Source: Alphaproteobacteria bacterium
GTDB lineage: Bacteria; Pseudomonadota; Alphaproteobacteria; Rs-D84
Reading direction: 5' to 3'
Assembly (NCBI GenBank): GCA_017535105.1
Contig: JAFXUI010000004.1
Coordinates: forward strand, 124,001 to 188,000
Length of the DNA stretch: 64,000 nucleotides
The position numbers were made by a program, and so were the translations under genes. The notes below the pieces were generated by a model. It made no database searches, was not told the origin of the DNA, and was given only the letters and a program-made list of their open reading frames with translations. Shown here one piece after another: positions 1 through 64,000 of this stretch (the first letter of the stretch is position 1; the number at the start of each line of letters is the position of its first letter).

Positions 1-3000
1 GCCGATGTTATGCGGTTGCCGTCCGCATCAAAATATTCACGTGATATTTCAATGCCGTTTGAATCAGACTTTGCGTTGGTCGGGAATCCGCCCGATATGG
101 TTGTGAAATATAACGGGGTTTTGCGGTCGCATTTTCTGCATTTGACGGTCATTTGACGCGCGGTTTGTGGTACGGTCGCAACAATATTTCCGTTGTCATT
201 GTGCAAATCAATCGTTGCGCCATCGGCGGTTACGGTTACATCATCAGCAGCAATTTGAGTCGCAGATATATTGCCGGCCGCGCCCATAATAATCACAGCG
301 GCGGTATATGAAGAATAGTTGCCACCATTGATATACTCGGTAATCGTATCGCCCAAACCATCGGTTGATATTGCGCGGAAATAGTTGTTGATTAAATATG
401 CGTACATTGCATCATCGGCGACATTGCTGCGGAACATATTTGTCGCATCAATTTTAGAGCGGGTTGATGAACGATATTTCGTGATAAGCGAATTTGCCTT
501 GGTATCTTGCTTCAGCAATTTATATGCGGTGGCGATATATGCGCCCATTAAATCATATTTCCAGTTTTTGATGTTTTCGTTGGCATATTCTTCGAATGCA
601 TCAATGTATCCGGTGGTGATATAACCGTTTTCGGTCAATACATATATCACAAATGCGTGTGTGGCCGCATCAGTATCACTTGTAATGTGCGTGCCCGCAT
701 ATGTGCGCAGGAAATCAAGTGCGCGTGAAATCATATTTTTGGGTACATCAAATCCAGACTTTTTCGCAATACCCAAAAACATCGTGACGTATGCGGTCAA
801 ATATGCCGCATTGGCATTGTATTCGTTGCCGCGCGCCATATCGCTACCCGCCCACAAATCAAACGAACCATCATCGTTCTGACGGTTTTTCAGGGTTGCG
901 ATTGTATTGCCAACTTTTGTTTTTGATTCCGCGTATGTTGTACCCAAAACATCGTTTGTTGGTATTATCGCATATGGCATGGTGGTTGATACCAATTGTT
1001 CGGTACATGGATATTCATATTTGTTCAGGTATTGGAACAGTGGGCGCGCAATAATCGCATTGTTCGAGGATAGGTACAATTTTGTATCGGCAAATTCGGG
1101 GTACATGTCGGTTGTGAAATTGCGTATGGTTATTGTTGACGATTTTACCACACCTGTCTTTATAATGGTTTGGTATGTTGTAATTGGACGTACAGACAAA
1201 CTGGACGATGTGGCGCGGGTTGACAGCACCGTATCCGAACCATCGCGAATTTCGGTTGATGTTTTGATTTCAGCATTGCCCAAATCATTTGATGTTCGAA
1301 CGGCAAAAGACCACGTCTTTTCGGCGCCGTATGGAATTGATAATGACTGGGTTGTGTCCGTTGTAATGGCCAAGTTTGGTGATACTTCGGCACTTATGTC
1401 GGCCACCGCGGTTGCAGTTGTGCCATTTGTCATGTTTGTTATGGTTGTTCCAACATCAAATGTGTCGCCAGGCGCAACGACCAGTGGTGCAGTTGTCGAA
1501 ACGATAATCGGACTTTGTACACGCGTTTCGGTGTCTGTGGAACCAACGGCGGTATCACTTGCCGCGACAGCAAAGACGCGAATTGCACCGTTAAAGTATT
1601 CGGGTATGTCGAATATAATTGTGTCTGATGTTCCGGCGCGTGCGCTGATTATGCCCGAATAAAACGCGATTGGTTTGTTTGTACGGTGGGCAAATGGATT
1701 GGTCAGTGCGATGCCGATGCCAGACTCCATTTCCGCAAAATCGCCACCACCAGTTTTTGCGAATTCGCTTAAAATCTTGTATTCTGGTAACAGCAACGAC
1801 AAAATTTGGTACGTTTCAACCTGGAGCGCGGATTTCTGGAAAAAGTGCGCCAACGGGTTTGGCAATTTATACTTTGCGACCTGTAATATTCCAGTATTTA
1901 CCGCAAAAATCATAAGTTTCGAATTTTGTGAAACATTATATGTAATTGGTAATTTGTTGTCGGTAATTGTTTCGGGAACTGATAATTCGATATTTATTTT
2001 GCGTGCGCTGGTGCTTGCACGGAAGGGTGCAACCGCATAAGTGTACGGTGTTGTGAAGACATCGCGGCTGTTTATATCGCGCACAAAAGAAACGTTGACG
2101 TAACCCGAACCTTCAAATCCAGCGGGCAGGGTGATTTTTTGGACCGATGTGGTTGAGTTCGTGCGGAACCATTTATACGCATAAACCTTGTCGCGTTCGA
2201 TTGTAATAAGGCCCGTGCCGATATATGGGGTTGTGATACTGACGGCGATTTCTTCGCCAGCAGAATAATCAGCCGCGTTCAATTTGATTTGCATTTCGCC
2301 GTTTGTGTTTGTTGTGAGATCGGTGTTTGACGCGTCTGCGACAAAGTATTCGATGTTTGCCAAGATTTTATCGTTGTTGTCAACGATCTGGACGAAGTAT
2401 GTTCCGCCATGTGTTGTGTTTAACCGAATGTCCGAACCAGATTCCGATATGCTGAACACGGTTGACGAAACAACGTTATCGCGCGTAATAGTTTGGTATT
2501 TATAAAAGTCGTTATAATCTTTGATTAAACTTGTAAGGTTTTCACGGCGAATTGTTCGTATGTTCAGGTTGTTTGCCGATGTTGGTTTGCCCATGCTGTC
2601 CAGTGCGATAAAACGTATTTTGCGCACATCATCGCGTGAAACGTAATTCAAATTAGAATCAGCATGATATCCGACAATATATTCCGCGTCCGAAGCGCGC
2701 GCGGTTATCGCCGTTTGAACACCAGTGCCGGACGTTCCCTCAAAACCCGTAATATTTAACGTCATCAAATATGTGCCACTGGGGATAGTGCGATTAAAGT
2801 TGATGCCCAATATTGCATTGCCGTTTTCGTCGGTTTTTACGTCTGGTAAATCAACGGAAAATGTTTGTGCGCGATTTGCCGCGTTATCGGATAAGCCAGA
2901 ACCAGATATAAAGTTCGGTGTAAAGACATAATCTTTATATTCTGGGAAAGTAAATTCAATCGGACGTAGCGTTGCGTGCGCACCAATGCGTTTGTCAGAC

Positions 3001-5396
3001 GCGGGTGTACCAAACAGATTTGCCAATGTCACTTTTGCCGTCATATTTTCGGTTGAAATCCAACCGGTATCACTTGCACCAGTAATGTCGGCGGTGATTT
3101 TAAGGTTGTCTGGGGTGAATTCTTGAACGCGGAAAGTCGCAGTTCCAATTTGGTCTGTGGTGCGATTTTTACTGCTTAACATAAACACATTTACATTATA
3201 TTCACCGATTGGGGCATTGTTTGATATTTGATATGTCACATCAAACATACCGTCACCCGTCAGATTTATCGTTTCTTCGCGTACGGTGCGACCACGTGCA
3301 TCTGTGATTTCCATTTTAATCGGCATACTGGCCAATTTTGTGAATGTCTTGTTTTTTACAATACCGGCGATTGTTGCGGTTTCGCCCGGGCGATAAATGC
3401 CACGATCTGAAAATACAAATGCGTTCATTGGACTGGTGCTGGTGGCGTATGCACCATCAATATCGAATTTAGAATATTCGACATGGGTGTCGTATGAATT
3501 GTATGGGATAAACGAAACATCATCTTCGTCACGAACAACGATGGCAACCGGCTGGCGTTCGTTGCGATATTCGTTGTATGCGAAATTCGGCATCGCGGCA
3601 AACCCATCATCATCGGTGCGGCCGGCCCAAATCGCGTTTCCATTGCGCCCCAATACAAAAACTTCGACATCTGCTGCGGGGTCGCCACTGTCCAATTCTG
3701 ATACAAATACAGACGATGTGCCGTCCAGCGCAACCTTGCGAATAATGCCCAGGTTCGTCAGCAATATTAAACGGCGGTCACTGTATTCGGCGGACGATTC
3801 CGTTGCGCCGGTTTGAATAACAAAAATTCCAGTTTGGTCATTTGCGGTGCGGTCCAAATAGTCACCCAAATCAACCGATGCATAATTTGTTTTGTTCATA
3901 GACGCGTTTGCAAAAGAAATGCGCTTTTGGAACACCGATGCCATATCATACACGCCAAATGACCACGACTTAAAATCAATATCTGGCGCAAAAACATTAT
4001 ATGTTTGGGATATAAGGTGGTTTATTTCGTTCGCTTTGATTTTGTACAGGTTGACATATGCCGTGTCCGCACCACCACGCGCCATAATCGTCAATTTCTG
4101 GTCGCCCGCCAATGACAACAACGCGCCAGTGCCGGCGATTTTAACCGTCTTTTCGGGATATGCGACCGGCAACACTTTATCAACACCGTTTTTCAGAACA
4201 AAGCCGGCATTTGATTTTATGCCACTGTGTACACGTACATATATGTACCGTTCGGAATCGTCAGAAACATCGTATGAAAACGCATATTGATATACACCAA
4301 TCGGATTTGCAAAATCGGTATGCTTTATATTCAATCTTTTAGAATTAGCCAACACTTTATCGCTTATTTCGTCATTTGCCCATTGGTGCGGGGTGTCTTC
4401 GTCTTTACTTGCATATTTAGGTAGCAAGTACACACCAACCACGTTTGACCAATTTGTTTTGCTGTCGGCGGCGGTTGTCATATCAACCAACACAAGTTGT
4501 TGCGAGTTCCCACGTACATCGTCTGCGGCGATTGATTTTAGCCCCGAAATCTTAAAGAAATTATCGACAGATTCAATGGTGGTGGTCGCGCTGACTTTTT
4601 TGGTGGCGGTATTTGTGGTCGCAGAATCAACACGGTTTATTTTCAATCGCAATGTATGTGTATCGTCATCAACGGCAATCGGATCGGTTGTGATTATTGC
4701 GGTTCGATTAAAACGGTCAAAACGCACATCAAAGTTCACACGATGCATTCCGCGCTTTACAGAAACGCGGTCAGAAAAACTTGCCGTTTCAATTGGATAA
4801 TTAAAAGATACAACTGCAACCCCAACGACATGACGTTCACGTGATGGGTCGGGATAGATATTGAAACTGTCAATTGTGGTGGCAATTTTTGGTGTCACAA
4901 AAGACGTGCCACGTGTATCGGGACGAACATCGGCGTTAAATAAAGATTTGCCGATTTTGACAGAATATTTTGTGTTGGGTAACCAATCGGTTTCTGGTGA
5001 AAAAACAATCGTGTTTGGACCGTGCATTGTCCATGTGCCACGCGTATATGGGGTGATTTTAATGTCGCGCGCGATGTCCGCACTGGTTAAATCTTGTTTG
5101 AACGTTGGGGCATATTCGCCCGCGGTCCAGTTATATGAAATAACCATCGGTTGAACCGTGGAAATTGTGCGGTTGTTGTTGGGGTCGGGCAGTCCAGTCG
5201 CGGTAACAAAATTGACCGTATTAGAATCCAAAAAGGCGGTTGGGGCGGGCGCAGGTACGGTAAGTGAAACGCGTGTCTTGTTGGGTGTGCCGATAAAAAA
5301 TGCCAAACACGCACAGATTACAATAACTGCGCCGGCAATAATACCAAGTACACGCAACCACTTACGTGATGATGTTTTTTGTTTTCTTCCTTTCAC
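1..5396 (-). CDS. Bacterial alpha-2-macroglobulin (3' end missing)
   Basis: Large envelope-anchored macroglobulin-like protein; about 1798 residues are visible and the C-terminus lies beyond the left edge. The start is GTG with a GGGGGA Shine-Dalgarno 7 bases upstream. Residues about 14-36 form one hydrophobic segment after a basic N-terminus, so it is probably inner-membrane anchored with the body in the periplasm rather than a lipoprotein. A CTEQ thioester motif (Cys codon at 1005-1007, about residue 1464) matches the CxEQ of thioester-type macroglobulins, which trap attacking proteases by covalent linkage. Before it lie the repeated beta-sandwich-like segments typical of MG domains; after it is a helical stretch expected of the thioester domain. 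Bacterial homologues are thought to protect the periplasm, often alongside a penicillin-binding protein. Here its neighbour is a subtilase on the same strand with its own promoter. Confidence 0.9.
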   Translation of the reverse strand, partial: MKGRKQKTSSRKWLRVLGIIAGAVIVICACLAFFIGTPNKTRVSLTVPAPAPTAFLDSNTVNFVTATGLPDPNNNRTISTVQPMVISYNWTAGEYAPTFKQDLTSADIARDIKITPYTRGTWTMHGPNTIVFSPETDWLPNTKYSVKIGKSLFNADVRPDTRGTSFVTPKIATTIDSFNIYPDPSRERHVVGVAVVSFNYPIETASFSDRVSVKRGMHRVNFDVRFDRFNRTAIITTDPIAVDDDTHTLRLKINRVDSATTNTATKKVSATTTIESVDNFFKISGLKSIAADDVRGNSQQLVLVDMTTAADSKTNWSNVVGVYLLPKYASKDEDTPHQWANDEISDKVLANSKRLNIKHTDFANPIGVYQYAFSYDVSDDSERYIYVRVHSGIKSNAGFVLKNGVDKVLPVAYPEKTVKIAGTGALLSLAGDQKLTIMARGGADTAYVNLYKIKANEINHLISQTYNVFAPDIDFKSWSFGVYDMASVFQKRISFANASMNKTNYASVDLGDYLDRTANDQTGIFVIQTGATESSAEYSDRRLILLTNLGIIRKVALDGTSSVFVSELDSGDPAADVEVFVLGRNGNAIWAGRTDDDGFAAMPNFAYNEYRNERQPVAIVVRDEDDVSFIPYNSYDTHVEYSKFDIDGAYATSTSPMNAFVFSDRGIYRPGETATIAGIVKNKTFTKLASMPIKMEITDARGRTVREETINLTGDGMFDVTYQISNNAPIGEYNVNVFMLSSKNRTTDQIGTATFRVQEFTPDNLKITADITGASDTGWISTENMTAKVTLANLFGTPASDKRIGAHATLRPIEFTFPEYKDYVFTPNFISGSGLSDNAANRAQTFSVDLPDVKTDENGNAILGINFNRTIPSGTYLMTLNITGFEGTSGTGVQTAITARASDAEYIVGYHADSNLNYVSRDDVRKIRFIALDSMGKPTSANNLNIRTIRRENLTSLIKDYNDFYKYQTITRDNVVSSTVFSISESGSDIRLNTTHGGTYFVQIVDNNDKILANIEYFVADASNTDLTTNTNGEMQIKLNAADYSAGEEIAVSITTPYIGTGLITIERDKVYAYKWFRTNSTTSVQKITLPAGFEGSGYVNVSFVRDINSRDVFTTPYTYAVAPFRASTSARKINIELSVPETITDNKLPITYNVSQNSKLMIFAVNTGILQVAKYKLPNPLAHFFQKSALQVETYQILSLLLPEYKILSEFAKTGGGDFAEMESGIGIALTNPFAHRTNKPIAFYSGIISARAGTSDTIIFDIPEYFNGAIRVFAVAASDTAVGSTDTETRVQSPIIVSTTAPLVVAPGDTFDVGTTITNMTNGTTATAVADISAEVSPNLAITTDTTQSLSIPYGAEKTWSFAVRTSNDLGNAEIKTSTEIRDGSDTVLSTRATSSSLSVRPITTYQTIIKTGVVKSSTITIRNFTTDMYPEFADTKLYLSSNNAIIARPLFQYLNKYEYPCTEQLVSTTMPYAIIPTNDVLGTTYAESKTKVGNTIATLKNRQNDDGSFDLWAGSDMARGNEYNANAAYLTAYVTMFLGIAKKSGFDVPKNMISRALDFLRTYAGTHITSDTDAATHAFVIYVLTENGYITTGYIDAFEEYANENIKNWKYDLMGAYIATAYKLLKQDTKANSLITKYRSSTRSKIDATNMFRSNVADDAMYAYLINNYFRAISTDGLGDTITEYINGGNYSSYTAAVIIMGAAGNISATQIAADDVTVTADGATIDLHNDNGNIVATVPQTARQMTVKCRKCDRKTPLYFTTISGGFPTNAKSDSNGIEISREYFDADGNRITS

Positions 5397-5425
5397 AAAA
5401 AAATCCCCCAACGTTCCTTGGTGGG

Positions 5426-5454
5426 ATATTAGTAAACAAAACTAAAAAACACAA
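5426..5454 (-). promoter_or_regulatory. Promoter of the macroglobulin gene
   Basis: On the minus strand, TTGTGT (5449-5454) and TAATAT (5426-5431) are separated by 17 bp, about 30 bp upstream of the GTG start. Identified by eye only. Confidence 0.5.
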
Positions 5455-5480
5455 GTTTTATTTATAAGAAATAGGGTGCT

Positions 5481-7361
5481 TTAGAATGCGAATTTTGTTT
5501 TCGCAAAGATATAAAATTCATCGGTGCCATATGGGTTATCAACATAACCCGCGGTCAAGTTGCGCCAATTCGCAGTATATTCAACGGCTGGCTTGCCCGC
5601 CATATCAACGTTGACGTCGTTGTATGTGATTGCGCCCGCACTGTTGCGGCCGGTTGCAAGGTGCAATTTCATATTACCGTTCACGATTGTGTCTGGCATA
5701 CCAACTGAAAATGACCAATCGGTACCACGAACACCAACGTATGCAGACGCGGTATAAACATCTGAAAATTCGGAAATAATAGATTCACTGGAAACACGTG
5801 GACGTGCAACACCCAACTGGGTACGACCAAACAATTCAATATCACCGAAACTGTATGATTTGTTTGTCGCGATATATGTTGTCGTTGTTTCGCCGTCTGT
5901 CGCCATAAAGCCAGTGCCAGACAACATATCATTACGATAGAAACCAAATTCCATATCGCCAAATTCGACTTTCGCGCGGGCGTCGTTACCACGCATACGT
6001 TCAAAGCCCAAACCACGATTTTGTGCGGAAATATTGTCGCTTAAATTGGTCTGGAAGTCGCGGCCATATGCGTCAAAGAATGCCATTGTTGGATTGGCTG
6101 ATTTGATACCTTGGGCGATTTGGCTGGATACGCGCGCAACCTGTAATGGTTGTGTGGTGTTTTCGGACAACTGGATCGTTGTTGCGCCAACCGGACGTGT
6201 GGCTGCTTCCAAATCTAACATACCGTGACCATATATTTCATCAACACCGGCATCACCCAAATCGGCGGCGGTGTCGAACAAGATTTGTGTAATTGTGGAC
6301 GAATCCAGATAGTCCCACGCCTGACGAATAATCGCGATTGCGGACGAAACAACTGGCGCGGCGAACGATGTACCAACGTGCGCGGTTTCACGGCCAGTTT
6401 CAGATGTGTATATTGTGCCCGGTGCGGTGATACAGTAATCTTTGGTGACGCCACAGGCATTACTGTAATCGGCCAATTGGCTTGTTTTGCTGTCCCATGC
6501 GACAACATTGACAAAATGACCATCAAGTTCGGACATAACGTTGGGCATCGCTGACAACATACCGCTTTGTGCGTTGCCGTCATTACCCGCCGCCCAGACA
6601 AAGATTGCATCTTTTTGTGTTGCGGCATACGAAATGCCGTCAACGAAGTTTTGATCGGTTAAATTTGCCAACTGGGCGCGTGTGCGGATAGTGTCGGCAC
6701 CAATCGAAGCGTTCCAGGAATTATTATAAACGTTTGCATTGGTGGTGTTGCGAATAATGTCGCCAATTTTGGCATAAGACATAAAGTTATCGGTGTCATA
6801 TGCAATCATTTGGTGTTCGATTGTTGCGCCACGGGCAACGTCACCGGCGACTGCGGCAACCGCGGCACCATGTGAACGATAGGAATTAAGGTCAGTATCA
6901 AAAACGGCGATTGTTGTGCCGGCACCGGTATAATGACGTGCAACCGCATAAGCCAACTGGATATCGTCATATTGTTGGGCGTTATGGGTGCTGTAATTGC
7001 CGGAATTTATGGCAGATGTCAATTCTGTAACGTCAACATCGGCACCAACGGCTGTACGTTTGATTGTTGTTGGGGTGACCGAACGGGAATAATATGATGT
7101 TGTTGCAGAACGGGACGAAGAACCAGACGAACCCGAACCGCCGTTGCCACCCGCCAATGCGAACACGGTTGCACCGGCCGCCAATGCCGCGCCACCAACC
7201 GCCAAATATGTGCCGGTGTTTGACGCGGTGTCCAGGTATTTGCAACGTTCCGGATGTGCCTGTTTGTACTTTATATTTGAGCAATCATCGGCCGCCATCA
7301 CGTTGGTTGATATCAACGCGCCACACATAATTCCAGTAAAGATTTTATTCAGAAGTTTCAA
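5481..7361 (-). CDS. Subtilisin-family (S8) serine protease, probable outer-membrane tail
   Basis: Secreted serine protease of 626 residues, starting at TTG with a GAGGTG Shine-Dalgarno just upstream. A signal peptide covers residues 1-23, then comes a hydrophobic Gly/Ala segment (about 51-72) and a Gly/Ser linker. The subtilase triad is visible: Asp155 (AVFDTD), His164 (SHGAAVAAVAG), Ser332 (HVGTSFAAP), with the oxyanion Asn260 (WAAGND). The Asp-His distance is only 9 residues, short for the family. Residues from about 400 to the end are rich in alternating aromatic/polar strands and end in Phe, as outer-membrane barrels do, so an autotransporter-like or surface-anchored form is plausible but unproven. 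Its downstream neighbour is a macroglobulin-type protease trap. Confidence 0.88.
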   Translation of the reverse strand: MKLLNKIFTGIMCGALISTNVMAADDCSNIKYKQAHPERCKYLDTASNTGTYLAVGGAALAAGATVFALAGGNGGSGSSGSSSRSATTSYYSRSVTPTTIKRTAVGADVDVTELTSAINSGNYSTHNAQQYDDIQLAYAVARHYTGAGTTIAVFDTDLNSYRSHGAAVAAVAGDVARGATIEHQMIAYDTDNFMSYAKIGDIIRNTTNANVYNNSWNASIGADTIRTRAQLANLTDQNFVDGISYAATQKDAIFVWAAGNDGNAQSGMLSAMPNVMSELDGHFVNVVAWDSKTSQLADYSNACGVTKDYCITAPGTIYTSETGRETAHVGTSFAAPVVSSAIAIIRQAWDYLDSSTITQILFDTAADLGDAGVDEIYGHGMLDLEAATRPVGATTIQLSENTTQPLQVARVSSQIAQGIKSANPTMAFFDAYGRDFQTNLSDNISAQNRGLGFERMRGNDARAKVEFGDMEFGFYRNDMLSGTGFMATDGETTTTYIATNKSYSFGDIELFGRTQLGVARPRVSSESIISEFSDVYTASAYVGVRGTDWSFSVGMPDTIVNGNMKLHLATGRNSAGAITYNDVNVDMAGKPAVEYTANWRNLTAGYVDNPYGTDEFYIFAKTKFAF

Positions 7362-7383
7362 TACTCACCTCTTACACACTATA

Positions 7384-7411
7384 AATATAGTGCTAAAAAT
7401 CGATTTGTCAA
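7384..7411 (-). promoter_or_regulatory. Promoter of the subtilase gene with overlapping palindrome
   Basis: TTGACA (7406-7411) and TATATT (7384-7389) are 16 bp apart on the minus strand. The -10 box sits inside the inverted repeat CACTATAAATATAGTG (7377-7392), which could be an operator; the regulator is unknown. Confidence 0.6.
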
Positions 7412-7510
7412 GTAATTGTGTGATATTGTTCCTCTCTCTCCCAATGCCACTATCAAGTAAATTATATCACATATTTTCCCATTTTTCATATTTTTTGGTG
7501 TTTTTTTCGC

Positions 7511-7540
7511 TTGTACAGTCGGGGTGGAATTTTCTATACT
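7511..7540 (+). promoter_or_regulatory. Promoter of the cysteine-rich protein gene
   Basis: TTGTAC (7511-7516), an 18-bp spacer, and TATACT (7535-7540). It overlaps an upstream in-frame ATG at 7524, so translation must begin further downstream, supporting the ATG at 7584. Confidence 0.55.
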
Positions 7541-7583
7541 GGGCATAAGAAAGTGGAAAGAAGAAAGGGGAGAAAAAGCAAAA

Positions 7584-10139
7584 ATGGCAGATTTTTGCGG
7601 TTTGACGCGTGTAAAAACGTGGCGTTGGTCGCGGCTGTTTGCTTGCGCGGTTGCTGTTTTGTGCGCCATTTCCCCAATAAGCGCGTTCCCTGATACTTGC
7701 CCATCTGTGTCTGTTACATGTAATCCCGGGTTTTATAATAGCGGTGGCGCTTGTACAAAATGTGCTTCAGGTAAATACAATGCGAAAAGTGGCGCAACCT
7801 CTTGTATTAATTGTCCGGCAAATACAATTTCAAATGGTTGTCCTGAGTACACAGTTGGCGATTTTAACTATGGTCGTCCAGGTATAATATGCAAGGCGGG
7901 GTATTATCGTGCCTATGACGTAGATACAAATAATGGCACAATTAAGGGATTAAAATGTACCCAATGTCCAACCGGTTTGAATAAACAAGCAGACTCTGGC
8001 ATTGGTTTGGTTGATTTTTCTGCTGGTGAACCTGTGCCCGTAAGTAACGGGGTGGTACAAATTACGAATATTAGTAGTGGGGCAGACCAATGTGACTTAT
8101 GTGCAACAAATTACTATCAAAAGGGGTATTATACTACTGCTGCGGGCCAGGACAATCCCTATAATACTGCTGAATCGCGATGTGCCCCATGCTCTTCTGT
8201 AAGTTCTGGCGGATCAAGTCTTCAAGCATGCAATACAAATGGTACGATTTTGTGTGGCGCAAACTATTACCGTGAGAAACAATCCGACGGCACTGTGAAG
8301 TGCAAACCATGTGGTTCAGCATACAATAAGCCAGCAGATACAAATACCTCTGACAAAAGTACGGGCATAGAGCAATGTTATTGGCATTGTTCAAGCAATG
8401 CATATGTAACAGCAAGAACGGATAATGATGGGGCCTTGGTTGGCGAATGTGCATTATTTTCAACGATTTCTAGTAATTCCAATGCTTACATGGTTGAAGG
8501 GGGACAAACATATGACAAAATTGTTTGTAAACATGGGTATTATCCCAGGGTAAACATATTCGTAGACAAATCTAACGCTGATTACGGTAAAGTTTGGTGC
8601 GTAGATTGTCCAACGGGATTAACAACAAATGATTATGATCAATATGGTGAGCCAGAAGGAACCACAGTGGGAAATAGTGGGTATTGGGCAAATGAGGCAG
8701 ACCCTTGGAATGCATATTGCGAAAATTGTGCCGAAGGGTGGTTCCTTGTGCCTAATCCAACAAGGTGTTATAGTGATCAGTATCCTCTTAGTAGAAAGGT
8801 CTGTTTAAAGTGTCCGACAACGAATACGTCAAACGTTGTTGCGTGTGGTGGTTTGAATTATGCCGGCCAAGACAACATTAGTGCTGATGCATTTTCTGGT
8901 ATTTACGGTAAAGACAAGGGGTATTTGCTTTGCAAAAAGGGTTATTATGCAGATTGGCAAAAAACATATACAGATGGATCCAGCTATTGCAATACGAGTG
9001 GGGGCACTCCGCAAACTTCTGAGGCATATTGTAGTCAGTGTAATAATGGGGCGTCGTCTGCAACAGATCAGAGTTACCCATCACAATGGTGGAACAATTT
9101 TTGGGATTCCAAGGAAGTCTCCAGTTATCCCGATATTACACAGGGAAGCGATCAATGTAATAGCTGTAAATCGGGGTATTTTGTGCCGTCTGGCAGCGCG
9201 TCCGAAACTAATTGTTATAAATGCCCAAGCAATACGGTTAATAATGACAACAAGTGCAGTACAGGAAAGGTAAACTGTAAAGCAAACTATTATCTTGTAG
9301 ATAATGGCGGAGACCCAAGTGTTGGCGCTTCTTATTATGACAACAGATTCAGTTGCAATGCCTGTCCGACATTTACTGGGAAACTTAAAGATAGCAATCA
9401 TTCGGTAAAAACTGTTGGTGAGCAACAATGTAATATCTGCACCAATGGGTATTATGGCAGTTCAGTCAGAGAAGAAAGCAGTTTTAGTGTTAATAATTGT
9501 AAAAGATGTCCACAATTTACCGTGTTGGGCTCTCTGGGAATTTGTATTCGTGGTCATACAGACGAACCCACAAACACGACTGATGACATAATCAACGGGG
9601 ATGCCACCGCTTGTTATATTCCAGAAGGCACAAGTTCTGGTTCTACTGGTGATGGAATACAGGCGACCCCACTGTTTAGAGATACAATGGGGGTATTTCT
9701 GATTTCTAGAGATAGTAATGTGAACAAGCAGTGCCAAATACCAAATACATCCCCTTATGCGCGGTCTGGCACATGTACATTAAAGTCTGGTACAAAGTGT
9801 GTTTATGTTGACACCGTTCCTACTGGTAAAAGGGCCGCTTGTATAGATGCAGTTGTCAACGCGGTAAAGAGCATTTATCCTTGTAGTAATAATTCTTGTA
9901 CTGACGAAGAGAAAAAAAATCTTATTACCAAAACCACTGCTGCAGACGTAGTGGCACATGCGGGTATGGAAAATCCGTGGTTTTGTTGCGACCCCTCCAA
10001 AGAAAACGCAGAGTGTGATACAAAAATTGCTGGTTTCAAAAATGCGTTGATGTCTGGAAGCTGTGTCGTCAATAGTAGTGACATCAAAGACTGTGAGGTT
10101 GGTACCGATGCTAATTGTGCAAAGGGAGACGGCACATAA
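7584..10139 (+). CDS. Large cysteine-rich secreted surface protein
   Basis: Secreted protein of 851 residues. I chose the ATG at 7584 because an AGGGGAGA Shine-Dalgarno precedes it and the promoter overlaps the earlier in-frame ATG. A signal peptide ends near the Ala of ISAFP. The rest is a chain of cysteine modules of the form CxxC(x)nGYY or GKYNAKSGATSC, resembling the GCC2/GCC3 or ephrin-receptor-like repeats of eukaryotic extracellular proteins, probably held by disulfides. No transmembrane helix, lipobox or sorting signal is visible at the C-terminus, so how it stays on the surface is unclear. A similar but divergent protein lies at 53309-55279. A role in adhesion or host contact is inference from composition only. 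Confidence 0.8.
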   Translation: MADFCGLTRVKTWRWSRLFACAVAVLCAISPISAFPDTCPSVSVTCNPGFYNSGGACTKCASGKYNAKSGATSCINCPANTISNGCPEYTVGDFNYGRPGIICKAGYYRAYDVDTNNGTIKGLKCTQCPTGLNKQADSGIGLVDFSAGEPVPVSNGVVQITNISSGADQCDLCATNYYQKGYYTTAAGQDNPYNTAESRCAPCSSVSSGGSSLQACNTNGTILCGANYYREKQSDGTVKCKPCGSAYNKPADTNTSDKSTGIEQCYWHCSSNAYVTARTDNDGALVGECALFSTISSNSNAYMVEGGQTYDKIVCKHGYYPRVNIFVDKSNADYGKVWCVDCPTGLTTNDYDQYGEPEGTTVGNSGYWANEADPWNAYCENCAEGWFLVPNPTRCYSDQYPLSRKVCLKCPTTNTSNVVACGGLNYAGQDNISADAFSGIYGKDKGYLLCKKGYYADWQKTYTDGSSYCNTSGGTPQTSEAYCSQCNNGASSATDQSYPSQWWNNFWDSKEVSSYPDITQGSDQCNSCKSGYFVPSGSASETNCYKCPSNTVNNDNKCSTGKVNCKANYYLVDNGGDPSVGASYYDNRFSCNACPTFTGKLKDSNHSVKTVGEQQCNICTNGYYGSSVREESSFSVNNCKRCPQFTVLGSLGICIRGHTDEPTNTTDDIINGDATACYIPEGTSSGSTGDGIQATPLFRDTMGVFLISRDSNVNKQCQIPNTSPYARSGTCTLKSGTKCVYVDTVPTGKRAACIDAVVNAVKSIYPCSNNSCTDEEKKNLITKTTAADVVAHAGMENPWFCCDPSKENAECDTKIAGFKNALMSGSCVVNSSDIKDCEVGTDANCAKGDGT

Positions 10140-10165
10140 ATCAGAAGTCATAAATCACAAATTAC

Positions 10166-10194
10166 TTGATTTTCTTGTTTTTTTGTCTTAATAT
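10166..10194 (+). promoter_or_regulatory. Promoter of the rpsB-tsf operon
   Basis: TTGATT (10166-10171), 17 bp, TAATAT (10189-10194). It leaves a leader of about 105 bases before rpsB that holds a short CCGG-AATA-CCGG hairpin followed by six T (about 10253-10272). Ribosomal protein S2 often autoregulates through such a leader, but I cannot assign a known motif here. Confidence 0.6.
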
Positions 10195-10308
10195 GGCGGC
10201 ACGCTTACCAAAGCGAAGAACACAACCATTTGGAATGTTTCTGTCCGGAATACCGGTTTTTTATGTCCCAGATGGCGAGGATAACAACAGAAAACAAAGG
10301 ATTATAGC

Positions 10309-11154
10309 ATGGCATTGCCAACATTTACTATGAAACAGTTGATGGAATCTGGCGTTCATTTTGGACACCACACACGTCGCTGGAACCCGTTGATGACACC
10401 GTATGTTTATGGGGTCAAAGATAAAATTCATATCATCAATTTGAATAAAACTGCGCCGTTATTACATCGCGCATTGGTTGCATTGGAAGCAATCACCGCC
10501 GCCGGTGGCAAAGTTTTGTTCGTCGCAACCAAACACCAGGCCAAAGACATCGTCAAAGATGCGGCTGAACGTTGCGGTCAATTTTATGTGAACAATCGTT
10601 GGTTGGGTGGTATGTTGACCAACTGGACAACCGTTTCACAGAGCATTCGCCGTCTGAAAAAGATGGAATCTGACATTGAAAACGCTGAAAAATTGGGCTT
10701 GACCAAGAAAGAAGTCGGCGTTATGACCAAAGAAGTCGCTAAATTACGTGAAGTGTTCGGCGGTATTTTGGAAATGCACGGCACACCACAGGCGATGATC
10801 GTTATTGACGTCCCACGTGAATTGAACGCGGTTCGTGAAGCACGCGTTTTGGACATTCCAACAATCGCAATTTGTGATACAAACGCAAATCCAGAAATGG
10901 TTGATTACCCGGTTCCGGGCAATGATGACGCAGCACGCGCATGCCAATTGTACTGTGATTTGTTCGTAGACGCGATTTTGTCTGGTATTGAAAAACGTTT
11001 GGGCGGTGCAGCCGGTAAAAAGGTCGAATCTGATATGGCGGATGCCGATGAAATCGAAGCAGACGCAAAAGATGCCGAAGCCAAACAAAAAACAAAGAAT
11101 ATGGTTGCACGTGAAACACGTCGCAGCAAATTGGCAGACAAGGCCGACAAATAA
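10309..11154 (+). CDS. rpsB: 30S ribosomal protein S2
   Basis: Small-subunit ribosomal protein of 281 residues. The N-terminus (MKQLMESGVHFGHHTRRWNP) and the RWLGGMLTNW and DxNxNPxxVDYPVPGNDD regions are characteristic of S2. It has a Lys/Glu/Ala-rich C-terminal extension of about 40 residues beyond the conserved core. The start ATG follows AAAGGA. It heads an operon with tsf, the usual pairing, but here a small unknown gene lies between the two. Confidence 0.98.
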   Translation: MALPTFTMKQLMESGVHFGHHTRRWNPLMTPYVYGVKDKIHIINLNKTAPLLHRALVALEAITAAGGKVLFVATKHQAKDIVKDAAERCGQFYVNNRWLGGMLTNWTTVSQSIRRLKKMESDIENAEKLGLTKKEVGVMTKEVAKLREVFGGILEMHGTPQAMIVIDVPRELNAVREARVLDIPTIAICDTNANPEMVDYPVPGNDDAARACQLYCDLFVDAILSGIEKRLGGAAGKKVESDMADADEIEADAKDAEAKQKTKNMVARETRRSKLADKADK

Positions 11155-11180
11155 GGCATCTGTTGAAAAAAGGTTTGGTT

Positions 11181-11495
11181 ATGGGCAAGTGTTATGATGT
11201 TAGAAAACATAATCCAATGGCATTCAATACCAGGGCTTATGTGAAAAGCATCACAACACTGGTTGATAACGAAGGTCATGAACATAATGTAGCATTTGCA
11301 GATGCTTTGGCATCGGAATTTAATGAAATAGTGTTGTTTTATGATTGTGACCCGAAACCAACAAAAGTTCTGGCGTTAGATACATACAGAAGAGAAGTTG
11401 GACCATATGTGAACATCATAAACAATAAAGTGTTTAATGCACATAATCAGGCCGTCAAAGAACTGGAATTAAAAATAAGAAACAATGGGAGATAA
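11181..11495 (+). CDS. Small protein of unknown function between rpsB and tsf
   Basis: A 104-residue soluble protein that I do not recognise. The ATG at 11181 is preceded by AAAAAGG at good spacing; an in-frame TTG six codons earlier is less likely. It is mixed in charge with no signal peptide, no transmembrane segment and only two cysteines. It starts 27 bases after rpsB and ends 2 bases before the tsf ATG, so it is almost certainly cotranscribed and possibly translationally coupled to tsf. rpsB and tsf are normally adjacent, so this is an insertion into a conserved pair. Confidence 0.75.
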   Translation: MGKCYDVRKHNPMAFNTRAYVKSITTLVDNEGHEHNVAFADALASEFNEIVLFYDCDPKPTKVLALDTYRREVGPYVNIINNKVFNAHNQAVKELELKIRNNGR

Positions 11496-11497
11496 AA

Positions 11498-12367
11498 ATG
11501 GCAGAAGTTACAGCAAAATTAATTCAAGAACTGCGTGAAAAAACATCCGCAGGTATGATGGATTGTAAAAAAGCATTGGTTGAAACAAATGGCGATATCG
11601 AAGCCGCAGCCGACTGGTTGCGTCAAAAGGGTATTGTCAAAGCCGCGTCCAAAGCAAGCCGCGTTGCTGCATCGGGCTTGGTCACCGTTGTGAAATGCAA
11701 CGATATGGGCTGTGTGGTTGAAGTCAATGCTGAAACAGACTTTGTTGCGAAAAACGACAAGTTCCAAAAGTTGGTTGCCGATGTCGCAAGCAAGGCTTTG
11801 GAATTGGCGGGTGATTTTGACGCAACCTTGAACGCGGTGAAAGATGACATTGCCGCGACAATCGCAACAATTGGTGAAAATATGAACTTGCGCCGTATCG
11901 CAAAGGTCAACGGTGAACACATCTATTCATATATTCACAACGCTTTGGTTCCGGGTATGGGTCAAATCGGTGTTGCAGTTGCAATCAATGGTGGCAACGA
12001 ACACATTGATGAAATCGGTCCAAAAATTGCTATGCACATTGCGGCAAACAAACCTGAATTTATGACAATCGCTGATGTTAATCCGGCGGCCGTTGAACGC
12101 GAAAAGAAAGTGTTTATTGAATCGGGCGCAACAGCGGGTAAGCCAGAAGCCGTTGTCGAAAAGATGGTCGCGGGTCGTATCAACAAATGGTATGCGGAAT
12201 CTGTATTAGAAGAACAACCATTCGTTATGGATCCAAGCAAGACTGTTAAACAGGTTATCGACGAAGCCGGTGGTAAATTGGCTGGGTTCGCTTATTTTGT
12301 GTTGGGTGAAGGTATTGAAAAACGTTCAGACAACTTGGCGGACGAAGTCGCAAAAATGTTACAGTAA
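11498..12367 (+). CDS. tsf: Translation elongation factor Ts
   Basis: Nucleotide-exchange factor that reloads EF-Tu with GTP; 289 residues, normal for the family. The N-terminal UBA-like module (LIQELREKTSAGMMDCKKALVETNGDIEAAADWLRQKG region) and the NAETDFVAKND motif that contacts EF-Tu are intact. The Shine-Dalgarno GGGAGA lies in the end of the preceding small gene. The operon ends at a hairpin about 27 bases downstream. Confidence 0.98.
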   Translation: MAEVTAKLIQELREKTSAGMMDCKKALVETNGDIEAAADWLRQKGIVKAASKASRVAASGLVTVVKCNDMGCVVEVNAETDFVAKNDKFQKLVADVASKALELAGDFDATLNAVKDDIAATIATIGENMNLRRIAKVNGEHIYSYIHNALVPGMGQIGVAVAINGGNEHIDEIGPKIAMHIAANKPEFMTIADVNPAAVEREKKVFIESGATAGKPEAVVEKMVAGRINKWYAESVLEEQPFVMDPSKTVKQVIDEAGGKLAGFAYFVLGEGIEKRSDNLADEVAKMLQ

Positions 12368-12393
12368 TAACAATTTGTAACCAAATAAAAAAG

Positions 12394-12417
12394 TCCGGCT
12401 TTATCGCCGGATTTTTT
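12394..12417 (+). terminator. Intrinsic terminator after tsf
   Basis: Stem TCCGGC/GCCGGA with loop TTTAT followed by six T. Confidence 0.85.
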
Positions 12418-12427
12418 AATAATAAAC

Positions 12428-12456
12428 TTGCCCAAAAATCAAAACGATGCTATGAT
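12428..12456 (+). promoter_or_regulatory. Promoter of the tyrS operon
   Basis: TTGCCC (12428-12433), 17 bp, TATGAT (12451-12456), about 20 bp before the next start codon. Confidence 0.6.
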
Positions 12457-12476
12457 TTCGCGGGAAAGGAAGAAAA

Positions 12477-12812
12477 ATGAAAAGATACAAGATTACCAAC
12501 GTCGTGTTTGATGAGATGCAGGTAACGGTGACACTTAAAAATGCGGGGGATTTTCGATTGTCGACGGGTGCTTTTTCATCGAAATTAAAGGTTGGCGATA
12601 CGTTTGGAATAATGTATGATAATATACATGGTATTGTTCCGGTGGGATATGTTTATCATGGTATGATAGATTGCGCGATGCCGGGCCTTATGAAATGGAA
12701 TGACCGTATGCGGTACAAGGCAATGGTACGTAAAACGACAAACAAGGAATGGGGTATTATCAGCCCATCAAAACTGATAAAAAGTGCAGTGGTTGCAGAA
12801 CGCGGGAGATAA
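12477..12812 (+). CDS. Small protein of unknown function upstream of tyrS
   Basis: A 111-residue protein with a good Shine-Dalgarno (AAAGGAAG). Not recognised. Alternating hydrophobic and charged residues suggest a compact beta-rich fold, followed by a basic C-terminal part. No export signal or membrane segment. It ends 2 bases before the tyrS start, and the tyrS Shine-Dalgarno (GGGAGA) lies within its last codons, so the two are probably coupled. The short-gene-before-translation-gene arrangement repeats the one seen before tsf. Confidence 0.72.
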   Translation: MKRYKITNVVFDEMQVTVTLKNAGDFRLSTGAFSSKLKVGDTFGIMYDNIHGIVPVGYVYHGMIDCAMPGLMKWNDRMRYKAMVRKTTNKEWGIISPSKLIKSAVVAERGR

Positions 12813-12814
12813 AA

Positions 12815-14029
12815 ATGAAAAACGAATTATTACAAGAATTAGAAGCACGTGGATTTATTAATCAAACGTCAAACATTGACGGTTTGAATGATGCGTTGAA
12901 CAGTGGCAAAATCTGCGCGTATTTGGGTTCGGACCCAACCGCCGATTCATTACACGTTGGCCATTTGGTGCCGGTGATGATGATGCGCTGGTTGCAAAAA
13001 TATGGGCACAAGCCGATTATGTTGGTTGGTGGCGCAACGGGTCGTATTGGTGATCCATCGGGTCGTGATACGGGTCGTCCAATGATGACCGATGAAACGT
13101 TGGCGAAAAATATTGCGGGCCTTAAAAAATCGTATTCTAAATTCTTGAAGTTCGGTGACGGTGCGTCCGATGCGATTATTGTTGATAACTATGATTGGAT
13201 GAAAAATTACAGCCACCTTGATTTCTTGGCGCAATATGGAACTGACTTTACGGTGCCACATATGTTGTCGATGGAAAGTGTTAAACGTCGTTTGGATAAT
13301 GGTATGACGTTTTTGGAATTTAACTATATGACTTTCCAGGCTGTTGACTTTTTAACACTGTATAAAAAATACGGTTGCGTTTTACAGTTGTGTGGCGCGG
13401 ACCAGTGGGGCAACGCCGTTATGGGAATCGAACTTATCCGTAAAAAGTTGGGCAAGGAAGCGTTTGTTTTATCAACATCGCTTATTACCGATTCAAATGG
13501 CAACAAAATCGGAAAATCGGCGGGCAACGCGGTTTGGGTAAATGAAGACAAGGTGTCGGCATATGACTATTACCAATATTTCCGCAATACACCCGATGAT
13601 TTGGTGGAAAAATTCTTGAAGATATTTACCGAAATTCCATTAAAAGAAATCGCCCAGATGTCAAAGTTGCAAGGTTCAGATTTGAATGAAGTAAAGAAAA
13701 AGTTGGCGTTTGCGGCAACTGAAATCGCGCATGGTCGGGACGCGGCAGTCGCGGCGGAAAACGCGGCGGTGGCACTGTTCGGTGGTGGTGGCGATAAAAG
13801 TACTATGCCGACAACAGAAATCAAAATGAACGCGCCGATGGGGATTTTGGACTTCTTATGCTTGGCAGGTTTGTTTGAATCTAAATCCGAAGCGCGCCGT
13901 AATGTAGAACAGGGCGGAATCCAAATTGATGGAAATAAAATTACCGACCCCAAGGCGATGATTTCGCCATCGGACGAAATTATGGTGCAAAAGGGTAAAA
14001 AGGTTTTCTTGCGCGTGATTTGTAAATAA
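12815..14029 (+). CDS. tyrS: Tyrosyl-tRNA synthetase
   Basis: Charges tRNA-Tyr; 404 residues. The class I signature appears as DPTADSLHVGH (HIGH equivalent) and the KMSKS loop as KIGKSAG; tyrosine-pocket residues and a C-terminal S4-like RNA-binding domain (residues about 340-404, SKSEARRNVEQGGIQIDG) are present. I chose the ATG at 12815 over upstream in-frame starts because it follows GGGAGA and matches the family N-terminus. The stop overlaps the next start (TAATG), indicating coupling to the EnvC-like gene. Confidence 0.97.
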   Translation: MKNELLQELEARGFINQTSNIDGLNDALNSGKICAYLGSDPTADSLHVGHLVPVMMMRWLQKYGHKPIMLVGGATGRIGDPSGRDTGRPMMTDETLAKNIAGLKKSYSKFLKFGDGASDAIIVDNYDWMKNYSHLDFLAQYGTDFTVPHMLSMESVKRRLDNGMTFLEFNYMTFQAVDFLTLYKKYGCVLQLCGADQWGNAVMGIELIRKKLGKEAFVLSTSLITDSNGNKIGKSAGNAVWVNEDKVSAYDYYQYFRNTPDDLVEKFLKIFTEIPLKEIAQMSKLQGSDLNEVKKKLAFAATEIAHGRDAAVAAENAAVALFGGGGDKSTMPTTEIKMNAPMGILDFLCLAGLFESKSEARRNVEQGGIQIDGNKITDPKAMISPSDEIMVQKGKKVFLRVICK

Positions 14030-15102
14030 TGAAACGGCTTGTCGCACTGATTGTTGTTTTGTTTGCGTTTGCGCCAATGGCGCATGGTGATGATTTGGCA
14101 AAAATCCAAAACCAGATTGCGCAAACTGAAAAACAAAATCAAGAATTGTCGGTCAAGGTGGCGTCCAGCGAACGCGATATTGCCAAAACAAAAAAGCAGT
14201 TGGTGAAGGCCGCAGACCAGGTCAGCACACTTGAATCACAACGTGCGGAAATTGCGAAAAAAATTGCGGAACTGGATATGCGGATTGATGCGATTACTCG
14301 CGAAATTGAAAAAAATCGCGGGCGAATTTCTGATTCTGCGGCGTCTATTTTGTTTGTCGCGATGCACCCCAGTTTTGATTCTGAAAATATGCACGAATAT
14401 GTTTTGACTTCGGCGGTGTTGACCGGCGCGGCTGACCGTTTTTCCGAAGAAATTGACCGCGCAAATGAACAAATCGAAGAATTAGAATCGGTGCGCAAGG
14501 CGCGTGCGACCGAAAAAGAAAAGTTGGACCGTACCGCAAAAAAGTACACGTCCCAGCGTAATGAATTGGACAAGTTGTTGCGTACGCGTTCGGCACAAAA
14601 TGAAAAGTTGAAAAGCGAGCAGGCGGGTCTGCAAAAAAAGTTACGCGAATTGTCGGCGCGGGCGAAAAGTATTTCCGAGTTGTCGGCGGGGGTTGGTTCG
14701 TCCGAGATGTCCACAGATGCACGTTTTTCACGGCGCAAGTTGAATTTGCCGGTGTCGGGGCGCGTGGTTGTGCGCTATGGTGAAAAGACGGCGTTGGGTT
14801 TGCGGTCTGAGGGGTGGCGTATCCACACACGTGGTGACGCGTTGGTGATGGCGCCGGCGGACGGTGTTGTGAAATTCGCGGACAGTTTCCGCGGCTTTGG
14901 TAAAGTCGTGATTATGTCGCATAAAAACGGATATAATACCGTTATGACTAATTTAGGGTCGGTTGATGTTTTGCCCGAACAGGAAGTTTTGGCGGGCGAA
15001 CCCGTTGGTCGTATGAGCGCGGAAAAACAAGAAATGTATTTGGAAGTTCGGCGCGGTAATGCATCGGTCGATCCGGCACGACTTTTCCGCGATGATAATT
15101 AA
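14029..15102 (+). CDS. EnvC-like murein hydrolase activator (degenerate LytM domain)
   Basis: Periplasmic protein of 357 residues: signal peptide (1-20), a long coiled coil (about 22-230) and a C-terminal LytM/M23 fold (about 240-350). The zinc ligands of active M23 peptidases are missing: the stretch ending YNTVMTNLGS lacks the usual HxH. That is the state of EnvC, which activates cell-wall amidases at the division site instead of cutting peptidoglycan itself. It overlaps tyrS by one base. In many alphaproteobacteria an envC-like gene is followed directly by ctpA; here a convergent phosphotransferase gene sits between them. Confidence 0.87.
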   Translation: MKRLVALIVVLFAFAPMAHGDDLAKIQNQIAQTEKQNQELSVKVASSERDIAKTKKQLVKAADQVSTLESQRAEIAKKIAELDMRIDAITREIEKNRGRISDSAASILFVAMHPSFDSENMHEYVLTSAVLTGAADRFSEEIDRANEQIEELESVRKARATEKEKLDRTAKKYTSQRNELDKLLRTRSAQNEKLKSEQAGLQKKLRELSARAKSISELSAGVGSSEMSTDARFSRRKLNLPVSGRVVVRYGEKTALGLRSEGWRIHTRGDALVMAPADGVVKFADSFRGFGKVVIMSHKNGYNTVMTNLGSVDVLPEQEVLAGEPVGRMSAEKQEMYLEVRRGNASVDPARLFRDDN

Positions 15103-15104
15103 AT

Positions 15105-16031
15105 TTATTTTGCGAATAAGCGTTGTGTGTTGAACATAGCAGCAAGTTGCGCACGCATAAACGCAATTTTCATCATATTATTTTGGATGCTTTTTTCGTT
15201 GCTGGGGTTTGTACGTAAATCATCAGACGCCTTGATAAAACGTCTCAGCGCAATTGCAAGCATTCTGTACATTTTTACTTCTTTCAAGATTTCGTTTTTA
15301 ACACCCGGAATCGCATACAATGATTTATTGTGTAATTTTGCGTATGTTTCATATACCGGTTTGGAAATGTCCAATTCGATGTTCAAAGGCGAGAAAATAT
15401 CGTGGTCAATGACATTATAATCAGAGTCAGCAAAATCGATAAACGATAACAAACTTTGGTCCACATCGTAAAATACATTACCAGAGTTTAAATCGCCATG
15501 CGACATTGCGTCGATTGTCGTATATTCAAACGAGCATACCTTTTCACGAACGTGTGAAATATAGTTGATTTCTTTTTTGGTGAACCAATTGGACATCTTG
15601 TTTTCAATAAATTTGTCCAGTCGTTTTATCTTTAATTCGCTTGATATGTTGTATTTTACCGGCTCGCCCACAGGTTTTAATTCGTTCATATCGACCAAGA
15701 AATTACCAATGCTGTTGCCGATTTCATATTGCTGACGTTTTGTTAATTTGGCGTAAAGTTCGCGTGTTAAAGGTTCGCCAGGGGCGCGTTCTTCCAAAAC
15801 TTGGAATTCGTCATCGTTAACAAATATCATGTTTGGAATGTTATAGACCGGGTTGCCAATTGCGCGAATATCATAAATAGTTTTTTGTGTTTTGTGCTGT
15901 TTTTCAAGCCACTTTTGGCGTTCGGTGTCTGATTTGTTTGGTAACGGGCGTTTCAATACAAAATCATCGCCGTAGTGTACAGCGTATGTTTCATATCCAT
16001 GATATTTCAAATTATTTATTGTATCAGACAT
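15105..16031 (-). CDS. Aminoglycoside/choline phosphotransferase-fold kinase
   Basis: Cytoplasmic protein of 308 residues with the protein-kinase-like APH fold. The catalytic loop reads SHGDLNSGNVFYD (about residues 180-192) and the metal-binding aspartate follows in FIDFADSD; both match the family. The N-terminal lobe has FVLKRP, a plausible ATP-binding lysine. The substrate cannot be told: relatives phosphorylate choline, homoserine, sugars or antibiotics, and housekeeping roles are more common than resistance. The start has AGAGG upstream and its own TTGACA promoter. It is convergent with the EnvC-like gene (2-base gap) and divergent from ctpA. Confidence 0.8.
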   Translation of the reverse strand: MSDTINNLKYHGYETYAVHYGDDFVLKRPLPNKSDTERQKWLEKQHKTQKTIYDIRAIGNPVYNIPNMIFVNDDEFQVLEERAPGEPLTRELYAKLTKRQQYEIGNSIGNFLVDMNELKPVGEPVKYNISSELKIKRLDKFIENKMSNWFTKKEINYISHVREKVCSFEYTTIDAMSHGDLNSGNVFYDVDQSLLSFIDFADSDYNVIDHDIFSPLNIELDISKPVYETYAKLHNKSLYAIPGVKNEILKEVKMYRMLAIALRRFIKASDDLRTNPSNEKSIQNNMMKIAFMRAQLAAMFNTQRLFAK

Positions 16032-16051
16032 TTTTTTGCCTCTATCTGTAT

Positions 16052-16079
16052 ATTATAGACAATAAATATAATTTGTCAA
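16052..16079 (-). promoter_or_regulatory. Promoter of the phosphotransferase gene
   Basis: TTGACA (16074-16079), 16 bp, TATAAT (16052-16057) on the minus strand; near-consensus. Confidence 0.75.
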
Positions 16080-16100
16080 TATTTTTTATTGCGTGTAAAT

Positions 16101-16129
16101 TTGCAATTGTGGGTTTTATGGTGTATCAT
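16101..16129 (+). promoter_or_regulatory. Promoter of ctpA
   Basis: TTGCAA (16101-16106), 17 bp, TATCAT (16124-16129), placed 30 bp before the chosen start. Confidence 0.55.
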
Positions 16130-16159
16130 TATATGTTGAATTTACCAAGGGAAAAGCCT

Positions 16160-17689
16160 ATGTTCAAGAATTTATGTTTATTGTTGGCCTTGATTGTTCC
16201 GGTTGCTTCAATCGCTGCGCCTAAAAATAAAAAGGAAGAACCAATTGTTCATTTAACAGATGCGCAAATCTATGAAGAATTGAAAAAGTTTGCGCTGGTG
16301 TTCGAAACCGCACGTGAAAACTTTGTGGAAGAGGTTGACGAAAAGAAAATGCTGGAAGCCGCAATGAACGGTATGTTGGCGGAATTGGACCCACATTCGT
16401 CATATCTGTCGGCCGATGATTTCAAGGAATTTAATGACAAATCGCACGGTGAATTTGGTGGGTTGGGTATCCAGATTACATCGGATCGTGGTGCCGTACG
16501 TGTTATTTCGCCAATTGATGATACCCCCGCGGCCAAGGCTGGAATTAAAGCGGGTGACTATATTACCCATATTGACGGCGAACAAGTCTTTGATTTGACG
16601 CTGAACCAGGCGGTCAAGAAAATGAAGGGTCGTCCCGGGACCAAGGTTAAATTAACAGTCGTTTCCGATGGTGCGGAACCGCGCGACATTACGTTAAAAC
16701 GCGATATTATCAAGGTTAAATCGGTAAAATTCAGCGATAAAAAGTTGGCAGATGCCGATGATGACGCTCCAAGTATTGGCTATGTACGTATTTCGGACTT
16801 TGGTGCCACAACGACCAAGGAATTAAAAGATGCACTGAAAGAACTGGAAAAGAAAGATGTTGTGGGATACATAATTGACGTGCGTAACAATCCAGGTGGA
16901 TATTTGACGGCGGCAATTGATGTGGCAGATGCTTTCTTGGACAGTGGTGAAATTGTTTCAACACGTGGCAAGGACAAGGCTGATATTGAACGCGCATTCG
17001 CTAAGCCGGGCGATATGGTGAACGGCAAACCGATTGTTGTGCTGATTAATCACGGTTCGGCATCGGCATCGGAAATTCTTGCGGGCGCAATTCAAGACAA
17101 TCACCGCGGTATTGTTATGGGATCGCAAAGTTTCGGCAAGGGCAGTGTACAACAGCAAAAACCATTGGGTGACGGAACCGCAATTCACATTACGATTGCG
17201 CGCTATTACACACCATCGGGTCGTTCGATTCAAAATGAAGGCATTACCCCCGATGTCGAAGTGTTGCAAAGCAAACTGGAAGTTATCGAAAAGAAAGAAA
17301 GTGTTTATTCCGAAGCGTCTTTCAAGAACTCGTTGAAAAATGACGCGGCAAAAAAGAAAGAGAAAAATGCCAAGAAATCGGATAAAGACAATTCCGATGA
17401 TGACGATGATAAAGATTTAACGGACGAAGAAAAAGATGCGCGCGATTATCAATTGCAACGCGGTATGGATATGGTAATTGCTTTGGCGCGGGTCAAGGAC
17501 GGTCTGAAATTTGTGCCGGCAACACCCGAAGATGAACCGGCGGTTGCAAGTGACGATAAAGATAAAAAAGAAGAAGCCAAGTCGGACAAGAAAGATGATA
17601 AGAAAGCCGATACCAAAAAGGATGAAAAAAAGTCCGATACAAAACCGGCGGCAAAATCAGACAAAAAGTCAGATACTAAAAAGAAATAA
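16160..17689 (+). CDS. ctpA: Carboxy-terminal processing protease (S41)
   Basis: Periplasmic serine protease of 509 residues that trims or degrades proteins from their C-terminus. Signal peptide (1-20), PDZ domain (about 85-170, GLGIQI...GDYITHIDG) and S41 catalytic domain. The serine lies in NHGSASASEI and the general-base lysine in SFGKGSVQ; both are intact. The ATG at 16160 follows AAGGGAA and begins a clean signal peptide; in-frame extension further upstream overlaps the divergent gene. The last 120 or so residues are extremely rich in Lys and Asp/Glu with no predicted fold, an unusual tail. Terminated just downstream. Confidence 0.93.
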   Translation: MFKNLCLLLALIVPVASIAAPKNKKEEPIVHLTDAQIYEELKKFALVFETARENFVEEVDEKKMLEAAMNGMLAELDPHSSYLSADDFKEFNDKSHGEFGGLGIQITSDRGAVRVISPIDDTPAAKAGIKAGDYITHIDGEQVFDLTLNQAVKKMKGRPGTKVKLTVVSDGAEPRDITLKRDIIKVKSVKFSDKKLADADDDAPSIGYVRISDFGATTTKELKDALKELEKKDVVGYIIDVRNNPGGYLTAAIDVADAFLDSGEIVSTRGKDKADIERAFAKPGDMVNGKPIVVLINHGSASASEILAGAIQDNHRGIVMGSQSFGKGSVQQQKPLGDGTAIHITIARYYTPSGRSIQNEGITPDVEVLQSKLEVIEKKESVYSEASFKNSLKNDAAKKKEKNAKKSDKDNSDDDDDKDLTDEEKDARDYQLQRGMDMVIALARVKDGLKFVPATPEDEPAVASDDKDKKEEAKSDKKDDKKADTKKDEKKSDTKPAAKSDKKSDTKKK

Positions 17690-17693
17690 AAAA

Positions 17694-17716
17694 CTGGGCG
17701 TTGCCCAGTTTTTTTT
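17694..17716 (+). terminator. Terminator between ctpA and the ClpP-like gene
   Basis: CTGGGC/GCCCAG stem, loop GTT, eight T. Confidence 0.85.
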
Positions 17717-18413
17717 AACGATTGCGACCGTATTTTTTGCTGATAAAGTGTCCATCACGCGTCAGAATCCAATCGGTAAGCCCCTTGTCCAAACATTCTT
17801 GGGCAAACAATTTACCTTTCCATTCTATATTCAGATATTCTTTTATATCTTTTTCGGGCAATCTTGTACATGTTTTGTATAATTCGGCAACTTGTTCGTG
17901 TTTGATATCGTCTATGCGGTCCAGCTCTTCACGTTCGTCAAGGTGTGTTGTAGTACGTGTGCTGCGACCATAATGAATAAAGATTGCCGCGTTGTGCGTC
18001 ATCATGCGATAGCCCGGGGTTCCCTGGATTGCAAGCATACTGGCGGCACTGTCTGCTCTGCCAATAGTGTTTGTGCGAACGATTGCGCCCTTGGCCTTGG
18101 CCAATGAAAACATTGAACCGATAGAATAGCATGTGTTTCTGTCGCCACCACTGGAATTTATGGAAACATCAAATACAAAACGATTTTCTGGTATTTCGTA
18201 TGGAGATTTAATGCTGGCTGATGCCTGTAACAAAACTTCTTGTTGGGGCAATTGACCGATGATTTGTGCCAAATTTCCAATCATTTCTGCACACTGTTCC
18301 ATTTCAATTTTATCAAAAATTTGTACATGACAAATATTACCATTTGGCGCAAAAACAAAGTTTCCGCTTTTTGATTTGTTTAACATTTCAGCAGGTTTAA
18401 TTATGTCCATCAT
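17715..18413 (-). CDS. Divergent ClpP-like serine protease
   Basis: A 232-residue protein with the ClpP/crotonase core. INSSGGDRNT corresponds to the INSPGG loop, GRADSAASMLA to the GQAASM nucleophile loop (with a two-residue insertion) and IFIHYG to the IMIHQP histidine, so serine and histidine are retained. The N-terminal 45 residues and C-terminus do not look like ClpP, and no clpX is adjacent. It may therefore act alone or on a special substrate. The Shine-Dalgarno AAAGGA precedes the paired ATG ATG start. Its upstream neighbour on the same strand is the 1358-residue unknown protein. Confidence 0.72.
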   Translation of the reverse strand: MMDIIKPAEMLNKSKSGNFVFAPNGNICHVQIFDKIEMEQCAEMIGNLAQIIGQLPQQEVLLQASASIKSPYEIPENRFVFDVSINSSGGDRNTCYSIGSMFSLAKAKGAIVRTNTIGRADSAASMLAIQGTPGYRMMTHNAAIFIHYGRSTRTTTHLDEREELDRIDDIKHEQVAELYKTCTRLPEKDIKEYLNIEWKGKLFAQECLDKGLTDWILTRDGHFISKKYGRNR

Positions 18414-18438
18414 GTTTCCTTTTGCTTGGTTGTATGAA

Positions 18439-18466
18439 TATATAACACAAATACGTATTTTGTCAA
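18439..18466 (-). promoter_or_regulatory. Promoter of the ClpP-like gene
   Basis: TTGACA (18461-18466), 16 bp, TATATA (18439-18444) on the minus strand. Confidence 0.65.
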
Positions 18467-18530
18467 GCTGTTTGGTTGAAAAAACACGGTGTTGATAATG
18501 GGGTGGGTAAGTGTTTTGGGTATAAAGAAA

Positions 18531-18555
18531 TAAAAAACGGGGCGTTTGCCCCGTT
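18531..18555 (-). terminator. Terminator of the 1358-residue protein gene
   Basis: AACGGGGC/GCCCCGTT stem with a four-base loop; T-run on the minus strand. Confidence 0.85.
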
Positions 18556-18560
18556 TGTTT

Positions 18561-21500
18561 TTAGTCTAAATTAAACCCGCTTTCCAAGAATTGCTGCAAA
18601 TCATCGTTTGCCTTGCGGGCTTCTTCATTGGCAATTTGTACGGCTTGTTCAGCGGCCTTTTGTTTATTCTGGGCTTCGTTATATTGCCGAAGTTTCTGTG
18701 ATGCTTCGTCAAAGCGTGCACGCAATTTTTTCCTTTCTATATCCAGTTGTTCGGCTTTCTTGGTCGCATCTTCCAATGCTTGTTGTTTTTGTTTTGTCTT
18801 GGTCAACAACTGTGTCGCAGAATCTATATCGTTGGTATTTATTTTGTTAATGGCTTGCTGATTTATTTCCTGGATTTCTGCGTTCAAAGATTGTATTTCG
18901 CGTTCTGTTTCCTCTTTCTCTTGCAGATTTTTGTTAATCAGTTCCATAATCGCATCAAGTTTTGCCATAAATGCCTTGACCCCCAACATACCATTAAATT
19001 GTGGGGCGGGTTGTTTTTGTTCTGGCTCTGGTTCCGATACAGGCGTCTGTTTTGGTGGAATAATAACAATTGGTTCTTGCTGGACATCAACATCATTCCC
19101 AGGTTGCAATTGTGTTAATTCACGTATGATATCGCCATATTCGTTTCGATAGTCGCCCACTTTTTCTGGGTTAAAGCGCCAATCACGTCTGCCACTTGTC
19201 CAATCTGGGTGATTATGACTTACCTTATATTGACGGTTTACTTGTCGTATGACATCTGGGGTTGTTTGCAACTGTTCGGCAAGTTGTTCAATCGTCAACC
19301 ACTCGGTTTCAGTCGTTTGTTGTGGCGCTTCAGAAGTTGCTTGATTGTCACCCGATGTAAATTCTTTTGGAGTGCGTACAAAGTCTGGCAGGTACATCTT
19401 GATAAATGTTGGCAGGTTTGTGATGTTCCAGAAATATGTATCACCATATTTTGCAAAATAAGTCTTGGTTTCATCATTTACACCCATCGTACGACAAGTG
19501 TTTGCTAATACATTTGTCAAATCATAGACGTTAATGCCACGTGGTGTTTTGTATTTGTCGTTGTAATATAACTTGGCGGCCTGTTCACTGGTTTTCCATT
19601 TGCCAATCAGGTGCGGTATATTATTTTTGATGTAATTCGCTAATTCTTCAAGTTGCTGTTTGATTTCGTACAAATCACCGTCACGATATTCCAGATAGTC
19701 TTGGAAATTAGCATTGTATTTGTTGACAAGTAATACAAATAAATCTTCGTGTATATTACAGTCGTATTTATCACGTAATTGCGATACAATAAATCGTGCC
19801 GATTTAACTGTTTTGTGTTCCGTGCGTGGTTGTTTAGTTTGATCGGTGTTTTTATTTTTGTTCATTGGTTGCTTTTCTTGTGTATTTGTTTTACCAGGGA
19901 AATACGTTTGTATAAATTCATCTAAATTCGCTTTCACAAAATAATATTTACTTACAAACATGAATCTTGGGTCGGTGCGATAGAAATATTTGTTGTTTTC
20001 GGCAAGTTTATTTTCGCGTACAAGTTGATTACATATTCTGACCAAAACTTGCGGACGAATGTCTTTTGTCCTTACCACAAAATCTACAGGGACCAATTTT
20101 TCTATCCATGCACGTACAAAAGCCTTGAAAGTACGCACGTCCGCAATTGTGTGATATTCAATTGCATTTTTTTCGATATAATAGCGTTCGTGTCCAACGA
20201 TTTCGGCAACTGTACGACCGTCTTTACCATGTTTTGTGTATAACAACGTATTTATAATCAAATCCATTAACTCGCTTCTGATTCCACGTTTTCTTACACT
20301 GTCACTGCCATCAGATTCATTTGGTCCCATATATGGCAGTCCATCGTATGAGAATTGTTCGGCCCATTCTACAAGACTTTTCATTTTGGTTCTTTTTTCT
20401 GGTGGTATTTCTTGGTCATTTGCCACCGGCACATCTTCATTTGTCGTGCCAGATAACACCATTTCAATAAATTCATCGCGGTTGTCTTCGTATATGAAAT
20501 AGGTATCATCTATTTTACGGAACATATCGCTGGGGCGATGTTTTTTATCTTCAAGATTTTTGCAGGCATCATACAGTTTGTCGATAATTTCTTGCTCGTT
20601 CGCATCGGGGTGTTTTTCACAATAAAGTTCCGCCGCTTTTTCCAATGATTGCCATTCGGATTTCTTGCTTGTGTCTGGGATAAAGGCCTGTTGAAATGGT
20701 GGGGTTTGCTGACCAACAGATTCTGCCTGTTTGGCCATATCGCGTGTTATACTATTTGTTGCAGATTTTTCTTTGTCCGAAGCATCAATACCCAATAATT
20801 TGCGTGTTTCGGCGGTATTGAAGTTATACAAAGTTTCACCATGGATAATCGTTTGTGGTACCGTACTGTCAATCTTTTTTAATTCATCATTTATCGTTGT
20901 GAACAAAGATGCAGAAGCCTTGACATTGTCCATGTCTGTTGAGTTTTGAGTTTTTTTACTGCCAAGACAAAAAGCAAGCATTTGTTCGGGTTCAACAGAA
21001 GCCACATAAAGACGCATGCCCCCCTTGAATATTTTTTCTGGGGTTAATTCATATGCCTTGCCATTTTTTATACCTTCAACGTTTTGTATCTTAAATTTTC
21101 TGATTGGGTTTGATAAAGACTGCAACCATTTTATGCGGTCTTTGAATGGTTGACCATGGTATTCTTGTAATGTATCAAGAACCGATTGGGTTATCCAAAG
21201 AATTCGCTTCTTTGGTTTGTGTTGTGTGTTTGAATGGGTGGTTTTCCCCGGGATTATATCTTTTTGTTCTGAATTTGCCGTGTTGGGTTCTTTTATTTTG
21301 GTTTTTGCGGCATTTATTATCTGGGTATGAAATCCAGCAGTAGCATCAGAACGTATTTCAATGACGTGTCCATTATTGTCAGTTTTTACAAACTTTGGCT
21401 TCATACCATGGGCAACGTTTTGTATGTCATCATCGCTCAAAACGGAAAAATCAACATCAGGTTGTTCAACACGTAAATCAGACATAATCTTATCCAGATT

Positions 21501-22637
21501 TATGAAAGATGGGGCCCATTGCGCCGTTGTGGTCGTCGGTCCGACATCTTGTGTTGGTTCGTTTTCTTGCTTTTTTTCGTTTTGTTCCGCAATGGCCCCT
21601 TTGGCAGCATCTATTGCGAGCATTAAATTTTTGTCGCCTGTACCAATGATTTGGATATCTGGATGGTCTTTAAGAAACTGAACAATATCATTCAATGCGG
21701 CACATTCCTCTTCTTGGGGGCCTTTTTTCAGTACCTTTTTCAGATAATTAAGACTTATCAAATCGTTTTGGATAACAATTTGCGTAGTCAGTATTTTGCC
21801 GTTAATTGTGGGCAACCTTTGTATCATGTCGTAAAGGTCGTAAAGGTCGCCAATGGAATATGAACAATCGATAGATTTTGCGTATGGAAATTGTTCAATT
21901 TCATAAAATAAATCGTGATTCCAATTGGAACAAATAAATTTTCCATATACCGCCAATGGCAAGACTTTCAGAGTTGCTTTAATGTCTTCTGGATTTTTGG
22001 GTTGCTGTTTATATCCTTTGCAATCAAAATCGCCAATAACAATAGTAGAACGAAAGTCAAAGTTGCCTTTTTCAGATTGATCCGGTGCAACAATTGTTTC
22101 TGGCTTTTCGCTGTCGGTTTTGATGGCAAATATACAATTCAGCTCTGGCCATAACATCACCTCGTGTCCACATTCGTTGATGTCTTTGTATTCAAGTACG
22201 GTCTTTTTAGCATTTAAAACGCCGATAACACCGTTGTATTCTTTTTCGTTAAAGAACAGGCTTTGTATAAATTCGTTTTTGCGTTCGTCTGACAACGGTT
22301 TTGTTACAATGGCAACAATTCTTGGCATCTTATTACCTGCCAGCATAATCTTTTTTGTTTTTTCCTTTTTTGGCATACTGTGTGGTTTGCCGGATTCAAT
22401 AATAAGTTTCCGTTTTTCTTCGGGGGATAATGCCACGAATTTCTTGGCGAATTCCATATAAGTTGATATTCGTTCTTTTTCTGGTTTGTCCAGAAAATCC
22501 ATACCCAGACCAGATTTATACGCAAGGTAGGCAATAGCAGTAAGTTCCTGCCTTGAAAATTTTATCTTGGCAAGTTGTTTATCGGATTCACTTAACAATA
22601 GTAAGTCTTCTTCGCTGAATTGGAAATCTTCTGCCAT
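18561..22637 (-). CDS. Very large protein of unknown function (1358 residues)
   Basis: Not recognised. The start ATG at 22637 is preceded by GGGAGA and lies just downstream of a near-perfect promoter; an earlier in-frame ATG at 22712 is upstream of that promoter and is rejected. No signal peptide or transmembrane helix, so probably cytoplasmic or exported by an unconventional route. The middle and C-terminal parts contain several loosely similar modules: a W(K/Q)(T/S)xExAAxLY helix, a variable helical stretch, then a (D)TYFxxxxNxxxFI segment (around residues 675-750, 830-990 and 1060-1130). A further WLTIEQLAEQL module near 1165 looks like a helix-turn-helix. The last 130 residues are a coiled coil rich in Gln/Lys/Glu. 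Linkers are rich in Pro/Thr/Gln. It has its own promoter and terminator. Confidence 0.8.
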   Translation of the reverse strand: MAEDFQFSEEDLLLLSESDKQLAKIKFSRQELTAIAYLAYKSGLGMDFLDKPEKERISTYMEFAKKFVALSPEEKRKLIIESGKPHSMPKKEKTKKIMLAGNKMPRIVAIVTKPLSDERKNEFIQSLFFNEKEYNGVIGVLNAKKTVLEYKDINECGHEVMLWPELNCIFAIKTDSEKPETIVAPDQSEKGNFDFRSTIVIGDFDCKGYKQQPKNPEDIKATLKVLPLAVYGKFICSNWNHDLFYEIEQFPYAKSIDCSYSIGDLYDLYDMIQRLPTINGKILTTQIVIQNDLISLNYLKKVLKKGPQEEECAALNDIVQFLKDHPDIQIIGTGDKNLMLAIDAAKGAIAEQNEKKQENEPTQDVGPTTTTAQWAPSFINLDKIMSDLRVEQPDVDFSVLSDDDIQNVAHGMKPKFVKTDNNGHVIEIRSDATAGFHTQIINAAKTKIKEPNTANSEQKDIIPGKTTHSNTQHKPKKRILWITQSVLDTLQEYHGQPFKDRIKWLQSLSNPIRKFKIQNVEGIKNGKAYELTPEKIFKGGMRLYVASVEPEQMLAFCLGSKKTQNSTDMDNVKASASLFTTINDELKKIDSTVPQTIIHGETLYNFNTAETRKLLGIDASDKEKSATNSITRDMAKQAESVGQQTPPFQQAFIPDTSKKSEWQSLEKAAELYCEKHPDANEQEIIDKLYDACKNLEDKKHRPSDMFRKIDDTYFIYEDNRDEFIEMVLSGTTNEDVPVANDQEIPPEKRTKMKSLVEWAEQFSYDGLPYMGPNESDGSDSVRKRGIRSELMDLIINTLLYTKHGKDGRTVAEIVGHERYYIEKNAIEYHTIADVRTFKAFVRAWIEKLVPVDFVVRTKDIRPQVLVRICNQLVRENKLAENNKYFYRTDPRFMFVSKYYFVKANLDEFIQTYFPGKTNTQEKQPMNKNKNTDQTKQPRTEHKTVKSARFIVSQLRDKYDCNIHEDLFVLLVNKYNANFQDYLEYRDGDLYEIKQQLEELANYIKNNIPHLIGKWKTSEQAAKLYYNDKYKTPRGINVYDLTNVLANTCRTMGVNDETKTYFAKYGDTYFWNITNLPTFIKMYLPDFVRTPKEFTSGDNQATSEAPQQTTETEWLTIEQLAEQLQTTPDVIRQVNRQYKVSHNHPDWTSGRRDWRFNPEKVGDYRNEYGDIIRELTQLQPGNDVDVQQEPIVIIPPKQTPVSEPEPEQKQPAPQFNGMLGVKAFMAKLDAIMELINKNLQEKEETEREIQSLNAEIQEINQQAINKINTNDIDSATQLLTKTKQKQQALEDATKKAEQLDIERKKLRARFDEASQKLRQYNEAQNKQKAAEQAVQIANEEARKANDDLQQFLESGFNLD

Positions 22638-22668
22638 TACATAATCTCCCACTTTATTTATTGTATTT

Positions 22669-22697
22669 ATTATATCATTTTTCGGGGTGTGGGGCAA
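22669..22697 (-). promoter_or_regulatory. Promoter of the 1358-residue protein gene
   Basis: TTGCCC (22692-22697), 17 bp, TATAAT (22669-22674) with extended TGA; this fixes the downstream start. Confidence 0.7.
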
Positions 22698-22742
22698 ACG
22701 ATATGTCGCCATTTTTTGTGGTTTTTTGGCAAAGAATATGTC

Positions 22743-22771
22743 TTGCGTTATCTGGTGCTTTTTACTATGAT
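22743..22771 (+). promoter_or_regulatory. Promoter of nifJ
   Basis: TTGCGT (22743-22748), 17 bp, TATGAT (22766-22771), about 28 bp before the start. Confidence 0.6.
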
Positions 22772-22799
22772 TTTGCTGTTATAAAAGGGAACGGAAATT

Positions 22800-25700
22800 A
22801 TGGCAAATCTTATTGTTGATGGAAATTGGGCGGCGGCCGATGTTGCGTATCGTTGTTCGGACTTTGCGGCGATTTATCCAATCACCCCAAGTTCCACAAT
22901 GGGCGAATTGGCGGACGAGTGGGCTTTTCAGCATAAAAAGAATATTTGGGGTGCAATTCCACAAACGATTGAAATGCAGTCTGAGGGCGGTGCCGCCGGT
23001 GCTTTACACGGCGCGTTGCAAATGGGTGCAATGGCAACCACGTTTACCGCGTCCCAGGGCTTGCTGTTGATGATTCCGAATATGTATAAAATCGCGGGCG
23101 AACAAACACCGTTTGTTATGCACGTTGCGGCGCGCGCGATTGCGACACACGCACTGTCGATTTTTGGTGACCATTCTGATGTTATGTCGGTGCGTGGAAC
23201 GGGCTTTGCTTTATTGTCATCGCATAATGTCCAGGCTGCGCATGATTTGGCGGCGATTGTGCATGCGGCAACGTTGCGTTCGCGGGTGCCGTTTGTTCAT
23301 TTCTTTGATGGTTTCCGTACAAGTCACGAAGAATCACGTTTAACGCGCATTGACGATGATGTTTTGCGCAAAATGTTGCCTGATGATTTAGTGTTGGCGA
23401 ATCGTGCGCGTGGTATGTCGCCTGATAACCCAAAAATTCGTGGAACGGCGCAAAATCCCGATGTGTTTTTCCAATCGCGTGAGGCGGCAAATGGCCTGTA
23501 CGATAAAACACCCGAAATTGTCCAGAAATGTATGGACGAATTTGCAAGTCTTACGGGGCGTAAATATGGCGTGGTGGAATATGTTGGTGACAAGCACGCA
23601 AAACACGTAATTGTTTCAATGGGTTCATCGTGTGAAACAATCGCGGAAACGTTGGACGTGTTGCCACGTGGGCTGGGTTTGGTGCGCGTACATTTATTTC
23701 AACCATTTCCAGTAAAAGCATTTTTGAAATCGTTACCAAAAACGGTGGAAAATATCGCGGTTTTGGATCGTACAAAAGAGCCGGGCACATTGGGTGAACC
23801 GCTGTACACGACAATCAAAACGGTTGTGGGCGACAAGGTAAATGTGTTTGGCGGACGCTATGGTTTGGGTTCCAAAGAATTCACACCACGTGATGTCAAA
23901 GCGGTGTATGAAAACATGATGCGTGGCACATTGCATCATAACTTTACGGTCGGAATTGATGATGATTTAACAAAGTTATCGCTTAAAACAGACCCAGCAT
24001 TCGCGGTACAAAATGATAATTTCCAGACGGCAATATTGTACGGCATTGGCTCGGACGGAACGGTTGGCGCGGTCAAAAATATTGTGAAAATTGTTGGGGA
24101 AAATTCGGATCTGTATCCACAATCGTACGCGGTTTATGATTCCAAAAAATCGGGTGGAATTACCCAATCGCACGTGCGCTTTTCCGATGCGCCAATTCGC
24201 AGTCAATACCTGGTTGAAGTTGCCGATTTTATCAGTATATCAAACTTTATGATTGCCCAGCGGTTTGATTTTGCAACGCGGTTGCGTGCGGGTGGAACGG
24301 TGATGATAAATACATCAATGCCGGCCGATGTTGCTTTTGCAAATCTGCCACGCGAAACTCAGGAACAACTTATACGTCTGCGCGCCAATGTGTATTTCTT
24401 GGACGCAAATCGTGGTGCATCGGAATTGGGGTTGGGTAATCGTATCAACACGTTCATTATGTTGAACTTCTTTAATCTTACAAATGTTATCAGCCCGAAA
24501 ATTGCGGCAAAGTCGGCCAAGGCGGCAATTGAAAAAACGTACAAGAAAAAAGGTGCCGATGTTGTGGCGGCAAACTGGGCGGCGGTTGATAACGCAACAA
24601 AGTATTTGGTGAAATATGATTTGCCGTCTTCGGTGTCGAATTTTGCGCCCGATTATACACCCGCAATGACCGCGGACGCACCCACAGAAATCGCCGGAAC
24701 GTTGGGCGAAATGGCGGCGGGTCGTGGTGATGATATTCCGGTTTCGCGTTTTCGCATTGATGGCGAATTTGGGGCGGGGCAATATCCGGTTGGAACTGCG
24801 AAATATGAAAAACGCGGTGTGGCACCAAATGTCGCAACGGTTGATTTGGAAAAGTGTATCCAGTGTGGCAAGTGTTCGATGCTTTGTCCACATGCGGCGA
24901 TTCGGATAAAGGCGTTGTCGGAATCCGAAGTTGCCGATGCACGTGCTGCGGGAATTATTGTTGTGCCGATGAAAACGTCCGAGTTGGGCGCGAATATGTA
25001 TTACACATTGAACATATCGCCGGCGGATTGTACGGGTTGTAATGTATGTGTGAAAAATTGTCCGGTACATGCGCTGGCATTAAAGTCGGCAAACGATGTG
25101 CGCGAAAATCAGGTGGCTTTTGATGCGGCGGTAAAATTGCCAGACGTACCACGTGAAAAATTAAACTTGAATATCCCAAAGCACATTGAATTGTTGCCAC
25201 ATTACTTTGAATTCCCAGGTGCATGTGCGGGCTGTGGTGAAACACCATATGTGAAATTGTTATCACATCTGTTTGGTGATCGTATGGTTGTTGCAAACGC
25301 AACTGGGTGTTCATCGATTTACGGTGGCAATTTACCAACAACACCATGGACAACCGATGCCAATGGTCGCGGGCCGGCGTGGTCTAATTCATTGTTCGAA
25401 GACAACGCGGAATATGGTTTGGGTATGCGTTTGGCGATAAATCAAAAACGCGATGCGTTAAAGGGTTTGCTTTTTGAATTAAAGGTTCCAAATGTCGAAG
25501 AATTACTTGCAGAAACCGACATCGTAAAACAGCGTGAAACAATGGTCGCGCTACAGAAAAAATTATCAAAACTGAAAAATCCACGTGCGCGCGCGGCGGA
25601 AGGTTTGCTGGACGCGATTGTTGATAAGTCGGTCTGGATAATTGGTGGTGACGGTTGGGCATATGATATTGGTTATGGCGGTTTGGACCACGTGTTGCAC

Positions 25701-26297
25701 AGTGGCGAAAACGTGAATATCTTGGTATTGGATACCGAAGGGTATTCTAATACTGGGGGCCAACAATCAAAGTCAACGCCGTTTGGTGCTTCAATGAAAT
25801 TTGCCATTGGTGGTAAAGAACACGCGAAAAAAGATTTGGGTATGATTGCGATGATGTCGGGCGCTTATGTCGCACAAATTGCGTTGGGCGTGAACCAGGC
25901 GCAAGCGGTGCGTGCGTTTCGCGAAGCCGAATCTTTCAATGGTCCGTCAATCATATTGGCGTATGCACCATGTATCGCGCATGGGTTCGCACTGTCGAAC
26001 GGTGCGGAACATCAGCAAATGTTGGTAAATACAGGCGCGTGGCCGTTGTATCGTTTTGATCCGCGTTTGGCTGTTGATGGTCATTCGCCGTTGTCTATGG
26101 ATTCATCGATTGAAAACCTTATGCCGTTGGAAGATTTCTTGAAAACCGAATCGCGATTTGGGGCGGCACGTGCGGTAAATCCGAACTTTGATAAACTGGT
26201 TGAATCGGCCAAGGCAAACAACCTGTACAAAGACGAATTGAAACAGCATATTGCGAACTTTATGGTGCAGAAAAATAAAGATAATGGGGAAGGGTAA
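22800..26297 (+). CDS. nifJ: Pyruvate:ferredoxin (flavodoxin) oxidoreductase
   Basis: Single-chain enzyme of 1165 residues that oxidises pyruvate to acetyl-CoA and CO2, passing electrons to ferredoxin or flavodoxin. All domains are in order: the N-terminal pyrimidine-binding domain (YPITPSSTMGELADEW, IEMQSEGGAAGALHGAL), a ferredoxin-like domain with two CxxCxxCxxxCP clusters (about residues 685-697 and 743-755), and the C-terminal TPP/Mg domain with GDGWAYDIGYGG and NTGGQQSKSTPFGA. The CAGCGE cysteines near residue 806 belong to the third cluster. The Shine-Dalgarno GGGAACGG precedes the ATG. The oxygen-sensitive chemistry suggests anaerobic or microaerobic life. It heads a run with the HEXXH protein and bamE. 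Confidence 0.97.
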   Translation: MANLIVDGNWAAADVAYRCSDFAAIYPITPSSTMGELADEWAFQHKKNIWGAIPQTIEMQSEGGAAGALHGALQMGAMATTFTASQGLLLMIPNMYKIAGEQTPFVMHVAARAIATHALSIFGDHSDVMSVRGTGFALLSSHNVQAAHDLAAIVHAATLRSRVPFVHFFDGFRTSHEESRLTRIDDDVLRKMLPDDLVLANRARGMSPDNPKIRGTAQNPDVFFQSREAANGLYDKTPEIVQKCMDEFASLTGRKYGVVEYVGDKHAKHVIVSMGSSCETIAETLDVLPRGLGLVRVHLFQPFPVKAFLKSLPKTVENIAVLDRTKEPGTLGEPLYTTIKTVVGDKVNVFGGRYGLGSKEFTPRDVKAVYENMMRGTLHHNFTVGIDDDLTKLSLKTDPAFAVQNDNFQTAILYGIGSDGTVGAVKNIVKIVGENSDLYPQSYAVYDSKKSGGITQSHVRFSDAPIRSQYLVEVADFISISNFMIAQRFDFATRLRAGGTVMINTSMPADVAFANLPRETQEQLIRLRANVYFLDANRGASELGLGNRINTFIMLNFFNLTNVISPKIAAKSAKAAIEKTYKKKGADVVAANWAAVDNATKYLVKYDLPSSVSNFAPDYTPAMTADAPTEIAGTLGEMAAGRGDDIPVSRFRIDGEFGAGQYPVGTAKYEKRGVAPNVATVDLEKCIQCGKCSMLCPHAAIRIKALSESEVADARAAGIIVVPMKTSELGANMYYTLNISPADCTGCNVCVKNCPVHALALKSANDVRENQVAFDAAVKLPDVPREKLNLNIPKHIELLPHYFEFPGACAGCGETPYVKLLSHLFGDRMVVANATGCSSIYGGNLPTTPWTTDANGRGPAWSNSLFEDNAEYGLGMRLAINQKRDALKGLLFELKVPNVEELLAETDIVKQRETMVALQKKLSKLKNPRARAAEGLLDAIVDKSVWIIGGDGWAYDIGYGGLDHVLHSGENVNILVLDTEGYSNTGGQQSKSTPFGASMKFAIGGKEHAKKDLGMIAMMSGAYVAQIALGVNQAQAVRAFREAESFNGPSIILAYAPCIAHGFALSNGAEHQQMLVNTGAWPLYRFDPRLAVDGHSPLSMDSSIENLMPLEDFLKTESRFGAARAVNPNFDKLVESAKANNLYKDELKQHIANFMVQKNKDNGEG

Positions 26298-26300
26298 AAG

Positions 26301-27185
26301 ATGAATTACGACGCATTGCGTGATTATCTTGAAAAAAATGCGGAAACACGAATAGTGAACGACAATTTTCGTATTCGTATGTCGCATGAAATCGCGAAAA
26401 ATTATGATTCGGGGATGTATAACCTTGCCATTGCAGAACACGTCGGTTGTATAAACGAACTATTACAGTTAAATATACAAGATGTCATTGGAAAAAAACC
26501 GATTTTCTATACATATCTTGTTCCAGACAATCGATTGATTGAATTGTTGAATTATCCGTATCAGCGCAAGCGTGGTGGTCGCCCAGTGGTATCTTTTGAG
26601 CAAGATGGTTTTATTTCTGCATATGGGGCAACCCAAAATACTTTCATCATATCTGAACGTCCAACGTTGACGACGCATGTGAATCATATTCACGAATATG
26701 CGCATTTAATTCAAGGCGAACTGAACCCATATAAACATGTTATGTTTCAAGAAGGTTTTGCCGAAGTTGTTCCGTGGTATGTTATGGACTATGAATCAAA
26801 ATGTCCCGAACATGTGACGGTGGTGGCGAATACAGATGTTTATTCGGCAAACGAATTGCTGACAACGGTAAGTTTTCGCGATGTGGTTGAAAATCGGTCG
26901 TGCTCGTTCCAAAAATCTTATATTTCATCGTATGTGTTTGTTCGGACAATCGTGGAAAAAATACAGGAAAAGTTCGGTGTTGATAAGATTGGCGCAATGA
27001 AAATGTATCTGAAAATATATGCCGAAAATGATAATAATAAACAATGGCTGGTTGTTGATTTTGCTAAAAAATTGGATTTAGATGCGGACAAATTGTTATA
27101 TACAACAGAATATCAAAAAGAAACCTTGCAAAAAATGAAAACAACCAACAAAATACAGGTAAAGCCCAAGGAAATAGACAGATGA
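26301..27185 (+). CDS. Putative zinc metallopeptidase (HEXXH), uncharacterised
   Basis: A 294-residue protein that starts 3 bases after nifJ. It carries HIHEYAHLIQGEL followed 15-20 residues later by QEGFAEVVPW, the HEXXH plus downstream Glu arrangement of gluzincin-type zinc peptidases, and resembles collagenase/aminopeptidase-like HEYAH...EGFAE cores. No signal peptide is evident, so it is probably cytoplasmic. Substrate unknown. Its stop overlaps the bamE start (ATGA), so it is cotranscribed with an outer-membrane assembly gene, although a functional link is only a guess. Confidence 0.65.
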   Translation: MNYDALRDYLEKNAETRIVNDNFRIRMSHEIAKNYDSGMYNLAIAEHVGCINELLQLNIQDVIGKKPIFYTYLVPDNRLIELLNYPYQRKRGGRPVVSFEQDGFISAYGATQNTFIISERPTLTTHVNHIHEYAHLIQGELNPYKHVMFQEGFAEVVPWYVMDYESKCPEHVTVVANTDVYSANELLTTVSFRDVVENRSCSFQKSYISSYVFVRTIVEKIQEKFGVDKIGAMKMYLKIYAENDNNKQWLVVDFAKKLDLDADKLLYTTEYQKETLQKMKTTNKIQVKPKEIDR

Positions 27186-27613
27186 AAAAAATAATTGTGA
27201 TTTTGTGTTGTATGATTATGGCGGCGTGTACATTCCAGACAAAACATCGTGGGTATGTGTTCCCATCAACAATCGATGACGATGTTGCGGGTATAAAAAC
27301 GACTGCGCAACTGGTGGAACGGGTTGGCGCGCCCCAGGCAAAAACTATCTATGGTGACCAAGTTTGGATATATTACGGCACAGACGAAAACTATCGCGGA
27401 CCGTTGCGCCACACGTTTACCGATAAAACTATTTTGTTGGCGTATGTGAACGGCAACACTGTTAAAAAGATTCAGATTTTACACGATGACGATGTGCCGG
27501 ATATTGAAATGGCGGACGGCGAAACCGAGATTCCAGCGGCAATTGAACTGAACGCTATGGAAGAATTGTTTAACAATATCGGGCGTTTTTCACCGGCGGG
27601 GTTGGGCCAGTAA
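27182..27613 (+). CDS. bamE: BamE/SmpA-type outer-membrane assembly lipoprotein
   Basis: Lipoprotein of 143 residues. The signal peptide ends in a lipobox (IMAAC, Cys16). The body matches the BamE fold: an IKTTAQLVERVGAP segment, then GDQVWIYYGTDE and a beta strand ending TVKKIQIL. BamE helps the Bam complex insert barrel proteins in the outer membrane; this window has at least three candidate barrel clients. It overlaps the preceding gene by four bases (ATGA). The C-terminal 40 residues are acidic and probably flexible. Confidence 0.85.
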   Translation: MKKIIVILCCMIMAACTFQTKHRGYVFPSTIDDDVAGIKTTAQLVERVGAPQAKTIYGDQVWIYYGTDENYRGPLRHTFTDKTILLAYVNGNTVKKIQILHDDDVPDIEMADGETEIPAAIELNAMEELFNNIGRFSPAGLGQ

Positions 27614-27622
27614 TAAAAACAT

Positions 27623-27651
27623 TTGGAAAAAGTATAAAAATTGTGTAAAAT
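27623..27651 (+). promoter_or_regulatory. Promoter of the small secreted protein gene
   Basis: TTGGAA (27623-27628), 17 bp, TAAAAT (27646-27651). Confidence 0.5.
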
Positions 27652-27672
27652 ATAAAGACAAGAGAGAATTAT

Positions 27673-28203
27673 ATGCGCAAAATAATTTATTCTTTGTTGG
27701 TTTGTATGGCGGCAGTGTGTTGTATGCCCGCGGCAAATGCCGGTTCTTTTTCGTGTGGTGATGGTTATGTCTTGGTGGACAAGGGGAAAAAGATTGATGG
27801 TATCCCAGCCAAAGAATGCGTAAAATTGTGGTGCTATGATTTAGAAACAGGAAAGCCAATGGGAAATGGTAATTCGGCGACCAATGGCTATCGCGCAACG
27901 AACGCGCCCGTTCAAATGGAAGATATAATGTGCTTTGGTGAACGCAAATGGTGCAATGGCGAAAAGGTGGGTGTTTGGAATTCTGATCTGGGGGTGTATA
28001 CGCGCAACGGTTCCGATTCTTTGACATATCAATCGTATAAAAAAGGGGGGTGCTTTGCGTGGCGCCTTGAAAAACCCGATTGTCCAGAGGGACAAACAGC
28101 ATTCTTAATCAATGACGAATGGGTTTGTGGCTCGGCGGTTTCAACGCCAGACGCGGGCCGCGCATCAAGCATTCGCCGTACGGGTGCTGTCCGCCGCCGC
28201 TAA
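27673..28203 (+). CDS. Secreted cysteine-containing protein of unknown function
   Basis: Protein of 176 residues with a clear signal peptide (MRKIIYSLL...PAANAG, cleavage near residue 24) and eight cysteines in the mature part, suggesting periplasmic or surface location with disulfides. The short Trp/Cys motifs (KLWCYD, RKWCNG, WVCGS) recur at intervals. The C-terminus is very basic (RRTGAVRRR). No family recognised. Start follows AGAGAG. Independent promoter. Confidence 0.75.
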   Translation: MRKIIYSLLVCMAAVCCMPAANAGSFSCGDGYVLVDKGKKIDGIPAKECVKLWCYDLETGKPMGNGNSATNGYRATNAPVQMEDIMCFGERKWCNGEKVGVWNSDLGVYTRNGSDSLTYQSYKKGGCFAWRLEKPDCPEGQTAFLINDEWVCGSAVSTPDAGRASSIRRTGAVRRR

Positions 28204-28241
28204 GGCATAAAAAACAGTTTCCAATTTTTTTGAGTCAAAGA

Positions 28242-28270
28242 TTTGTTTTTCTTGATTTTTGTGCTATAAT
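28242..28270 (+). promoter_or_regulatory. Promoter of carD
   Basis: TTTGTT (28242-28247), 17 bp, TATAAT (28265-28270) with extended TGC. Confidence 0.6.
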
Positions 28271-28313
28271 GTCTGGTACAGAGAGAATGGCAACGTGTAA
28301 AAGGGTGTACCTT

Positions 28314-28883
28314 ATGCCAAGTAAAAAATTAGATTTTAAGACTGGTCAGTATGTCGTTTATCCAACCCAGGGTGTTGGAAAGTTGCTTCGTATCGAAGAA
28401 CAAACAATCGGCGGACAAAAGATAAAAATGCTGGTTATCGACTTTGACCGTAACCATATGACATTGCGTGTTCCGGTGGATCGGGCCGAGATTTCTGGTC
28501 TGCGTCCGTTGACATCGGCCAAGAAAATGGACGAAGCGATTGCTTCGGCCAAGGGCAAGGCTGGTGCCAAACGTATGATTTGGGCGCGCCGTGCACAGCA
28601 ATACGAAGAAAACATAAACTCTGGCGACCCAATGAAGTTGGCTGAGGTTGTGCGTGATTTACAACGCCGCAGTGCGTCCGACACGATGACATTTTCGGCG
28701 CGTCAGTTGTATTTGCGTGCTTTGGAACGTATGGCCCAAGAATTCGCTGTTTTACATAAAATGGATTTAGATGCTGCATCGGAAAAAATCGAAGATATTT
28801 TGGGCGTGCCAAAAGAAATTGATTTGAACGCGACCGAAGAAGATGAAGAAGAAGATGAAGAACCAGACGAAGATGAGTCTTAG
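28314..28883 (+). CDS. carD: CarD-family transcriptional regulator
   Basis: RNA-polymerase-binding regulator of 189 residues. The N-terminal Tudor-like RID domain (LDFKTGQYVVYPTQGVGKL) contacts the beta subunit; the following helical domain (SARQLYLRALERMAQEFAVLH) contacts promoter DNA and stabilises open complexes. The start at 28314 follows AAGGGTG and fits the family; an in-frame ATG nine codons earlier has a badly placed Shine-Dalgarno. The C-terminus is a run of acidic residues. Given the many AT-rich extended -10 promoters here, a global role is likely but inferred. Confidence 0.93.
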   Translation: MPSKKLDFKTGQYVVYPTQGVGKLLRIEEQTIGGQKIKMLVIDFDRNHMTLRVPVDRAEISGLRPLTSAKKMDEAIASAKGKAGAKRMIWARRAQQYEENINSGDPMKLAEVVRDLQRRSASDTMTFSARQLYLRALERMAQEFAVLHKMDLDAASEKIEDILGVPKEIDLNATEEDEEEDEEPDEDES

Positions 28884-28898
28884 CGTTCAATAACAATA

Positions 28899-28928
28899 AA
28901 AAAACACCGCGTTTGCGGTGTTTTTTAT
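28899..28928. terminator. Bidirectional terminator, carD / barrel gene
   Basis: CACCGC/GCGGTG stem with flanking A and T runs, serving two convergent genes. Confidence 0.85.
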
Positions 28929-28942
28929 TTATTACCATATTA

Positions 28943-29629
28943 TTAATCAAATATTCCAAACTTGTATGCGGCACCGATATAAATTTCGGTTGCATCAACA
29001 TGGGTTGTAGCGGTTTTGGTTTTAACCTTGCCATAATTGACGTAACGCAGGCCCATATTCAAATCGACATATTTGTTTAATGAAAAGTTTATACCAGTCA
29101 TCAAATCAAACGACATATCAAAGGTTGTGCCGTGTGATTTGAGTGCGGGAATATATTTTGCGTCTTCGATATCGGCCCAAATACCACCAACCCCAATTCC
29201 CATGCCAACGTATGGTTCAACCGCGCCACCGTATGTTTTATACAGCAACACATTTAACATATTCGACCAAATGTCATATTTATAATCAGAGTTTTTTCTG
29301 TTCAGGTTAGAGCCAGTATACAACGTTTCAAATTCTAGTTTGACGTTGTTTGTTAAACGATTGCCAATGACCAGTCCCCCACCAAAATTATCGTTGCGAA
29401 TGGTCGTGTGTGAATCGTCATTGCGTTCATAGTAAAACGAGATATTGCTGTTGCGGTGAAGACGAAGACCAGCATACGTATCGCGCGCATCTGATTTTGT
29501 TGATGATGACGTTGTTGCGACTTCTTCGACATACGGTTCGTCATCGTATGTATCATAATCATCGTAATCTTCGGCAATTGCGGGCGATGCAATCAATGCC
29601 GCCAATAATAATAGTGAAAATTTTTTCAT
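28943..29629 (-). CDS. Small outer-membrane beta-barrel protein
   Basis: Protein of 228 residues: signal peptide (1-19, SPAIAED), an Asp/Tyr-rich acidic linker (20-45), then about eight amphipathic strands with girdle aromatics (YAGLRLHRNSNISFYYER, AVEPYVGMGIGVGG, YVDLNMGLRYVNYG, ATEIYIGAAYKFG). This fits the eight-stranded OmpA/Opa-like porin superfamily; the last residues FGIFD put the aromatic near rather than at the end. Good Shine-Dalgarno (GGGGGAAAG) and strong promoter. Function likely structural or adhesive. Confidence 0.82.
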   Translation of the reverse strand: MKKFSLLLLAALIASPAIAEDYDDYDTYDDEPYVEEVATTSSSTKSDARDTYAGLRLHRNSNISFYYERNDDSHTTIRNDNFGGGLVIGNRLTNNVKLEFETLYTGSNLNRKNSDYKYDIWSNMLNVLLYKTYGGAVEPYVGMGIGVGGIWADIEDAKYIPALKSHGTTFDMSFDLMTGINFSLNKYVDLNMGLRYVNYGKVKTKTATTHVDATEIYIGAAYKFGIFD

Positions 29630-29655
29630 ATCTTTCCCCCGTTTCTGTTGAGCTC

Positions 29656-29684
29656 ATTATACTTATAAACAACGTGCAAAACAA
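29656..29684 (-). promoter_or_regulatory. Promoter of the barrel gene
   Basis: TTGTTT (29679-29684), 17 bp, TATAAT (29656-29661) on the minus strand; the -35 lies beside the divergent -10 of the penicillin-binding-protein gene (TATAAT, 29696-29701). Confidence 0.7.
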
Positions 29685-29695
29685 GAATTTTATGC

Positions 29696-29701
29696 TATAA
29701 T
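29696..29701 (+). promoter_or_regulatory. Extended -10 box of the penicillin-binding-protein gene
   Basis: TGC followed by TATAAT with no good -35 at the proper distance. Confidence 0.5.
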
Positions 29702-29723
29702 TGGTACAAAAGAGAGAATTGTT

Positions 29724-31499
29724 TTGCCACGTAATACTGACGAAAAGTTTAATAAAAACAAAACGCGTCCATCTTTTAAACGCCGTCTGTTCGTGTATTT
29801 ATTTAATACGCTGTTGGTTTGTGCACTGTTTTTAGCGGGTTATGTTACGGTAATATATCTGCGCATGCCATCGCTGGATTCCATATTACACGAAACGCGT
29901 GCACCGGCGATAATGTTTATGGATAAAAATGGTAATGAAATTCGGTCGTCTGGTCGCATTATGGGGTCGCCAGTATCGGTTAAATCGTTGCCCCCACACG
30001 TATGGCAGGCGATTGTTTCAATCGAAGATAAACGTTTCTTTGAACATGGCCCGATTGATAATCGTGGCATTTTGCGTGCGGTATTTGTGAATTTGTTTCG
30101 TGGGCATTTCGCGGCGGGTGGTTCAACCATTACGCAACAGACCGCAAAAAATATATTCTTGTCACGTGATAAAAAGATTTCGCGCAAAGTTCAAGAGGTT
30201 ATTTTGTCATATTGGTTGGAAAACCGTTTTGATAAAAACCAGATTCTTGACTTGTATATGAATCGTGTGTCATTGGTCGGGGGACTGCGTGGTATTGATG
30301 CGGCGGCGCATATGATGTTCCAGAAATCCGCAAACAAACTTTCGTTGGCGGAAAGTGCGCAAATCGCCGCAATGTTAAAAGCGCCAACAACATACAGCCC
30401 GTTAAAGAACCCGGAAAAAAATATTGCGCGTGCAAAAACGGTCCTTACCGAAATGGTGCGCCAGGGGTACATAACAATTGACCAAGGGCGCGCGGCGGTG
30501 CGTGAGTTGGCACCAGCAAAACCAACACCCGATACAAACCTGCATCGCTATTGGACAGACTTTGTGTTGGACGAGGTTCAGTCGCGTATCGGTACAATGA
30601 ATACTGATTTATATGTGTACACAACGGTTGACGCTGGATTACAGGAACGTATTGCCGCGGTGTTGTCCAATAAAGTTGGTGGGTACCAGGGGGCCGTAGT
30701 CGCAATGTCGCATGATGGCGCGATACGTGCAATGTCGGGTGGTTCCGATTACCAGTCCACTCAATTTAATCGTGTGACGGCGGCACGTCAGCCCGGTTCG
30801 GCATTTAAACCGGTTGTGTATTTGGTGGCGTTGGAAAATGGTTTAATGCCAGATTCATATGTCAATGATTCACCGTTTGCGATTGGAGACTATAACCCGA
30901 AAAACTATAACGCGAAATACTATGGCGATATTACTTTGGCGACGGCATTTGCGAAAAGTGTTAATTCGGTGCCGTTAAAGTTGACCGAAATATATGGCAT
31001 TGATTCCGTACTGGATATGGCGGGACGTTTGGGGGTCGGAACGAAATTACGGCGCGAATATTCAACCGTGTTGGGTGCGTCTGAAATGTCGCTGATGGAT
31101 TTGACCAATATTTATGCGGTGATTTGGAATAATGGGGAATCTGTGCGGCCATATTCAATTACAAAAATCACAGACGCATCTGGAAATATTTTGTATGAAC
31201 GCAACCCATCAGACCCGATAACTGTTTTGTCGGCCGATACAGTGAATCACATGTCGGAATTGTTGGCGGACGTTGTTGCACCGGGCGGTACCGGACATCG
31301 GGCGGCGGCCGCTGGTGTTTTGGGCGGCAAAACCGGAACCAGCAACGATAATCGCGATGCGTGGTTTGTTGGGGCAACAAAGAATCTTGTGATTGGTGTG
31401 TGGTTGGGCAATGACGACTTTACACCGATGTCAGATAAAATAACAGGCGGAACAATACCGGCGGAAATATTCCACGATATTGTTGTGGGCAGAAAATAG
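29724..31499 (+). CDS. Class A penicillin-binding protein (PBP1 type)
   Basis: Bifunctional peptidoglycan synthase of 591 residues, anchored by one helix (about 20-46). The GT51 glycosyltransferase has IVSIEDKRFFEH (catalytic Glu101), GGSTITQQ and RKVQEVILSYWLE. The transpeptidase has SxxK in PGSAFKP (about residue 357), SxN in SVNS (about 411) and KTGTSN (about 535), all intact. It is shorter than typical PBP1A and lacks the OB-like insert, nearer PBP1B/2A-type minimal forms. The start is TTG with GAGAG 8 bases upstream; no ATG occurs before the membrane helix. The next gene, an ABC exporter, begins about 10 bases downstream, so they form an operon. Confidence 0.93.
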   Translation: MPRNTDEKFNKNKTRPSFKRRLFVYLFNTLLVCALFLAGYVTVIYLRMPSLDSILHETRAPAIMFMDKNGNEIRSSGRIMGSPVSVKSLPPHVWQAIVSIEDKRFFEHGPIDNRGILRAVFVNLFRGHFAAGGSTITQQTAKNIFLSRDKKISRKVQEVILSYWLENRFDKNQILDLYMNRVSLVGGLRGIDAAAHMMFQKSANKLSLAESAQIAAMLKAPTTYSPLKNPEKNIARAKTVLTEMVRQGYITIDQGRAAVRELAPAKPTPDTNLHRYWTDFVLDEVQSRIGTMNTDLYVYTTVDAGLQERIAAVLSNKVGGYQGAVVAMSHDGAIRAMSGGSDYQSTQFNRVTAARQPGSAFKPVVYLVALENGLMPDSYVNDSPFAIGDYNPKNYNAKYYGDITLATAFAKSVNSVPLKLTEIYGIDSVLDMAGRLGVGTKLRREYSTVLGASEMSLMDLTNIYAVIWNNGESVRPYSITKITDASGNILYERNPSDPITVLSADTVNHMSELLADVVAPGGTGHRAAAAGVLGGKTGTSNDNRDAWFVGATKNLVIGVWLGNDDFTPMSDKITGGTIPAEIFHDIVVGRK

Positions 31500-31509
31500 G
31501 GAAATGATT

Positions 31510-33273
31510 ATGGAAAAAGCATTGCCAAAATCTTTGTGGCGGTTTTATTTTCAGTATGCAGCGCGACCAATGTTGTGGTTTTTACTTGCGTGGGCAATTT
31601 TGTTCATAGTGTGTGATATTGCCAGTTCTACGTGGTGGCCAATTTCGCAACAGAAAATAGTTGCCTTGTTTGAAGACGGTATTGCCGGGCCGGGCTTTTT
31701 CAAGTACGCGTTATGGACAATTGGTATTATCATTTGGGTGTTTTTAGTGTTTGATGTTATGACGGCGGTTCATGAACAAATGGCGGCACGCTGGCGTCCG
31801 TTCGCGCGCAAAAGCATCAGCGAAACATTGACGAACTATATTCATTCCCAATCGATTTCGTTTTATAACAATCGCATACCGGGCAAAATGAACAGCCAGA
31901 TAAATTATATTACAAGTGGTTTTGAAACACTGTTCGAATTTACGGCAATTACATCAACACTGGGCGTGATTCTGTTGAATATGGGGTTGGTATTACGCAT
32001 AAATAAATGGGTTGCGCTGTTGTTGTTGGGGTCGTTTATATTCCGTGTTGTGTATTCGGTTATAATGATGAAACCGGTAACAAAAGCGTCCAAGGCGGCT
32101 TCGGAATCTTCATCACATTTGTCGGGACATATTGTCGATTCTATATCTGGGTTTTCTATTGTTAAATTATTCAATGGCGCACGTCGCGAAGAAGAATATT
32201 TGGACCCATTACGAATTAAAAACGTCAAAGACCAAATCAAATCATCGTTTTTACAGCGTGTAATGTGGATTATCCCAATGTTTTTATGGGATATCTTGTT
32301 TGGTGGTGTTTTGGTTTTAATGTTGTCGCTTTATATGCGTGGGCATATCAAGGTTAGCGAAATTGTGTTCACATTGTCGGTCTATCAAATTGTTCAGGGC
32401 AATATTGGATATATCGCCCGAACAATACCGCGATTGGTCGATACAATTGGTTCCGCATTACACTCTTATTCGGAATTAAATCAACCGATAGAGGTTAAAG
32501 ATGCCCCAGATGCCGAACCACTGGTCATTTCAAATGGCAAAATCGAATTCAGAAATGTATTTTTCAAATATAAAAACAGATACGTTTTGCGTGGCCTGAA
32601 TTTAACGATACGCGCGGGTGAACGCGTCGGTTTGGTTGGAACATCGGGCGCGGGAAAAACAACATTGGTGAATTTACTTATGCGGTTTTACGACCCAACG
32701 CGTGGTGAAATCTTAATCGATGGGCAAAATATACGCGAAGTTACACAAAATTCTTTGCGTGATGCAATATCGTTTATTCCACAAGATCCGATAATGTTTA
32801 ATCGTACATTACGTGACAATATTGCGTATGGAAAGCCAGACGCAACAGATGCGGAAATTCGTACTGCGGCACGTAATGCGGCGGCGGACGGATTTATAAA
32901 TGCCGCGGAAAAGAAATACGATTCAATGGTGGGCGATCGTGGTATTAAATTGTCGGGCGGTCAACGTCAGCGTGTCGCGATTGCGCGTGCTTTCCTTAAA
33001 AATGCGCCGATTTTGATTTTAGACGAAGCGACATCTGCATTAGATTCTGAAACCGAGGTCGCTATACAGACATCGTTTGAAAAATTGGCACGTGGGCGCA
33101 CAACGATTGCAATTGCACACCGTTTATCAACGTTGCGTAATATGGACCGTATTGTTGTGATTGATGCTGGACGTGTTATAGAGCAGGGGTCGCACACACA
33201 ACTGTTACGCCGTCACGGTGAATATGCGCGGTTGTGGAAAATGCAATCGGGCGGATTCTTGGGCCAAGAATAA
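31510..33273 (+). CDS. ABC exporter, fused membrane and ATPase domains (MsbA-like)
   Basis: Half-transporter of 587 residues that probably works as a homodimer. Five to six transmembrane helices fill residues 15-310; the ATPase has Walker A GTSGAGKTT (about 375), the Q-loop IPQDP, signature LSGGQRQR (about 482), Walker B ILILDEATSALD and the H-loop AHRLST. I chose the second ATG because AGGGA lies 7 bases before it. The family exports lipids, peptides or drugs; sitting behind a peptidoglycan synthase it may flip an envelope lipid, but the substrate cannot be read from the sequence. Confidence 0.9.
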   Translation: MEKALPKSLWRFYFQYAARPMLWFLLAWAILFIVCDIASSTWWPISQQKIVALFEDGIAGPGFFKYALWTIGIIIWVFLVFDVMTAVHEQMAARWRPFARKSISETLTNYIHSQSISFYNNRIPGKMNSQINYITSGFETLFEFTAITSTLGVILLNMGLVLRINKWVALLLLGSFIFRVVYSVIMMKPVTKASKAASESSSHLSGHIVDSISGFSIVKLFNGARREEEYLDPLRIKNVKDQIKSSFLQRVMWIIPMFLWDILFGGVLVLMLSLYMRGHIKVSEIVFTLSVYQIVQGNIGYIARTIPRLVDTIGSALHSYSELNQPIEVKDAPDAEPLVISNGKIEFRNVFFKYKNRYVLRGLNLTIRAGERVGLVGTSGAGKTTLVNLLMRFYDPTRGEILIDGQNIREVTQNSLRDAISFIPQDPIMFNRTLRDNIAYGKPDATDAEIRTAARNAAADGFINAAEKKYDSMVGDRGIKLSGGQRQRVAIARAFLKNAPILILDEATSALDSETEVAIQTSFEKLARGRTTIAIAHRLSTLRNMDRIVVIDAGRVIEQGSHTQLLRRHGEYARLWKMQSGGFLGQE

Positions 33274-33303
33274 AATTCATTTTTATCGGGGGCAATTTTG
33301 TGA

Positions 33304-33309
33304 TATAAT
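33304..33309 (+). promoter_or_regulatory. Extended -10 box directly before an outer-membrane protein gene
   Basis: TGATATAAT ends 7 bases before the ATG at 33317, so transcription should start at or beside the start codon. Confidence 0.55.
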
Positions 33310-33316
33310 GGTGGGC

Positions 33317-34264
33317 ATGATGAGAAGATTTCTAATCATTTTACCGATGTTGTTTTGCGTATCATTGTCAAATGTTGCGCGCGCAAATTGGGAATATGGT
33401 GATGACCGCGTTACAACAGGCTGGTACCAAGATGACGGGCGCCGTTTCATTATTGCAATACGTGGTGGTATCGCATATGGTGCCGCAAAATTAAGAAATG
33501 ATGTTGGAACATTGGGCGCTGATTATTATTATGACAATGGCGCGATATTCCCGTGCGCGGGTGACGGTTGTGGCGGATATGAATTTTTGGGAACTGGTAA
33601 CATCGGCACATTACCAATGCACAAGAATTTGGGTGAATTTTCCTTTATCGGTGGTGCAGCAATTGGTTGGGTGTTGCCATGGACACCACAATGGCGATTC
33701 CAGGTTGATTGGGATTATATCGCGGAAAGTTCGTATGATGCATCGCCGTTGTTCAGTGGAAAAATGCAATTGAATGGTGGTTCCACGGATAGTGTGCATC
33801 TTGATTCGGGCAGTGTTCAATCAAAAATGACGACAAATGTATTTACCACGATGGCGATTCGTGATTTTTATGATGGTTGGGAAAAACCGTTGCGTCAATT
33901 TATACCATATTTCGGGTTTGGTTTGGGTTATGCTGATTCTGAAACGGTGTTGAATTTGTCTGACTCGTATGGTGATTTGTCGGGCTATTGGGATTTACAG
34001 AAGTTTGGTGAGGCTGACGATTATGGTATTGTCCAGTTTTACAGTGCCAAGAAATCATCATCGAATTTGGCGGGTGTTATAACGTTTGGTTTGTCGTATG
34101 GCGTATCTGAATCGTTCTTCTTGGATTCTGGATTCCGTTTCATATATTTGCCAAGAATAAAATGGGCGTTAAGCAACGCGGACGGAACCCAATCGCGTGA
34201 CTGGTTCAGTGCGGAAAACGTTGTGTATTCAACTTTCCTGTTTGGATTCCGGTGGGAGTTTTAA
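33317..34264 (+). CDS. Outer-membrane beta-barrel protein
   Basis: Protein of 315 residues with a signal peptide (MMRRFLIILPMLFCVSLSNV..., cleavage after ARA) and strands alternating in polarity with aromatic girdles, ending LFGFRWEF. The terminal Phe and two aromatic penultimate positions are the Bam recognition pattern. Two cysteines (PCAGDGCGG) lie in a predicted loop. No Shine-Dalgarno is well placed for 33317, and the -10 box is 7 bases away, so the mRNA is probably leaderless. Specific function unknown. Confidence 0.82.
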   Translation: MMRRFLIILPMLFCVSLSNVARANWEYGDDRVTTGWYQDDGRRFIIAIRGGIAYGAAKLRNDVGTLGADYYYDNGAIFPCAGDGCGGYEFLGTGNIGTLPMHKNLGEFSFIGGAAIGWVLPWTPQWRFQVDWDYIAESSYDASPLFSGKMQLNGGSTDSVHLDSGSVQSKMTTNVFTTMAIRDFYDGWEKPLRQFIPYFGFGLGYADSETVLNLSDSYGDLSGYWDLQKFGEADDYGIVQFYSAKKSSSNLAGVITFGLSYGVSESFFLDSGFRFIYLPRIKWALSNADGTQSRDWFSAENVVYSTFLFGFRWEF

Positions 34265-34266
34265 AA

Positions 34267-34287
34267 AACCGCGTTCAGCGGTTTTTA
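34267..34287. terminator. Bidirectional terminator
   Basis: AACCGC/GCGGTT stem, loop GTTCA, T-run; between the barrel gene and convergent comM. Confidence 0.8.
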
Positions 34288-35808
34288 TTTTACACCATAT
34301 TTACCGCGACCAATGGGGCGATATGATAATGCCTCGGCCAAATCAGACATTTCAATATTTTCAGCACCGCGCAAATCGGCAATTGTGCGTGCGATTCGTT
34401 TTATGCGATTATATCCACGCGCCGACATAGACATTTTTTCCGCCGCTGAATTCAGAAAATCGGTCAGTTCATCGGAAAGGTTTGTAACCGCGTTTAATTC
34501 TGTGCCGTCCAGCATCGCGTTCACTTTGCCTTGTCTTGCGATTTGACGATTGCGCGCGGCGACAACACGTGCGCGAATTTGCGCGCTGGTTTCGTTTTGC
34601 GTGTCGGGTGTAGATTTCATTTTCCATGGATTGACGGCATCAACGTCAACGTGTAAATCGATACGGTCAAGTAATGGTCCCGATATTTTGTTTTGGTATG
34701 CTTCGGCACAACGTGGTGCGCGCGAACAAGACAATGCTGCGTTGCCCAAATGTCCGCATGGACATGGGTTCATTGCCGCAATCAATTGAAAGTGTGCGGG
34801 ATATGTTGCGTTATGTTTTGCGCGTGAAATTGTGATTTTGCCAGACTCCATCGGTTGACGTAATATTTCTAATGTTGCGCGGTCAAATTCGGGCAATTCG
34901 TCCAAGAATAAAACGCCGTTATGCGCCAACGATATTTCGCCGGGTTTTGCGTTGCTGCCACCGCCGGCAAGTGATACGGGACTGGCGGTATGATGAACAC
35001 TGCGGAACGGACGGTTTGTGATAAGTGATTTATCACCCAATTGTCCCGCGATTGAATATATGACCGATGTTTCCAAAATCTCGTCCGCAGTCATTTCGGG
35101 CAAAATGCCGGGCAGACGTGATGCCAACATCGTTTTTCCAGACCCCGGCGGCCCAACCATTAAAACCGCGTGGCCACCCGCTGCGGCAATTTCCATCGCG
35201 CGTTTTGCGGCATCTTGACCGTAAACCTCGGCAAAGTCGCCGATTGGTTTTTGTTCGGTTTTTTGTATGTCAGCAACGTTTGGTGTGGGTATCGTTGCCG
35301 AACCGCTGAAATGATTTATCAATTCTAACACGTGTGCCGGTGCCAAAATGTCGGTGTGACCGGAAAGTGCGGCCTCGGCACCCTGGGGGGCGGGACATAT
35401 TATTCCCAGTCCGTTTTTATTTGCCCAAACCGCCGCTGATAAAACGCCATCGGTACGAACAATTGCGCCGTCCAAACCAATTTCGCCCAATATCACATAG
35501 TGTGATAATTTTTCCATTGGCAACACACCAATCGCGCACAAGATTCCGCACAGAATAGGCAAGTCAAAATGCGAGCCGTTCTTTTCAACATCGGCGGGCG
35601 ACAAATTCACCGTTAACCGTTTTGGTGGCAAGTGCAGGTTCAATGCCGAAATAACATTGCGGATACGTTCCGCAGATTCTTTGACCGCACGATCCGCCAA
35701 ACCAATGATATTAAATTCGGGTTTCGACAGGCCCGTTGCCAATTGAACCTGGACATCAATGCGGGTTGCGTCCATACCATTGAAAATAATTGAATTTAAT
35801 GAAATCAT
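34285..35808 (-). CDS. comM: ComM/YifB Mg-chelatase-like AAA+ ATPase
   Basis: ATPase of 507 residues. Order of parts: an N-terminal Lon-protease-like domain (about 1-170), AAA+ core with Walker A GPPGSGKTM (about residue 219), Walker B VLFLDELPEF, and the C-terminal Mg-chelatase domain with CPCG, CSRAPRCAEAYQNKISGPLLDRIDLHV. In Vibrio and Haemophilus ComM is a hexameric branch-migration helicase that extends integration of foreign DNA during transformation. The -10 box TAATAT ends 6 bases before the ATG and there is no Shine-Dalgarno, so the message is probably leaderless. Divergent from lepB with interleaved promoters. Confidence 0.95.
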   Translation of the reverse strand: MISLNSIIFNGMDATRIDVQVQLATGLSKPEFNIIGLADRAVKESAERIRNVISALNLHLPPKRLTVNLSPADVEKNGSHFDLPILCGILCAIGVLPMEKLSHYVILGEIGLDGAIVRTDGVLSAAVWANKNGLGIICPAPQGAEAALSGHTDILAPAHVLELINHFSGSATIPTPNVADIQKTEQKPIGDFAEVYGQDAAKRAMEIAAAGGHAVLMVGPPGSGKTMLASRLPGILPEMTADEILETSVIYSIAGQLGDKSLITNRPFRSVHHTASPVSLAGGGSNAKPGEISLAHNGVLFLDELPEFDRATLEILRQPMESGKITISRAKHNATYPAHFQLIAAMNPCPCGHLGNAALSCSRAPRCAEAYQNKISGPLLDRIDLHVDVDAVNPWKMKSTPDTQNETSAQIRARVVAARNRQIARQGKVNAMLDGTELNAVTNLSDELTDFLNSAAEKMSMSARGYNRIKRIARTIADLRGAENIEMSDLAEALSYRPIGRGKYGVK

Positions 35809-35814
35809 AATCGC

Positions 35815-35843
35815 ATATTAAAACTTGCGTATATTCAATTCAA
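35815..35843 (-). promoter_or_regulatory. Promoter of comM (predicts leaderless mRNA)
   Basis: TTGAAT (35838-35843), 17 bp, TAATAT (35815-35820), then 6 bases to the ATG. Confidence 0.7.
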
Positions 35844-35853
35844 GTTATAAAAT
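35825..35853 (+). promoter_or_regulatory. Promoter of lepB, interleaved with that of comM
   Basis: TTGCGT (35825-35830), 17 bp, TAAAAT (35848-35853). It overlaps the divergent comM promoter almost entirely, so the two polymerases should exclude each other. Confidence 0.6.
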
Positions 35854-35880
35854 ACCCGCGATAAGAAAAGGAATAAAGAT

Positions 35881-36759
35881 ATGCCAGCAAAAAACAGAAA
35901 CGCAACACGCGAATGGTTTAACACGATTTTTTATGGGGTTTTAATTGCGATTGTGTTTCGCAGTTTGTTGCTGGAACCGTTTAATATTCCATCGGGTTCG
36001 ATGATTCCAACATTACACGTTGGCGACCATATATTTGTGACCAAGTGGTCATATGGATATTCGCGCTATTCATTCCCGTTTGGTTCGTGGAAAATGTGGA
36101 ACGGGCGTTTCATGGCGACTGAACCAACTGTTGGCGATGTCGTTGTCTTTCGTAATCCGACCAACGAAGGCCAAGATTATATCAAACGTTTGATTGGTGT
36201 GCCGGGCGATACGATTCAGATGGTTAAGGGGCGGTTGTACATAAACGGTGAAATGGTAAAGCGGGAAAACCCACGTCCGTATGTTGTTGCGATGTTGCCT
36301 AAATCATTGCGCAGTGTTGGTTATTATAAGGAAAATATGTCGATTAAGGGCAATAAGATTTGGATAGACAATGAACCAGCACCATTTAATTATACGGTTG
36401 AATACAAGGCGGACCGTCTTTGTCACGAATATGCGGGTGCTTGCGGTGTGTTCAAAATGACCGAATATGATGAAACATTACCGAACGGTGTTGTTCACAG
36501 TATTATAGAGGCATCTGATAATGCGCCATTGGACGACACACCATTGGTAACCGTCCCAGAAAATCATTTCTTTTTCATGGGTGACAATCGTGACAACAGT
36601 GCCGATTCTCGTGCACATGTTGGTTTTGTTCCACGCGATAATGTTTTGGGGCATGCGTGGTTTATATGGTATTCGCATAATTACTATGCGCCGATGATTG
36701 CGTTTTGGTCATGGGGTAATAAAATGCGCTGGGGTCGATTTGGTATGGGGATAGATTAA
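35881..36759 (+). CDS. lepB: Signal peptidase I
   Basis: Inner-membrane protease of 292 residues that cleaves signal peptides. One N-terminal membrane helix (about 14-30), catalytic Ser40 in PSGSMIPT, catalytic Lys102 in YIKRLIGVPGD, and the closing motif GDNRDNSADSR. It has a long insert between the Lys box and the end compared with minimal enzymes. Shine-Dalgarno AAAGGA. It is followed after one base by rnc, the classic lepB-rnc order, but era is absent and secG follows instead. Confidence 0.97.
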   Translation: MPAKNRNATREWFNTIFYGVLIAIVFRSLLLEPFNIPSGSMIPTLHVGDHIFVTKWSYGYSRYSFPFGSWKMWNGRFMATEPTVGDVVVFRNPTNEGQDYIKRLIGVPGDTIQMVKGRLYINGEMVKRENPRPYVVAMLPKSLRSVGYYKENMSIKGNKIWIDNEPAPFNYTVEYKADRLCHEYAGACGVFKMTEYDETLPNGVVHSIIEASDNAPLDDTPLVTVPENHFFFMGDNRDNSADSRAHVGFVPRDNVLGHAWFIWYSHNYYAPMIAFWSWGNKMRWGRFGMGID

Positions 36760-36760
36760 A

Positions 36761-37393
36761 ATGATAGAATTGAAATATAAGTTTAATGATGAATCATTGT
36801 TGGAAACCGCGTTGACGCAGAGTGGGGCGAACGCGACACACAACAATGAACGTTTGGAATTTGTGGGTGACAGGGTTTTAGGCTTAACGGTTGCGGAAAT
36901 GTTGTACAAAATGTTTCCAAATGAAGCCGAAGGCGAACTTGCGCGCCGTCACGCGATGTTGGTTTCCACGGAAACATTGGCGCGTGTTGCCAAAGATATG
37001 AATTTGGCGGAAAAAGTTCACCATGGACACATGACGGCGGGACGTATTGACCACATACTTGCCAACGCGACTGAGGCGGTGTTTGGTGCAATCTTTCTGG
37101 ACGGTGGGTTCGATGCCGCGCGTGATGTTATTTCGGAAATATGGCATGATTTAGTGTTGGCGGACGCAACCGCACCAAAAGACCCGAAAACTGCACTGCA
37201 AGAATTAGTCCAGCGCAAAGCGAACGGTGATTTGCCGGTGTATGAATACCTTGAAACAACGGGCGCATCGCACAATCCGACATTTCATGTTCGGGTCAGT
37301 GCGCTGGGTCAAACGGCAACGGGGTCGGGTACATCGAAAAAATCGGCCAGCATTGATGCCGCAGACGCCTTGTTGAAAATACTTGCAATTTAG
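36761..37393 (+). CDS. rnc: Ribonuclease III
   Basis: Double-strand RNA endonuclease of 210 residues for rRNA and mRNA processing. The signature NERLEFVGDRVLGL carries the catalytic Glu/Asp, and the second metal site is in ANATEAVFGAIFLDGG. The C-terminal dsRNA-binding domain (about 145-210) ends GTSKKSASIDAADALLKIL. It starts one base after the lepB stop, indicating translational coupling. Confidence 0.96.
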   Translation: MIELKYKFNDESLLETALTQSGANATHNNERLEFVGDRVLGLTVAEMLYKMFPNEAEGELARRHAMLVSTETLARVAKDMNLAEKVHHGHMTAGRIDHILANATEAVFGAIFLDGGFDAARDVISEIWHDLVLADATAPKDPKTALQELVQRKANGDLPVYEYLETTGASHNPTFHVRVSALGQTATGSGTSKKSASIDAADALLKILAI

Positions 37394-37440
37394 GTTGCGC
37401 ACGTCTAGAATCAAAAACACAAGAAAATAAGGAAAAAAAT

Positions 37441-37797
37441 ATGTTTTCAATATTATTAGTTTTGTTGATTATCGTTTCCGTATTTATGACGGGACTGATT
37501 TTGTTACAAAAGTCCGAGGGCAGTGGTATTTCGGGTTCTTCGGCATCGTCTATGTTGGGCGGAATGCTGACTGGCGCTGCGGCGGGTAATTTCTTGACTC
37601 GTTTGACGGCGTGGTTGGCGGTGATATTCTTTATTTTATGCGCGGCATTGGCATTGGTTGCATCAAATATGAATAACGCGGCCCAGCAAAGTGATTTGCG
37701 TAATGAAATTGTGACCCAAGAAGTAGCGGATGCCCCAATGAGTGAGGCACCATCAACAGAAACGCCCGCCGAACCGGTAAAGACAGAAACAAAATAA
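37441..37797 (+). CDS. secG: Preprotein translocase subunit SecG
   Basis: Small membrane protein of 118 residues with two helices (about 3-22 and 55-78) joined by a Gly/Ser-rich stretch (LLQKSEGSGISGSSASSMLGG), exactly the SecG pattern. It assists SecYE during protein export. Shine-Dalgarno AAGGAAA. Following lepB and rnc, it completes a small export/processing operon. Confidence 0.94.
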   Translation: MFSILLVLLIIVSVFMTGLILLQKSEGSGISGSSASSMLGGMLTGAAAGNFLTRLTAWLAVIFFILCAALALVASNMNNAAQQSDLRNEIVTQEVADAPMSEAPSTETPAEPVKTETK

Positions 37798-37802
37798 AAA
37801 AA

Positions 37803-37829
37803 CACCGCCCAAACGGGCGGTATTTTTAT
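37803..37829. terminator. Bidirectional terminator after secG
   Basis: CCGCCC/GGGCGG stem, loop AAAC, with flanking A and T runs. Confidence 0.85.
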
Positions 37830-38035
37830 TTCTTTTTAGATTTTGATGATGGTTTCTTGAATTCCTTGTACAGCATTTCCGCCGACGTAAACGCCAACAG
37901 TGCAGATGCCGCAGTAATCAAACCGGAAACCAAACCACCCGAAAACCATGCGAACAAACAAATCGACAAAATCAAGACGATTGTTATTCCCAAGTTTTTC
38001 GCCAATACTTTCAGTATTTTTTCAAAAGTGCTCAT
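37826..38035 (-). CDS. Small membrane protein of unknown function
   Basis: A 69-residue protein with two hydrophobic segments (about 16-32 and 33-52) and a basic tail ending SKSKKK. Shine-Dalgarno GGGAGA; an extended -10 box (TATAAT on the minus strand, 38065-38070) precedes it. No family recognised. Confidence 0.7.
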   Translation of the reverse strand: MSTFEKILKVLAKNLGITIVLILSICLFAWFSGGLVSGLITAASALLAFTSAEMLYKEFKKPSSKSKKK

Positions 38036-38100
38036 TTCATTCTCCCTTTCGTTTGGATAGAATAATTATATCATAAAAATATACAAAAATACATAAATAA

Positions 38101-38130
38101 AAAAACGACCAAAAACTTGGTCGTTTTTCT
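38101..38130. terminator. Strong inverted repeat (terminator)
   Basis: Perfect 12-bp arms AAAAACGACCAA/TTGGTCGTTTTT with loop AAAC. Most likely the terminator of the bactofilin-like gene on the minus strand. Confidence 0.75.
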
Positions 38131-38164
38131 TCATTTTATAAGGAACACTTAAAAACAAAAAACC

Positions 38165-39019
38165 TTATAAAATTACTTGGCCACCCAAACGTGCGGTATT
38201 GGGGATTGGACCGAACGATGAGCGTGGGGAAACGTAAATGTTGCCTGTGATTTCAAAGTCGCCACAGAATTGCAACATATTCACATCACGAATAAACATA
38301 TTCCCGGTGATTTTAATATCGCATGGCAAAACATACTTGTTCATATTTTGCAGGTACAAGTTGCCATTGATTTCGGTGCCGTTGTTCAACAATTTCGCAT
38401 CACCACGATTTTCGATAATAATATCGCCCTGTATTTTTTCGCCACATTTTGCGATTTGCTTTTCGGTGACTGGGTTTGGTTCTTGTTTCGTCACGCGAAT
38501 CGGTTCCGCAGCCATTTTGTTTGTTTGGGTGTCGCGTGCGATTGGCAAAACATCTGTGCGTGGACGGATATATCCCGCGTTCACTTTGACCGGCTTGGTT
38601 GTTGGTTCGGCAACAACAGGAACGACATTGTCAGATTTAATCGTTGCAGTTGTTGTTATTGGGTCTGCGACAATGACAACTGGTTTTTTGCGACAGTTCA
38701 TAACATCGATAATCAGCATTGAAAACAACACGATAATTGCGACCAACAATGCCAAGTTCAATAACCCGACAAGGTTGATACCGCAAATTGCTTTCCATAA
38801 CCAACGGCAAAATTGGCAAATCTTTTTCCATACCCAGCGAACGAATTGGACGATTTTGCGCCACAACCAGCACAAAAATTGTGCGATTTTGCGGAATGGC
38901 CAACAAATAATGTTCCATACGCGCGCCCAGAATGTGCGGCGTTTTGATGTGTTGCGAACGGCGCGTTTGTTTGCGTTTACGCGCTTTGCTGCAACCTTGA
39001 CTTTACGTTTTGCAAGCAT
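38165..39019 (-). CDS. Membrane-anchored bactofilin-like protein with Trp-rich 11-residue repeats
   Basis: Protein of 284 residues. The start at 39019 follows AAGGGG. A very basic N-terminus (1-29) leads into three consecutive 11-residue repeats of the form (R/K)KIxQFxxWxW at residues 43-75, likely an amphipathic helix lying on the membrane, then a transmembrane helix (about 82-106). After a Pro/Thr linker, residues about 195-284 contain short repeated strands (GDIIIENRGD, INGNLYLQNM, ITGNMFIRDV, ITGNIYVSPR), a right-handed beta-helix pattern reminiscent of bactofilins. Topology suggests a cytoplasmic basic/Trp region and periplasmic helix domain. Function unknown; a scaffold is plausible. 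Confidence 0.7.
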   Translation of the reverse strand: MLAKRKVKVAAKRVNANKRAVRNTSKRRTFWARVWNIICWPFRKIAQFLCWLWRKIVQFVRWVWKKICQFCRWLWKAICGINLVGLLNLALLVAIIVLFSMLIIDVMNCRKKPVVIVADPITTTATIKSDNVVPVVAEPTTKPVKVNAGYIRPRTDVLPIARDTQTNKMAAEPIRVTKQEPNPVTEKQIAKCGEKIQGDIIIENRGDAKLLNNGTEINGNLYLQNMNKYVLPCDIKITGNMFIRDVNMLQFCGDFEITGNIYVSPRSSFGPIPNTARLGGQVIL

Positions 39020-39052
39020 AGAAAAACCCCTTGGTTTATATTTCTTGACATA

Positions 39053-39080
39053 AATATAGCCCAAAAAGCACATTTGTCAA
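39053..39080 (-). promoter_or_regulatory. Promoter of the bactofilin-like gene
   Basis: TTGACA (39075-39080), 16 bp, TATATT (39053-39058). Confidence 0.7.
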
Positions 39081-39117
39081 GTAAAAATAGGAGAAGTTGG
39101 GGCAAAGTGTGTGGCGA

Positions 39118-39142
39118 CAAAAAACCGCCCAATTGGGCGGTT
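39118..39142 (-). terminator. Terminator downstream of ssb and the 67-bp repeats
   Basis: AACCGCCC/GGGCGGTT with loop AATT; T-run on the minus strand. Confidence 0.8.
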
Positions 39143-39159
39143 AAATCCTTGTAGTGTTA

Positions 39160-39309
39160 TTCCATTAAAATGGAATGTCGCGCGCCCGTTGGGCTTGCGT
39201 AACCTGCGGTTTCATCTACGATGACGTTCCATTAAAATGGAATGTCGCGCGCCCTTTGGGCTTGCGTAACCTGCGGTTTCATCTACGATGACGTTCCATT
39301 AAAATGGAA
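39160..39309. repeat. 67-bp tandem repeat, two copies plus a 16-bp third start overlapping the ssb stop
   Basis: Copies begin at 39160, 39227 and 39294, each with the near-palindrome TTCCATTAAAATGGAA. The first two full units differ at one base (GCCCGTTGGGC versus GCCCTTTGGGC). The third copy of the palindrome encodes the last SSB codons and stop, then diverges. Each unit also holds the small inverted repeats GCCC-GGGC and TCATC-GATGA, so the transcript past ssb could fold into several hairpins. Confidence 0.9.
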
Positions 39310-39754
39310 TGTCATCGTCTATTTGTGCGGGGGTGACTTCTTCGGTCGGTTGTGCCGCCGGTGTTGATGCACCGTATTCACCGCCAACACTGTCCGCAGA
39401 CTTTGCACCCGCCAAGATAATCATTTGGCCCGCGTATGGATTCAATACAACTTCGGTTGTGAACGTATCAACACCTTGTTGGTTTTGCCATTTGCGTGTG
39501 CGCAGGGCACCCTCAAGATACAACTTGGTTCCTTTTTGTAACATACGTTCCGCAACATCAACTAAACTTGGGTTAAATATAACGACACGATGCCATTCAG
39601 TTTGTTCTTTCTGTTCGCCAGTCGCGCGATCACGCCAACGGTCCGATGTCGCCAGAGAAAAACTGACAACCTTTTGTCCGCTTTGCATAGAGCGCACCTG
39701 GGGATCTTGACCCACATTACCAACCAATATCACTTTATTTATACTTCCTGCCAT
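39299..39754 (-). CDS. ssb: Single-stranded DNA-binding protein
   Basis: Protein of 151 residues that coats single-stranded DNA in replication, repair and recombination. OB fold (MAGSINKVILVGNVGQDP, QTEWHRVVIF, YLEGALRTRKW) followed by a short linker and the acidic tip IDDDIPF that recruits partner proteins. The start at 39754 follows AAAGGAA; longer in-frame starts are rejected. Its stop codon lies within the third copy of the 67-bp repeat. Divergent from rho, with overlapping -35 elements. Confidence 0.96.
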   Translation of the reverse strand: MAGSINKVILVGNVGQDPQVRSMQSGQKVVSFSLATSDRWRDRATGEQKEQTEWHRVVIFNPSLVDVAERMLQKGTKLYLEGALRTRKWQNQQGVDTFTTEVVLNPYAGQMIILAGAKSADSVGGEYGASTPAAQPTEEVTPAQIDDDIPF

Positions 39755-39839
39755 CTTCGTTCCTTTCGGTTTAAGTTGTTGTCTATATGTTAAATTCGAG
39801 CAAAAAAAATAAATAAAATCAAGAAAAAAAGCGGACAAA

Positions 39840-39881
39840 ATTTTCGTGGGACTTGACTTTTTTGTCAATTTATATTATAAT
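39840..39881. promoter_or_regulatory. Back-to-back promoters of ssb and rho sharing a palindrome
   Basis: Rho: TTGACT (39853-39858), 17 bp, TATAAT (39876-39881). Ssb, minus strand: TTGACA (39863-39868), 17 bp, GAAAAT (39840-39845). The two -35 boxes form the palindrome TTGACTTTTTTGTCAA (39853-39868). Confidence 0.6.
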
Positions 39882-39945
39882 AGGTGTATCTTAAAAAACA
39901 CGGGGTGCATTCGCACGTAAAACCGTTCTTCCAAAAGGAAACATT

Positions 39946-41214
39946 ATGCATATAAATGAATTAAAGGCGAAATCGCCACAGCAACTGCTGAAAATGGCAG
40001 AAGATATGGGTATTGAAAATCCGTCACAGTTAAATGTGCAACAACTGCGCTTTGCGGTTATGCGCGTTTATGCCGCGGATAAAAAAATCACACTTATTGG
40101 TGATGGTGTGTTGGAACGTATGCCGGACGGCTTTGGTTTCTTGCGCGCACCGGAATCAAATTACCTGGCGGGGCCGGACGATTTGTATGTGTCGCCGAAC
40201 CTTATTAAAAAATATGGGTTAAAGACCGGTGATTATGTTGAGGGTCAAATTCAGGCGCCACAAAATGAATCAGAACGCTATTTCGCGTTGGAAACAATCG
40301 AACGCGTGAATGGTGGCGATCCGGAAAAACTGCGTCACCGCGTTTCGTTTGATGATATGACACCATTGTATCCAGACGAAATGTTGAAAATGGAAGTTGC
40401 AGATGACAAGGATAAGGGACGTAACCTGTCTGCGCGTGTTATCGATTTAATTTCCCCGACGGGTAAGGGTCAGCGTTCACTGATTGTTGCACCACCGCGT
40501 ACCGGTAAAACGGTTATGCTGCAAAATATCGCGCATTCAATCGCAACAAATTATCCAGACGTCAAACTTATTGTGTTGCTTATTGACGAACGTCCCGAAG
40601 AAGTTACCGATATGCAACGCAGTGTAAAAGGTGAGGTTATATCGTCCACATTTGATGAACCCGCTACGCGTCATATTCAAGTTGCCGAAATGGTTATCGA
40701 AAAAGCAAAACGTTTGGTCGAAGCGGGCCAAGACGTTGTGATCTTGTTGGATTCTATCACGCGTTTGGGTCGTGCGTATAATACGTGTGTGCCGTCATCG
40801 GGCAAGGTTTTGACCGGTGGTGTTGATGCGTACGCGTTGCAACGTCCAAAACGTTTCTTTGGTGCCGCACGTAATATCGAAGGGGGCGGGTCGCTTACCA
40901 TTATCGCAACCGCACTTATCGATACTGGTTCCAAGATGGACGAAGTTGTTTTCGAAGAATTCAAGGGTACCGGTAACAGCGAAATTATTTTGGACCGTAA
41001 ATTGTCCGACAAACGCGTTTATCCGGCGATTGATATTACAAAGTCTGGTACACGTAAAGAAGATTTGTTGGTCAGCAAGGAAACATTGTCGAAAATGTAC
41101 GTCTTGCGCCGCATCATCAATCCAATGGGCACGTTGGAAGCAATGGAGTTCTTGTTGGATAAGTTGCGTTTGACGAAAACCAACGATGATTTCTTTGGTT
41201 CGATGAATCAATAA
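39946..41214 (+). CDS. rho: Transcription termination factor Rho
   Basis: Hexameric RNA helicase of 422 residues. N-terminal helical and cold-shock-like RNA-binding domains ([13 protein letters not shown]), Walker [10 protein letters not shown] (about residue 183), Walker [16 protein letters not shown], the Q-loop and R-loop region ([46 protein letters not shown] region) all intact. Shine-Dalgarno AAAGGAAA and a strong promoter. No unusual N-terminal insertion. Confidence 0.98.
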
Positions 41215-41232
41215 AATTTTTTCGTATAAAAA

Positions 41233-41261
41233 TTTGTTTGTCGCCCTTTTTGTGATATAAT
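41233..41261 (+). promoter_or_regulatory. Promoter of the small-gene cluster after rho
   Basis: TTTGTT (41233-41238), 17 bp, TATAAT (41256-41261) with extended TGA. Confidence 0.55.
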
Positions 41262-41281
41262 ATTCATGAAAGGGCGATAAA

Positions 41282-41548
41282 ATGTTTCGTAAAATATCAA
41301 TGCTTTTTGTTATGGCGTTTGTCGTTATCGGCACCTATGTTTCTTGTGAACATGGCAAGTCGCCGGTTGAACCCGTTGTGTCTAATGACATTGTTTTAAT
41401 GTCGGGCGATAAACCCATTGATGTCGTTTCAATTGACAATGTCGCAAAGGCTAAGGGTAAAAAACAAAACGGCAAGTTGTACTCGTTATCATACGGAAAA
41501 CAAGATGTTGTAGCCGGTGATAACAGTGTTCAGGTTTGGATAGAATAA
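41282..41548 (+). CDS. Small exported or membrane-anchored protein
   Basis: An 88-residue protein with a hydrophobic N-terminus (about 5-21) ending YVSC, a marginal lipobox because Tyr occupies the -3 position. The rest is soluble, with an IDVVSIDNVAKAKGKKQNGKLYSL segment. Shine-Dalgarno AAAGGG. No family recognised. It precedes a spanin-like overlapping pair by 15 bases and is probably in the same transcript. Confidence 0.6.
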   Translation: MFRKISMLFVMAFVVIGTYVSCEHGKSPVEPVVSNDIVLMSGDKPIDVVSIDNVAKAKGKKQNGKLYSLSYGKQDVVAGDNSVQVWIE

Positions 41549-41563
41549 AAAATAAAGTCGAAA

Positions 41564-41791
41564 ATGAAATACGTTTATTTCGCGATGCTGGCTGGTGTCG
41601 CGATTTTTTTTGTGTATCGGGTTGGGGTGCATGTGGGTGGCGTAAAATGTCGCGCGCAGATTGACAACGCGAATTATGAAAAAATTATTATGAATACAAA
41701 AATTATGGAACAAACAAATGAAGAGGCTTTACATACTGGGGTTGGTGATATTCGGCGCGTCCTGTACAAAAAATACACAATTGCCGAATAG
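41564..41791 (+). CDS. Possible inner-membrane spanin-like protein
   Basis: A 75-residue protein with one N-terminal membrane helix (about 3-20) followed by a short helical body and the C-terminus DIRRVLYKKYTIAE. The layout (N-in, C-out small membrane protein whose 3' end encloses the start of a small lipoprotein in another frame) is that of Rz/Rz1 spanins, which fuse inner and outer membrane during phage lysis. Shine-Dalgarno is weak. I see no endolysin, holin or phage structural gene nearby, so this could be a relict, part of a gene-transfer-agent lysis system, or a coincidental pair. Confidence 0.55.
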   Translation: MKYVYFAMLAGVAIFFVYRVGVHVGGVKCRAQIDNANYEKIIMNTKIMEQTNEEALHTGVGDIRRVLYKKYTIAE

Positions 41792-41939
41792 CGTTTGTGC
41801 GCCTGTTGTGTGTGATAAAATATATGGGCGCGAGTCAGATTGGCGCGTCATCAGTGATGATTTGGCACGCAATATTTATCGGCATAATTTGATGTGTGAA
41901 AATATGGACAATGGCGCGTTTATTCCATCACGATTTTGA
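41718..41939 (+). CDS. Small lipoprotein overlapping the preceding gene (possible outer-membrane spanin)
   Basis: A 73-residue lipoprotein: signal peptide with lipobox FGASC (Cys16). The mature part has two further cysteines near its start (VCAPVVC) and ends SDDLARNIYRHNLMCEN. It begins inside the previous gene in the +1 frame, overlapping it by 74 bases; nested or overlapping out-of-frame lipoproteins behind a small type II membrane protein are the hallmark of Rz1-type spanins. The start is preceded by AAATGAAGAGG-type sequence of modest strength. Its end overlaps the convergent arginase-family gene by 20 bases. Confidence 0.6.
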   Translation: MKRLYILGLVIFGASCTKNTQLPNSVCAPVVCDKIYGRESDWRVISDDLARNIYRHNLMCENMDNGAFIPSRF

Positions 41940-42756
41940 TTAAATCATGGGCAAGTGCCGCCGATTCCGCGTCACCGTGGGGTGCGTATTCTACAAATTC
42001 AAAATTATATGCATCGCGAAACGCCGTAACCAACGTGCGTACGGTTTCGGGACTTAATCCATTTTGTTCGGGGACCAGTACGTCTGGAAAATATTTCGGG
42101 TCAATGCTGTCAAAGTCAAATGATACGACAAACGGGCGGTCTGCCAATTTTTCGCGTACGGTTTCGATTGTTTTGCGCACCGCATCGGTGGTCTGTAATT
42201 CGTTTGCGTAACGTACGAAAATATTTTGGTCGTTCACGTATTCTTGTTCGGCCGGTTCAAATGAACGTACACCAATAAAAAACAGATTTTCGGGGCGCAA
42301 CAATGGTGCGTGCTGTGGTATTGCCATCCAACGAGCATCGCCATCACCCAACAATGCGTGAACATTACAGCCGTGTGGTGAACCGGTTGCCTGGGCCCGT
42401 GAAGTTTCGGGTGTATGAATATCAAAGTGTGCATCAATATAGACCAAGCATAAATCGGTGTCACTCATACGGTCCGCCAATGCCGCAAAATGCCCAAAGT
42501 TCACCGAATGATCACCGCCAATCATAATGTGTTTGCTGGTCGGGGTGTTGTCGTAAATCGCGCGCTGGACCGGGGTGTTTTCGGCGAATCGGTCCGTCAT
42601 ACACGTTTCAATATCAACATATTCGGGGGTCACCATTGTCCAATGCACATTTGGAAACATATCGCGTACTGCGCGGGGGGCTAATGATGGTCCGTCATCG
42701 CGTGGTATGGCGCATGCACCATGTCCATATTCAACGCCCATAAATTCAGAAATCAT
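41920..42756 (-). CDS. Arginase/agmatinase-family ureohydrolase
   Basis: Binuclear manganese hydrolase of 278 residues. All metal-ligand motifs are present: GGDHS (about residue 95), DAHFDIH (about 127) and SFDFDSIDP (about 208), with the substrate-loop sequence SPHGCNVHALLGDGD. Members hydrolyse arginine, agmatine, guanidinobutyrate or formiminoglutamate; the loop looks more arginase-like, but the substrate is uncertain. Its start overlaps the preceding gene's stop (ATGA), so it is cotranscribed with an unknown secreted protein. Confidence 0.88.
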   Translation of the reverse strand: MISEFMGVEYGHGACAIPRDDGPSLAPRAVRDMFPNVHWTMVTPEYVDIETCMTDRFAENTPVQRAIYDNTPTSKHIMIGGDHSVNFGHFAALADRMSDTDLCLVYIDAHFDIHTPETSRAQATGSPHGCNVHALLGDGDARWMAIPQHAPLLRPENLFFIGVRSFEPAEQEYVNDQNIFVRYANELQTTDAVRKTIETVREKLADRPFVVSFDFDSIDPKYFPDVLVPEQNGLSPETVRTLVTAFRDAYNFEFVEYAPHGDAESAALAHDLIKIVME

Positions 42757-43736
42757 TCTTTGTATGCCTCTATTACACTTTCCGCAACAGTTTTAAGTTT
42801 GTTTAATCCCGCCTCATACGCAGCGCAATCTTTGGCAATTGTTGAACGGTACGCATCACGCAGGTTTGATGCCATATAAAAACAGCCCGAAATATGTTGT
42901 ACACAATATTCGTGGCCAGTCACAAATGCGTTTTGACCGCGAACGCGACTTTCCATCGAAGCCCAATCGATATTCAGTGCATCGTCCAAATTTGCCCAAG
43001 AATTACCGCCGGAATATTGTCCGAAAATACTTGTCCAATATGCGTTTAATTCGGCATTGTTTACGGAATTATTGCCGTATTGTAATGCGATAAGTTGTTT
43101 GGCCAACTCGTCAATTTTTGGTTCGTATTCCGCGTCAATCTGTGCCAGTTTCGCACTACAATAACACCGATTATATGCGGTGTTTTCTTGTTCGCAATAA
43201 CGGTTCATACATTCGGCATAATCCGCCAAGCAACGTGATGAAGACACCATTTTTGTTGCGTTTTTATCAACAGTGGCAAAGACACTGTTTTCAACGCGCG
43301 ATGTGGCACGTGCCAAGTTTGCGTTTTGTGATGTTGAAATTGTGTTACGGCGTGGAACAACACGGCGCGTATTTGTTGCGGTTGTGTTCGCTGCAGAACG
43401 CACAACATCAGTAGTGGCATTTGTCGGGCTCGCAACAGTGACGTTTTTACGTGGAACAACGCGACGTGGTGTGGCAAGTTGTTCCGTACGAACGACTGCG
43501 TTTATGGGACTTGTGCTTTGAGATGTTGCGTCATTTGGTTTCAGCGTTGTCCGCATTGCATTATTCATATACGGGTACATATAGTTGTACGTATAACTGG
43601 CCGCGGGGTTAACGTTTTGATTTTGGGCGGTTGCAATACCACCACGCGTTGCAGCCGACACACCACGCACAGATGCGGCGTTCGCGTCCGCGACCATAAT
43701 AAGTCCGGCAATAAAGATAATGATTCCCTTTCGCAT
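42753..43736 (-). CDS. Secreted protein of unknown function with Ser/Thr/Asn-rich linker
   Basis: Protein of 327 residues from the second of two in-frame ATGs. The signal peptide runs to ADANAAS (about 22). Residues 30-150 are low-complexity, with the RRVVPR(K/R)N motif appearing twice; residues 160-327 are helical with cysteine pairs (CLADYAECMNRYCEQ, CYC, YCVQHISGC). The -10 box TAATAT ends exactly 6 bases before this ATG, and no Shine-Dalgarno is present, predicting a leaderless start; the first ATG would overlap the promoter edge. Coupled to the arginase-family gene. Confidence 0.75.
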   Translation of the reverse strand: MRKGIIIFIAGLIMVADANAASVRGVSAATRGGIATAQNQNVNPAASYTYNYMYPYMNNAMRTTLKPNDATSQSTSPINAVVRTEQLATPRRVVPRKNVTVASPTNATTDVVRSAANTTATNTRRVVPRRNTISTSQNANLARATSRVENSVFATVDKNATKMVSSSRCLADYAECMNRYCEQENTAYNRCYCSAKLAQIDAEYEPKIDELAKQLIALQYGNNSVNNAELNAYWTSIFGQYSGGNSWANLDDALNIDWASMESRVRGQNAFVTGHEYCVQHISGCFYMASNLRDAYRSTIAKDCAAYEAGLNKLKTVAESVIEAYKE

Positions 43737-43742
43737 ACCCAT

Positions 43743-43772
43743 ATATTAAAACTTTTGCCCAGAATCATACAA
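43743..43772 (-). promoter_or_regulatory. Promoter predicting a leaderless message
   Basis: TTGTAT (43767-43772), 18 bp, TAATAT (43743-43748), then 6 bases to the ATG at 43736. Confidence 0.6.
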
Positions 43773-43781
43773 GCGGAAAAT

Positions 43782-43815
43782 AAAAAACCGATATGCTTTT
43801 TACATATCGGTTTTT
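43782..43815 (-). terminator. Terminator of the first lipoprotein gene
   Basis: AAACCGATATG/CATATCGGTTT, 11-bp arms, with T-runs. Confidence 0.85.
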
Positions 43816-43832
43816 ATTGCATTACAAGGTTA

Positions 43833-44246
43833 TTATCTTGATAAGTTCTGGACTTTTTCTTGTAATAATTGACGCTGATGTCTTGCTCGCAAACTATCTT
43901 TGTTTGCAAACAATAAGCCGTTGTTCACAGTAAAAACGCTTGTGTTTTTATATTGTTTAACTGTGTAACCCAACAGAGTTAAAGTGTCGTTTGGTTGAAT
44001 ATATTGCAAATCAGATTTGTCAATATTTCTTTTTTTGCCATTGTCGGTATATCGAGAAAACACCATGTCATAACCAATCTCAAAAAGTTTATCTTCACCA
44101 GTATTTACATCTTTGGCCATAATTGTGTTCCCAGATACGTATTGAACAACACTGTCGCGTTCGTGTTTGTTTTCACAACCGATGAATAATAATGGAATTG
44201 TCATCAACAATGTGTACATTGCGTTCGTATTTTTCTTTTGTGCCAT
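43833..44246 (-). CDS. Small lipoprotein, paralogue of the next gene
   Basis: A 137-residue lipoprotein starting at the ATG preceded by AAAGGA. The signal ends in lipobox LLFIGC. The mature part shares order and motifs with 44370-44771: CENKHERDSVVQ, KDVNTG(E/T)DK, (D)LQYIQPNDT and a basic RARHQRQLLQ tail. No known family. The beta-rich core with YIQPNDT suggests a small barrel or OB-like fold. Confidence 0.78.
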   Translation of the reverse strand: MAQKKNTNAMYTLLMTIPLLFIGCENKHERDSVVQYVSGNTIMAKDVNTGEDKLFEIGYDMVFSRYTDNGKKRNIDKSDLQYIQPNDTLTLLGYTVKQYKNTSVFTVNNGLLFANKDSLRARHQRQLLQEKVQNLSR

Positions 44247-44277
44247 GTCAAATCCTTTTGTTAAGTGGTTGAAAAAG

Positions 44278-44305
44278 ATTTTATACAACAATCTTTGTTT
44301 GTCAA
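44278..44305 (-). promoter_or_regulatory. Promoter of the first lipoprotein gene
   Basis: TTGACA (44300-44305), 16 bp, TAAAAT (44278-44283). Confidence 0.65.
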
Positions 44306-44330
44306 TAATTATGTTGGAAAGGATAGGAAA

Positions 44331-44354
44331 TAAAAAATCGGCATAATGCCGATT
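44331..44354 (-). terminator. Terminator of the second lipoprotein gene
   Basis: AATCGGCA/TGCCGATT with a three-base loop and T-run on the minus strand. Confidence 0.8.
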
Positions 44355-44369
44355 CTGTTTTGAGTTTGT

Positions 44370-44771
44370 TTATCTTGAGTGCTGGTTCATTCTGTCTTGA
44401 AGTTGTTTTCGTTGACGTCGTGCTATTAAACTGTCGGAATTGCACCATAATTTAGAACCCATCTGGCTTATTGTAAATTCAATGTTGTGTTTATACTTGA
44501 ACAATAAACAACGTGAAATGGAAACGGTGTCGTTTGGTTGGATATACTGCAAATCAGAAACATCAATTGTTCTTTTATTGTGTTTATGTTCGTGATAAAC
44601 GGTTGGGCGTGCGGTGCTAAAATCAAAAATCTTGTCTGTGCCGGTATTCACGTCTTTTGCAATAATCATTTTGCCAGATATGCGTTGGACAACACTTTCA
44701 CGTTCGTGCCCATTTCTGCATCCGGCCAATAACAGTGGTATTGACAATAATAATGTATATTTTGTATTCAT
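44370..44771 (-). CDS. Small lipoprotein, tandem paralogue
   Basis: A 133-residue lipoprotein with lipobox LLLAGC (Cys18). It aligns along its length with 43833-44246 (HERESVVQ, KDVNTGTDK, SDLQYIQPNDT, ARRQRKQLQ), showing an old tandem duplication; identity in the core is moderate, so the copies have diverged in sequence while keeping separate promoters and terminators. The Shine-Dalgarno is poor: AAGGGG lies about 24 bases upstream. Confidence 0.75.
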   Translation of the reverse strand: MNTKYTLLLSIPLLLAGCRNGHERESVVQRISGKMIIAKDVNTGTDKIFDFSTARPTVYHEHKHNKRTIDVSDLQYIQPNDTVSISRCLLFKYKHNIEFTISQMGSKLWCNSDSLIARRQRKQLQDRMNQHSR

Positions 44772-44816
44772 AGTCGTTTTTTTAAGACGATAAACGCCCC
44801 TTGGTTTCTTGTATAT

Positions 44817-44844
44817 AATATATACAATTTTTTATATTTGTCAA
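44817..44844 (-). promoter_or_regulatory. Promoter of the second lipoprotein gene
   Basis: TTGACA (44839-44844), 16 bp, TATATT (44817-44822). Confidence 0.65.
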
Positions 44845-44892
44845 CAAACGTTATAGAGAACAATCAGTATCAGATGTGTTTTGTTGATAAAT

Positions 44893-44924
44893 TTGCCAAT
44901 GTTTTTGAGTGCTGACATTGGCAA
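44893..44924 (-). terminator. Inverted repeat downstream of tRNA-Pro
   Basis: Perfect 10-bp arms TTGCCAATGT/ACATTGGCAA with a 12-base loop, plus a smaller AAAATCG/CGATTTT hairpin at about 44930-44952. Both lie where transcription from the tRNA gene should end. Confidence 0.55.
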
Positions 44925-44959
44925 AATAAAAAATCGGCATTAAGTCGATTTTAATTTTC

Positions 44960-45036
44960 TGGTCGGGGTGAGAGGGTTCGAACCTCCGACACCTTGGTCC
45001 CAAACCAAGTACTCTACCAGGCTGAGCTACACCCCG
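44960..45036 (-). tRNA. tRNA-Pro (UGG)
   Basis: 77 bases on the minus strand, CCA encoded. Acceptor stem CGGGGTG/CACCCCG, T-loop GTTCGAA, anticodon loop TTTGGGA giving UGG. Cloverleaf arms all pair. Confidence 0.96.
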
Positions 45037-45046
45037 AATGACCGCT

Positions 45047-45074
45047 ATTATAACATGCTTTTTTATAAATGCAA
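45047..45074 (-). promoter_or_regulatory. Promoter of tRNA-Pro
   Basis: TTGCAT (45069-45074), 16 bp, TATAAT (45047-45052), 10 bases before the tRNA 5' end. Confidence 0.75.
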
Positions 45075-45098
45075 ATGTTTCGTACGGTTTTATGTTGA

Positions 45099-45175
45099 TG
45101 GCGCGCCCAGCAGGACTCGAACCTGCAACCCACAGATTAGAAATCTGTTGCTCTATCCAGTTGAGCCATGGGCGC
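45099..45175 (-). tRNA. tRNA-Arg (UCU)
   Basis: 77 bases on the minus strand, CCA encoded. Acceptor GCGCCCA/TGGGCGC, discriminator G, T-loop GTTCGAG, anticodon loop TTTCTAA giving UCU. Confidence 0.96.
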
Positions 45176-45184
45176 GTTGCGCGT

Positions 45185-45213
45185 ATTTTACAACAAAAAA
45201 ACGTTAAATTCAA
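45185..45213 (-). promoter_or_regulatory. Promoter of tRNA-Arg
   Basis: TTGAAT (45208-45213), 17 bp, TAAAAT (45185-45190). Confidence 0.65.
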
Positions 45214-45317
45214 GCATATCGCGTAAATTTTGTGTCGCGCCTTGTGTTTCCGTTCCTATACAACAATCGTTTTGTATGTGTTAAAATGCCATTGTCATAA
45301 TTAAAAAGGGGGGAATT

Positions 45318-45794
45318 ATGAGCAAATTTTGGACTTTTATTTTCGCGGAAATCATTTCGTTTATTCCGGGTGCAATCGGTGTGTTTTTTACGCCGCACGG
45401 TGCTTCGAATATATGGTATAACGAATTGTCTAAATCGATGCTGACGCCAGCGGGGTGGGTGTTCAGTGTTGCGTGGACAATTTTGTACATCTTGTTGGGT
45501 ATTGCGCTGTACCTTGTGATTGTCGACAAGGATAACAAGCGGGTTAGCAAATCGAACGCATATTGGTTGTTCTTTGGTCAAATGATATTGAACGCGCTGT
45601 GGTCTTTTGTGTTCTTTGGGTTGCATATGTCGGCGATGGCGTTGTTGGTGCTGATATTCCTTATAGTCGTGTCGATTTATATGGCGCGCACATTTCGCCG
45701 GTTCAGCACCGCGGCATATTATCTGGTATGGCCATACATTATATGGATGTGCTTTGCGACATACTTGAACGCGACAATAATGTTTTTAAACTAA
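45318..45794 (+). CDS. tspO: TspO/MBR family membrane protein
   Basis: Five-helix membrane protein of 158 residues. Family motifs are clear: LTPAGWVFSVAWTILYILLGIALY region, NALWSFVFFG and PYIIWMCFATYLNATI. TspO proteins bind porphyrins and cholesterol-like ligands; in alphaproteobacteria they influence tetrapyrrole-dependent regulation. The usual PPxW is PAGW here. Shine-Dalgarno AAGGGGGG. A monocistronic unit closed by a terminator. Confidence 0.93.
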   Translation: MSKFWTFIFAEIISFIPGAIGVFFTPHGASNIWYNELSKSMLTPAGWVFSVAWTILYILLGIALYLVIVDKDNKRVSKSNAYWLFFGQMILNALWSFVFFGLHMSAMALLVLIFLIVVSIYMARTFRRFSTAAYYLVWPYIIWMCFATYLNATIMFLN

Positions 45795-45798
45795 AATA

Positions 45799-45822
45799 AA
45801 AACCGACATTTTGTCGGTTTTT
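45799..45822. terminator. Bidirectional terminator between tspO and ftsB
   Basis: AACCGACA/TGTCGGTT stem, loop TTT, flanking A/T runs. Confidence 0.85.
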
Positions 45823-46144
45823 ATATTTTCAAGATTCTGAACTTTGGGTCGCCAATGTTCAGGTACTGAAGGCCCAATTCTTCGATATAATCGGGCGAAC
45901 CGTTCCTTAATAAATCAATATGGTGCTGTAATATGTCCAGTTCCTGTTCGCGTTCCGCCAATTCGGCACGTTCGTGATTCAGGTTCCACGCGTTCATCAC
46001 AAATCGCTGAACATTCATATCGCCCAAGAACATACGGATAAACATAAACAGTGCGAATATCGCACAGGCAATACCAATTTTGCCATGCCAACCACCCGTC
46101 CAGGCACGACCAATAAATCCAAAGAAATTTTTGATTTTTTCCAT
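45821..46144 (-). CDS. FtsB/DivIC-like septum formation initiator
   Basis: Bitopic protein of 107 residues: membrane helix (about 23-41), then a coiled coil (LNHERAELAEREQELDILQHHIDLL) and the C-terminal SPDYIEELGLQYLNIGDPKFRIL, the FtsB/DivIC arrangement. It links the early and late divisome with FtsL and FtsQ. The -10 box ends 9 bases before the ATG and no Shine-Dalgarno is seen, so the leader is absent or extremely short. Divergent from dus through a shared -10 core. Confidence 0.85.
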   Translation of the reverse strand: MEKIKNFFGFIGRAWTGGWHGKIGIACAIFALFMFIRMFLGDMNVQRFVMNAWNLNHERAELAEREQELDILQHHIDLLRNGSPDYIEELGLQYLNIGDPKFRILKI

Positions 46145-46183
46145 CTTGCGTGTATTATATCACAAATGTTTAGTAATAATCAA
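46131..46183. promoter_or_regulatory. Bidirectional promoter with overlapping -10 boxes (dus / ftsB)
   Basis: Plus strand: TTGATT (46131-46136), 16 bp, TATTAT (46153-46158), 7 bases to the dus ATG. Minus strand: TTGATT (46178-46183), 18 bp, TATAAT (46154-46159), 9 bases to the ftsB-like ATG. The core GTATTATATCA serves both strands. Confidence 0.65.
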
Positions 46184-47086
46184 ATTTTTGCTGCACCACT
46201 TGCGGGCGTGACGGATCGGCCGTTTCGCCGTATTATTCGCGAATTTTCGCCGGAAAATCCGTTGGTTACAGAAATGATATCGTGTCATTCGCTGGTCGCG
46301 GCACATAAAAATTGTCTACGAAATTTTGACCGGTATGATGACGAAGGGCAGATTGGTGCACAAATTTTCGGTGCAGACGCAACATTGATGGCCGAAGCCG
46401 CAAAGATTTTACAAGATGCTGGGGCAAAATGGATTGATATTAATATGGGCTGTCCAGTGCCAAAGGTTGCGACCCGTGCGAATGCCGGTGCATACCTTAT
46501 GCGGAATCATAAATTGGCGGGCGAAATAATGTCGGCGGTTGTTCGTGCCGTTCAAATTCCAGTATCCATAAAGACGCGTTTGGGGTGGGACGATAAACAT
46601 ATCGATTGGCTAAATCTAATCAATGTGGCTGCGGGGTGCGGGGTACAGTTTGCCGCACTGCACGGACGAACCCGTGCGCAACTTTATTTGGGAAACGCGG
46701 TGTTGCCCGATGTACACGATGCGCCAATTCCAATAATCGCGAATGGCGATATTCGCAACACTTCTGATGTGGCCCATGCGGAAAGTTTGGGTTATGCCGG
46801 TGTGATGATTGGACGCGGACTGTTGGGGCGACCATGGGCGTTGTCTGAGATTGCGGGTGGGGCGGTGCCGGATAATATCGGGCTGGTTGTGCTGAAACAC
46901 CTGGAATATACCATCGAATATTACGGGGCACGATCGGCGGTTATGATGTTTCGCAAACATGCTGCGTGGTACAGCAGTGGTTTGCCCAATTCGTCTGAGT
47001 TTCGCGTGCGGGTAAATTCCATTACAGACGTAAATGACCTGAAACGTGAAATTTGTGAATTTTGGGGTTGCGAATTGAATATGTAG
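46166..47086 (+). CDS. dus: tRNA-dihydrouridine synthase (DusB type)
   Basis: FMN-dependent tRNA-modifying enzyme of 306 residues. TIM-barrel start APLAGVTDRPFRRI, catalytic cysteine in NMGCPVPKV, KTRLGW and HGRTRAQ phosphate/FMN motifs and NGDI...GVMIGRGLLGRPW are present. The ATG at 46166 matches the family N-terminus; upstream in-frame sequence overlaps the divergent gene. No Shine-Dalgarno; the -10 box is 7 bases away, so leaderless. In many alphaproteobacteria dusB is next to ntrBC; here a RodZ-like gene follows. Confidence 0.95.
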   Translation: MFSNNQIFAAPLAGVTDRPFRRIIREFSPENPLVTEMISCHSLVAAHKNCLRNFDRYDDEGQIGAQIFGADATLMAEAAKILQDAGAKWIDINMGCPVPKVATRANAGAYLMRNHKLAGEIMSAVVRAVQIPVSIKTRLGWDDKHIDWLNLINVAAGCGVQFAALHGRTRAQLYLGNAVLPDVHDAPIPIIANGDIRNTSDVAHAESLGYAGVMIGRGLLGRPWALSEIAGGAVPDNIGLVVLKHLEYTIEYYGARSAVMMFRKHAAWYSSGLPNSSEFRVRVNSITDVNDLKREICEFWGCELNM

Positions 47087-47119
47087 ATTCTATGATAATA
47101 GGAAAATCGGGGGTTCAAC

Positions 47120-48010
47120 ATGGACGAAGTTATTACAGATACAAATATCGAAGTCAAACCAAGTACAGAAATGACTGCGGGCGAAATGCTGCGCAATGCG
47201 CGTACAACGGGTCGCCGTAAACGTGAATTACAGACTATTGCCAAACAGTTATGTATTCGTGAAGATTTCTTGCAAGCGCTGGAAGATGGCAATTATACTG
47301 CACTGCCAGAGGTTGTGTATATCTTGGGGTTCGCGCGTAATTATGCGATTGAGTTGGGCTTGGACCCAGATGAAGTTATTACAAAAATAAAGCATGAATT
47401 GGGTTTGGTTCCAGTTGAGGGCGAAGAGCCAGTGTTGGCGGTTAAAAAGCCAGAAAGCGATGCGCCGAAATTCGATTTCAAGAAATTTGTGCCGATGTGT
47501 AAAAACGCCTGGGCATATATTGTTAAACACTGGAAATGGGCGTCTGGGATTGCGGGCGGTGTGTTGTTGCTTATAATTTTGTTGGTCGTTCTGTTCAGTG
47601 GTTCAAGCAGCAAAACAGATGATTTGTCGATTGATGACGCGGAAATTGTTGTGTCCAGCGAACCATCAGAGCCAGCATATACCCAGCCAGTTCGTGAACG
47701 TTTCGGAATTGAAAATCGTGGCAAATCGACAATCATATTACAGGCAAATAAAAACGCGGGCGAGGTTGGCAAATGGATTCAAATCGAAGATGCGCGTGGT
47801 AAAATTGTCTTTACCAAGATAATGGCACCGGGTGACATATTCTATATGCCAGTGGGCAATGGTTATCGTGGCACTTTTGGTGATGTGTCGTGCTTTGATT
47901 TCTGGGTAGATGGAAAATTGGCACCAGCAATAAAGGCAAGCCGCAATTCCAAAATCGCAATAACTGCGGAAAACCTTATGAAACCAGTTGCGGCTAATAA
48001 CAAACAATAA
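47120..48010 (+). CDS. RodZ-like helix-turn-helix membrane protein
   Basis: Bitopic protein of 296 residues. An N-terminal HTH_25/Xre-like domain (about 19-85, GEMLRNARTTGRRKRELQTIAKQLCIREDFLQALEDG) is followed by a cytoplasmic linker, one membrane helix (about 137-158) and a periplasmic domain (DUF4115-like, GKWIQIEDARGKIVFTKIM). This is the architecture of RodZ, which couples MreB to the wall-elongation machinery. Whether mreB is elsewhere cannot be seen. Shine-Dalgarno CGGGGG. Confidence 0.85.
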   Translation: MDEVITDTNIEVKPSTEMTAGEMLRNARTTGRRKRELQTIAKQLCIREDFLQALEDGNYTALPEVVYILGFARNYAIELGLDPDEVITKIKHELGLVPVEGEEPVLAVKKPESDAPKFDFKKFVPMCKNAWAYIVKHWKWASGIAGGVLLLIILLVVLFSGSSSKTDDLSIDDAEIVVSSEPSEPAYTQPVRERFGIENRGKSTIILQANKNAGEVGKWIQIEDARGKIVFTKIMAPGDIFYMPVGNGYRGTFGDVSCFDFWVDGKLAPAIKASRNSKIAITAENLMKPVAANNKQ

Positions 48011-48012
48011 AA

Positions 48013-48033
48013 CAACCGCCACCATGGCGGTTG
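48013..48033 (+). terminator. Hairpin after the RodZ-like gene
   Basis: CAACCGCC/GGCGGTTG stem, loop ACCAT, but only a weak T-run. Confidence 0.5.
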
Positions 48034-48058
48034 AAATTTCAAACATCTGATTTATATT
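48031..48058 (+). promoter_or_regulatory. Promoter of uvrA (predicts leaderless mRNA)
   Basis: TTGAAA (48031-48036), 16 bp, TATATT (48053-48058), 7 bases to the ATG. No obvious SOS box. Confidence 0.6.
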
Positions 48059-48065
48059 ACGTACT

Positions 48066-50924
48066 ATGAGTGGCGTTATAAAAATTCGCGGTGCACGCGA
48101 AAATAATCTTAAAAATATCGATTTAGACATACCAAAAAATAAATTGGTGGTCTTTACTGGCGTGTCTGGGTCGGGTAAATCGTCACTGGCATTTAATACC
48201 ATTTATGCCGAAGGCCAACGCCGCTATGTTGAAAGTTTATCATCATACGCCCGTCAATTCTTGGATATGCAGAAAAAGCCCGATGTTGATACTATCGAAG
48301 GTTTGTCACCTGCAATTTCAATTGAACAAAAGACCACGTCAAAAAATCCGCGTTCAACAGTTGGTACCGTAACCGAAATTTATGATTACTTACGTTTGCT
48401 GTGGGCGCGTGTCGGTGTGCCATATTCGCCGGTGACTGGGTTGCCGATTAAATCCCAGACAATTGCGGAAATGGTTGATTGGACGATGAAAATTCCGGCA
48501 ACAACAAAGATTTATGTTATGGCACCGTTGGTTCGCGACCGCAAGGGCGAATACAGAAAAGAAATAGCGTTTTTGATAAAGCAGGGCTATGTTCGTGCGA
48601 TTGTTGATGGGGAATTGTTTGATTTGGCTTCGGTGCCCCCGTTGGATAAAAACAAAAAGCACAATATATTTGTGATTGTTGACCGTTTGGCTATGCCGGC
48701 GGCAGATGCGTCTGAATCAGATGTCGAAGAATTCCGTTCGCGCCTGTATGCATCATTTGAGGGTTCGTTGCGATTGGTTCCGGGGTCGGTATTGGTTCGC
48801 CGTTTGGATACCAATGAAGATACGTTATATTCGCAAAACTATGCTTGCCCCGTCAGTGGTTTTACCGTTCCGAAAATCGAACCTCGTTTGTTTTCTTTTA
48901 ATGCGCCAATGGGCGCGTGCCAGGCGTGTGATGGTTTGGGTGTACAACTGGACTTTTCGCCCGACTTGGTTGTTCCCGACCCGTCAAAGTCCATATTGGG
49001 TGGCGCGATTGCGCCTTGGTCGCGTGGCGGAATGTTGACCCAGTATGATCATTTATTGGACGCAATACATAAAAAATTCAAGATTCCATTATCAAAACCG
49101 TGGCACACACTGACCGCTGAACAGAAAAATATTATTTTGTATGGCAGTGGTGACGAGCCGATAAAAATAAACTGGAACGGTTTTGTATATGAAAAACCAT
49201 ACGAAGGTGTAATACCAAACCTTGAACGCCGTTGGCGTGAATCTGAATCAGATATGATGCGCGCAGAAATCGCGAAATATCAGTCTGAAAAACCATGCCC
49301 CATGTGCCATGGTAAACGTCTTAATATCCAGGCGTTGTGTATAAAAATAAACGGTGCAGACATTATTGATGTCTGTGATATGGCGGTTGATGATTCTTTA
49401 AAGTGGTTCACCGATTTGCCGAATCATTTAACCCAAAAAGAAAACGATATTGCGCGTGTGATATTGCGTGAAATTACAAGCCGCTTACATTTCTTACAAA
49501 ACGTTGGTTTGGGCTATTTAACATTGTCGCGTATGGCGGGGACGTTGTCGGGCGGTGAATCACAACGAATTCGCCTTGCTTCGCAAATCGGCAGTGGTTT
49601 GTCGGGTGTTCTGTACGTGTTGGACGAACCGTCAATTGGTTTGCACCAAAGTGATAATGACAAATTGCTGGAAACGTTAAAAATGCTGCGGGACAAGGAT
49701 AACACAGTCATCGTTGTTGAACATGACGAAGATGCGATGCGTGCAGCGGACTATTTGGTCGATATTGGACGTGGCGCGGGTATAAATGGTGGAAACGTTG
49801 TTGTCGCGGGCACGCCAGACGCGGTTATTAAATGTAAAGATTCTTTGACCGGGCAATACCTTGCGGGCAAGCGCAAGATAGATGTTCCGAAAAAACGGCG
49901 CGCGGGCAACGGCAATTCAATCACGATTACTGGGGCGCGGGCGAACAACCTTAAAAACATAGATGTCGAGTTTCCGTTGGGTAAATTTATCGCGCTGACG
50001 GGTGTTTCGGGATCGGGCAAATCAACATTGTTGTTGGATACGTTATATCCTGCATTGATGCGCGCGCTGTATAATTCCAAGATTGAAACGGGCGCACACG
50101 ACACTGTGCGTGGTATGGAAAATGTGGATAAAGTGGTCGATATTGACCAATCGCCAATCGGGCGTACCCCACGCAGTAACCCGGCAACATATACGGGTGT
50201 GTTTTCCGATATCCGCGATTTTTTTGCAGAATTGCCAGAGGCCAAAGCACGTGGCTATACACCGGGTCGTTTCTCGTTTAATGTAAAGGGTGGACGTTGC
50301 GAAGCGTGCCAGGGTGATGGCCAGATAAAGATTGAAATGAACTTTTTGGCGGACGTGTATGTTGAATGCGATAAATGCCACGGAACGCGCTATAACGAAG
50401 AAACTTTGGCGGTAAAGTACAAGGGCAAATCGATTGCCGATGTTTTAAATATGACGGTGGAAGAGGCATACCGCTATTTCATCAACGTGCCAAAGATTAA
50501 ACGTAAATTGGAACTGCTACGCCGGGTCGGTATGGACTATATCAAACTGGGCCAAAGTTCACTTGATTTGTCGGGTGGCGAAGCACAACGTATAAAACTG
50601 TCACGCGAATTGTCGGCGCACAGCACCGGTCAGACAATTTACATTTTGGACGAACCGACAACGGGTCTTCATTTCGAAGATATTAAATTGTTATTGTCGG
50701 TATTACACGAATTAGTGGACGCGGGCAATACTGTAATTGTCATTGAACACAACTTGGAAGTTATTAAAACGGCCGATTGGGTAATTGATTTGGGACCGGG
50801 TGGTGGTATCAATGGCGGACGTGTGGTGGCGACGGGTACACCGGAACAGGTTGCCGCGGTTTCAGATTCACTTACTGGACAATATTTAAAGAAGTATCTG
50901 GACAAACCGCGTTCTGTAAAATAA
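48066..50924 (+). CDS. uvrA: UvrABC excinuclease subunit A
   Basis: DNA-damage-sensing ATPase of 952 residues with two ABC domains. First Walker [13 protein letters not shown] (about residue 32), first signature [12 protein letters not shown]; second Walker [13 protein letters not shown] (about 649), second signature [12 protein letters not shown]; both Walker B regions ([20 protein letters not shown]). Zinc-binding cysteines are in CQACDGLG (about 285), CPMCHGKRL and CEACQGDGQ...CDKCHGTR. Complete and ordinary. The start lacks a Shine-Dalgarno and sits 7 bases after the -10 box. Confidence 0.98.
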
Positions 50925-50951
50925 GATTATAAGAAATAAAAGGAGTAATAA

Positions 50952-51467
50952 ATGTTTGGTTTCGGAAAAAAGAAAACAGTAAAAGCGCCAGTCGATGAAA
51001 ACACGACTTCGGTTGAAAGTGGGGCACAAGAACCAAAAATGCCATCGGGCATGAAAGAAACTGCCCAGCGCATGATGTCGGGTGAATTTGACTTGAATGA
51101 TATGTTGGCGCAATTGAAACAGATTAAAAAGATGAGCAATTTTAGTGGTCTGTTGAAAATGGTGCCGGGTATGTCGGGTGCGGTGAACGCTATGAAGGAA
51201 AAAATCAAAGACGGCAGTGTTGATGCCCAAATTAAAATATTGGAGGCCATGACCGTCGCCGAACGTGCCGACCCAGAAAAGATTTTTGCCAATGCCAAGG
51301 CACGTATTGCGGAAACGGCGGGTTGTACAGTACGCGAAGTTGAACATATTATTAAGCAATACACTAAAATGAAACAGCAAATGGCGATGATTCAACGTAT
51401 GGGCGGAATGGAGGCCGTAATGCAACGTATGCAGGCAGCAGGCACAATGCCGGGGGGAATGAAATAA
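50952..51467 (+). CDS. Free-standing SRP54/Ffh M-domain-like protein
   Basis: Protein of 171 residues that aligns by eye with only the C-terminal M domain of Ffh: FDLNDMLAQLKQIKKM, SGLLKMVPGM, ILEAMTVAERADPEKIF, VREVEHIIKQYTKM and a Met/Gly-rich tail. The N and GTPase domains are entirely absent. In Ffh the segment GSRKRRIA-GSG binds 4.5S RNA; here it is FANAKARIAETAGC, so most RNA-contacting Arg/Lys are lost while the Met-rich signal-peptide groove is kept. It may be an independent chaperone for hydrophobic segments or a regulator of SRP. Strong Shine-Dalgarno AAGGAG, 27 bases after uvrA. Confidence 0.72.
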   Translation: MFGFGKKKTVKAPVDENTTSVESGAQEPKMPSGMKETAQRMMSGEFDLNDMLAQLKQIKKMSNFSGLLKMVPGMSGAVNAMKEKIKDGSVDAQIKILEAMTVAERADPEKIFANAKARIAETAGCTVREVEHIIKQYTKMKQQMAMIQRMGGMEAVMQRMQAAGTMPGGMK

Positions 51468-51498
51468 AATGGGAACAGATGCGTAAAGGTATATTCAG

Positions 51499-51795
51499 AT
51501 GGCAGTTATCAAAGAGTTTATAGACAATATTTTCAATAATCCGCCCATAGACGTGTGTTTGCCACGTGCGTTCACGGTGTTTTATCGTGATGTCGGCAAG
51601 CGGGTTGAGGCATATATGGTCGAAGTCACATATAAAAACGACAAACACAAAGAGTTCACTTTTCCGGTGGATAACGACCATTGGAAATTGGTGTCAAAAG
51701 ATCGTGCATATAAACGTGCGATGGCCTTTTATCGTCGCCAGCGTGCGAAAGTTCGGGCATATAACAGATTGCATCGCAATGAAAATAGTAAATAA
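51499..51795 (+). CDS. Small basic protein, tandem paralogue 1
   Basis: A 98-residue cytoplasmic protein, beta-rich first half (VFYRDVGKRVEAYMVEVTYKN region) and Arg/Lys-rich helical end (RAMAFYRRQRAKVRAYNRLH), so nucleic-acid binding is plausible. It is clearly homologous to 51829-52110 over its whole length. Shine-Dalgarno AAAGG. Its last codons overlap the start of a 14-codon fossil of the rlmE N-terminus. No named family. Confidence 0.75.
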   Translation: MAVIKEFIDNIFNNPPIDVCLPRAFTVFYRDVGKRVEAYMVEVTYKNDKHKEFTFPVDNDHWKLVSKDRAYKRAMAFYRRQRAKVRAYNRLHRNENSK

Positions 51796-51823
51796 GAGAA
51801 TCTCATACAATATAAAGGTATAA
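51779..51823 (+). pseudogene. Fossil of the rlmE 5' end left by a tandem duplication
   Basis: An out-of-frame ATG inside the end of the preceding gene opens a 14-codon frame reading MKIVNKRISYNIKV, matching the first residues of rlmE (MKILNKKIAQHK) at 52094. The surrounding DNA (CGCAATGAAAATAGTAAATAAG versus the same with one C) is nearly identical, showing that the duplicated block held the small gene plus the start of rlmE. Confidence 0.75.
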
Positions 51824-51828
51824 ATAAA

Positions 51829-52110
51829 ATGGCAAATCTTTTCACAGCAGTTATAAAAAACACTTTTACACCAACACCAGTGAGCGTAACTTTTCCAAGT
51901 AGATTTAAGGTTGAAGACAATGATAACGGTGAACAAGTTGAGGCGTATCAGATACTTGTAACATATAAGAACGGAAGAGTTAAAGGGTTCTCGTTTCCTG
52001 TAAATGACAACAAATCCATTGCATACATGCACGCAATGAAATTTTATCTGCGTCAAAAAGAACGGATTAGTGCTTATTACACATTACACGGCAATGAAAA
52101 TACTAAATAA
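51829..52110 (+). CDS. Small basic protein, tandem paralogue 2
   Basis: A 93-residue protein homologous to 51499-51795: shared VEAYxxxVTYKN, FxFPVxDN, AMxFYxRQ and HxNENxK blocks. Shine-Dalgarno AAAGG before ATG. It overlaps rlmE by 17 bases, so its translation probably feeds into rlmE. The pairing with rlmE looks ancestral, because the fossil shows the first copy once had the same overlap. Confidence 0.75.
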   Translation: MANLFTAVIKNTFTPTPVSVTFPSRFKVEDNDNGEQVEAYQILVTYKNGRVKGFSFPVNDNKSIAYMHAMKFYLRQKERISAYYTLHGNENTK

Positions 52111-52753
52111 GAAAATTGCACAGCATAAATCTTCGGTTGCGTGGCTTCAACGCCAGGCATCTGATCCATATGTTGCGCGCGCGCACCGTGACGGTTATCG
52201 GGCGCGGGCGGCATATAAACTGATTGAAATGAACGAAAAATTTCATTTCTTGAAAAATGGCCAGGTTGTTGTCGATTTGGGTGCTGCGCCGGGTTCGTGG
52301 TCCCAGTATGTCGCGCGTGAATATCCGAAAACAAAAGTCTTTGCGATGGACTTGCTGGAAATAAAACCAATTCCAAACGTCACGTTTTACCAGGGCGATT
52401 TTACCACAGATGAAGCATTACAATGGTTGGAATCAGAGTTGGGTTTATCGTCTGATGAAATCGGTAATGGTACGGCGGACGTTGTTATGTCGGATATGGC
52501 GCCAAATACTGTTGGTCATAAAAAGACCGATCATTTACGTCAAATGGTATTGTTGGAATATGCGCTGGACTTTGCGTTGCACGCGTTACGGCCGGGTGGG
52601 GTGTTTGTTGCCAAATCGTTCACCGGCGGTTCAACGGGCGATTTGATACGGCAAATGAAAAATAACTTTGATTCGGTTCAGCAGGTAAAACCCCCCGCAT
52701 CGCGCAAAGACAGCGTGGAAATGTTCATTGTGGCAACGGGTTTTCATAAATAA
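52094..52753 (+). CDS. rlmE: 23S rRNA 2'-O-ribose U2552 methyltransferase
   Basis: SAM-dependent enzyme of 219 residues (FtsJ/RrmJ family) acting on the ribosomal A-loop. The K-D-K-E tetrad is visible: RARAAYKL, SDMAPNTVG, VAKSFTGG and VEMFIVATGF; the SAM motif is VVDLGAAPGSWSQ. I chose the ATG at 52094, which overlaps the preceding gene and follows no strong Shine-Dalgarno, so coupling is likely. Closed by a terminator. Confidence 0.95.
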   Translation: MKILNKKIAQHKSSVAWLQRQASDPYVARAHRDGYRARAAYKLIEMNEKFHFLKNGQVVVDLGAAPGSWSQYVAREYPKTKVFAMDLLEIKPIPNVTFYQGDFTTDEALQWLESELGLSSDEIGNGTADVVMSDMAPNTVGHKKTDHLRQMVLLEYALDFALHALRPGGVFVAKSFTGGSTGDLIRQMKNNFDSVQQVKPPASRKDSVEMFIVATGFHK

Positions 52754-52754
52754 T

Positions 52755-52782
52755 AAAAGCGGCGAATATGCCGCTTTTTTTA
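52755..52782. terminator. Terminator after rlmE
   Basis: AAAGCGGC/GCCGCTTT stem with six-base loop and T-run; also serves the convergent gene. Confidence 0.85.
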
Positions 52783-53067
52783 TTTTACCTTATCAAATCT
52801 TGCCTGCATTGCGTGGGTCCACGCGTTGCATGTTTCCAGAAACCGTTTGGTTTCTTCTATTTCGTTTTTGTACCCATTTATATTATCCTGGCAACGTGTG
52901 ATTTTGCGTTGTTTTTCAATGATTGATATATTGTCATCGGCCTGGATACGCTGGATTTGCGTATTCATCCTGTCAATATAGTCAAAACATTGCTCAACCA
53001 ATTTATAGTGTTTGTCGTAGTTGCCAGCAATGGTTGGGAATAAGTTTACTTTTTTGACATCATCCAT
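52780..53067 (-). CDS. Small coiled-coil protein of unknown function
   Basis: A 95-residue charged protein, almost entirely helical with heptad-like spacing (YDKHYKLVEQCFDYIDRM, IEKQRKITRCQDNINGYKNEIEETKRFLETC). No signal or membrane helix. The ATG at 53067 follows a GGGGGGCGAG stretch; a longer in-frame start is less likely. Own promoter. Not recognised. Confidence 0.65.
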   Translation of the reverse strand: MDDVKKVNLFPTIAGNYDKHYKLVEQCFDYIDRMNTQIQRIQADDNISIIEKQRKITRCQDNINGYKNEIEETKRFLETCNAWTHAMQARFDKVK

Positions 53068-53122
53068 GGCTCGCCCCCCGGGTTTGTGGTTAAAAGTCCG
53101 TGTCTTTGTCTTACACACTTAA

Positions 53123-53150
53123 ATTGTAACACATATCCCCATTTTGTCAA
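53123..53150 (-). promoter_or_regulatory. Promoter of the coiled-coil protein gene
   Basis: TTGACA (53145-53150), 16 bp, TACAAT (53123-53128). Confidence 0.65.
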
Positions 53151-53201
53151 GCAAGTAATATAAAGTGCACAAAGTGTAAAATAAAACAAGTGTTTTTATG
53201 A

Positions 53202-53231
53202 TTGACAATGTTGTGTGTGTTTTACTAGAAT
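53202..53231 (+). promoter_or_regulatory. Promoter of the second cysteine-rich protein gene
   Basis: TTGACA (53202-53207), 18 bp, TAGAAT (53226-53231). Confidence 0.55.
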
Positions 53232-53308
53232 AAAGCAAAGGAAATAATAAGTTTTGGCCGTTGTTTGTATTGTACAAATGGCGGAAATCTGGGGGAAAGG
53301 GGAATAAA

Positions 53309-55279
53309 ATGAATCGGAATAAAAGCCGTTTTGTGACGCTTGTTTTTTCGTGTTTCTTTGCGATATTTGTGGTTGGTAATGCATTTGCTGTGTCGTGCAC
53401 CAGTTCACAGTATGTGACTTCTAGTGGTCATTATTGCCGATCATGTGACGAAGTCGGCCCCAGCAGTGCCGCATATACATGTAAGAATAATTATGTCACA
53501 TGTAAAAGCGGTTATGTCAAGACGTTCAGTCGTATTTATTTGTACAGCAGCAGTGGCAGTTTAGAGGCAGAATATTGTTGCCCATCCGCGCAAGCATATA
53601 CGGATGCTGGTGGTACATATCGCTGTTTAACCCAATGGAGTGGTTATTATTCCAACAAGCAGGGTACAGAGTACGACAATGGCGCAACAGTTTCCGGTGG
53701 TACATATACATGTCCATCGGGATATACGCGCGTAATGAAACCATTTGCTGGGTACGCTGACACCTCGGGTGGTTCTGGAAAAGTGAAGTATGATACTCCG
53801 CAATATGCATGCTGTTTAACCGCAAATACATATTTGGGTCCGGATGGTACAACCAAGTTTTGTGCCGATGATGGAACAAATTTGCATTACACCCGTAACG
53901 ACTTAAGTGCATTTATTGAGGAAAAGTCAAATGGCACCAAAGAGTTCAAGTGTCTTGCAACTGGGTGGACGAACTATGGCAATCGTAACTTTCGTGCGGC
54001 AATAATGAATCGTGACTATCTTAATACGCCAAATGTTTTTTCATATTGGGATTGTCAGTCAGTTTTGTATAGCAGCAATGTCCCCTGTTCAGAGTCCTAT
54101 TCACCATCGGGAATTAACTGTAACAGTGGTAATTTTACAGTAAATTGTTACAGCCCGAAAACGAACAGCTCTGGCAAGGTGACCGGTTATAATTATAACA
54201 AGGCGGGATATGCAATGGATGGTACGTCGTTCAGGGGATGCGAAGTAAATGTGACAATAACGGGTAAAACGGGTTGTACAGATAACCAAGTTGTATATCA
54301 TTATGATTTAAACACAAGTGGCAGTTATGCACCAAGTACTATTCTTTATAACAGCACGCGATATGATACGGTGGTGGGCACATTTTTTGATATTTATTCT
54401 GTAGAAACAGCGGAATGGTTGGTCAAAGGTTACACATTTACCGCCCAAGGGGGATATCGTAAAAACACATCAAATGGTACATGTGTTCAGTGTTCCGCGG
54501 GAACTTATTCGGCGGGTGGAAATGTAACAGCTTGTGCTAATTGCTACGGTGGCAAATACGGTACTACGGCGGGCGCGACATCGTGCAATGGTACGTGCGC
54601 AAAGGGAACGTATTCCGATTGGTCTGGACCAAAAACGTCGTGCACCGCTTGTACTGGTGCTACGTATGCACCAAACACAGGGATGGATAAGTGTTTGGAC
54701 GTGCCATATAACGCATCTGTGAACAGCGCACATGACGACATTAGCTGTCAAGCTGGCTATTACAAAAGCACAAACCGTTATTCTGGTGAACCATGGTATT
54801 TCTGTCCCCCATGTCCACGTCATTATGGCAATTCATGTCCATGGACTGTTGACGAAATGGCTTCTACTTATAACGGAACTACTGACTCAAGTGGTGCGAC
54901 ATCAATAACCCAATGTAAAGCATCTATGGTGCTTACCGACAGCAAGGGAACCTATACACAAAGCGCCACATATTCTGGTGATGACTATGTGACAATTGGG
55001 CTTGATACGAACGGTTGGGGCCAAGTCGCAAATAATCTTGGTGGTGTCCAAAATCTGGTTCCGACTTTCTACGGTATGTGTGCCCAGGGGTATTTCCCAT
55101 GGTCGGGTATTGAGGATTATCCAGATAATGGTGTATCGGCTTTGTTGGATTATCAGTGGGTTGTCGGGAGTAATGGAACGTGGAATTACTTATACGTGCC
55201 GATGGGTATCGCCCAAATAATATACCGTGATTTGACTTATGCTGGCTACAGTGATTTATTCACATATTATGATTATTAA
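53309..55279 (+). CDS. Second cysteine-rich secreted surface protein
   Basis: Secreted protein of 656 residues; ATG at 53309 after AAGGGGAA. Signal peptide ends GNAFAVSC. The mature protein has many Cys with Gly/Tyr/Thr-rich spacing; residues about 395-480 contain classical GCC2/GCC3-like modules (CVQCSAGTYSAGGNVTACANC, YGGKYGTTAGATSC, ACTGATYAPNTGMDKC). No C-terminal anchor. It resembles the protein at 7584-10139 in design but not in detailed sequence, so the two belong to a family of divergent adhesin-like proteins. Ends before a strong terminator. Confidence 0.8.
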   Translation: MNRNKSRFVTLVFSCFFAIFVVGNAFAVSCTSSQYVTSSGHYCRSCDEVGPSSAAYTCKNNYVTCKSGYVKTFSRIYLYSSSGSLEAEYCCPSAQAYTDAGGTYRCLTQWSGYYSNKQGTEYDNGATVSGGTYTCPSGYTRVMKPFAGYADTSGGSGKVKYDTPQYACCLTANTYLGPDGTTKFCADDGTNLHYTRNDLSAFIEEKSNGTKEFKCLATGWTNYGNRNFRAAIMNRDYLNTPNVFSYWDCQSVLYSSNVPCSESYSPSGINCNSGNFTVNCYSPKTNSSGKVTGYNYNKAGYAMDGTSFRGCEVNVTITGKTGCTDNQVVYHYDLNTSGSYAPSTILYNSTRYDTVVGTFFDIYSVETAEWLVKGYTFTAQGGYRKNTSNGTCVQCSAGTYSAGGNVTACANCYGGKYGTTAGATSCNGTCAKGTYSDWSGPKTSCTACTGATYAPNTGMDKCLDVPYNASVNSAHDDISCQAGYYKSTNRYSGEPWYFCPPCPRHYGNSCPWTVDEMASTYNGTTDSSGATSITQCKASMVLTDSKGTYTQSATYSGDDYVTIGLDTNGWGQVANNLGGVQNLVPTFYGMCAQGYFPWSGIEDYPDNGVSALLDYQWVVGSNGTWNYLYVPMGIAQIIYRDLTYAGYSDLFTYYDY

Positions 55280-55303
55280 TACACAATCCAGAGTGCAGAG
55301 TTC

Positions 55304-55334
55304 AAATCCCCTTTGCGACAGCAAAGGGGATTTT
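55304..55334 (+). terminator. Strong terminator after the cysteine-rich gene
   Basis: Perfect 13-bp arms AAATCCCCTTTGC/GCAAAGGGGATTT with loop GACA. Confidence 0.85.
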
Positions 55335-55355
55335 GCTCAGATATAAATATCGGGA

Positions 55356-55784
55356 CTATTTCAACGTTTCGGCGTGACCGCGGGCCAGTTCATCGCAACG
55401 TTCGTTGTATTCTTCACCATTATGGCCGCGCACCCAAACCCAATGAATTTCAACTTTACTTGCTAATTCGTCCAACTGTTGCCACAGGTCTTGATTTTTT
55501 ACAGGTTTTTTATCCGCGGTGCGCCAATTGTTTTTCTTCCAATTTTTCATCCATGTCTGCATGCCATTTTTTACATACTGGCTGTCGGTATGAATTTCAA
55601 CCGCGTTATGTCGGTGCGCCGCGGTCAGCGCGCGTATCACCGCCATTAATTCCATACGATTGTTTGTTGTATTCTTTTCACCACCGCAACGTTCCGCAAC
55701 ATTTTCGCCGTCCGTCGCAACAAATGCCCAACCGCCCGGGCCGGGATTTCCCAAACAAGAACCATCTGTCCAAATTTTTAACAT
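55356..55784 (-). CDS. rnhA: Ribonuclease HI
   Basis: RNA:DNA hybrid nuclease of 142 residues. The four acidic catalytic residues lie in IWTDGSCLGNPGPGGW, NRMELMAVI, IHTDSQYV and ERCDELAR; the basic handle region (WMKNWKKNNWRTADKKPVKN) is present. The start at 55784 follows AGAGGC; an in-frame start 11 codons earlier overlaps the divergent promoter. Confidence 0.97.
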   Translation of the reverse strand: MLKIWTDGSCLGNPGPGGWAFVATDGENVAERCGGEKNTTNNRMELMAVIRALTAAHRHNAVEIHTDSQYVKNGMQTWMKNWKKNNWRTADKKPVKNQDLWQQLDELASKVEIHWVWVRGHNGEEYNERCDELARGHAETLK

Positions 55785-55806
55785 TTTATGTGCCTCTATT
55801 TTATGA

Positions 55807-55837
55807 TATAATACCATAAAATGACTTATGATGCCAA
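55807..55837. promoter_or_regulatory. Bidirectional promoter with overlapping -10 boxes (tkt / rnhA)
   Basis: Plus: TATAAT (55807-55812) with extended TGA, 8 bases before the tkt ATG. Minus: TTGGCA (55832-55837), 18 bp, TATTAT (55808-55813). The minus-strand core GTATTATATCA is identical to the one between ftsB and dus. Confidence 0.6.
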
Positions 55838-57605
55838 CTCTTTACAATATATGGCAAATACAGTGCGCGCGGACGCACTGCGTGCGATATTGTCGGCTAA
55901 ATCGGGGCACGTTGGAATTGCACTTGGTGCGGCGGATATTATCACCGCTGTTTTTGCGAATTTTGTGCGGCGTGGAACCGATCATTTCGTTTTGTCGGCG
56001 GGGCATGGTTCGGCAATGTTATATGCCACGTTAAAGTTGGCGGGGTATAATATCGGCAATCTTTCATCTTTCCGGAAAATTGGCGGGTTGCCGGGACATC
56101 CGGAATACGGAATTGACGGTGTTGATGCAACTACGGGGCCGTTGGGAACGGGCGTTGGAAACGCGGTTGGACTTGCGTTGGCGGGCAAAATTCAAAAGTC
56201 AGATGCGCGTGTATACTGTCTTTGCGGTGATGGCGATTTAAGCGAAGGTGTCGCAAACGAATCGATTGCGTTTGCTGGACAATATAAATTAAACAATCTG
56301 GTCTTGCTCTGGGATGATAATGGCATAACGATTGACGGTGTTGCGATAACTGACTTGGACGTGCCGGCGCGTATGCGGGCGGCGGGCTGGAACGTTGTTT
56401 CGGTGGACGGTTCGGACGGCGAAAAAATAAGTCGCGCAATTGCCGATTCGCGCGCCTCATCGATGCCGACTTTTATTCAGTGTAAAACGGTTATTGGAAA
56501 ATATTCTTCACTTGCTGGAATGTCGCGTGCGCATGGGTTGGCGCTGGATTCCGAAGAATTGGAACGTTTAATCAAAAAATTGGATTCTTTGACGGGGCGG
56601 AATTTATGGGCGGATGTGGCGGCGCGTCCATCGGCACCACGTTTTCCACAAAAAACAATCGATATGTCGGGGGTGAAAATAGAATGCCCCATTACCGATA
56701 TGTCAACGCGCGAAATGTCGGGGTTGTACATCGACAAACTTTTGGGTGCGGGTGTCAATATTATCGGGGGCAGTGCCGATTTGGGCCCCAGTACGAATAC
56801 TTGGACCAAAAATTCTGTGGCAATTACGCCGGGCGCATTTATCGGCAACTTTATCGAATATGGTGTGCGTGAACACGCAATGGCGGCAATAATGAACGGT
56901 ATGGCGGCGGTGGGTTTGCGCGTGTTTGGTTCGACTTTCTTGGTGTTTTCTGACTATATGCGGCCCGCGATGCGTGTTGCGGCGCTGTCGGGATTGCCGG
57001 TGATTTATGTTTTAACACACGACAGTATTGCGGTCGGCGAAGATGGCCCAACGCATCAACCAGTTGAACAATTGCCATCGTTGCGCTTGATTCCAAATAT
57101 GAACGTGTTTCGTCCTTGTAATATGGCAGAGGTTGCAACCGCGTGGCATCGTGCGTTGCGTGAAAAATCGCGGCCGTCTTGTATCGTCCTGTCGCGCCAG
57201 AAAATCAAAAATATTCCGTCCCCAGCGGGCGCAGAGTTGGCGCGTGGTGCGTATGTAATAAAACCCGCGAAATCTTCGCACGTGCGCGTGACAATTATTG
57301 CAACGGGTTCGGAAGTGCCATTGGCGGTCGATGTCGCAAAAATAATCGGCGATAATGTCCAAGTGGTCAGTATGCCGTCTGTGGAATATTTCCGCGCCCA
57401 AAGTGCGACATACAAACAAAAGATTCTGCGTGGCTATGTTGTCGCAATTGAAGCGGCGGCGACTTCGCCATGGTTCGAATTTGCCGATGCGGTTGTCGGT
57501 GTAAATCGATTCGGTTTGTCGGGGGCGGGCGCGGACGTGTATTCGGCATTTGGCTTTGATGCGGAACATATTGCGCGCGATATAATCAGCCAGATAAAAA
57601 AATAA
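55821..57605 (+). CDS. tkt: Transketolase
   Basis: TPP-dependent enzyme of 594 residues transferring two-carbon units in the pentose phosphate pathway. N-terminal RADALRAILSAKSGHVGIALGAADI and the TPP motif GDGDLSEGVANESIAFAGQYKLNNLVLLWDDN; central EDGPTHQP; C-terminal domain ATGSEVPLAVD. Shorter than the usual 650-670, mainly in loops. The -10 box is 8 bases before the ATG and there is no Shine-Dalgarno, so probably leaderless. Coupled to the following peptidase gene (1-base gap). Confidence 0.95.
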   Translation: MTYDANSLQYMANTVRADALRAILSAKSGHVGIALGAADIITAVFANFVRRGTDHFVLSAGHGSAMLYATLKLAGYNIGNLSSFRKIGGLPGHPEYGIDGVDATTGPLGTGVGNAVGLALAGKIQKSDARVYCLCGDGDLSEGVANESIAFAGQYKLNNLVLLWDDNGITIDGVAITDLDVPARMRAAGWNVVSVDGSDGEKISRAIADSRASSMPTFIQCKTVIGKYSSLAGMSRAHGLALDSEELERLIKKLDSLTGRNLWADVAARPSAPRFPQKTIDMSGVKIECPITDMSTREMSGLYIDKLLGAGVNIIGGSADLGPSTNTWTKNSVAITPGAFIGNFIEYGVREHAMAAIMNGMAAVGLRVFGSTFLVFSDYMRPAMRVAALSGLPVIYVLTHDSIAVGEDGPTHQPVEQLPSLRLIPNMNVFRPCNMAEVATAWHRALREKSRPSCIVLSRQKIKNIPSPAGAELARGAYVIKPAKSSHVRVTIIATGSEVPLAVDVAKIIGDNVQVVSMPSVEYFRAQSATYKQKILRGYVVAIEAAATSPWFEFADAVVGVNRFGLSGAGADVYSAFGFDAEHIARDIISQIKK

Positions 57606-57606
57606 T

Positions 57607-58314
57607 ATGTCGGAAAATGTTTTTATATCTTCATCGGGCGAGCATATTCCAATCGTCATTACTACGCGGCGCGGCGCGCAAAACATCACACTGCGCCCGA
57701 AAACAGCGCCAAATCACGAAATAAGTGTCACAAAACCGTGGATTTCATCAAATGCTTCGGTATTAAAGTTCATTGAATCAAAGCGACGTTGGATTGAAAA
57801 TATTTTTGCGCGCGCACCACAAAAACAGACCGTTGCGCCCGGTGGCACAATCGAAATCTTGGGGCGTGTGGTTGAATTACAGCACGATGCAACGCGGCGC
57901 ACGAATCAATTTATTATTCATGATGATGCGCACGCAACACTGGTTGTCGGGGGCGGGGCGGAAATGTTTGAATCGCGCGTGCGTAATTTTGTTAAATCGG
58001 AATTCATAAAAACCGCGCGTGAAATGATACGGACCGCGCCACGTGAATTGTGGCCCGCGCGTGTCGCCGCACATGATACAACAAGTCGCTGGGGCAGTTG
58101 TTCAACCACCGGTACGATGTCACTGTCGTGGCGATTGGCCTTTGCGCCTATTGATGTAATGCGTTATGTCGTTATGCACGAATTGGCGCACCGGCGCCAC
58201 ATGGATCATTCGCCGGCGTTTTGGGCGACCGTTTCTGAATTGTATGGCTTTGGTGTTGAGCGCGCTAAACGGTGGCTGAATCAGCATGGTGCGGAATTAC
58301 ACAAATATTTTTAG
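57607..58314 (+). CDS. YgjP/DUF45-type zinc metallopeptidase-like protein
   Basis: A 235-residue protein with the DUF45 core: SRWGSCSTTGTMSLSWRLAFAP, then HELAHRRHMDHSPAFW carrying HEXXH and the third histidine. Relatives (YgjP) resemble M48/SprT proteases; the physiological substrate is not established. No signal peptide. Starts one base after the tkt stop. Confidence 0.85.
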   Translation: MSENVFISSSGEHIPIVITTRRGAQNITLRPKTAPNHEISVTKPWISSNASVLKFIESKRRWIENIFARAPQKQTVAPGGTIEILGRVVELQHDATRRTNQFIIHDDAHATLVVGGGAEMFESRVRNFVKSEFIKTAREMIRTAPRELWPARVAAHDTTSRWGSCSTTGTMSLSWRLAFAPIDVMRYVVMHELAHRRHMDHSPAFWATVSELYGFGVERAKRWLNQHGAELHKYF

Positions 58315-58317
58315 TGC

Positions 58318-58345
58318 TTGAAATCGTAAATTTTTGGGCTATATT
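58318..58345 (+). promoter_or_regulatory. Promoter of the hisS leader ORF
   Basis: TTGAAA (58318-58323), 16 bp, TATATT (58340-58345), 9 bases before the leader-ORF ATG. Confidence 0.5.
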
Positions 58346-58354
58346 TAAGTCGCT

Positions 58355-58420
58355 ATGAACAAAAATATGGTTTCTTTTTCATTATTTTTTCATCACGCCC
58401 GTGCGGGTGTGTGCTTCTAG
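58355..58420 (+). CDS. Candidate 21-residue leader peptide upstream of hisS
   Basis: ATG to TAG in 22 codons, containing SLFFHHARAGVCF with two consecutive His and two consecutive Phe codons. A promoter box lies 9 bases upstream, as for the leaderless genes here. The His codons abut a hairpin CACGCCC-GTGC-GGGTGTG (58395-58412). Tandem codons for the cognate amino acid ahead of its synthetase gene are typical of ribosome-mediated attenuation, but no T-rich terminator hairpin is obvious and hisS also has a nearer promoter. Short ORFs occur by chance. Confidence 0.45.
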   Translation: MNKNMVSFSLFFHHARAGVCF

Positions 58421-58437
58421 CGTTTACTTAAATTTTG

Positions 58438-58463
58438 TGATATAATATATGCAAATTGCATAT
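58438..58463 (+). promoter_or_regulatory. hisS promoter and palindromic candidate operator
   Basis: Extended -10 TGA-TATAAT (58438-58446) followed immediately by the palindrome ATATGCAAATTGCATAT (58447-58463), which would cover the transcription start. The -35 is weak. Confidence 0.5.
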
Positions 58464-58499
58464 GGTTTTCCGTAAATATTAAACATAGGAATAAATAAA

Positions 58500-59801
58500 A
58501 TGGAATTAAAACCAACAAAACCTTTGTCGGGATTTATAGAATTATCGCCAGTTGCGCAACGCTTTGTCGATGAATGCGCGGCGCGAATGCTGGGAATTCT
58601 GCGTGTTGCCGGATTTTCTAATTTGGATTTGCCGGCTATTGAACGTGCCGAAGTTTTAACAGATAAAGATAACTGGGACGAAATCGAAACCCAAATGTTC
58701 TTGTTCCAAAAGGGCGATACAAAAATGGGTTTGCGCTATGACGGAACGGTTGGTCTGTCGCGATATGTTGCGGGTCATCTGAATGATTTAACGTTCCCAT
58801 TTCGTGCAAGTCAGTTTTCTAAACGCTATCGCGGCGAACGTGCACAGCGTGGTCGCTATCGTGAATTTTACCAGATGGATATGGACATTATGGGTATCAA
58901 CACATTGTCCACGAATTATGATGCTGAAATCATATCGGTAATTCAGCGTACGTTAAATTCGGTTTCTGAATTCATCGGTGATAACTATGTTCGTATCGGT
59001 TCGCGACCCTTTTGGGACGCGTTATTTGATTATTTGGGATTAAATGCGGACCAAAAAAAGAACGTCTTTATCCTTATCGACAAACGCGACAAAATGGGTG
59101 ACGCTGACTTCGCCGAAGGGTTGTCAGATGTGCTTAAAAACGAAAAACTGGAAAATGAAATAAAATCAGTATTTGTAACTGGTTACAAGAATTTTGTGAA
59201 CAAGTCTGATAACTTAGATGCCGCCATTACAGAACTGAATGATTTTATGAAAGTTTTACAAGATTTCGGTGTTAAAAATGCTGAAATTGACCTGTCGATT
59301 ACACGTGGTTTGGCATATTACACCGGGTTGGTATTTGAATTTAAATTGTCATCATTCCCAGAACTTGGAACGGCGGCCGGCGGTGGTCGTTATGCTAATT
59401 TGTCTGAAAAGTTCAGCAAGACCAAGATAATCGGGGTTGGGGCGGCGATTGGTTTTTCGCGAATCTTTGTTTCCTTAGTTGAATCTGGCAAAATAGATTT
59501 AGAAAAATTCGATGCGTCAATCGTTGCGGCGGTGTTGCCGATGGGTAATTCGGCGGTTCCGTTTGCGATGAATGTTGTGAATGCTTTGCGCGATAAAAAT
59601 ATCGCCACAACAGTGTATTTAGATGCGGATAAGAAGTTCAAAAACCAAATTGAATACGCCGACAAAATAAAAACTAAATACAGTTTGATAATTGGCGAAG
59701 ATGAAGTAAGTTCTCAACAAATAATGGTCAAAAATATGGCCACGGGCGACCAAGAAAAAATGTCGCTTGCGGACACCATAAAATTGTTAAAAACGGTATA
59801 A
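58500..59801 (+). CDS. hisS: Histidyl-tRNA synthetase
   Basis: Class II synthetase of 433 residues. Motif 2 RGRYREFYQMDMDIMG, histidine A box RGLAYYTGLVFEF and motif 3 GGGRYANL...GVGAAIGFSR are present, followed by the anticodon-binding domain (about 335-433). Shine-Dalgarno is AGGAA. The leader region upstream carries two promoters, a candidate leader peptide and a palindrome. prfA follows after four bases. Confidence 0.94.
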   Translation: MELKPTKPLSGFIELSPVAQRFVDECAARMLGILRVAGFSNLDLPAIERAEVLTDKDNWDEIETQMFLFQKGDTKMGLRYDGTVGLSRYVAGHLNDLTFPFRASQFSKRYRGERAQRGRYREFYQMDMDIMGINTLSTNYDAEIISVIQRTLNSVSEFIGDNYVRIGSRPFWDALFDYLGLNADQKKNVFILIDKRDKMGDADFAEGLSDVLKNEKLENEIKSVFVTGYKNFVNKSDNLDAAITELNDFMKVLQDFGVKNAEIDLSITRGLAYYTGLVFEFKLSSFPELGTAAGGGRYANLSEKFSKTKIIGVGAAIGFSRIFVSLVESGKIDLEKFDASIVAAVLPMGNSAVPFAMNVVNALRDKNIATTVYLDADKKFKNQIEYADKIKTKYSLIIGEDEVSSQQIMVKNMATGDQEKMSLADTIKLLKTV

Positions 59802-59805
59802 TAAA

Positions 59806-60870
59806 ATGATAGTTGAACAGAAGTTAAAAGATATTCAGACGCGCGCAACAGAAATCGAAGCCCAAATGAACTCGGGTACGGTTTCGGGCGATGAATTGAC
59901 GCGTTTATCAAAAGAATATTCCCGTTTGAACGAGATATTGCCGTTGATAAATGAATATTTTCAAACGACCCAGGGTATTGCGGACGCAACGGAAATGGAA
60001 CACGACCCGGAACTGCACGCGATTGCCGCGGAACAGTTGGTAGAGTTAAACCACGCGTTGCCAGAAATTGAAAAGAAATTACAAATTGCGTTGTTGCCAC
60101 GTGATGCTGCGGACGATAATAGTGTGATTATGGAAATTCGTGCGGGCGTTGGTGGTGAAGAGTCTGCGTTGTTTGCGGGTGATTTGTTTAATCAATATAA
60201 GTCGTATGCGTTGCGCCATGGGTGGAAGATTGAAATTATCGAAGAAAACCCAACTTCGTTACATGGGTACAAGGAAATTGTATTCAAAATAGATGGTGTT
60301 GGTGCGTATGCGCGTATGAAATTTGAATCTGGTATTCATCGTGTACAACGTGTTCCAGAAACCGAAGCGGGCGGTCGTATTCACACATCTGCGGCATCGG
60401 TTGCCGTAATGCCCGAAGCAAAAGATATTGACGTTGTTATTGAAGATAAAGATATTCGTATCGATATTTTCCGTGCGTCCGGTGCGGGTGGCCAGCATGT
60501 TAATAAAACCGATTCTGCAATTCGTATTACGCACTTTCCATCGGGTATTGTTGTGACATGTCAAAATGAACGTTCCCAGATTCAGAACAAAGCAACCGCA
60601 ATGGCAGTGTTGCGTTCGAAACTGTATGAAAAGCAACGTATGGAACAGATGAACGCATCGAATGCATCACGGCGTTCAATGGTTGGTTCGGGTGACAGAA
60701 GTGAAAAGATTCGTACTTATAATTTCCCAGAACAGCGTGTCACTGATCATCGCATAAAACTGACGTTGTATAAACTGGATGATATCTTGGCGGGCGGTGA
60801 AGCGTTGGACGAAATGATTGATGCGCTTATTGCCGCAGACCAATTGGAACAGTTGGCTAATTTAGATTGA
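59806..60870 (+). CDS. prfA: Peptide chain release factor 1
   Basis: Terminates translation at UAA and UAG; 354 residues. The catalytic GGQ is in ASGAGGQHVNKTDSA (about residue 228), and the codon-recognition PxT is PET in RVPETEAGGRIHTS (about 184), assigning it to RF1 rather than RF2. Starts four bases after hisS. prmC, often next to prfA, is not adjacent here. Confidence 0.97.
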   Translation: MIVEQKLKDIQTRATEIEAQMNSGTVSGDELTRLSKEYSRLNEILPLINEYFQTTQGIADATEMEHDPELHAIAAEQLVELNHALPEIEKKLQIALLPRDAADDNSVIMEIRAGVGGEESALFAGDLFNQYKSYALRHGWKIEIIEENPTSLHGYKEIVFKIDGVGAYARMKFESGIHRVQRVPETEAGGRIHTSAASVAVMPEAKDIDVVIEDKDIRIDIFRASGAGGQHVNKTDSAIRITHFPSGIVVTCQNERSQIQNKATAMAVLRSKLYEKQRMEQMNASNASRRSMVGSGDRSEKIRTYNFPEQRVTDHRIKLTLYKLDDILAGGEALDEMIDALIAADQLEQLANLD

Positions 60871-60892
60871 TTAAATTATTTTTGCTAATTTA

Positions 60893-60917
60893 AAAACCGC
60901 CCAAATGGGCGGTTTTA
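60893..60917. terminator. Bidirectional terminator
   Basis: AACCGCCC/GGGCGGTT, loop AAAT, between prfA and the convergent barrel gene. Confidence 0.85.
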
Positions 60918-62018
60918 TTAAAACACGTAACGTATTTGAATTCCGCCCATCCAACCGGTACGGCCGCCGTTGTGGTAACCAGCGGTTGCTGAAAAACCAA
61001 ACCGTTCGGCATTCTTGTGTACAGATAGTTCAAATTCACTGTAATTTTTCAATTCCAAATCCGGCATTGTTGCACCGGCAACCTTGATATCGCCAACGTA
61101 TGGGAAATTAAACACATAGCGTGCAGATGCGGCACCAAACCAGCCGTCATTGAAGTTTAATATTGCACGTAACGATGGTGCTGCCTCAATCATGTGTGAA
61201 CCATCCAAAGATAATTCATGTCCGGTGTCGGATTCATAACCATTGGAATATATGTATGTATATCCAGCGTATGCGCCCGGTGCCAATATCAAACGTTTAG
61301 ACAGTACGATATCGTATGATGCATTTGCCGCAACACCCGCCCAGAAATTCATAAAGTCATAGTCGCCCAATGATGATTTTGCATCACTGAATAACAAACC
61401 AGCATCGCCGGCCACAGTGATATGAAATCTGTGAATGTTATAACCCTGGAATATTCCGATGTATCCGCCGTTTTCAGTCAACTCAACCGTGTCGGCATCT
61501 TCACGTGCAAGTATCAAACCACCGAAACCACCGAATTGTGAAAAGCCGTTATCCAAATTCAATGGCTGATTTGCAAAACCCATCGAAATCAAATCGTATC
61601 TGGAATCAAACTTGTCATAATTGGACAGTTTTACTTTGTCTTGGGCATGTTGCCACGTGAACCAATTGTAATTAGAGTCGGTTATATCGCCACCACTGTG
61701 TCCTGATTCTTCTTTAGAAATACCGGTATCGTCACCATATTCACCATAAAACAACATTTCACCATATATTGGGTCGCAATTACATGGCTCATCGTAGTTG
61801 GCCATAGCGTTTTCTTTGTATTCGGCATATTCGCCCAAGTCAAGTTCGGCACCAAAATTGTCAAACGTATTCAACATGATTGAATGTTGAATTGCGGCGA
61901 TGTTATTTGCGATAACACCGTTTGATTGAAAACGCGAAATAGGGGCCGCGCTTGCGCCACATGGCATAAAACCAATTGCTGTGACTACGGATAATGCCAA
62001 AATAGAAATGTGTTTCAT
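60918..62018 (-). CDS. Outer-membrane protein with C-terminal barrel
   Basis: Protein of 366 residues with signal peptide (MKHISILALSVVTAIGFMP..., cleavage after GASA), a polar N-terminal region with a CNC pair, and from about residue 140 alternating strands ending WMGGIQIRYVF, the aromatic C-terminal pattern of outer-membrane barrels. It resembles autotransporter-barrel proteins in pattern only. Shine-Dalgarno GAGAGA. No good promoter identified. Confidence 0.8.
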   Translation of the reverse strand: MKHISILALSVVTAIGFMPCGASAAPISRFQSNGVIANNIAAIQHSIMLNTFDNFGAELDLGEYAEYKENAMANYDEPCNCDPIYGEMLFYGEYGDDTGISKEESGHSGGDITDSNYNWFTWQHAQDKVKLSNYDKFDSRYDLISMGFANQPLNLDNGFSQFGGFGGLILAREDADTVELTENGGYIGIFQGYNIHRFHITVAGDAGLLFSDAKSSLGDYDFMNFWAGVAANASYDIVLSKRLILAPGAYAGYTYIYSNGYESDTGHELSLDGSHMIEAAPSLRAILNFNDGWFGAASARYVFNFPYVGDIKVAGATMPDLELKNYSEFELSVHKNAERFGFSATAGYHNGGRTGWMGGIQIRYVF

Positions 62019-62108
62019 TTTTATCTCTCTCGGTTTTTTGTTTCGTTATGACATATTGTACCATAAAACAAGTGAATATAAAGCAAAAAATGCGCAGATA
62101 ATTTTTTA

Positions 62109-62137
62109 TTGTATGGTGATAATTTTTTTTATAACAT
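62109..62137 (+). promoter_or_regulatory. Promoter of aroK-mscL
   Basis: TTGTAT (62109-62114), 17 bp, TAACAT (62132-62137), 10 bases before the chosen ATG. Confidence 0.45.
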
Positions 62138-62147
62138 TTCTTTCAGC

Positions 62148-62717
62148 ATGGATGGGAAAGAACAATCTTTATCAAATCGTCCGATTGTAATGGTCGGCCT
62201 GATGGGTGCGGGCAAGACCAGTATTGGTCGTGCTTTGGCGCGCCGTCTTAAAATACCGTTTGTTGATTCTGACAAGGAAATAGAGGCGGCGGCGGGGTGT
62301 AGCGTTGTTGATATCTTTGCGATGTACGGCGAAACAGAATTTCGGCGCGTTGAACAACGTGTTGTCCAGCGGTTGCTGGATACGCCGCCGGCACGCAAAG
62401 TGATTTCCACAGGCGAGGGAGCGTTTATAACCACGGCGGTGCGTGAAATACTGCTTAAACGCGCAATAACCGTTTGGTTAAAGGCAGATTTGGATCTGTT
62501 GGTAAAGCGCACAAATTTCCGCGATACACGACCACAACTGTTGCATACAGACAGTAAAAAAATCTTGGCGCAATTGATAAAAGAGCGTTATGATATCTAT
62601 GCGTTGGCGGACATTACGGTGGAAACCAAAGACGAAAGTTTGCGCCGTACACTGAATAAAGTGGTGGACGCAATTGAAACATACACAAAAGAAAGGAACA
62701 CAAATGGCAAAAAGTAA
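62148..62717 (+). CDS. aroK: Shikimate kinase
   Basis: Phosphorylates shikimate in aromatic amino-acid biosynthesis; 189 residues. Walker A GLMGAGKTS, the shikimate-binding DSD...E region (FVDSDKEIE), RRVE and the lid RDTRPQLL are present. The usual GGG loop reads STGEGAF: the middle glycine is Glu, unusual at a substrate-contact position. The ATG at 62148 has no Shine-Dalgarno. aroB, the common partner, is not adjacent; the end overlaps mscL by 14 bases. Confidence 0.9.
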   Translation: MDGKEQSLSNRPIVMVGLMGAGKTSIGRALARRLKIPFVDSDKEIEAAAGCSVVDIFAMYGETEFRRVEQRVVQRLLDTPPARKVISTGEGAFITTAVREILLKRAITVWLKADLDLLVKRTNFRDTRPQLLHTDSKKILAQLIKERYDIYALADITVETKDESLRRTLNKVVDAIETYTKERNTNGKK

Positions 62718-63225
62718 TTTTATCAAAGATTTCTCGGCGTTTATAAGTCGCGGAAATGCAATCGACATGGCTGTCGGTATCATTGTTGGGTCTGTGATGA
62801 CCAGTGTTGTAAATTCGTTGGTCAAAGACGTAATTATGCCACCGATTGGTGTTTGGACGGGTGATATTGATTTTTCTGACTGGAAAATCGCGCTTGGGCA
62901 CAGCACTGATGCCACAATAAACATCGGCATATTCTTGAACACTATTATCAGTTTCTTGATAACAATGTTTGCGATATTCTTGATTGTTCGTTTGGTCGCA
63001 AAGACAAAAGCCAAGAAGCCAGCAACAACACACGCTTGCCCATATTGTCAATCGACAATCAGCAATGCGGCAACAAAATGTCCGTATTGCTGCAGTGCGG
63101 TTAAGCCGGTTGAAACAGGCGCAGTGGAAGAAAGCGATTTGGCGAAGAGTTTAAAGAGTGTAAAATCGTTAGCGACAGGCAAATTAAACAAAATCAAAAA
63201 AATCACTAAAATCAAAAAGAAATAA
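62704..63225 (+). CDS. mscL: Large-conductance mechanosensitive channel with zinc-ribbon tail
   Basis: Pentameric emergency-release channel of 173 residues. N-terminal amphipathic helix and first pore helix (FISRGNAIDMAVGIIVGSVMTSVVNSLV region), second helix (about 75-97). After it comes CPYCQSTISNAATKCPYC, a four-cysteine zinc-ribbon-like module known in some MscL homologues, then a Lys-rich tail. The ATG at 62704 follows AAAGGAA within aroK. Confidence 0.95.
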   Translation: MAKSNFIKDFSAFISRGNAIDMAVGIIVGSVMTSVVNSLVKDVIMPPIGVWTGDIDFSDWKIALGHSTDATINIGIFLNTIISFLITMFAIFLIVRLVAKTKAKKPATTHACPYCQSTISNAATKCPYCCSAVKPVETGAVEESDLAKSLKSVKSLATGKLNKIKKITKIKKK

Positions 63226-63260
63226 TATTGTTTGTAATAAAGTGATTTAATTTGTTTTTG

Positions 63261-63283
63261 CCCCGATTTATCGGGGTTTTTAT
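63261..63283 (+). terminator. Terminator after mscL
   Basis: CCCCGAT/ATCGGGG stem followed by seven T. Confidence 0.85.
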
Positions 63284-63299
63284 TTGGGTTGATAGTATG

Positions 63300-63316
63300 A
63301 TTATGTATAGTTTTAT
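63300..63316 (+). repeat. Direct repeat matching the XerD-side arm of the dif candidate
   Basis: ATTATGTATAGTTTTAT occurs here and again at 63683-63699, 383 bases downstream, with no mismatch. Confidence 0.8.
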
Positions 63317-63666
63317 GTGAGAGTGTCGGCTGATTTCTGGGCGTAATATGGTTAAAACTGTGCTTTTTGGCGGAAATCTGCGGTTTTTTGCGTTTTTTAA
63401 TACGTGTCTTTGGTCGTGTGCGACCGACTGTATAGGCTATGAAAGGTGCGGAATTGCTGGGGTTGGGGTGTTTTGGTCATAATTTATAATGATCTTGAAA
63501 TCTGGTATGTGTGGTGCTTGTGTGAGTGTGATAGGTGCAGCGGTGAATTGTATTTATGATGGTTGTTGCTGGGATTGTCATCATGGTGGCTTGATATAAT
63601 TTTATTTGATAATGGTTTGGTAGATGTTTGAAAGTCGCGAAAATCTGCGGGGAAGACGATATATAA

Positions 63667-63694
63667 AAGGCGTATAATGTATATTATGTATAGT
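63667..63694 (+). other. Candidate dif (XerC/XerD recombination) site
   Basis: Aligned to the E. coli dif consensus it matches 21 of 28 positions: left arm AAGGCGTATAA (7 of 11), central TGTATA (6 of 6), right arm TTATGTATAGT (8 of 11). The core TATAATGTATATTATGT is nearly identical to the consensus. It lies in a noncoding region, as expected for the chromosome-dimer resolution site near the replication terminus. Confidence 0.65.
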
Positions 63695-64000
63695 TTTATA
63701 TTGTGATACGCACAGAAAATATAAAAAACGATGAATTGTACCGCCATTGATTATATGGTATGACGATGGCTTATGTGAATTCGTATAAGTTTGTTTATAA
63801 ATTTGTGAAAAGTTTTTATCTGAGAAATATTTTTTCAGATCTGTTTTTGTAGATATGATTGGTATGTAATTTAAATTGAATTAATTTATTATGTTATTAT
63901 ATATATTATATTGTTATAACTTATAAACTACGCTTTCGGCATGTGTGGTGATTTTGGCTATGTTTTTGGATCGATTTTTGTAATTTGTGCCCTTGCCTGT

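Follow-up and report, generated by a model that had tools for sequence, protein, structure and literature searches.

To our knowledge, the signal recognition particle (SRP) is taught as universal, with a pair of GTPases and an RNA as its components. The M domain of Ffh binds the signal sequence and sits at the tunnel exit of the E. coli ribosome on the 23S rRNA with its C-terminus extending into the tunnel, the NG domains hold uL23/uL29 and carry out the GTPase dialogue with FtsY, and the SRP RNA reaches bL32 (PMC4737761). An M domain that stands alone has been described in mitochondria: MAP67/mL105 is derived from Ffh, lacks the NG part, resides in a compartment that is mostly devoid of SRP and has been proposed to act as a targeting factor at the tunnel exit (PMC8321541). 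Indeed, mL105 has been located, as an M domain without NG, at the tunnel exit of the mitoribosome (PMC7326499), and it contacts density that was assigned to the insertase (PMC9576764). Life without SRP has been found possible in S. mutans and in suppressed E. coli mutants (PMC7844537), and ffh is not listed among the shared Sec genes of insect endosymbionts such as Portiera and Carsonella (PMC4122945). Hence, there is precedent both for M-only proteins, in mitochondria, and for the loss of SRP, in mutants and, as it seems, in certain extreme endosymbionts.

We have analyzed a stretch of 64,000 nucleotides (the window) from a genome of 0.87 Mb (6 contigs, 96% complete) that belongs to Candidatus Enterousia, a group of gut alphaproteobacteria with reduced genomes within the order Rs-D84 (PMC12306168). 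The window encodes, on the forward strand at 50952..51467, a protein of 171 residues that starts with ATG and that we annotate as an M-only SRP protein, i.e. a truncated ffh orthologue, on the basis of its Pfam match and the synteny with ffh in sister genera. The Shine-Dalgarno sequence AAGGAG, already pointed out in the original prediction, is located upstream of the ATG at 50940..50945 (+), and those loci of the genus that have an intact start show an AGGAG-like site ahead of it. The prediction that the protein resembles an Ffh M domain and lacks the GTPase part was borne out by sequence and fold alike. The full Pfam profile SRP_SPB (PF02978, positions 1-91) matches residues 45-144 with an E-value of 6e-23. 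These residues (51084..51383, +) form the M domain proper, in which the Met-rich hydrophobic helices and the finger loop have been kept. The match to the NCBIfam ffh model (TIGR00959) is confined to the last 115 positions (313-427 of 428), and the top phmmer matches in the PDB are Ffh M domains. An AlphaFold2 model was made with 36 sequences of the genus as input, the confidence of which is moderate (mean pLDDT 64; about 74-87 at residues 90-149). Its best structural matches are all M domains of SRP54/Ffh (Z 12-13), M-domain and signal-sequence-bound structures ranking at the top. Lower scores were obtained for mL105 of the mitoribosome and its counterparts in T. gondii (Z 7.6-9.8; Z 9.5 for mL105, 6z1p_AT). 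Among phage collections, more distant M-domain stretches were observed on unannotated faecal contigs.

The protein is present in a single copy and constitutes the sole M domain of the genome. A full-length ffh was looked for elsewhere and none is present. More specifically, no protein of the genome matches an SRP GTPase profile above the Pfam cut-off, which implies that both the Ffh NG domain and FtsY are missing, and an SRP RNA (RF00169) was not found in this genome. The best match to PF00448 (14.6 bits) is Der. A recurrent match of 15-20 bits in proteins of about 450 residues, considered as a hidden FtsY or Ffh, likewise proved to be Der/EngA, and the other weak PF00448 matches mostly extend over no more than a short segment of the profile, at its P-loop end.

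The same pattern extends over a whole clade. We surveyed 201 genomes of the order (threshold for SRP GTPases E<=1e-6; counts obtained by subtraction between tables) and compared an M-only group of 164 genomes, made up of Enterousia (156) and the genera g9, g10, g11, g12, g14 and g15 (8), with an SRP-bearing group of 37 genomes that comprises the genera g13 and g16-g20 of the same family together with other families. SRP GTPases are encoded in 36 of the 37 genomes of the latter group versus none of the 164 of the former, and the sole SRP-bearing-group genome without one (G213) is only 54% complete. FtsY is absent from all 164 clade genomes, including that of a relative with a closed, single chromosome of 1,001,484 bp (OX097180.1), which does have the short M protein and has no SRP GTPase. 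With the closed chromosome and 164 genomes showing the same pattern, missing sequence was rejected as the cause of the absence. Divergence of the RNA beyond the reach of Rfam was rejected as well: a covariance model derived from ten of the order's SRP RNAs recovered the RNA in 32 of 36 SRP-containing genomes, among them members of every SRP-containing genus within the family, and in none of the 164 clade genomes, albeit under strict filters by which weak matches could be lost. The short M protein itself was found in 154 of the 164 genomes, and most of the ten that have no copy are incomplete. One of these ten (G145) is rated 100% complete and lacks the neighbouring rlmE as well, so that an assembly gap is the probable cause, the alternative being a deletion of both genes. 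Where frame lengths are listed, they run to about 150-275 codons in the M-only genera versus about 390-570 in the SRP-containing relatives, except for one frame of the latter that is cut by a stop. The full-length ffh of the SRP-containing genus g18 (locus L257, G206:C8) carries a single in-frame TAG around position 5099 of the locus, in place of a conserved Gln codon in the G domain, which may be due to an error in sequencing or mean that the gene is either broken or recoded. Thus, the NG part of Ffh, FtsY and the RNA were lost together and the M domain stayed.

The genomic context reveals how the short gene came about. It is preceded by uvrA (48066..50924, +), which ends 27 bp before its start, and followed by rlmE, an ftsJ-type rRNA methyltransferase gene (52109..52753, +). 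As uvrA lies directly upstream, there is no GTPase domain that a frameshift could join to the protein. The occurrence of the short form beside uvrA in related genomes, a check proposed with the original prediction, was found in 78 of 80 loci of the genus, and rlmE is the downstream neighbour in an equal number. In the SRP-containing genera g16, g17, g18, g19 and g20 it is a full-length ffh that lies between uvrA and rlmE. The identity of the slot implies that the short gene is an ffh that was cut down in place, and since the protein begins close to where the GM linker ends, the NG domain must have been deleted and a short, new N-terminal sequence gained. In a tree of uvrA, g1, g9, g10 and g15 form one well-supported clade beside the SRP-containing genus g18; g14 is set apart with an unstable placement, and the test does not reject one clade of all M-only genera (p-AU 0.34). 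As a possible source of the new N-terminus, FtsY was considered: the sequence MFGFGKKK resembles MFGLGKKLSIFGKK of the FtsY of one relative within the order, over a length of only 8 residues that is too short for proof, whereas the FtsY of the sister genera starts with MGIFSKISS.

The distance between the M gene and rlmE varies and the gap holds small ORFs. In the window these are two paralogous frames (51499-51795 and 51829-52110, +; 98 and 93 residues) that are clearly similar to one another and have no Pfam match. Relatives of these frames occur in 15 and 2 of the 80 loci, respectively, which marks the gap as a variable spot. Near the locus we also observed a repetitive, cysteine-rich protein of 657 residues (53306-55279, +) with a signal-peptide-like sequence and no Pfam match.

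Certain positions in Ffh, Ser382, Ser397, Arg398, Arg401, Gly405 and Gly407 in E. coli numbering, we take to be contacts with the 4.5S RNA as seen in Ffh-RNA structures. A comparison of 87 short proteins with 22 full-length Ffh sequences of the order agreed with the expectation that most of the RNA contacts have been lost. Ser382 is replaced by Ala in 81 of the 87, Ser397 by Asn in all 87, and Arg398, invariant in the 22 Ffh sequences, by Ala in 86. The equally invariant Gly405 has become Thr, Ser or another residue; Arg401 and Gly407 are mostly retained. In the window the degenerated RNA-binding motif reads FANAKARIAETAG (51285..51323, +), as compared to (S/A)RKxRIAxG(S/A)G in the SRP-containing relatives, and the RNA-binding helix-turn-helix has acquired a new fixed sequence, NAKxRIAETAG. 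The net charge of the M core drops from +7.9 to +3.7, and this loss of basic residues might weaken the binding to rRNA too. The Met content (9.1 vs 9.9) and the positions of the hydrophobic groove and finger loop are retained.

The short M protein is under strong purifying selection, which is distributed unevenly over its parts: at synonymous sites that are near saturation, the mean pN/pS amounts to 0.11 in the M part, 0.022 in the first 8 residues and 0.73 in the linker. The first 8 residues, MFGFGKKK (50952..50975, +), are nearly invariant in the genus, where MFGF(G/I)(K/R)K(K/A) was found in 79 of 79 sequences with an intact start, and the other M-only genera start with MSWFSKKKK, MAWFSKKKK, MAWFGRSKK or MAFLGFGKKK. 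Judged by sequence, this succession of aromatic residues and lysines possibly resembles that of peripheral membrane anchors, and an affinity of so short a motif for the membrane is our guess. Residues 9-28 (50976..51035, +) make up the fast-evolving linker, which is probably disordered (pLDDT about 32-42). The C-terminal helices (residues 127-163; 51330..51440, +) are strongly conserved, and their counterparts in Ffh and mL105 reach into the ribosomal tunnel (PMC4737761, PMC7326499).

The remaining export machinery is ordinary. SecY, SecA, trigger factor and SecB are present both in the genome of the window and on the closed chromosome. YidC is present as well and ends without the long basic, Oxa1-like tail, so that a tail-based compensation by YidC, as put forward for other systems, is not evident. 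Compared with its counterparts in relatives within the order, the YidC of the genus (locus L178, G000:C3) is extended at the N-terminus, ahead of the first membrane helix, and has a longer polar segment in front of the last helices; these features may have to do with the loss of SRP.

Considering that the short protein keeps the M-domain parts of Ffh without the NG set, and taking MAP67/mL105 as a model, we propose that it acts as a receptor for nascent hydrophobic segments. With a probability of roughly 0.6, it is a signal-sequence receptor free of RNA and GTPase that operates at the ribosome exit or the membrane and arose from ffh by reduction in place. The Met-rich groove would most likely bind the hydrophobic signal or transmembrane segments of nascent chains, and the M-domain surface together with the C-terminal helices would probably seat the protein at the tunnel exit. 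The aromatic-basic N-terminus on its flexible linker may touch the membrane, and ribosome-nascent chain complexes could in this way be brought to, or held near, SecYEG/YidC and handed over without GTP switching, SRP RNA or receptor. Since Ffh holds on to the ribosome with its NG part and its RNA as well, ribosome binding by the M domain alone may be weak. Of the two roles suggested originally, that of a targeting chaperone thus appears the most likely one, as far as can be read from the sequence. The other, competition with or regulation of a normal SRP, starts from the consideration that an M domain by itself could capture a signal sequence, and has to be dismissed as practically impossible because there is no SRP in these genomes to compete with: Ffh NG, FtsY and SRP RNA are missing here and in 164 of 164 clade genomes.

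Other functions may be envisaged for a lone M domain. A constitutive factor resembling a ribosomal subunit, which like mL105 gives the tunnel exit its shape or fastens the ribosome to the membrane without selective signal recognition, would be in line with the structural match to 6z1p_AT and to the mitoribosomal homologues of T. gondii, with the conserved C-terminal helix and with the membrane-like N-terminal motif. A mere dock, however, has no need of a conserved groove and finger loop, and the best structural matches are to SRP54 proteins that bind signal sequences and not to mL105, which makes this explanation unlikely, though it is the foremost of the rivals. Somewhat less probable still is a free cytosolic holdase that would take care of hydrophobic segments post-translationally with SecB/SecA or YidC and without ribosome binding. 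The preserved Met-rich groove, the lost RNA contacts and the retention of SecB and SecA agree with such a role, but it leaves both the conserved tunnel-entering C-terminal helix and the N-terminal motif unexplained. The fixed NAKxRIAETAG sequence could be taken as a sign that the M domain has been repurposed for something other than protein targeting, for instance for nucleic-acid binding through its helix-turn-helix-like helices, or else the protein could be a decaying relic. The purifying selection at near-saturated synonymous sites excludes decay, and the conservation of the groove speaks for the original ligand, so that we consider this pair of explanations improbable.

We found no report in the open-access literature of a bacterium that lacks both SRP GTPases and the SRP RNA and still has an M domain, and the paper on the reduced Enterousia genomes does not mention SRP. 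In this clade of gut bacteria, the Sec machinery of which is ordinary, signal recognition appears to have been separated from the GTPase timer, and the short protein suggests what the minimal requirements of a targeting factor may be. Moreover, the sister genera with an intact SRP at the same locus offer a natural comparison of before and after, and the clade as a whole provides a bacterial parallel for the way in which mitochondria may have simplified their SRP. The far-reaching version of our proposal, in which the GTP- and RNA-driven SRP cycle of a clade of more than 150 species has been replaced by a minimal, one-domain, membrane-tethered signal-sequence receptor that re-enacts the step from Ffh to MAP67/mL105 presumed for mitochondria, has in our view an even chance of being correct.

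Among the known systems, Ffh/SRP54 (TIGR00959; PF02978, PF00448 and PF02881) is the one from which the short protein has clearly descended: the M fold and sequence are the same from end to end and so is the slot between uvrA and rlmE. It differs from Ffh in the absence of the N and G domains, the SRP RNA partner, the RNA-contact residues and FtsY, and in the presence of the new aromatic-basic motif and linker at its N-terminus. The RNA-less cpSRP54 of seed plants and the mtFfh of some protists have likewise lost the RNA and have mutated RNA-contact motifs (PMC8321541), yet these retain the NG GTPase and the FtsY receptor, neither of which is left in the clade. For the SRP-less mutants and endosymbionts no retained and selected M domain has been described, and S. 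mutans has YidC2 as its likely compensator, whereas the YidC of Enterousia lacks a long tail. MAP67/mL105 shares with the short protein an Ffh-type M domain without NG (Z 9.5). Nevertheless, the sequence of the short protein is nearer to Ffh (phmmer 1e-15 versus 0.002), and it is a bacterial protein that originated in place, in a single family in which SecY, SecA and SecB have been retained, so that its likeness to the mitochondrial protein is best seen as convergent.
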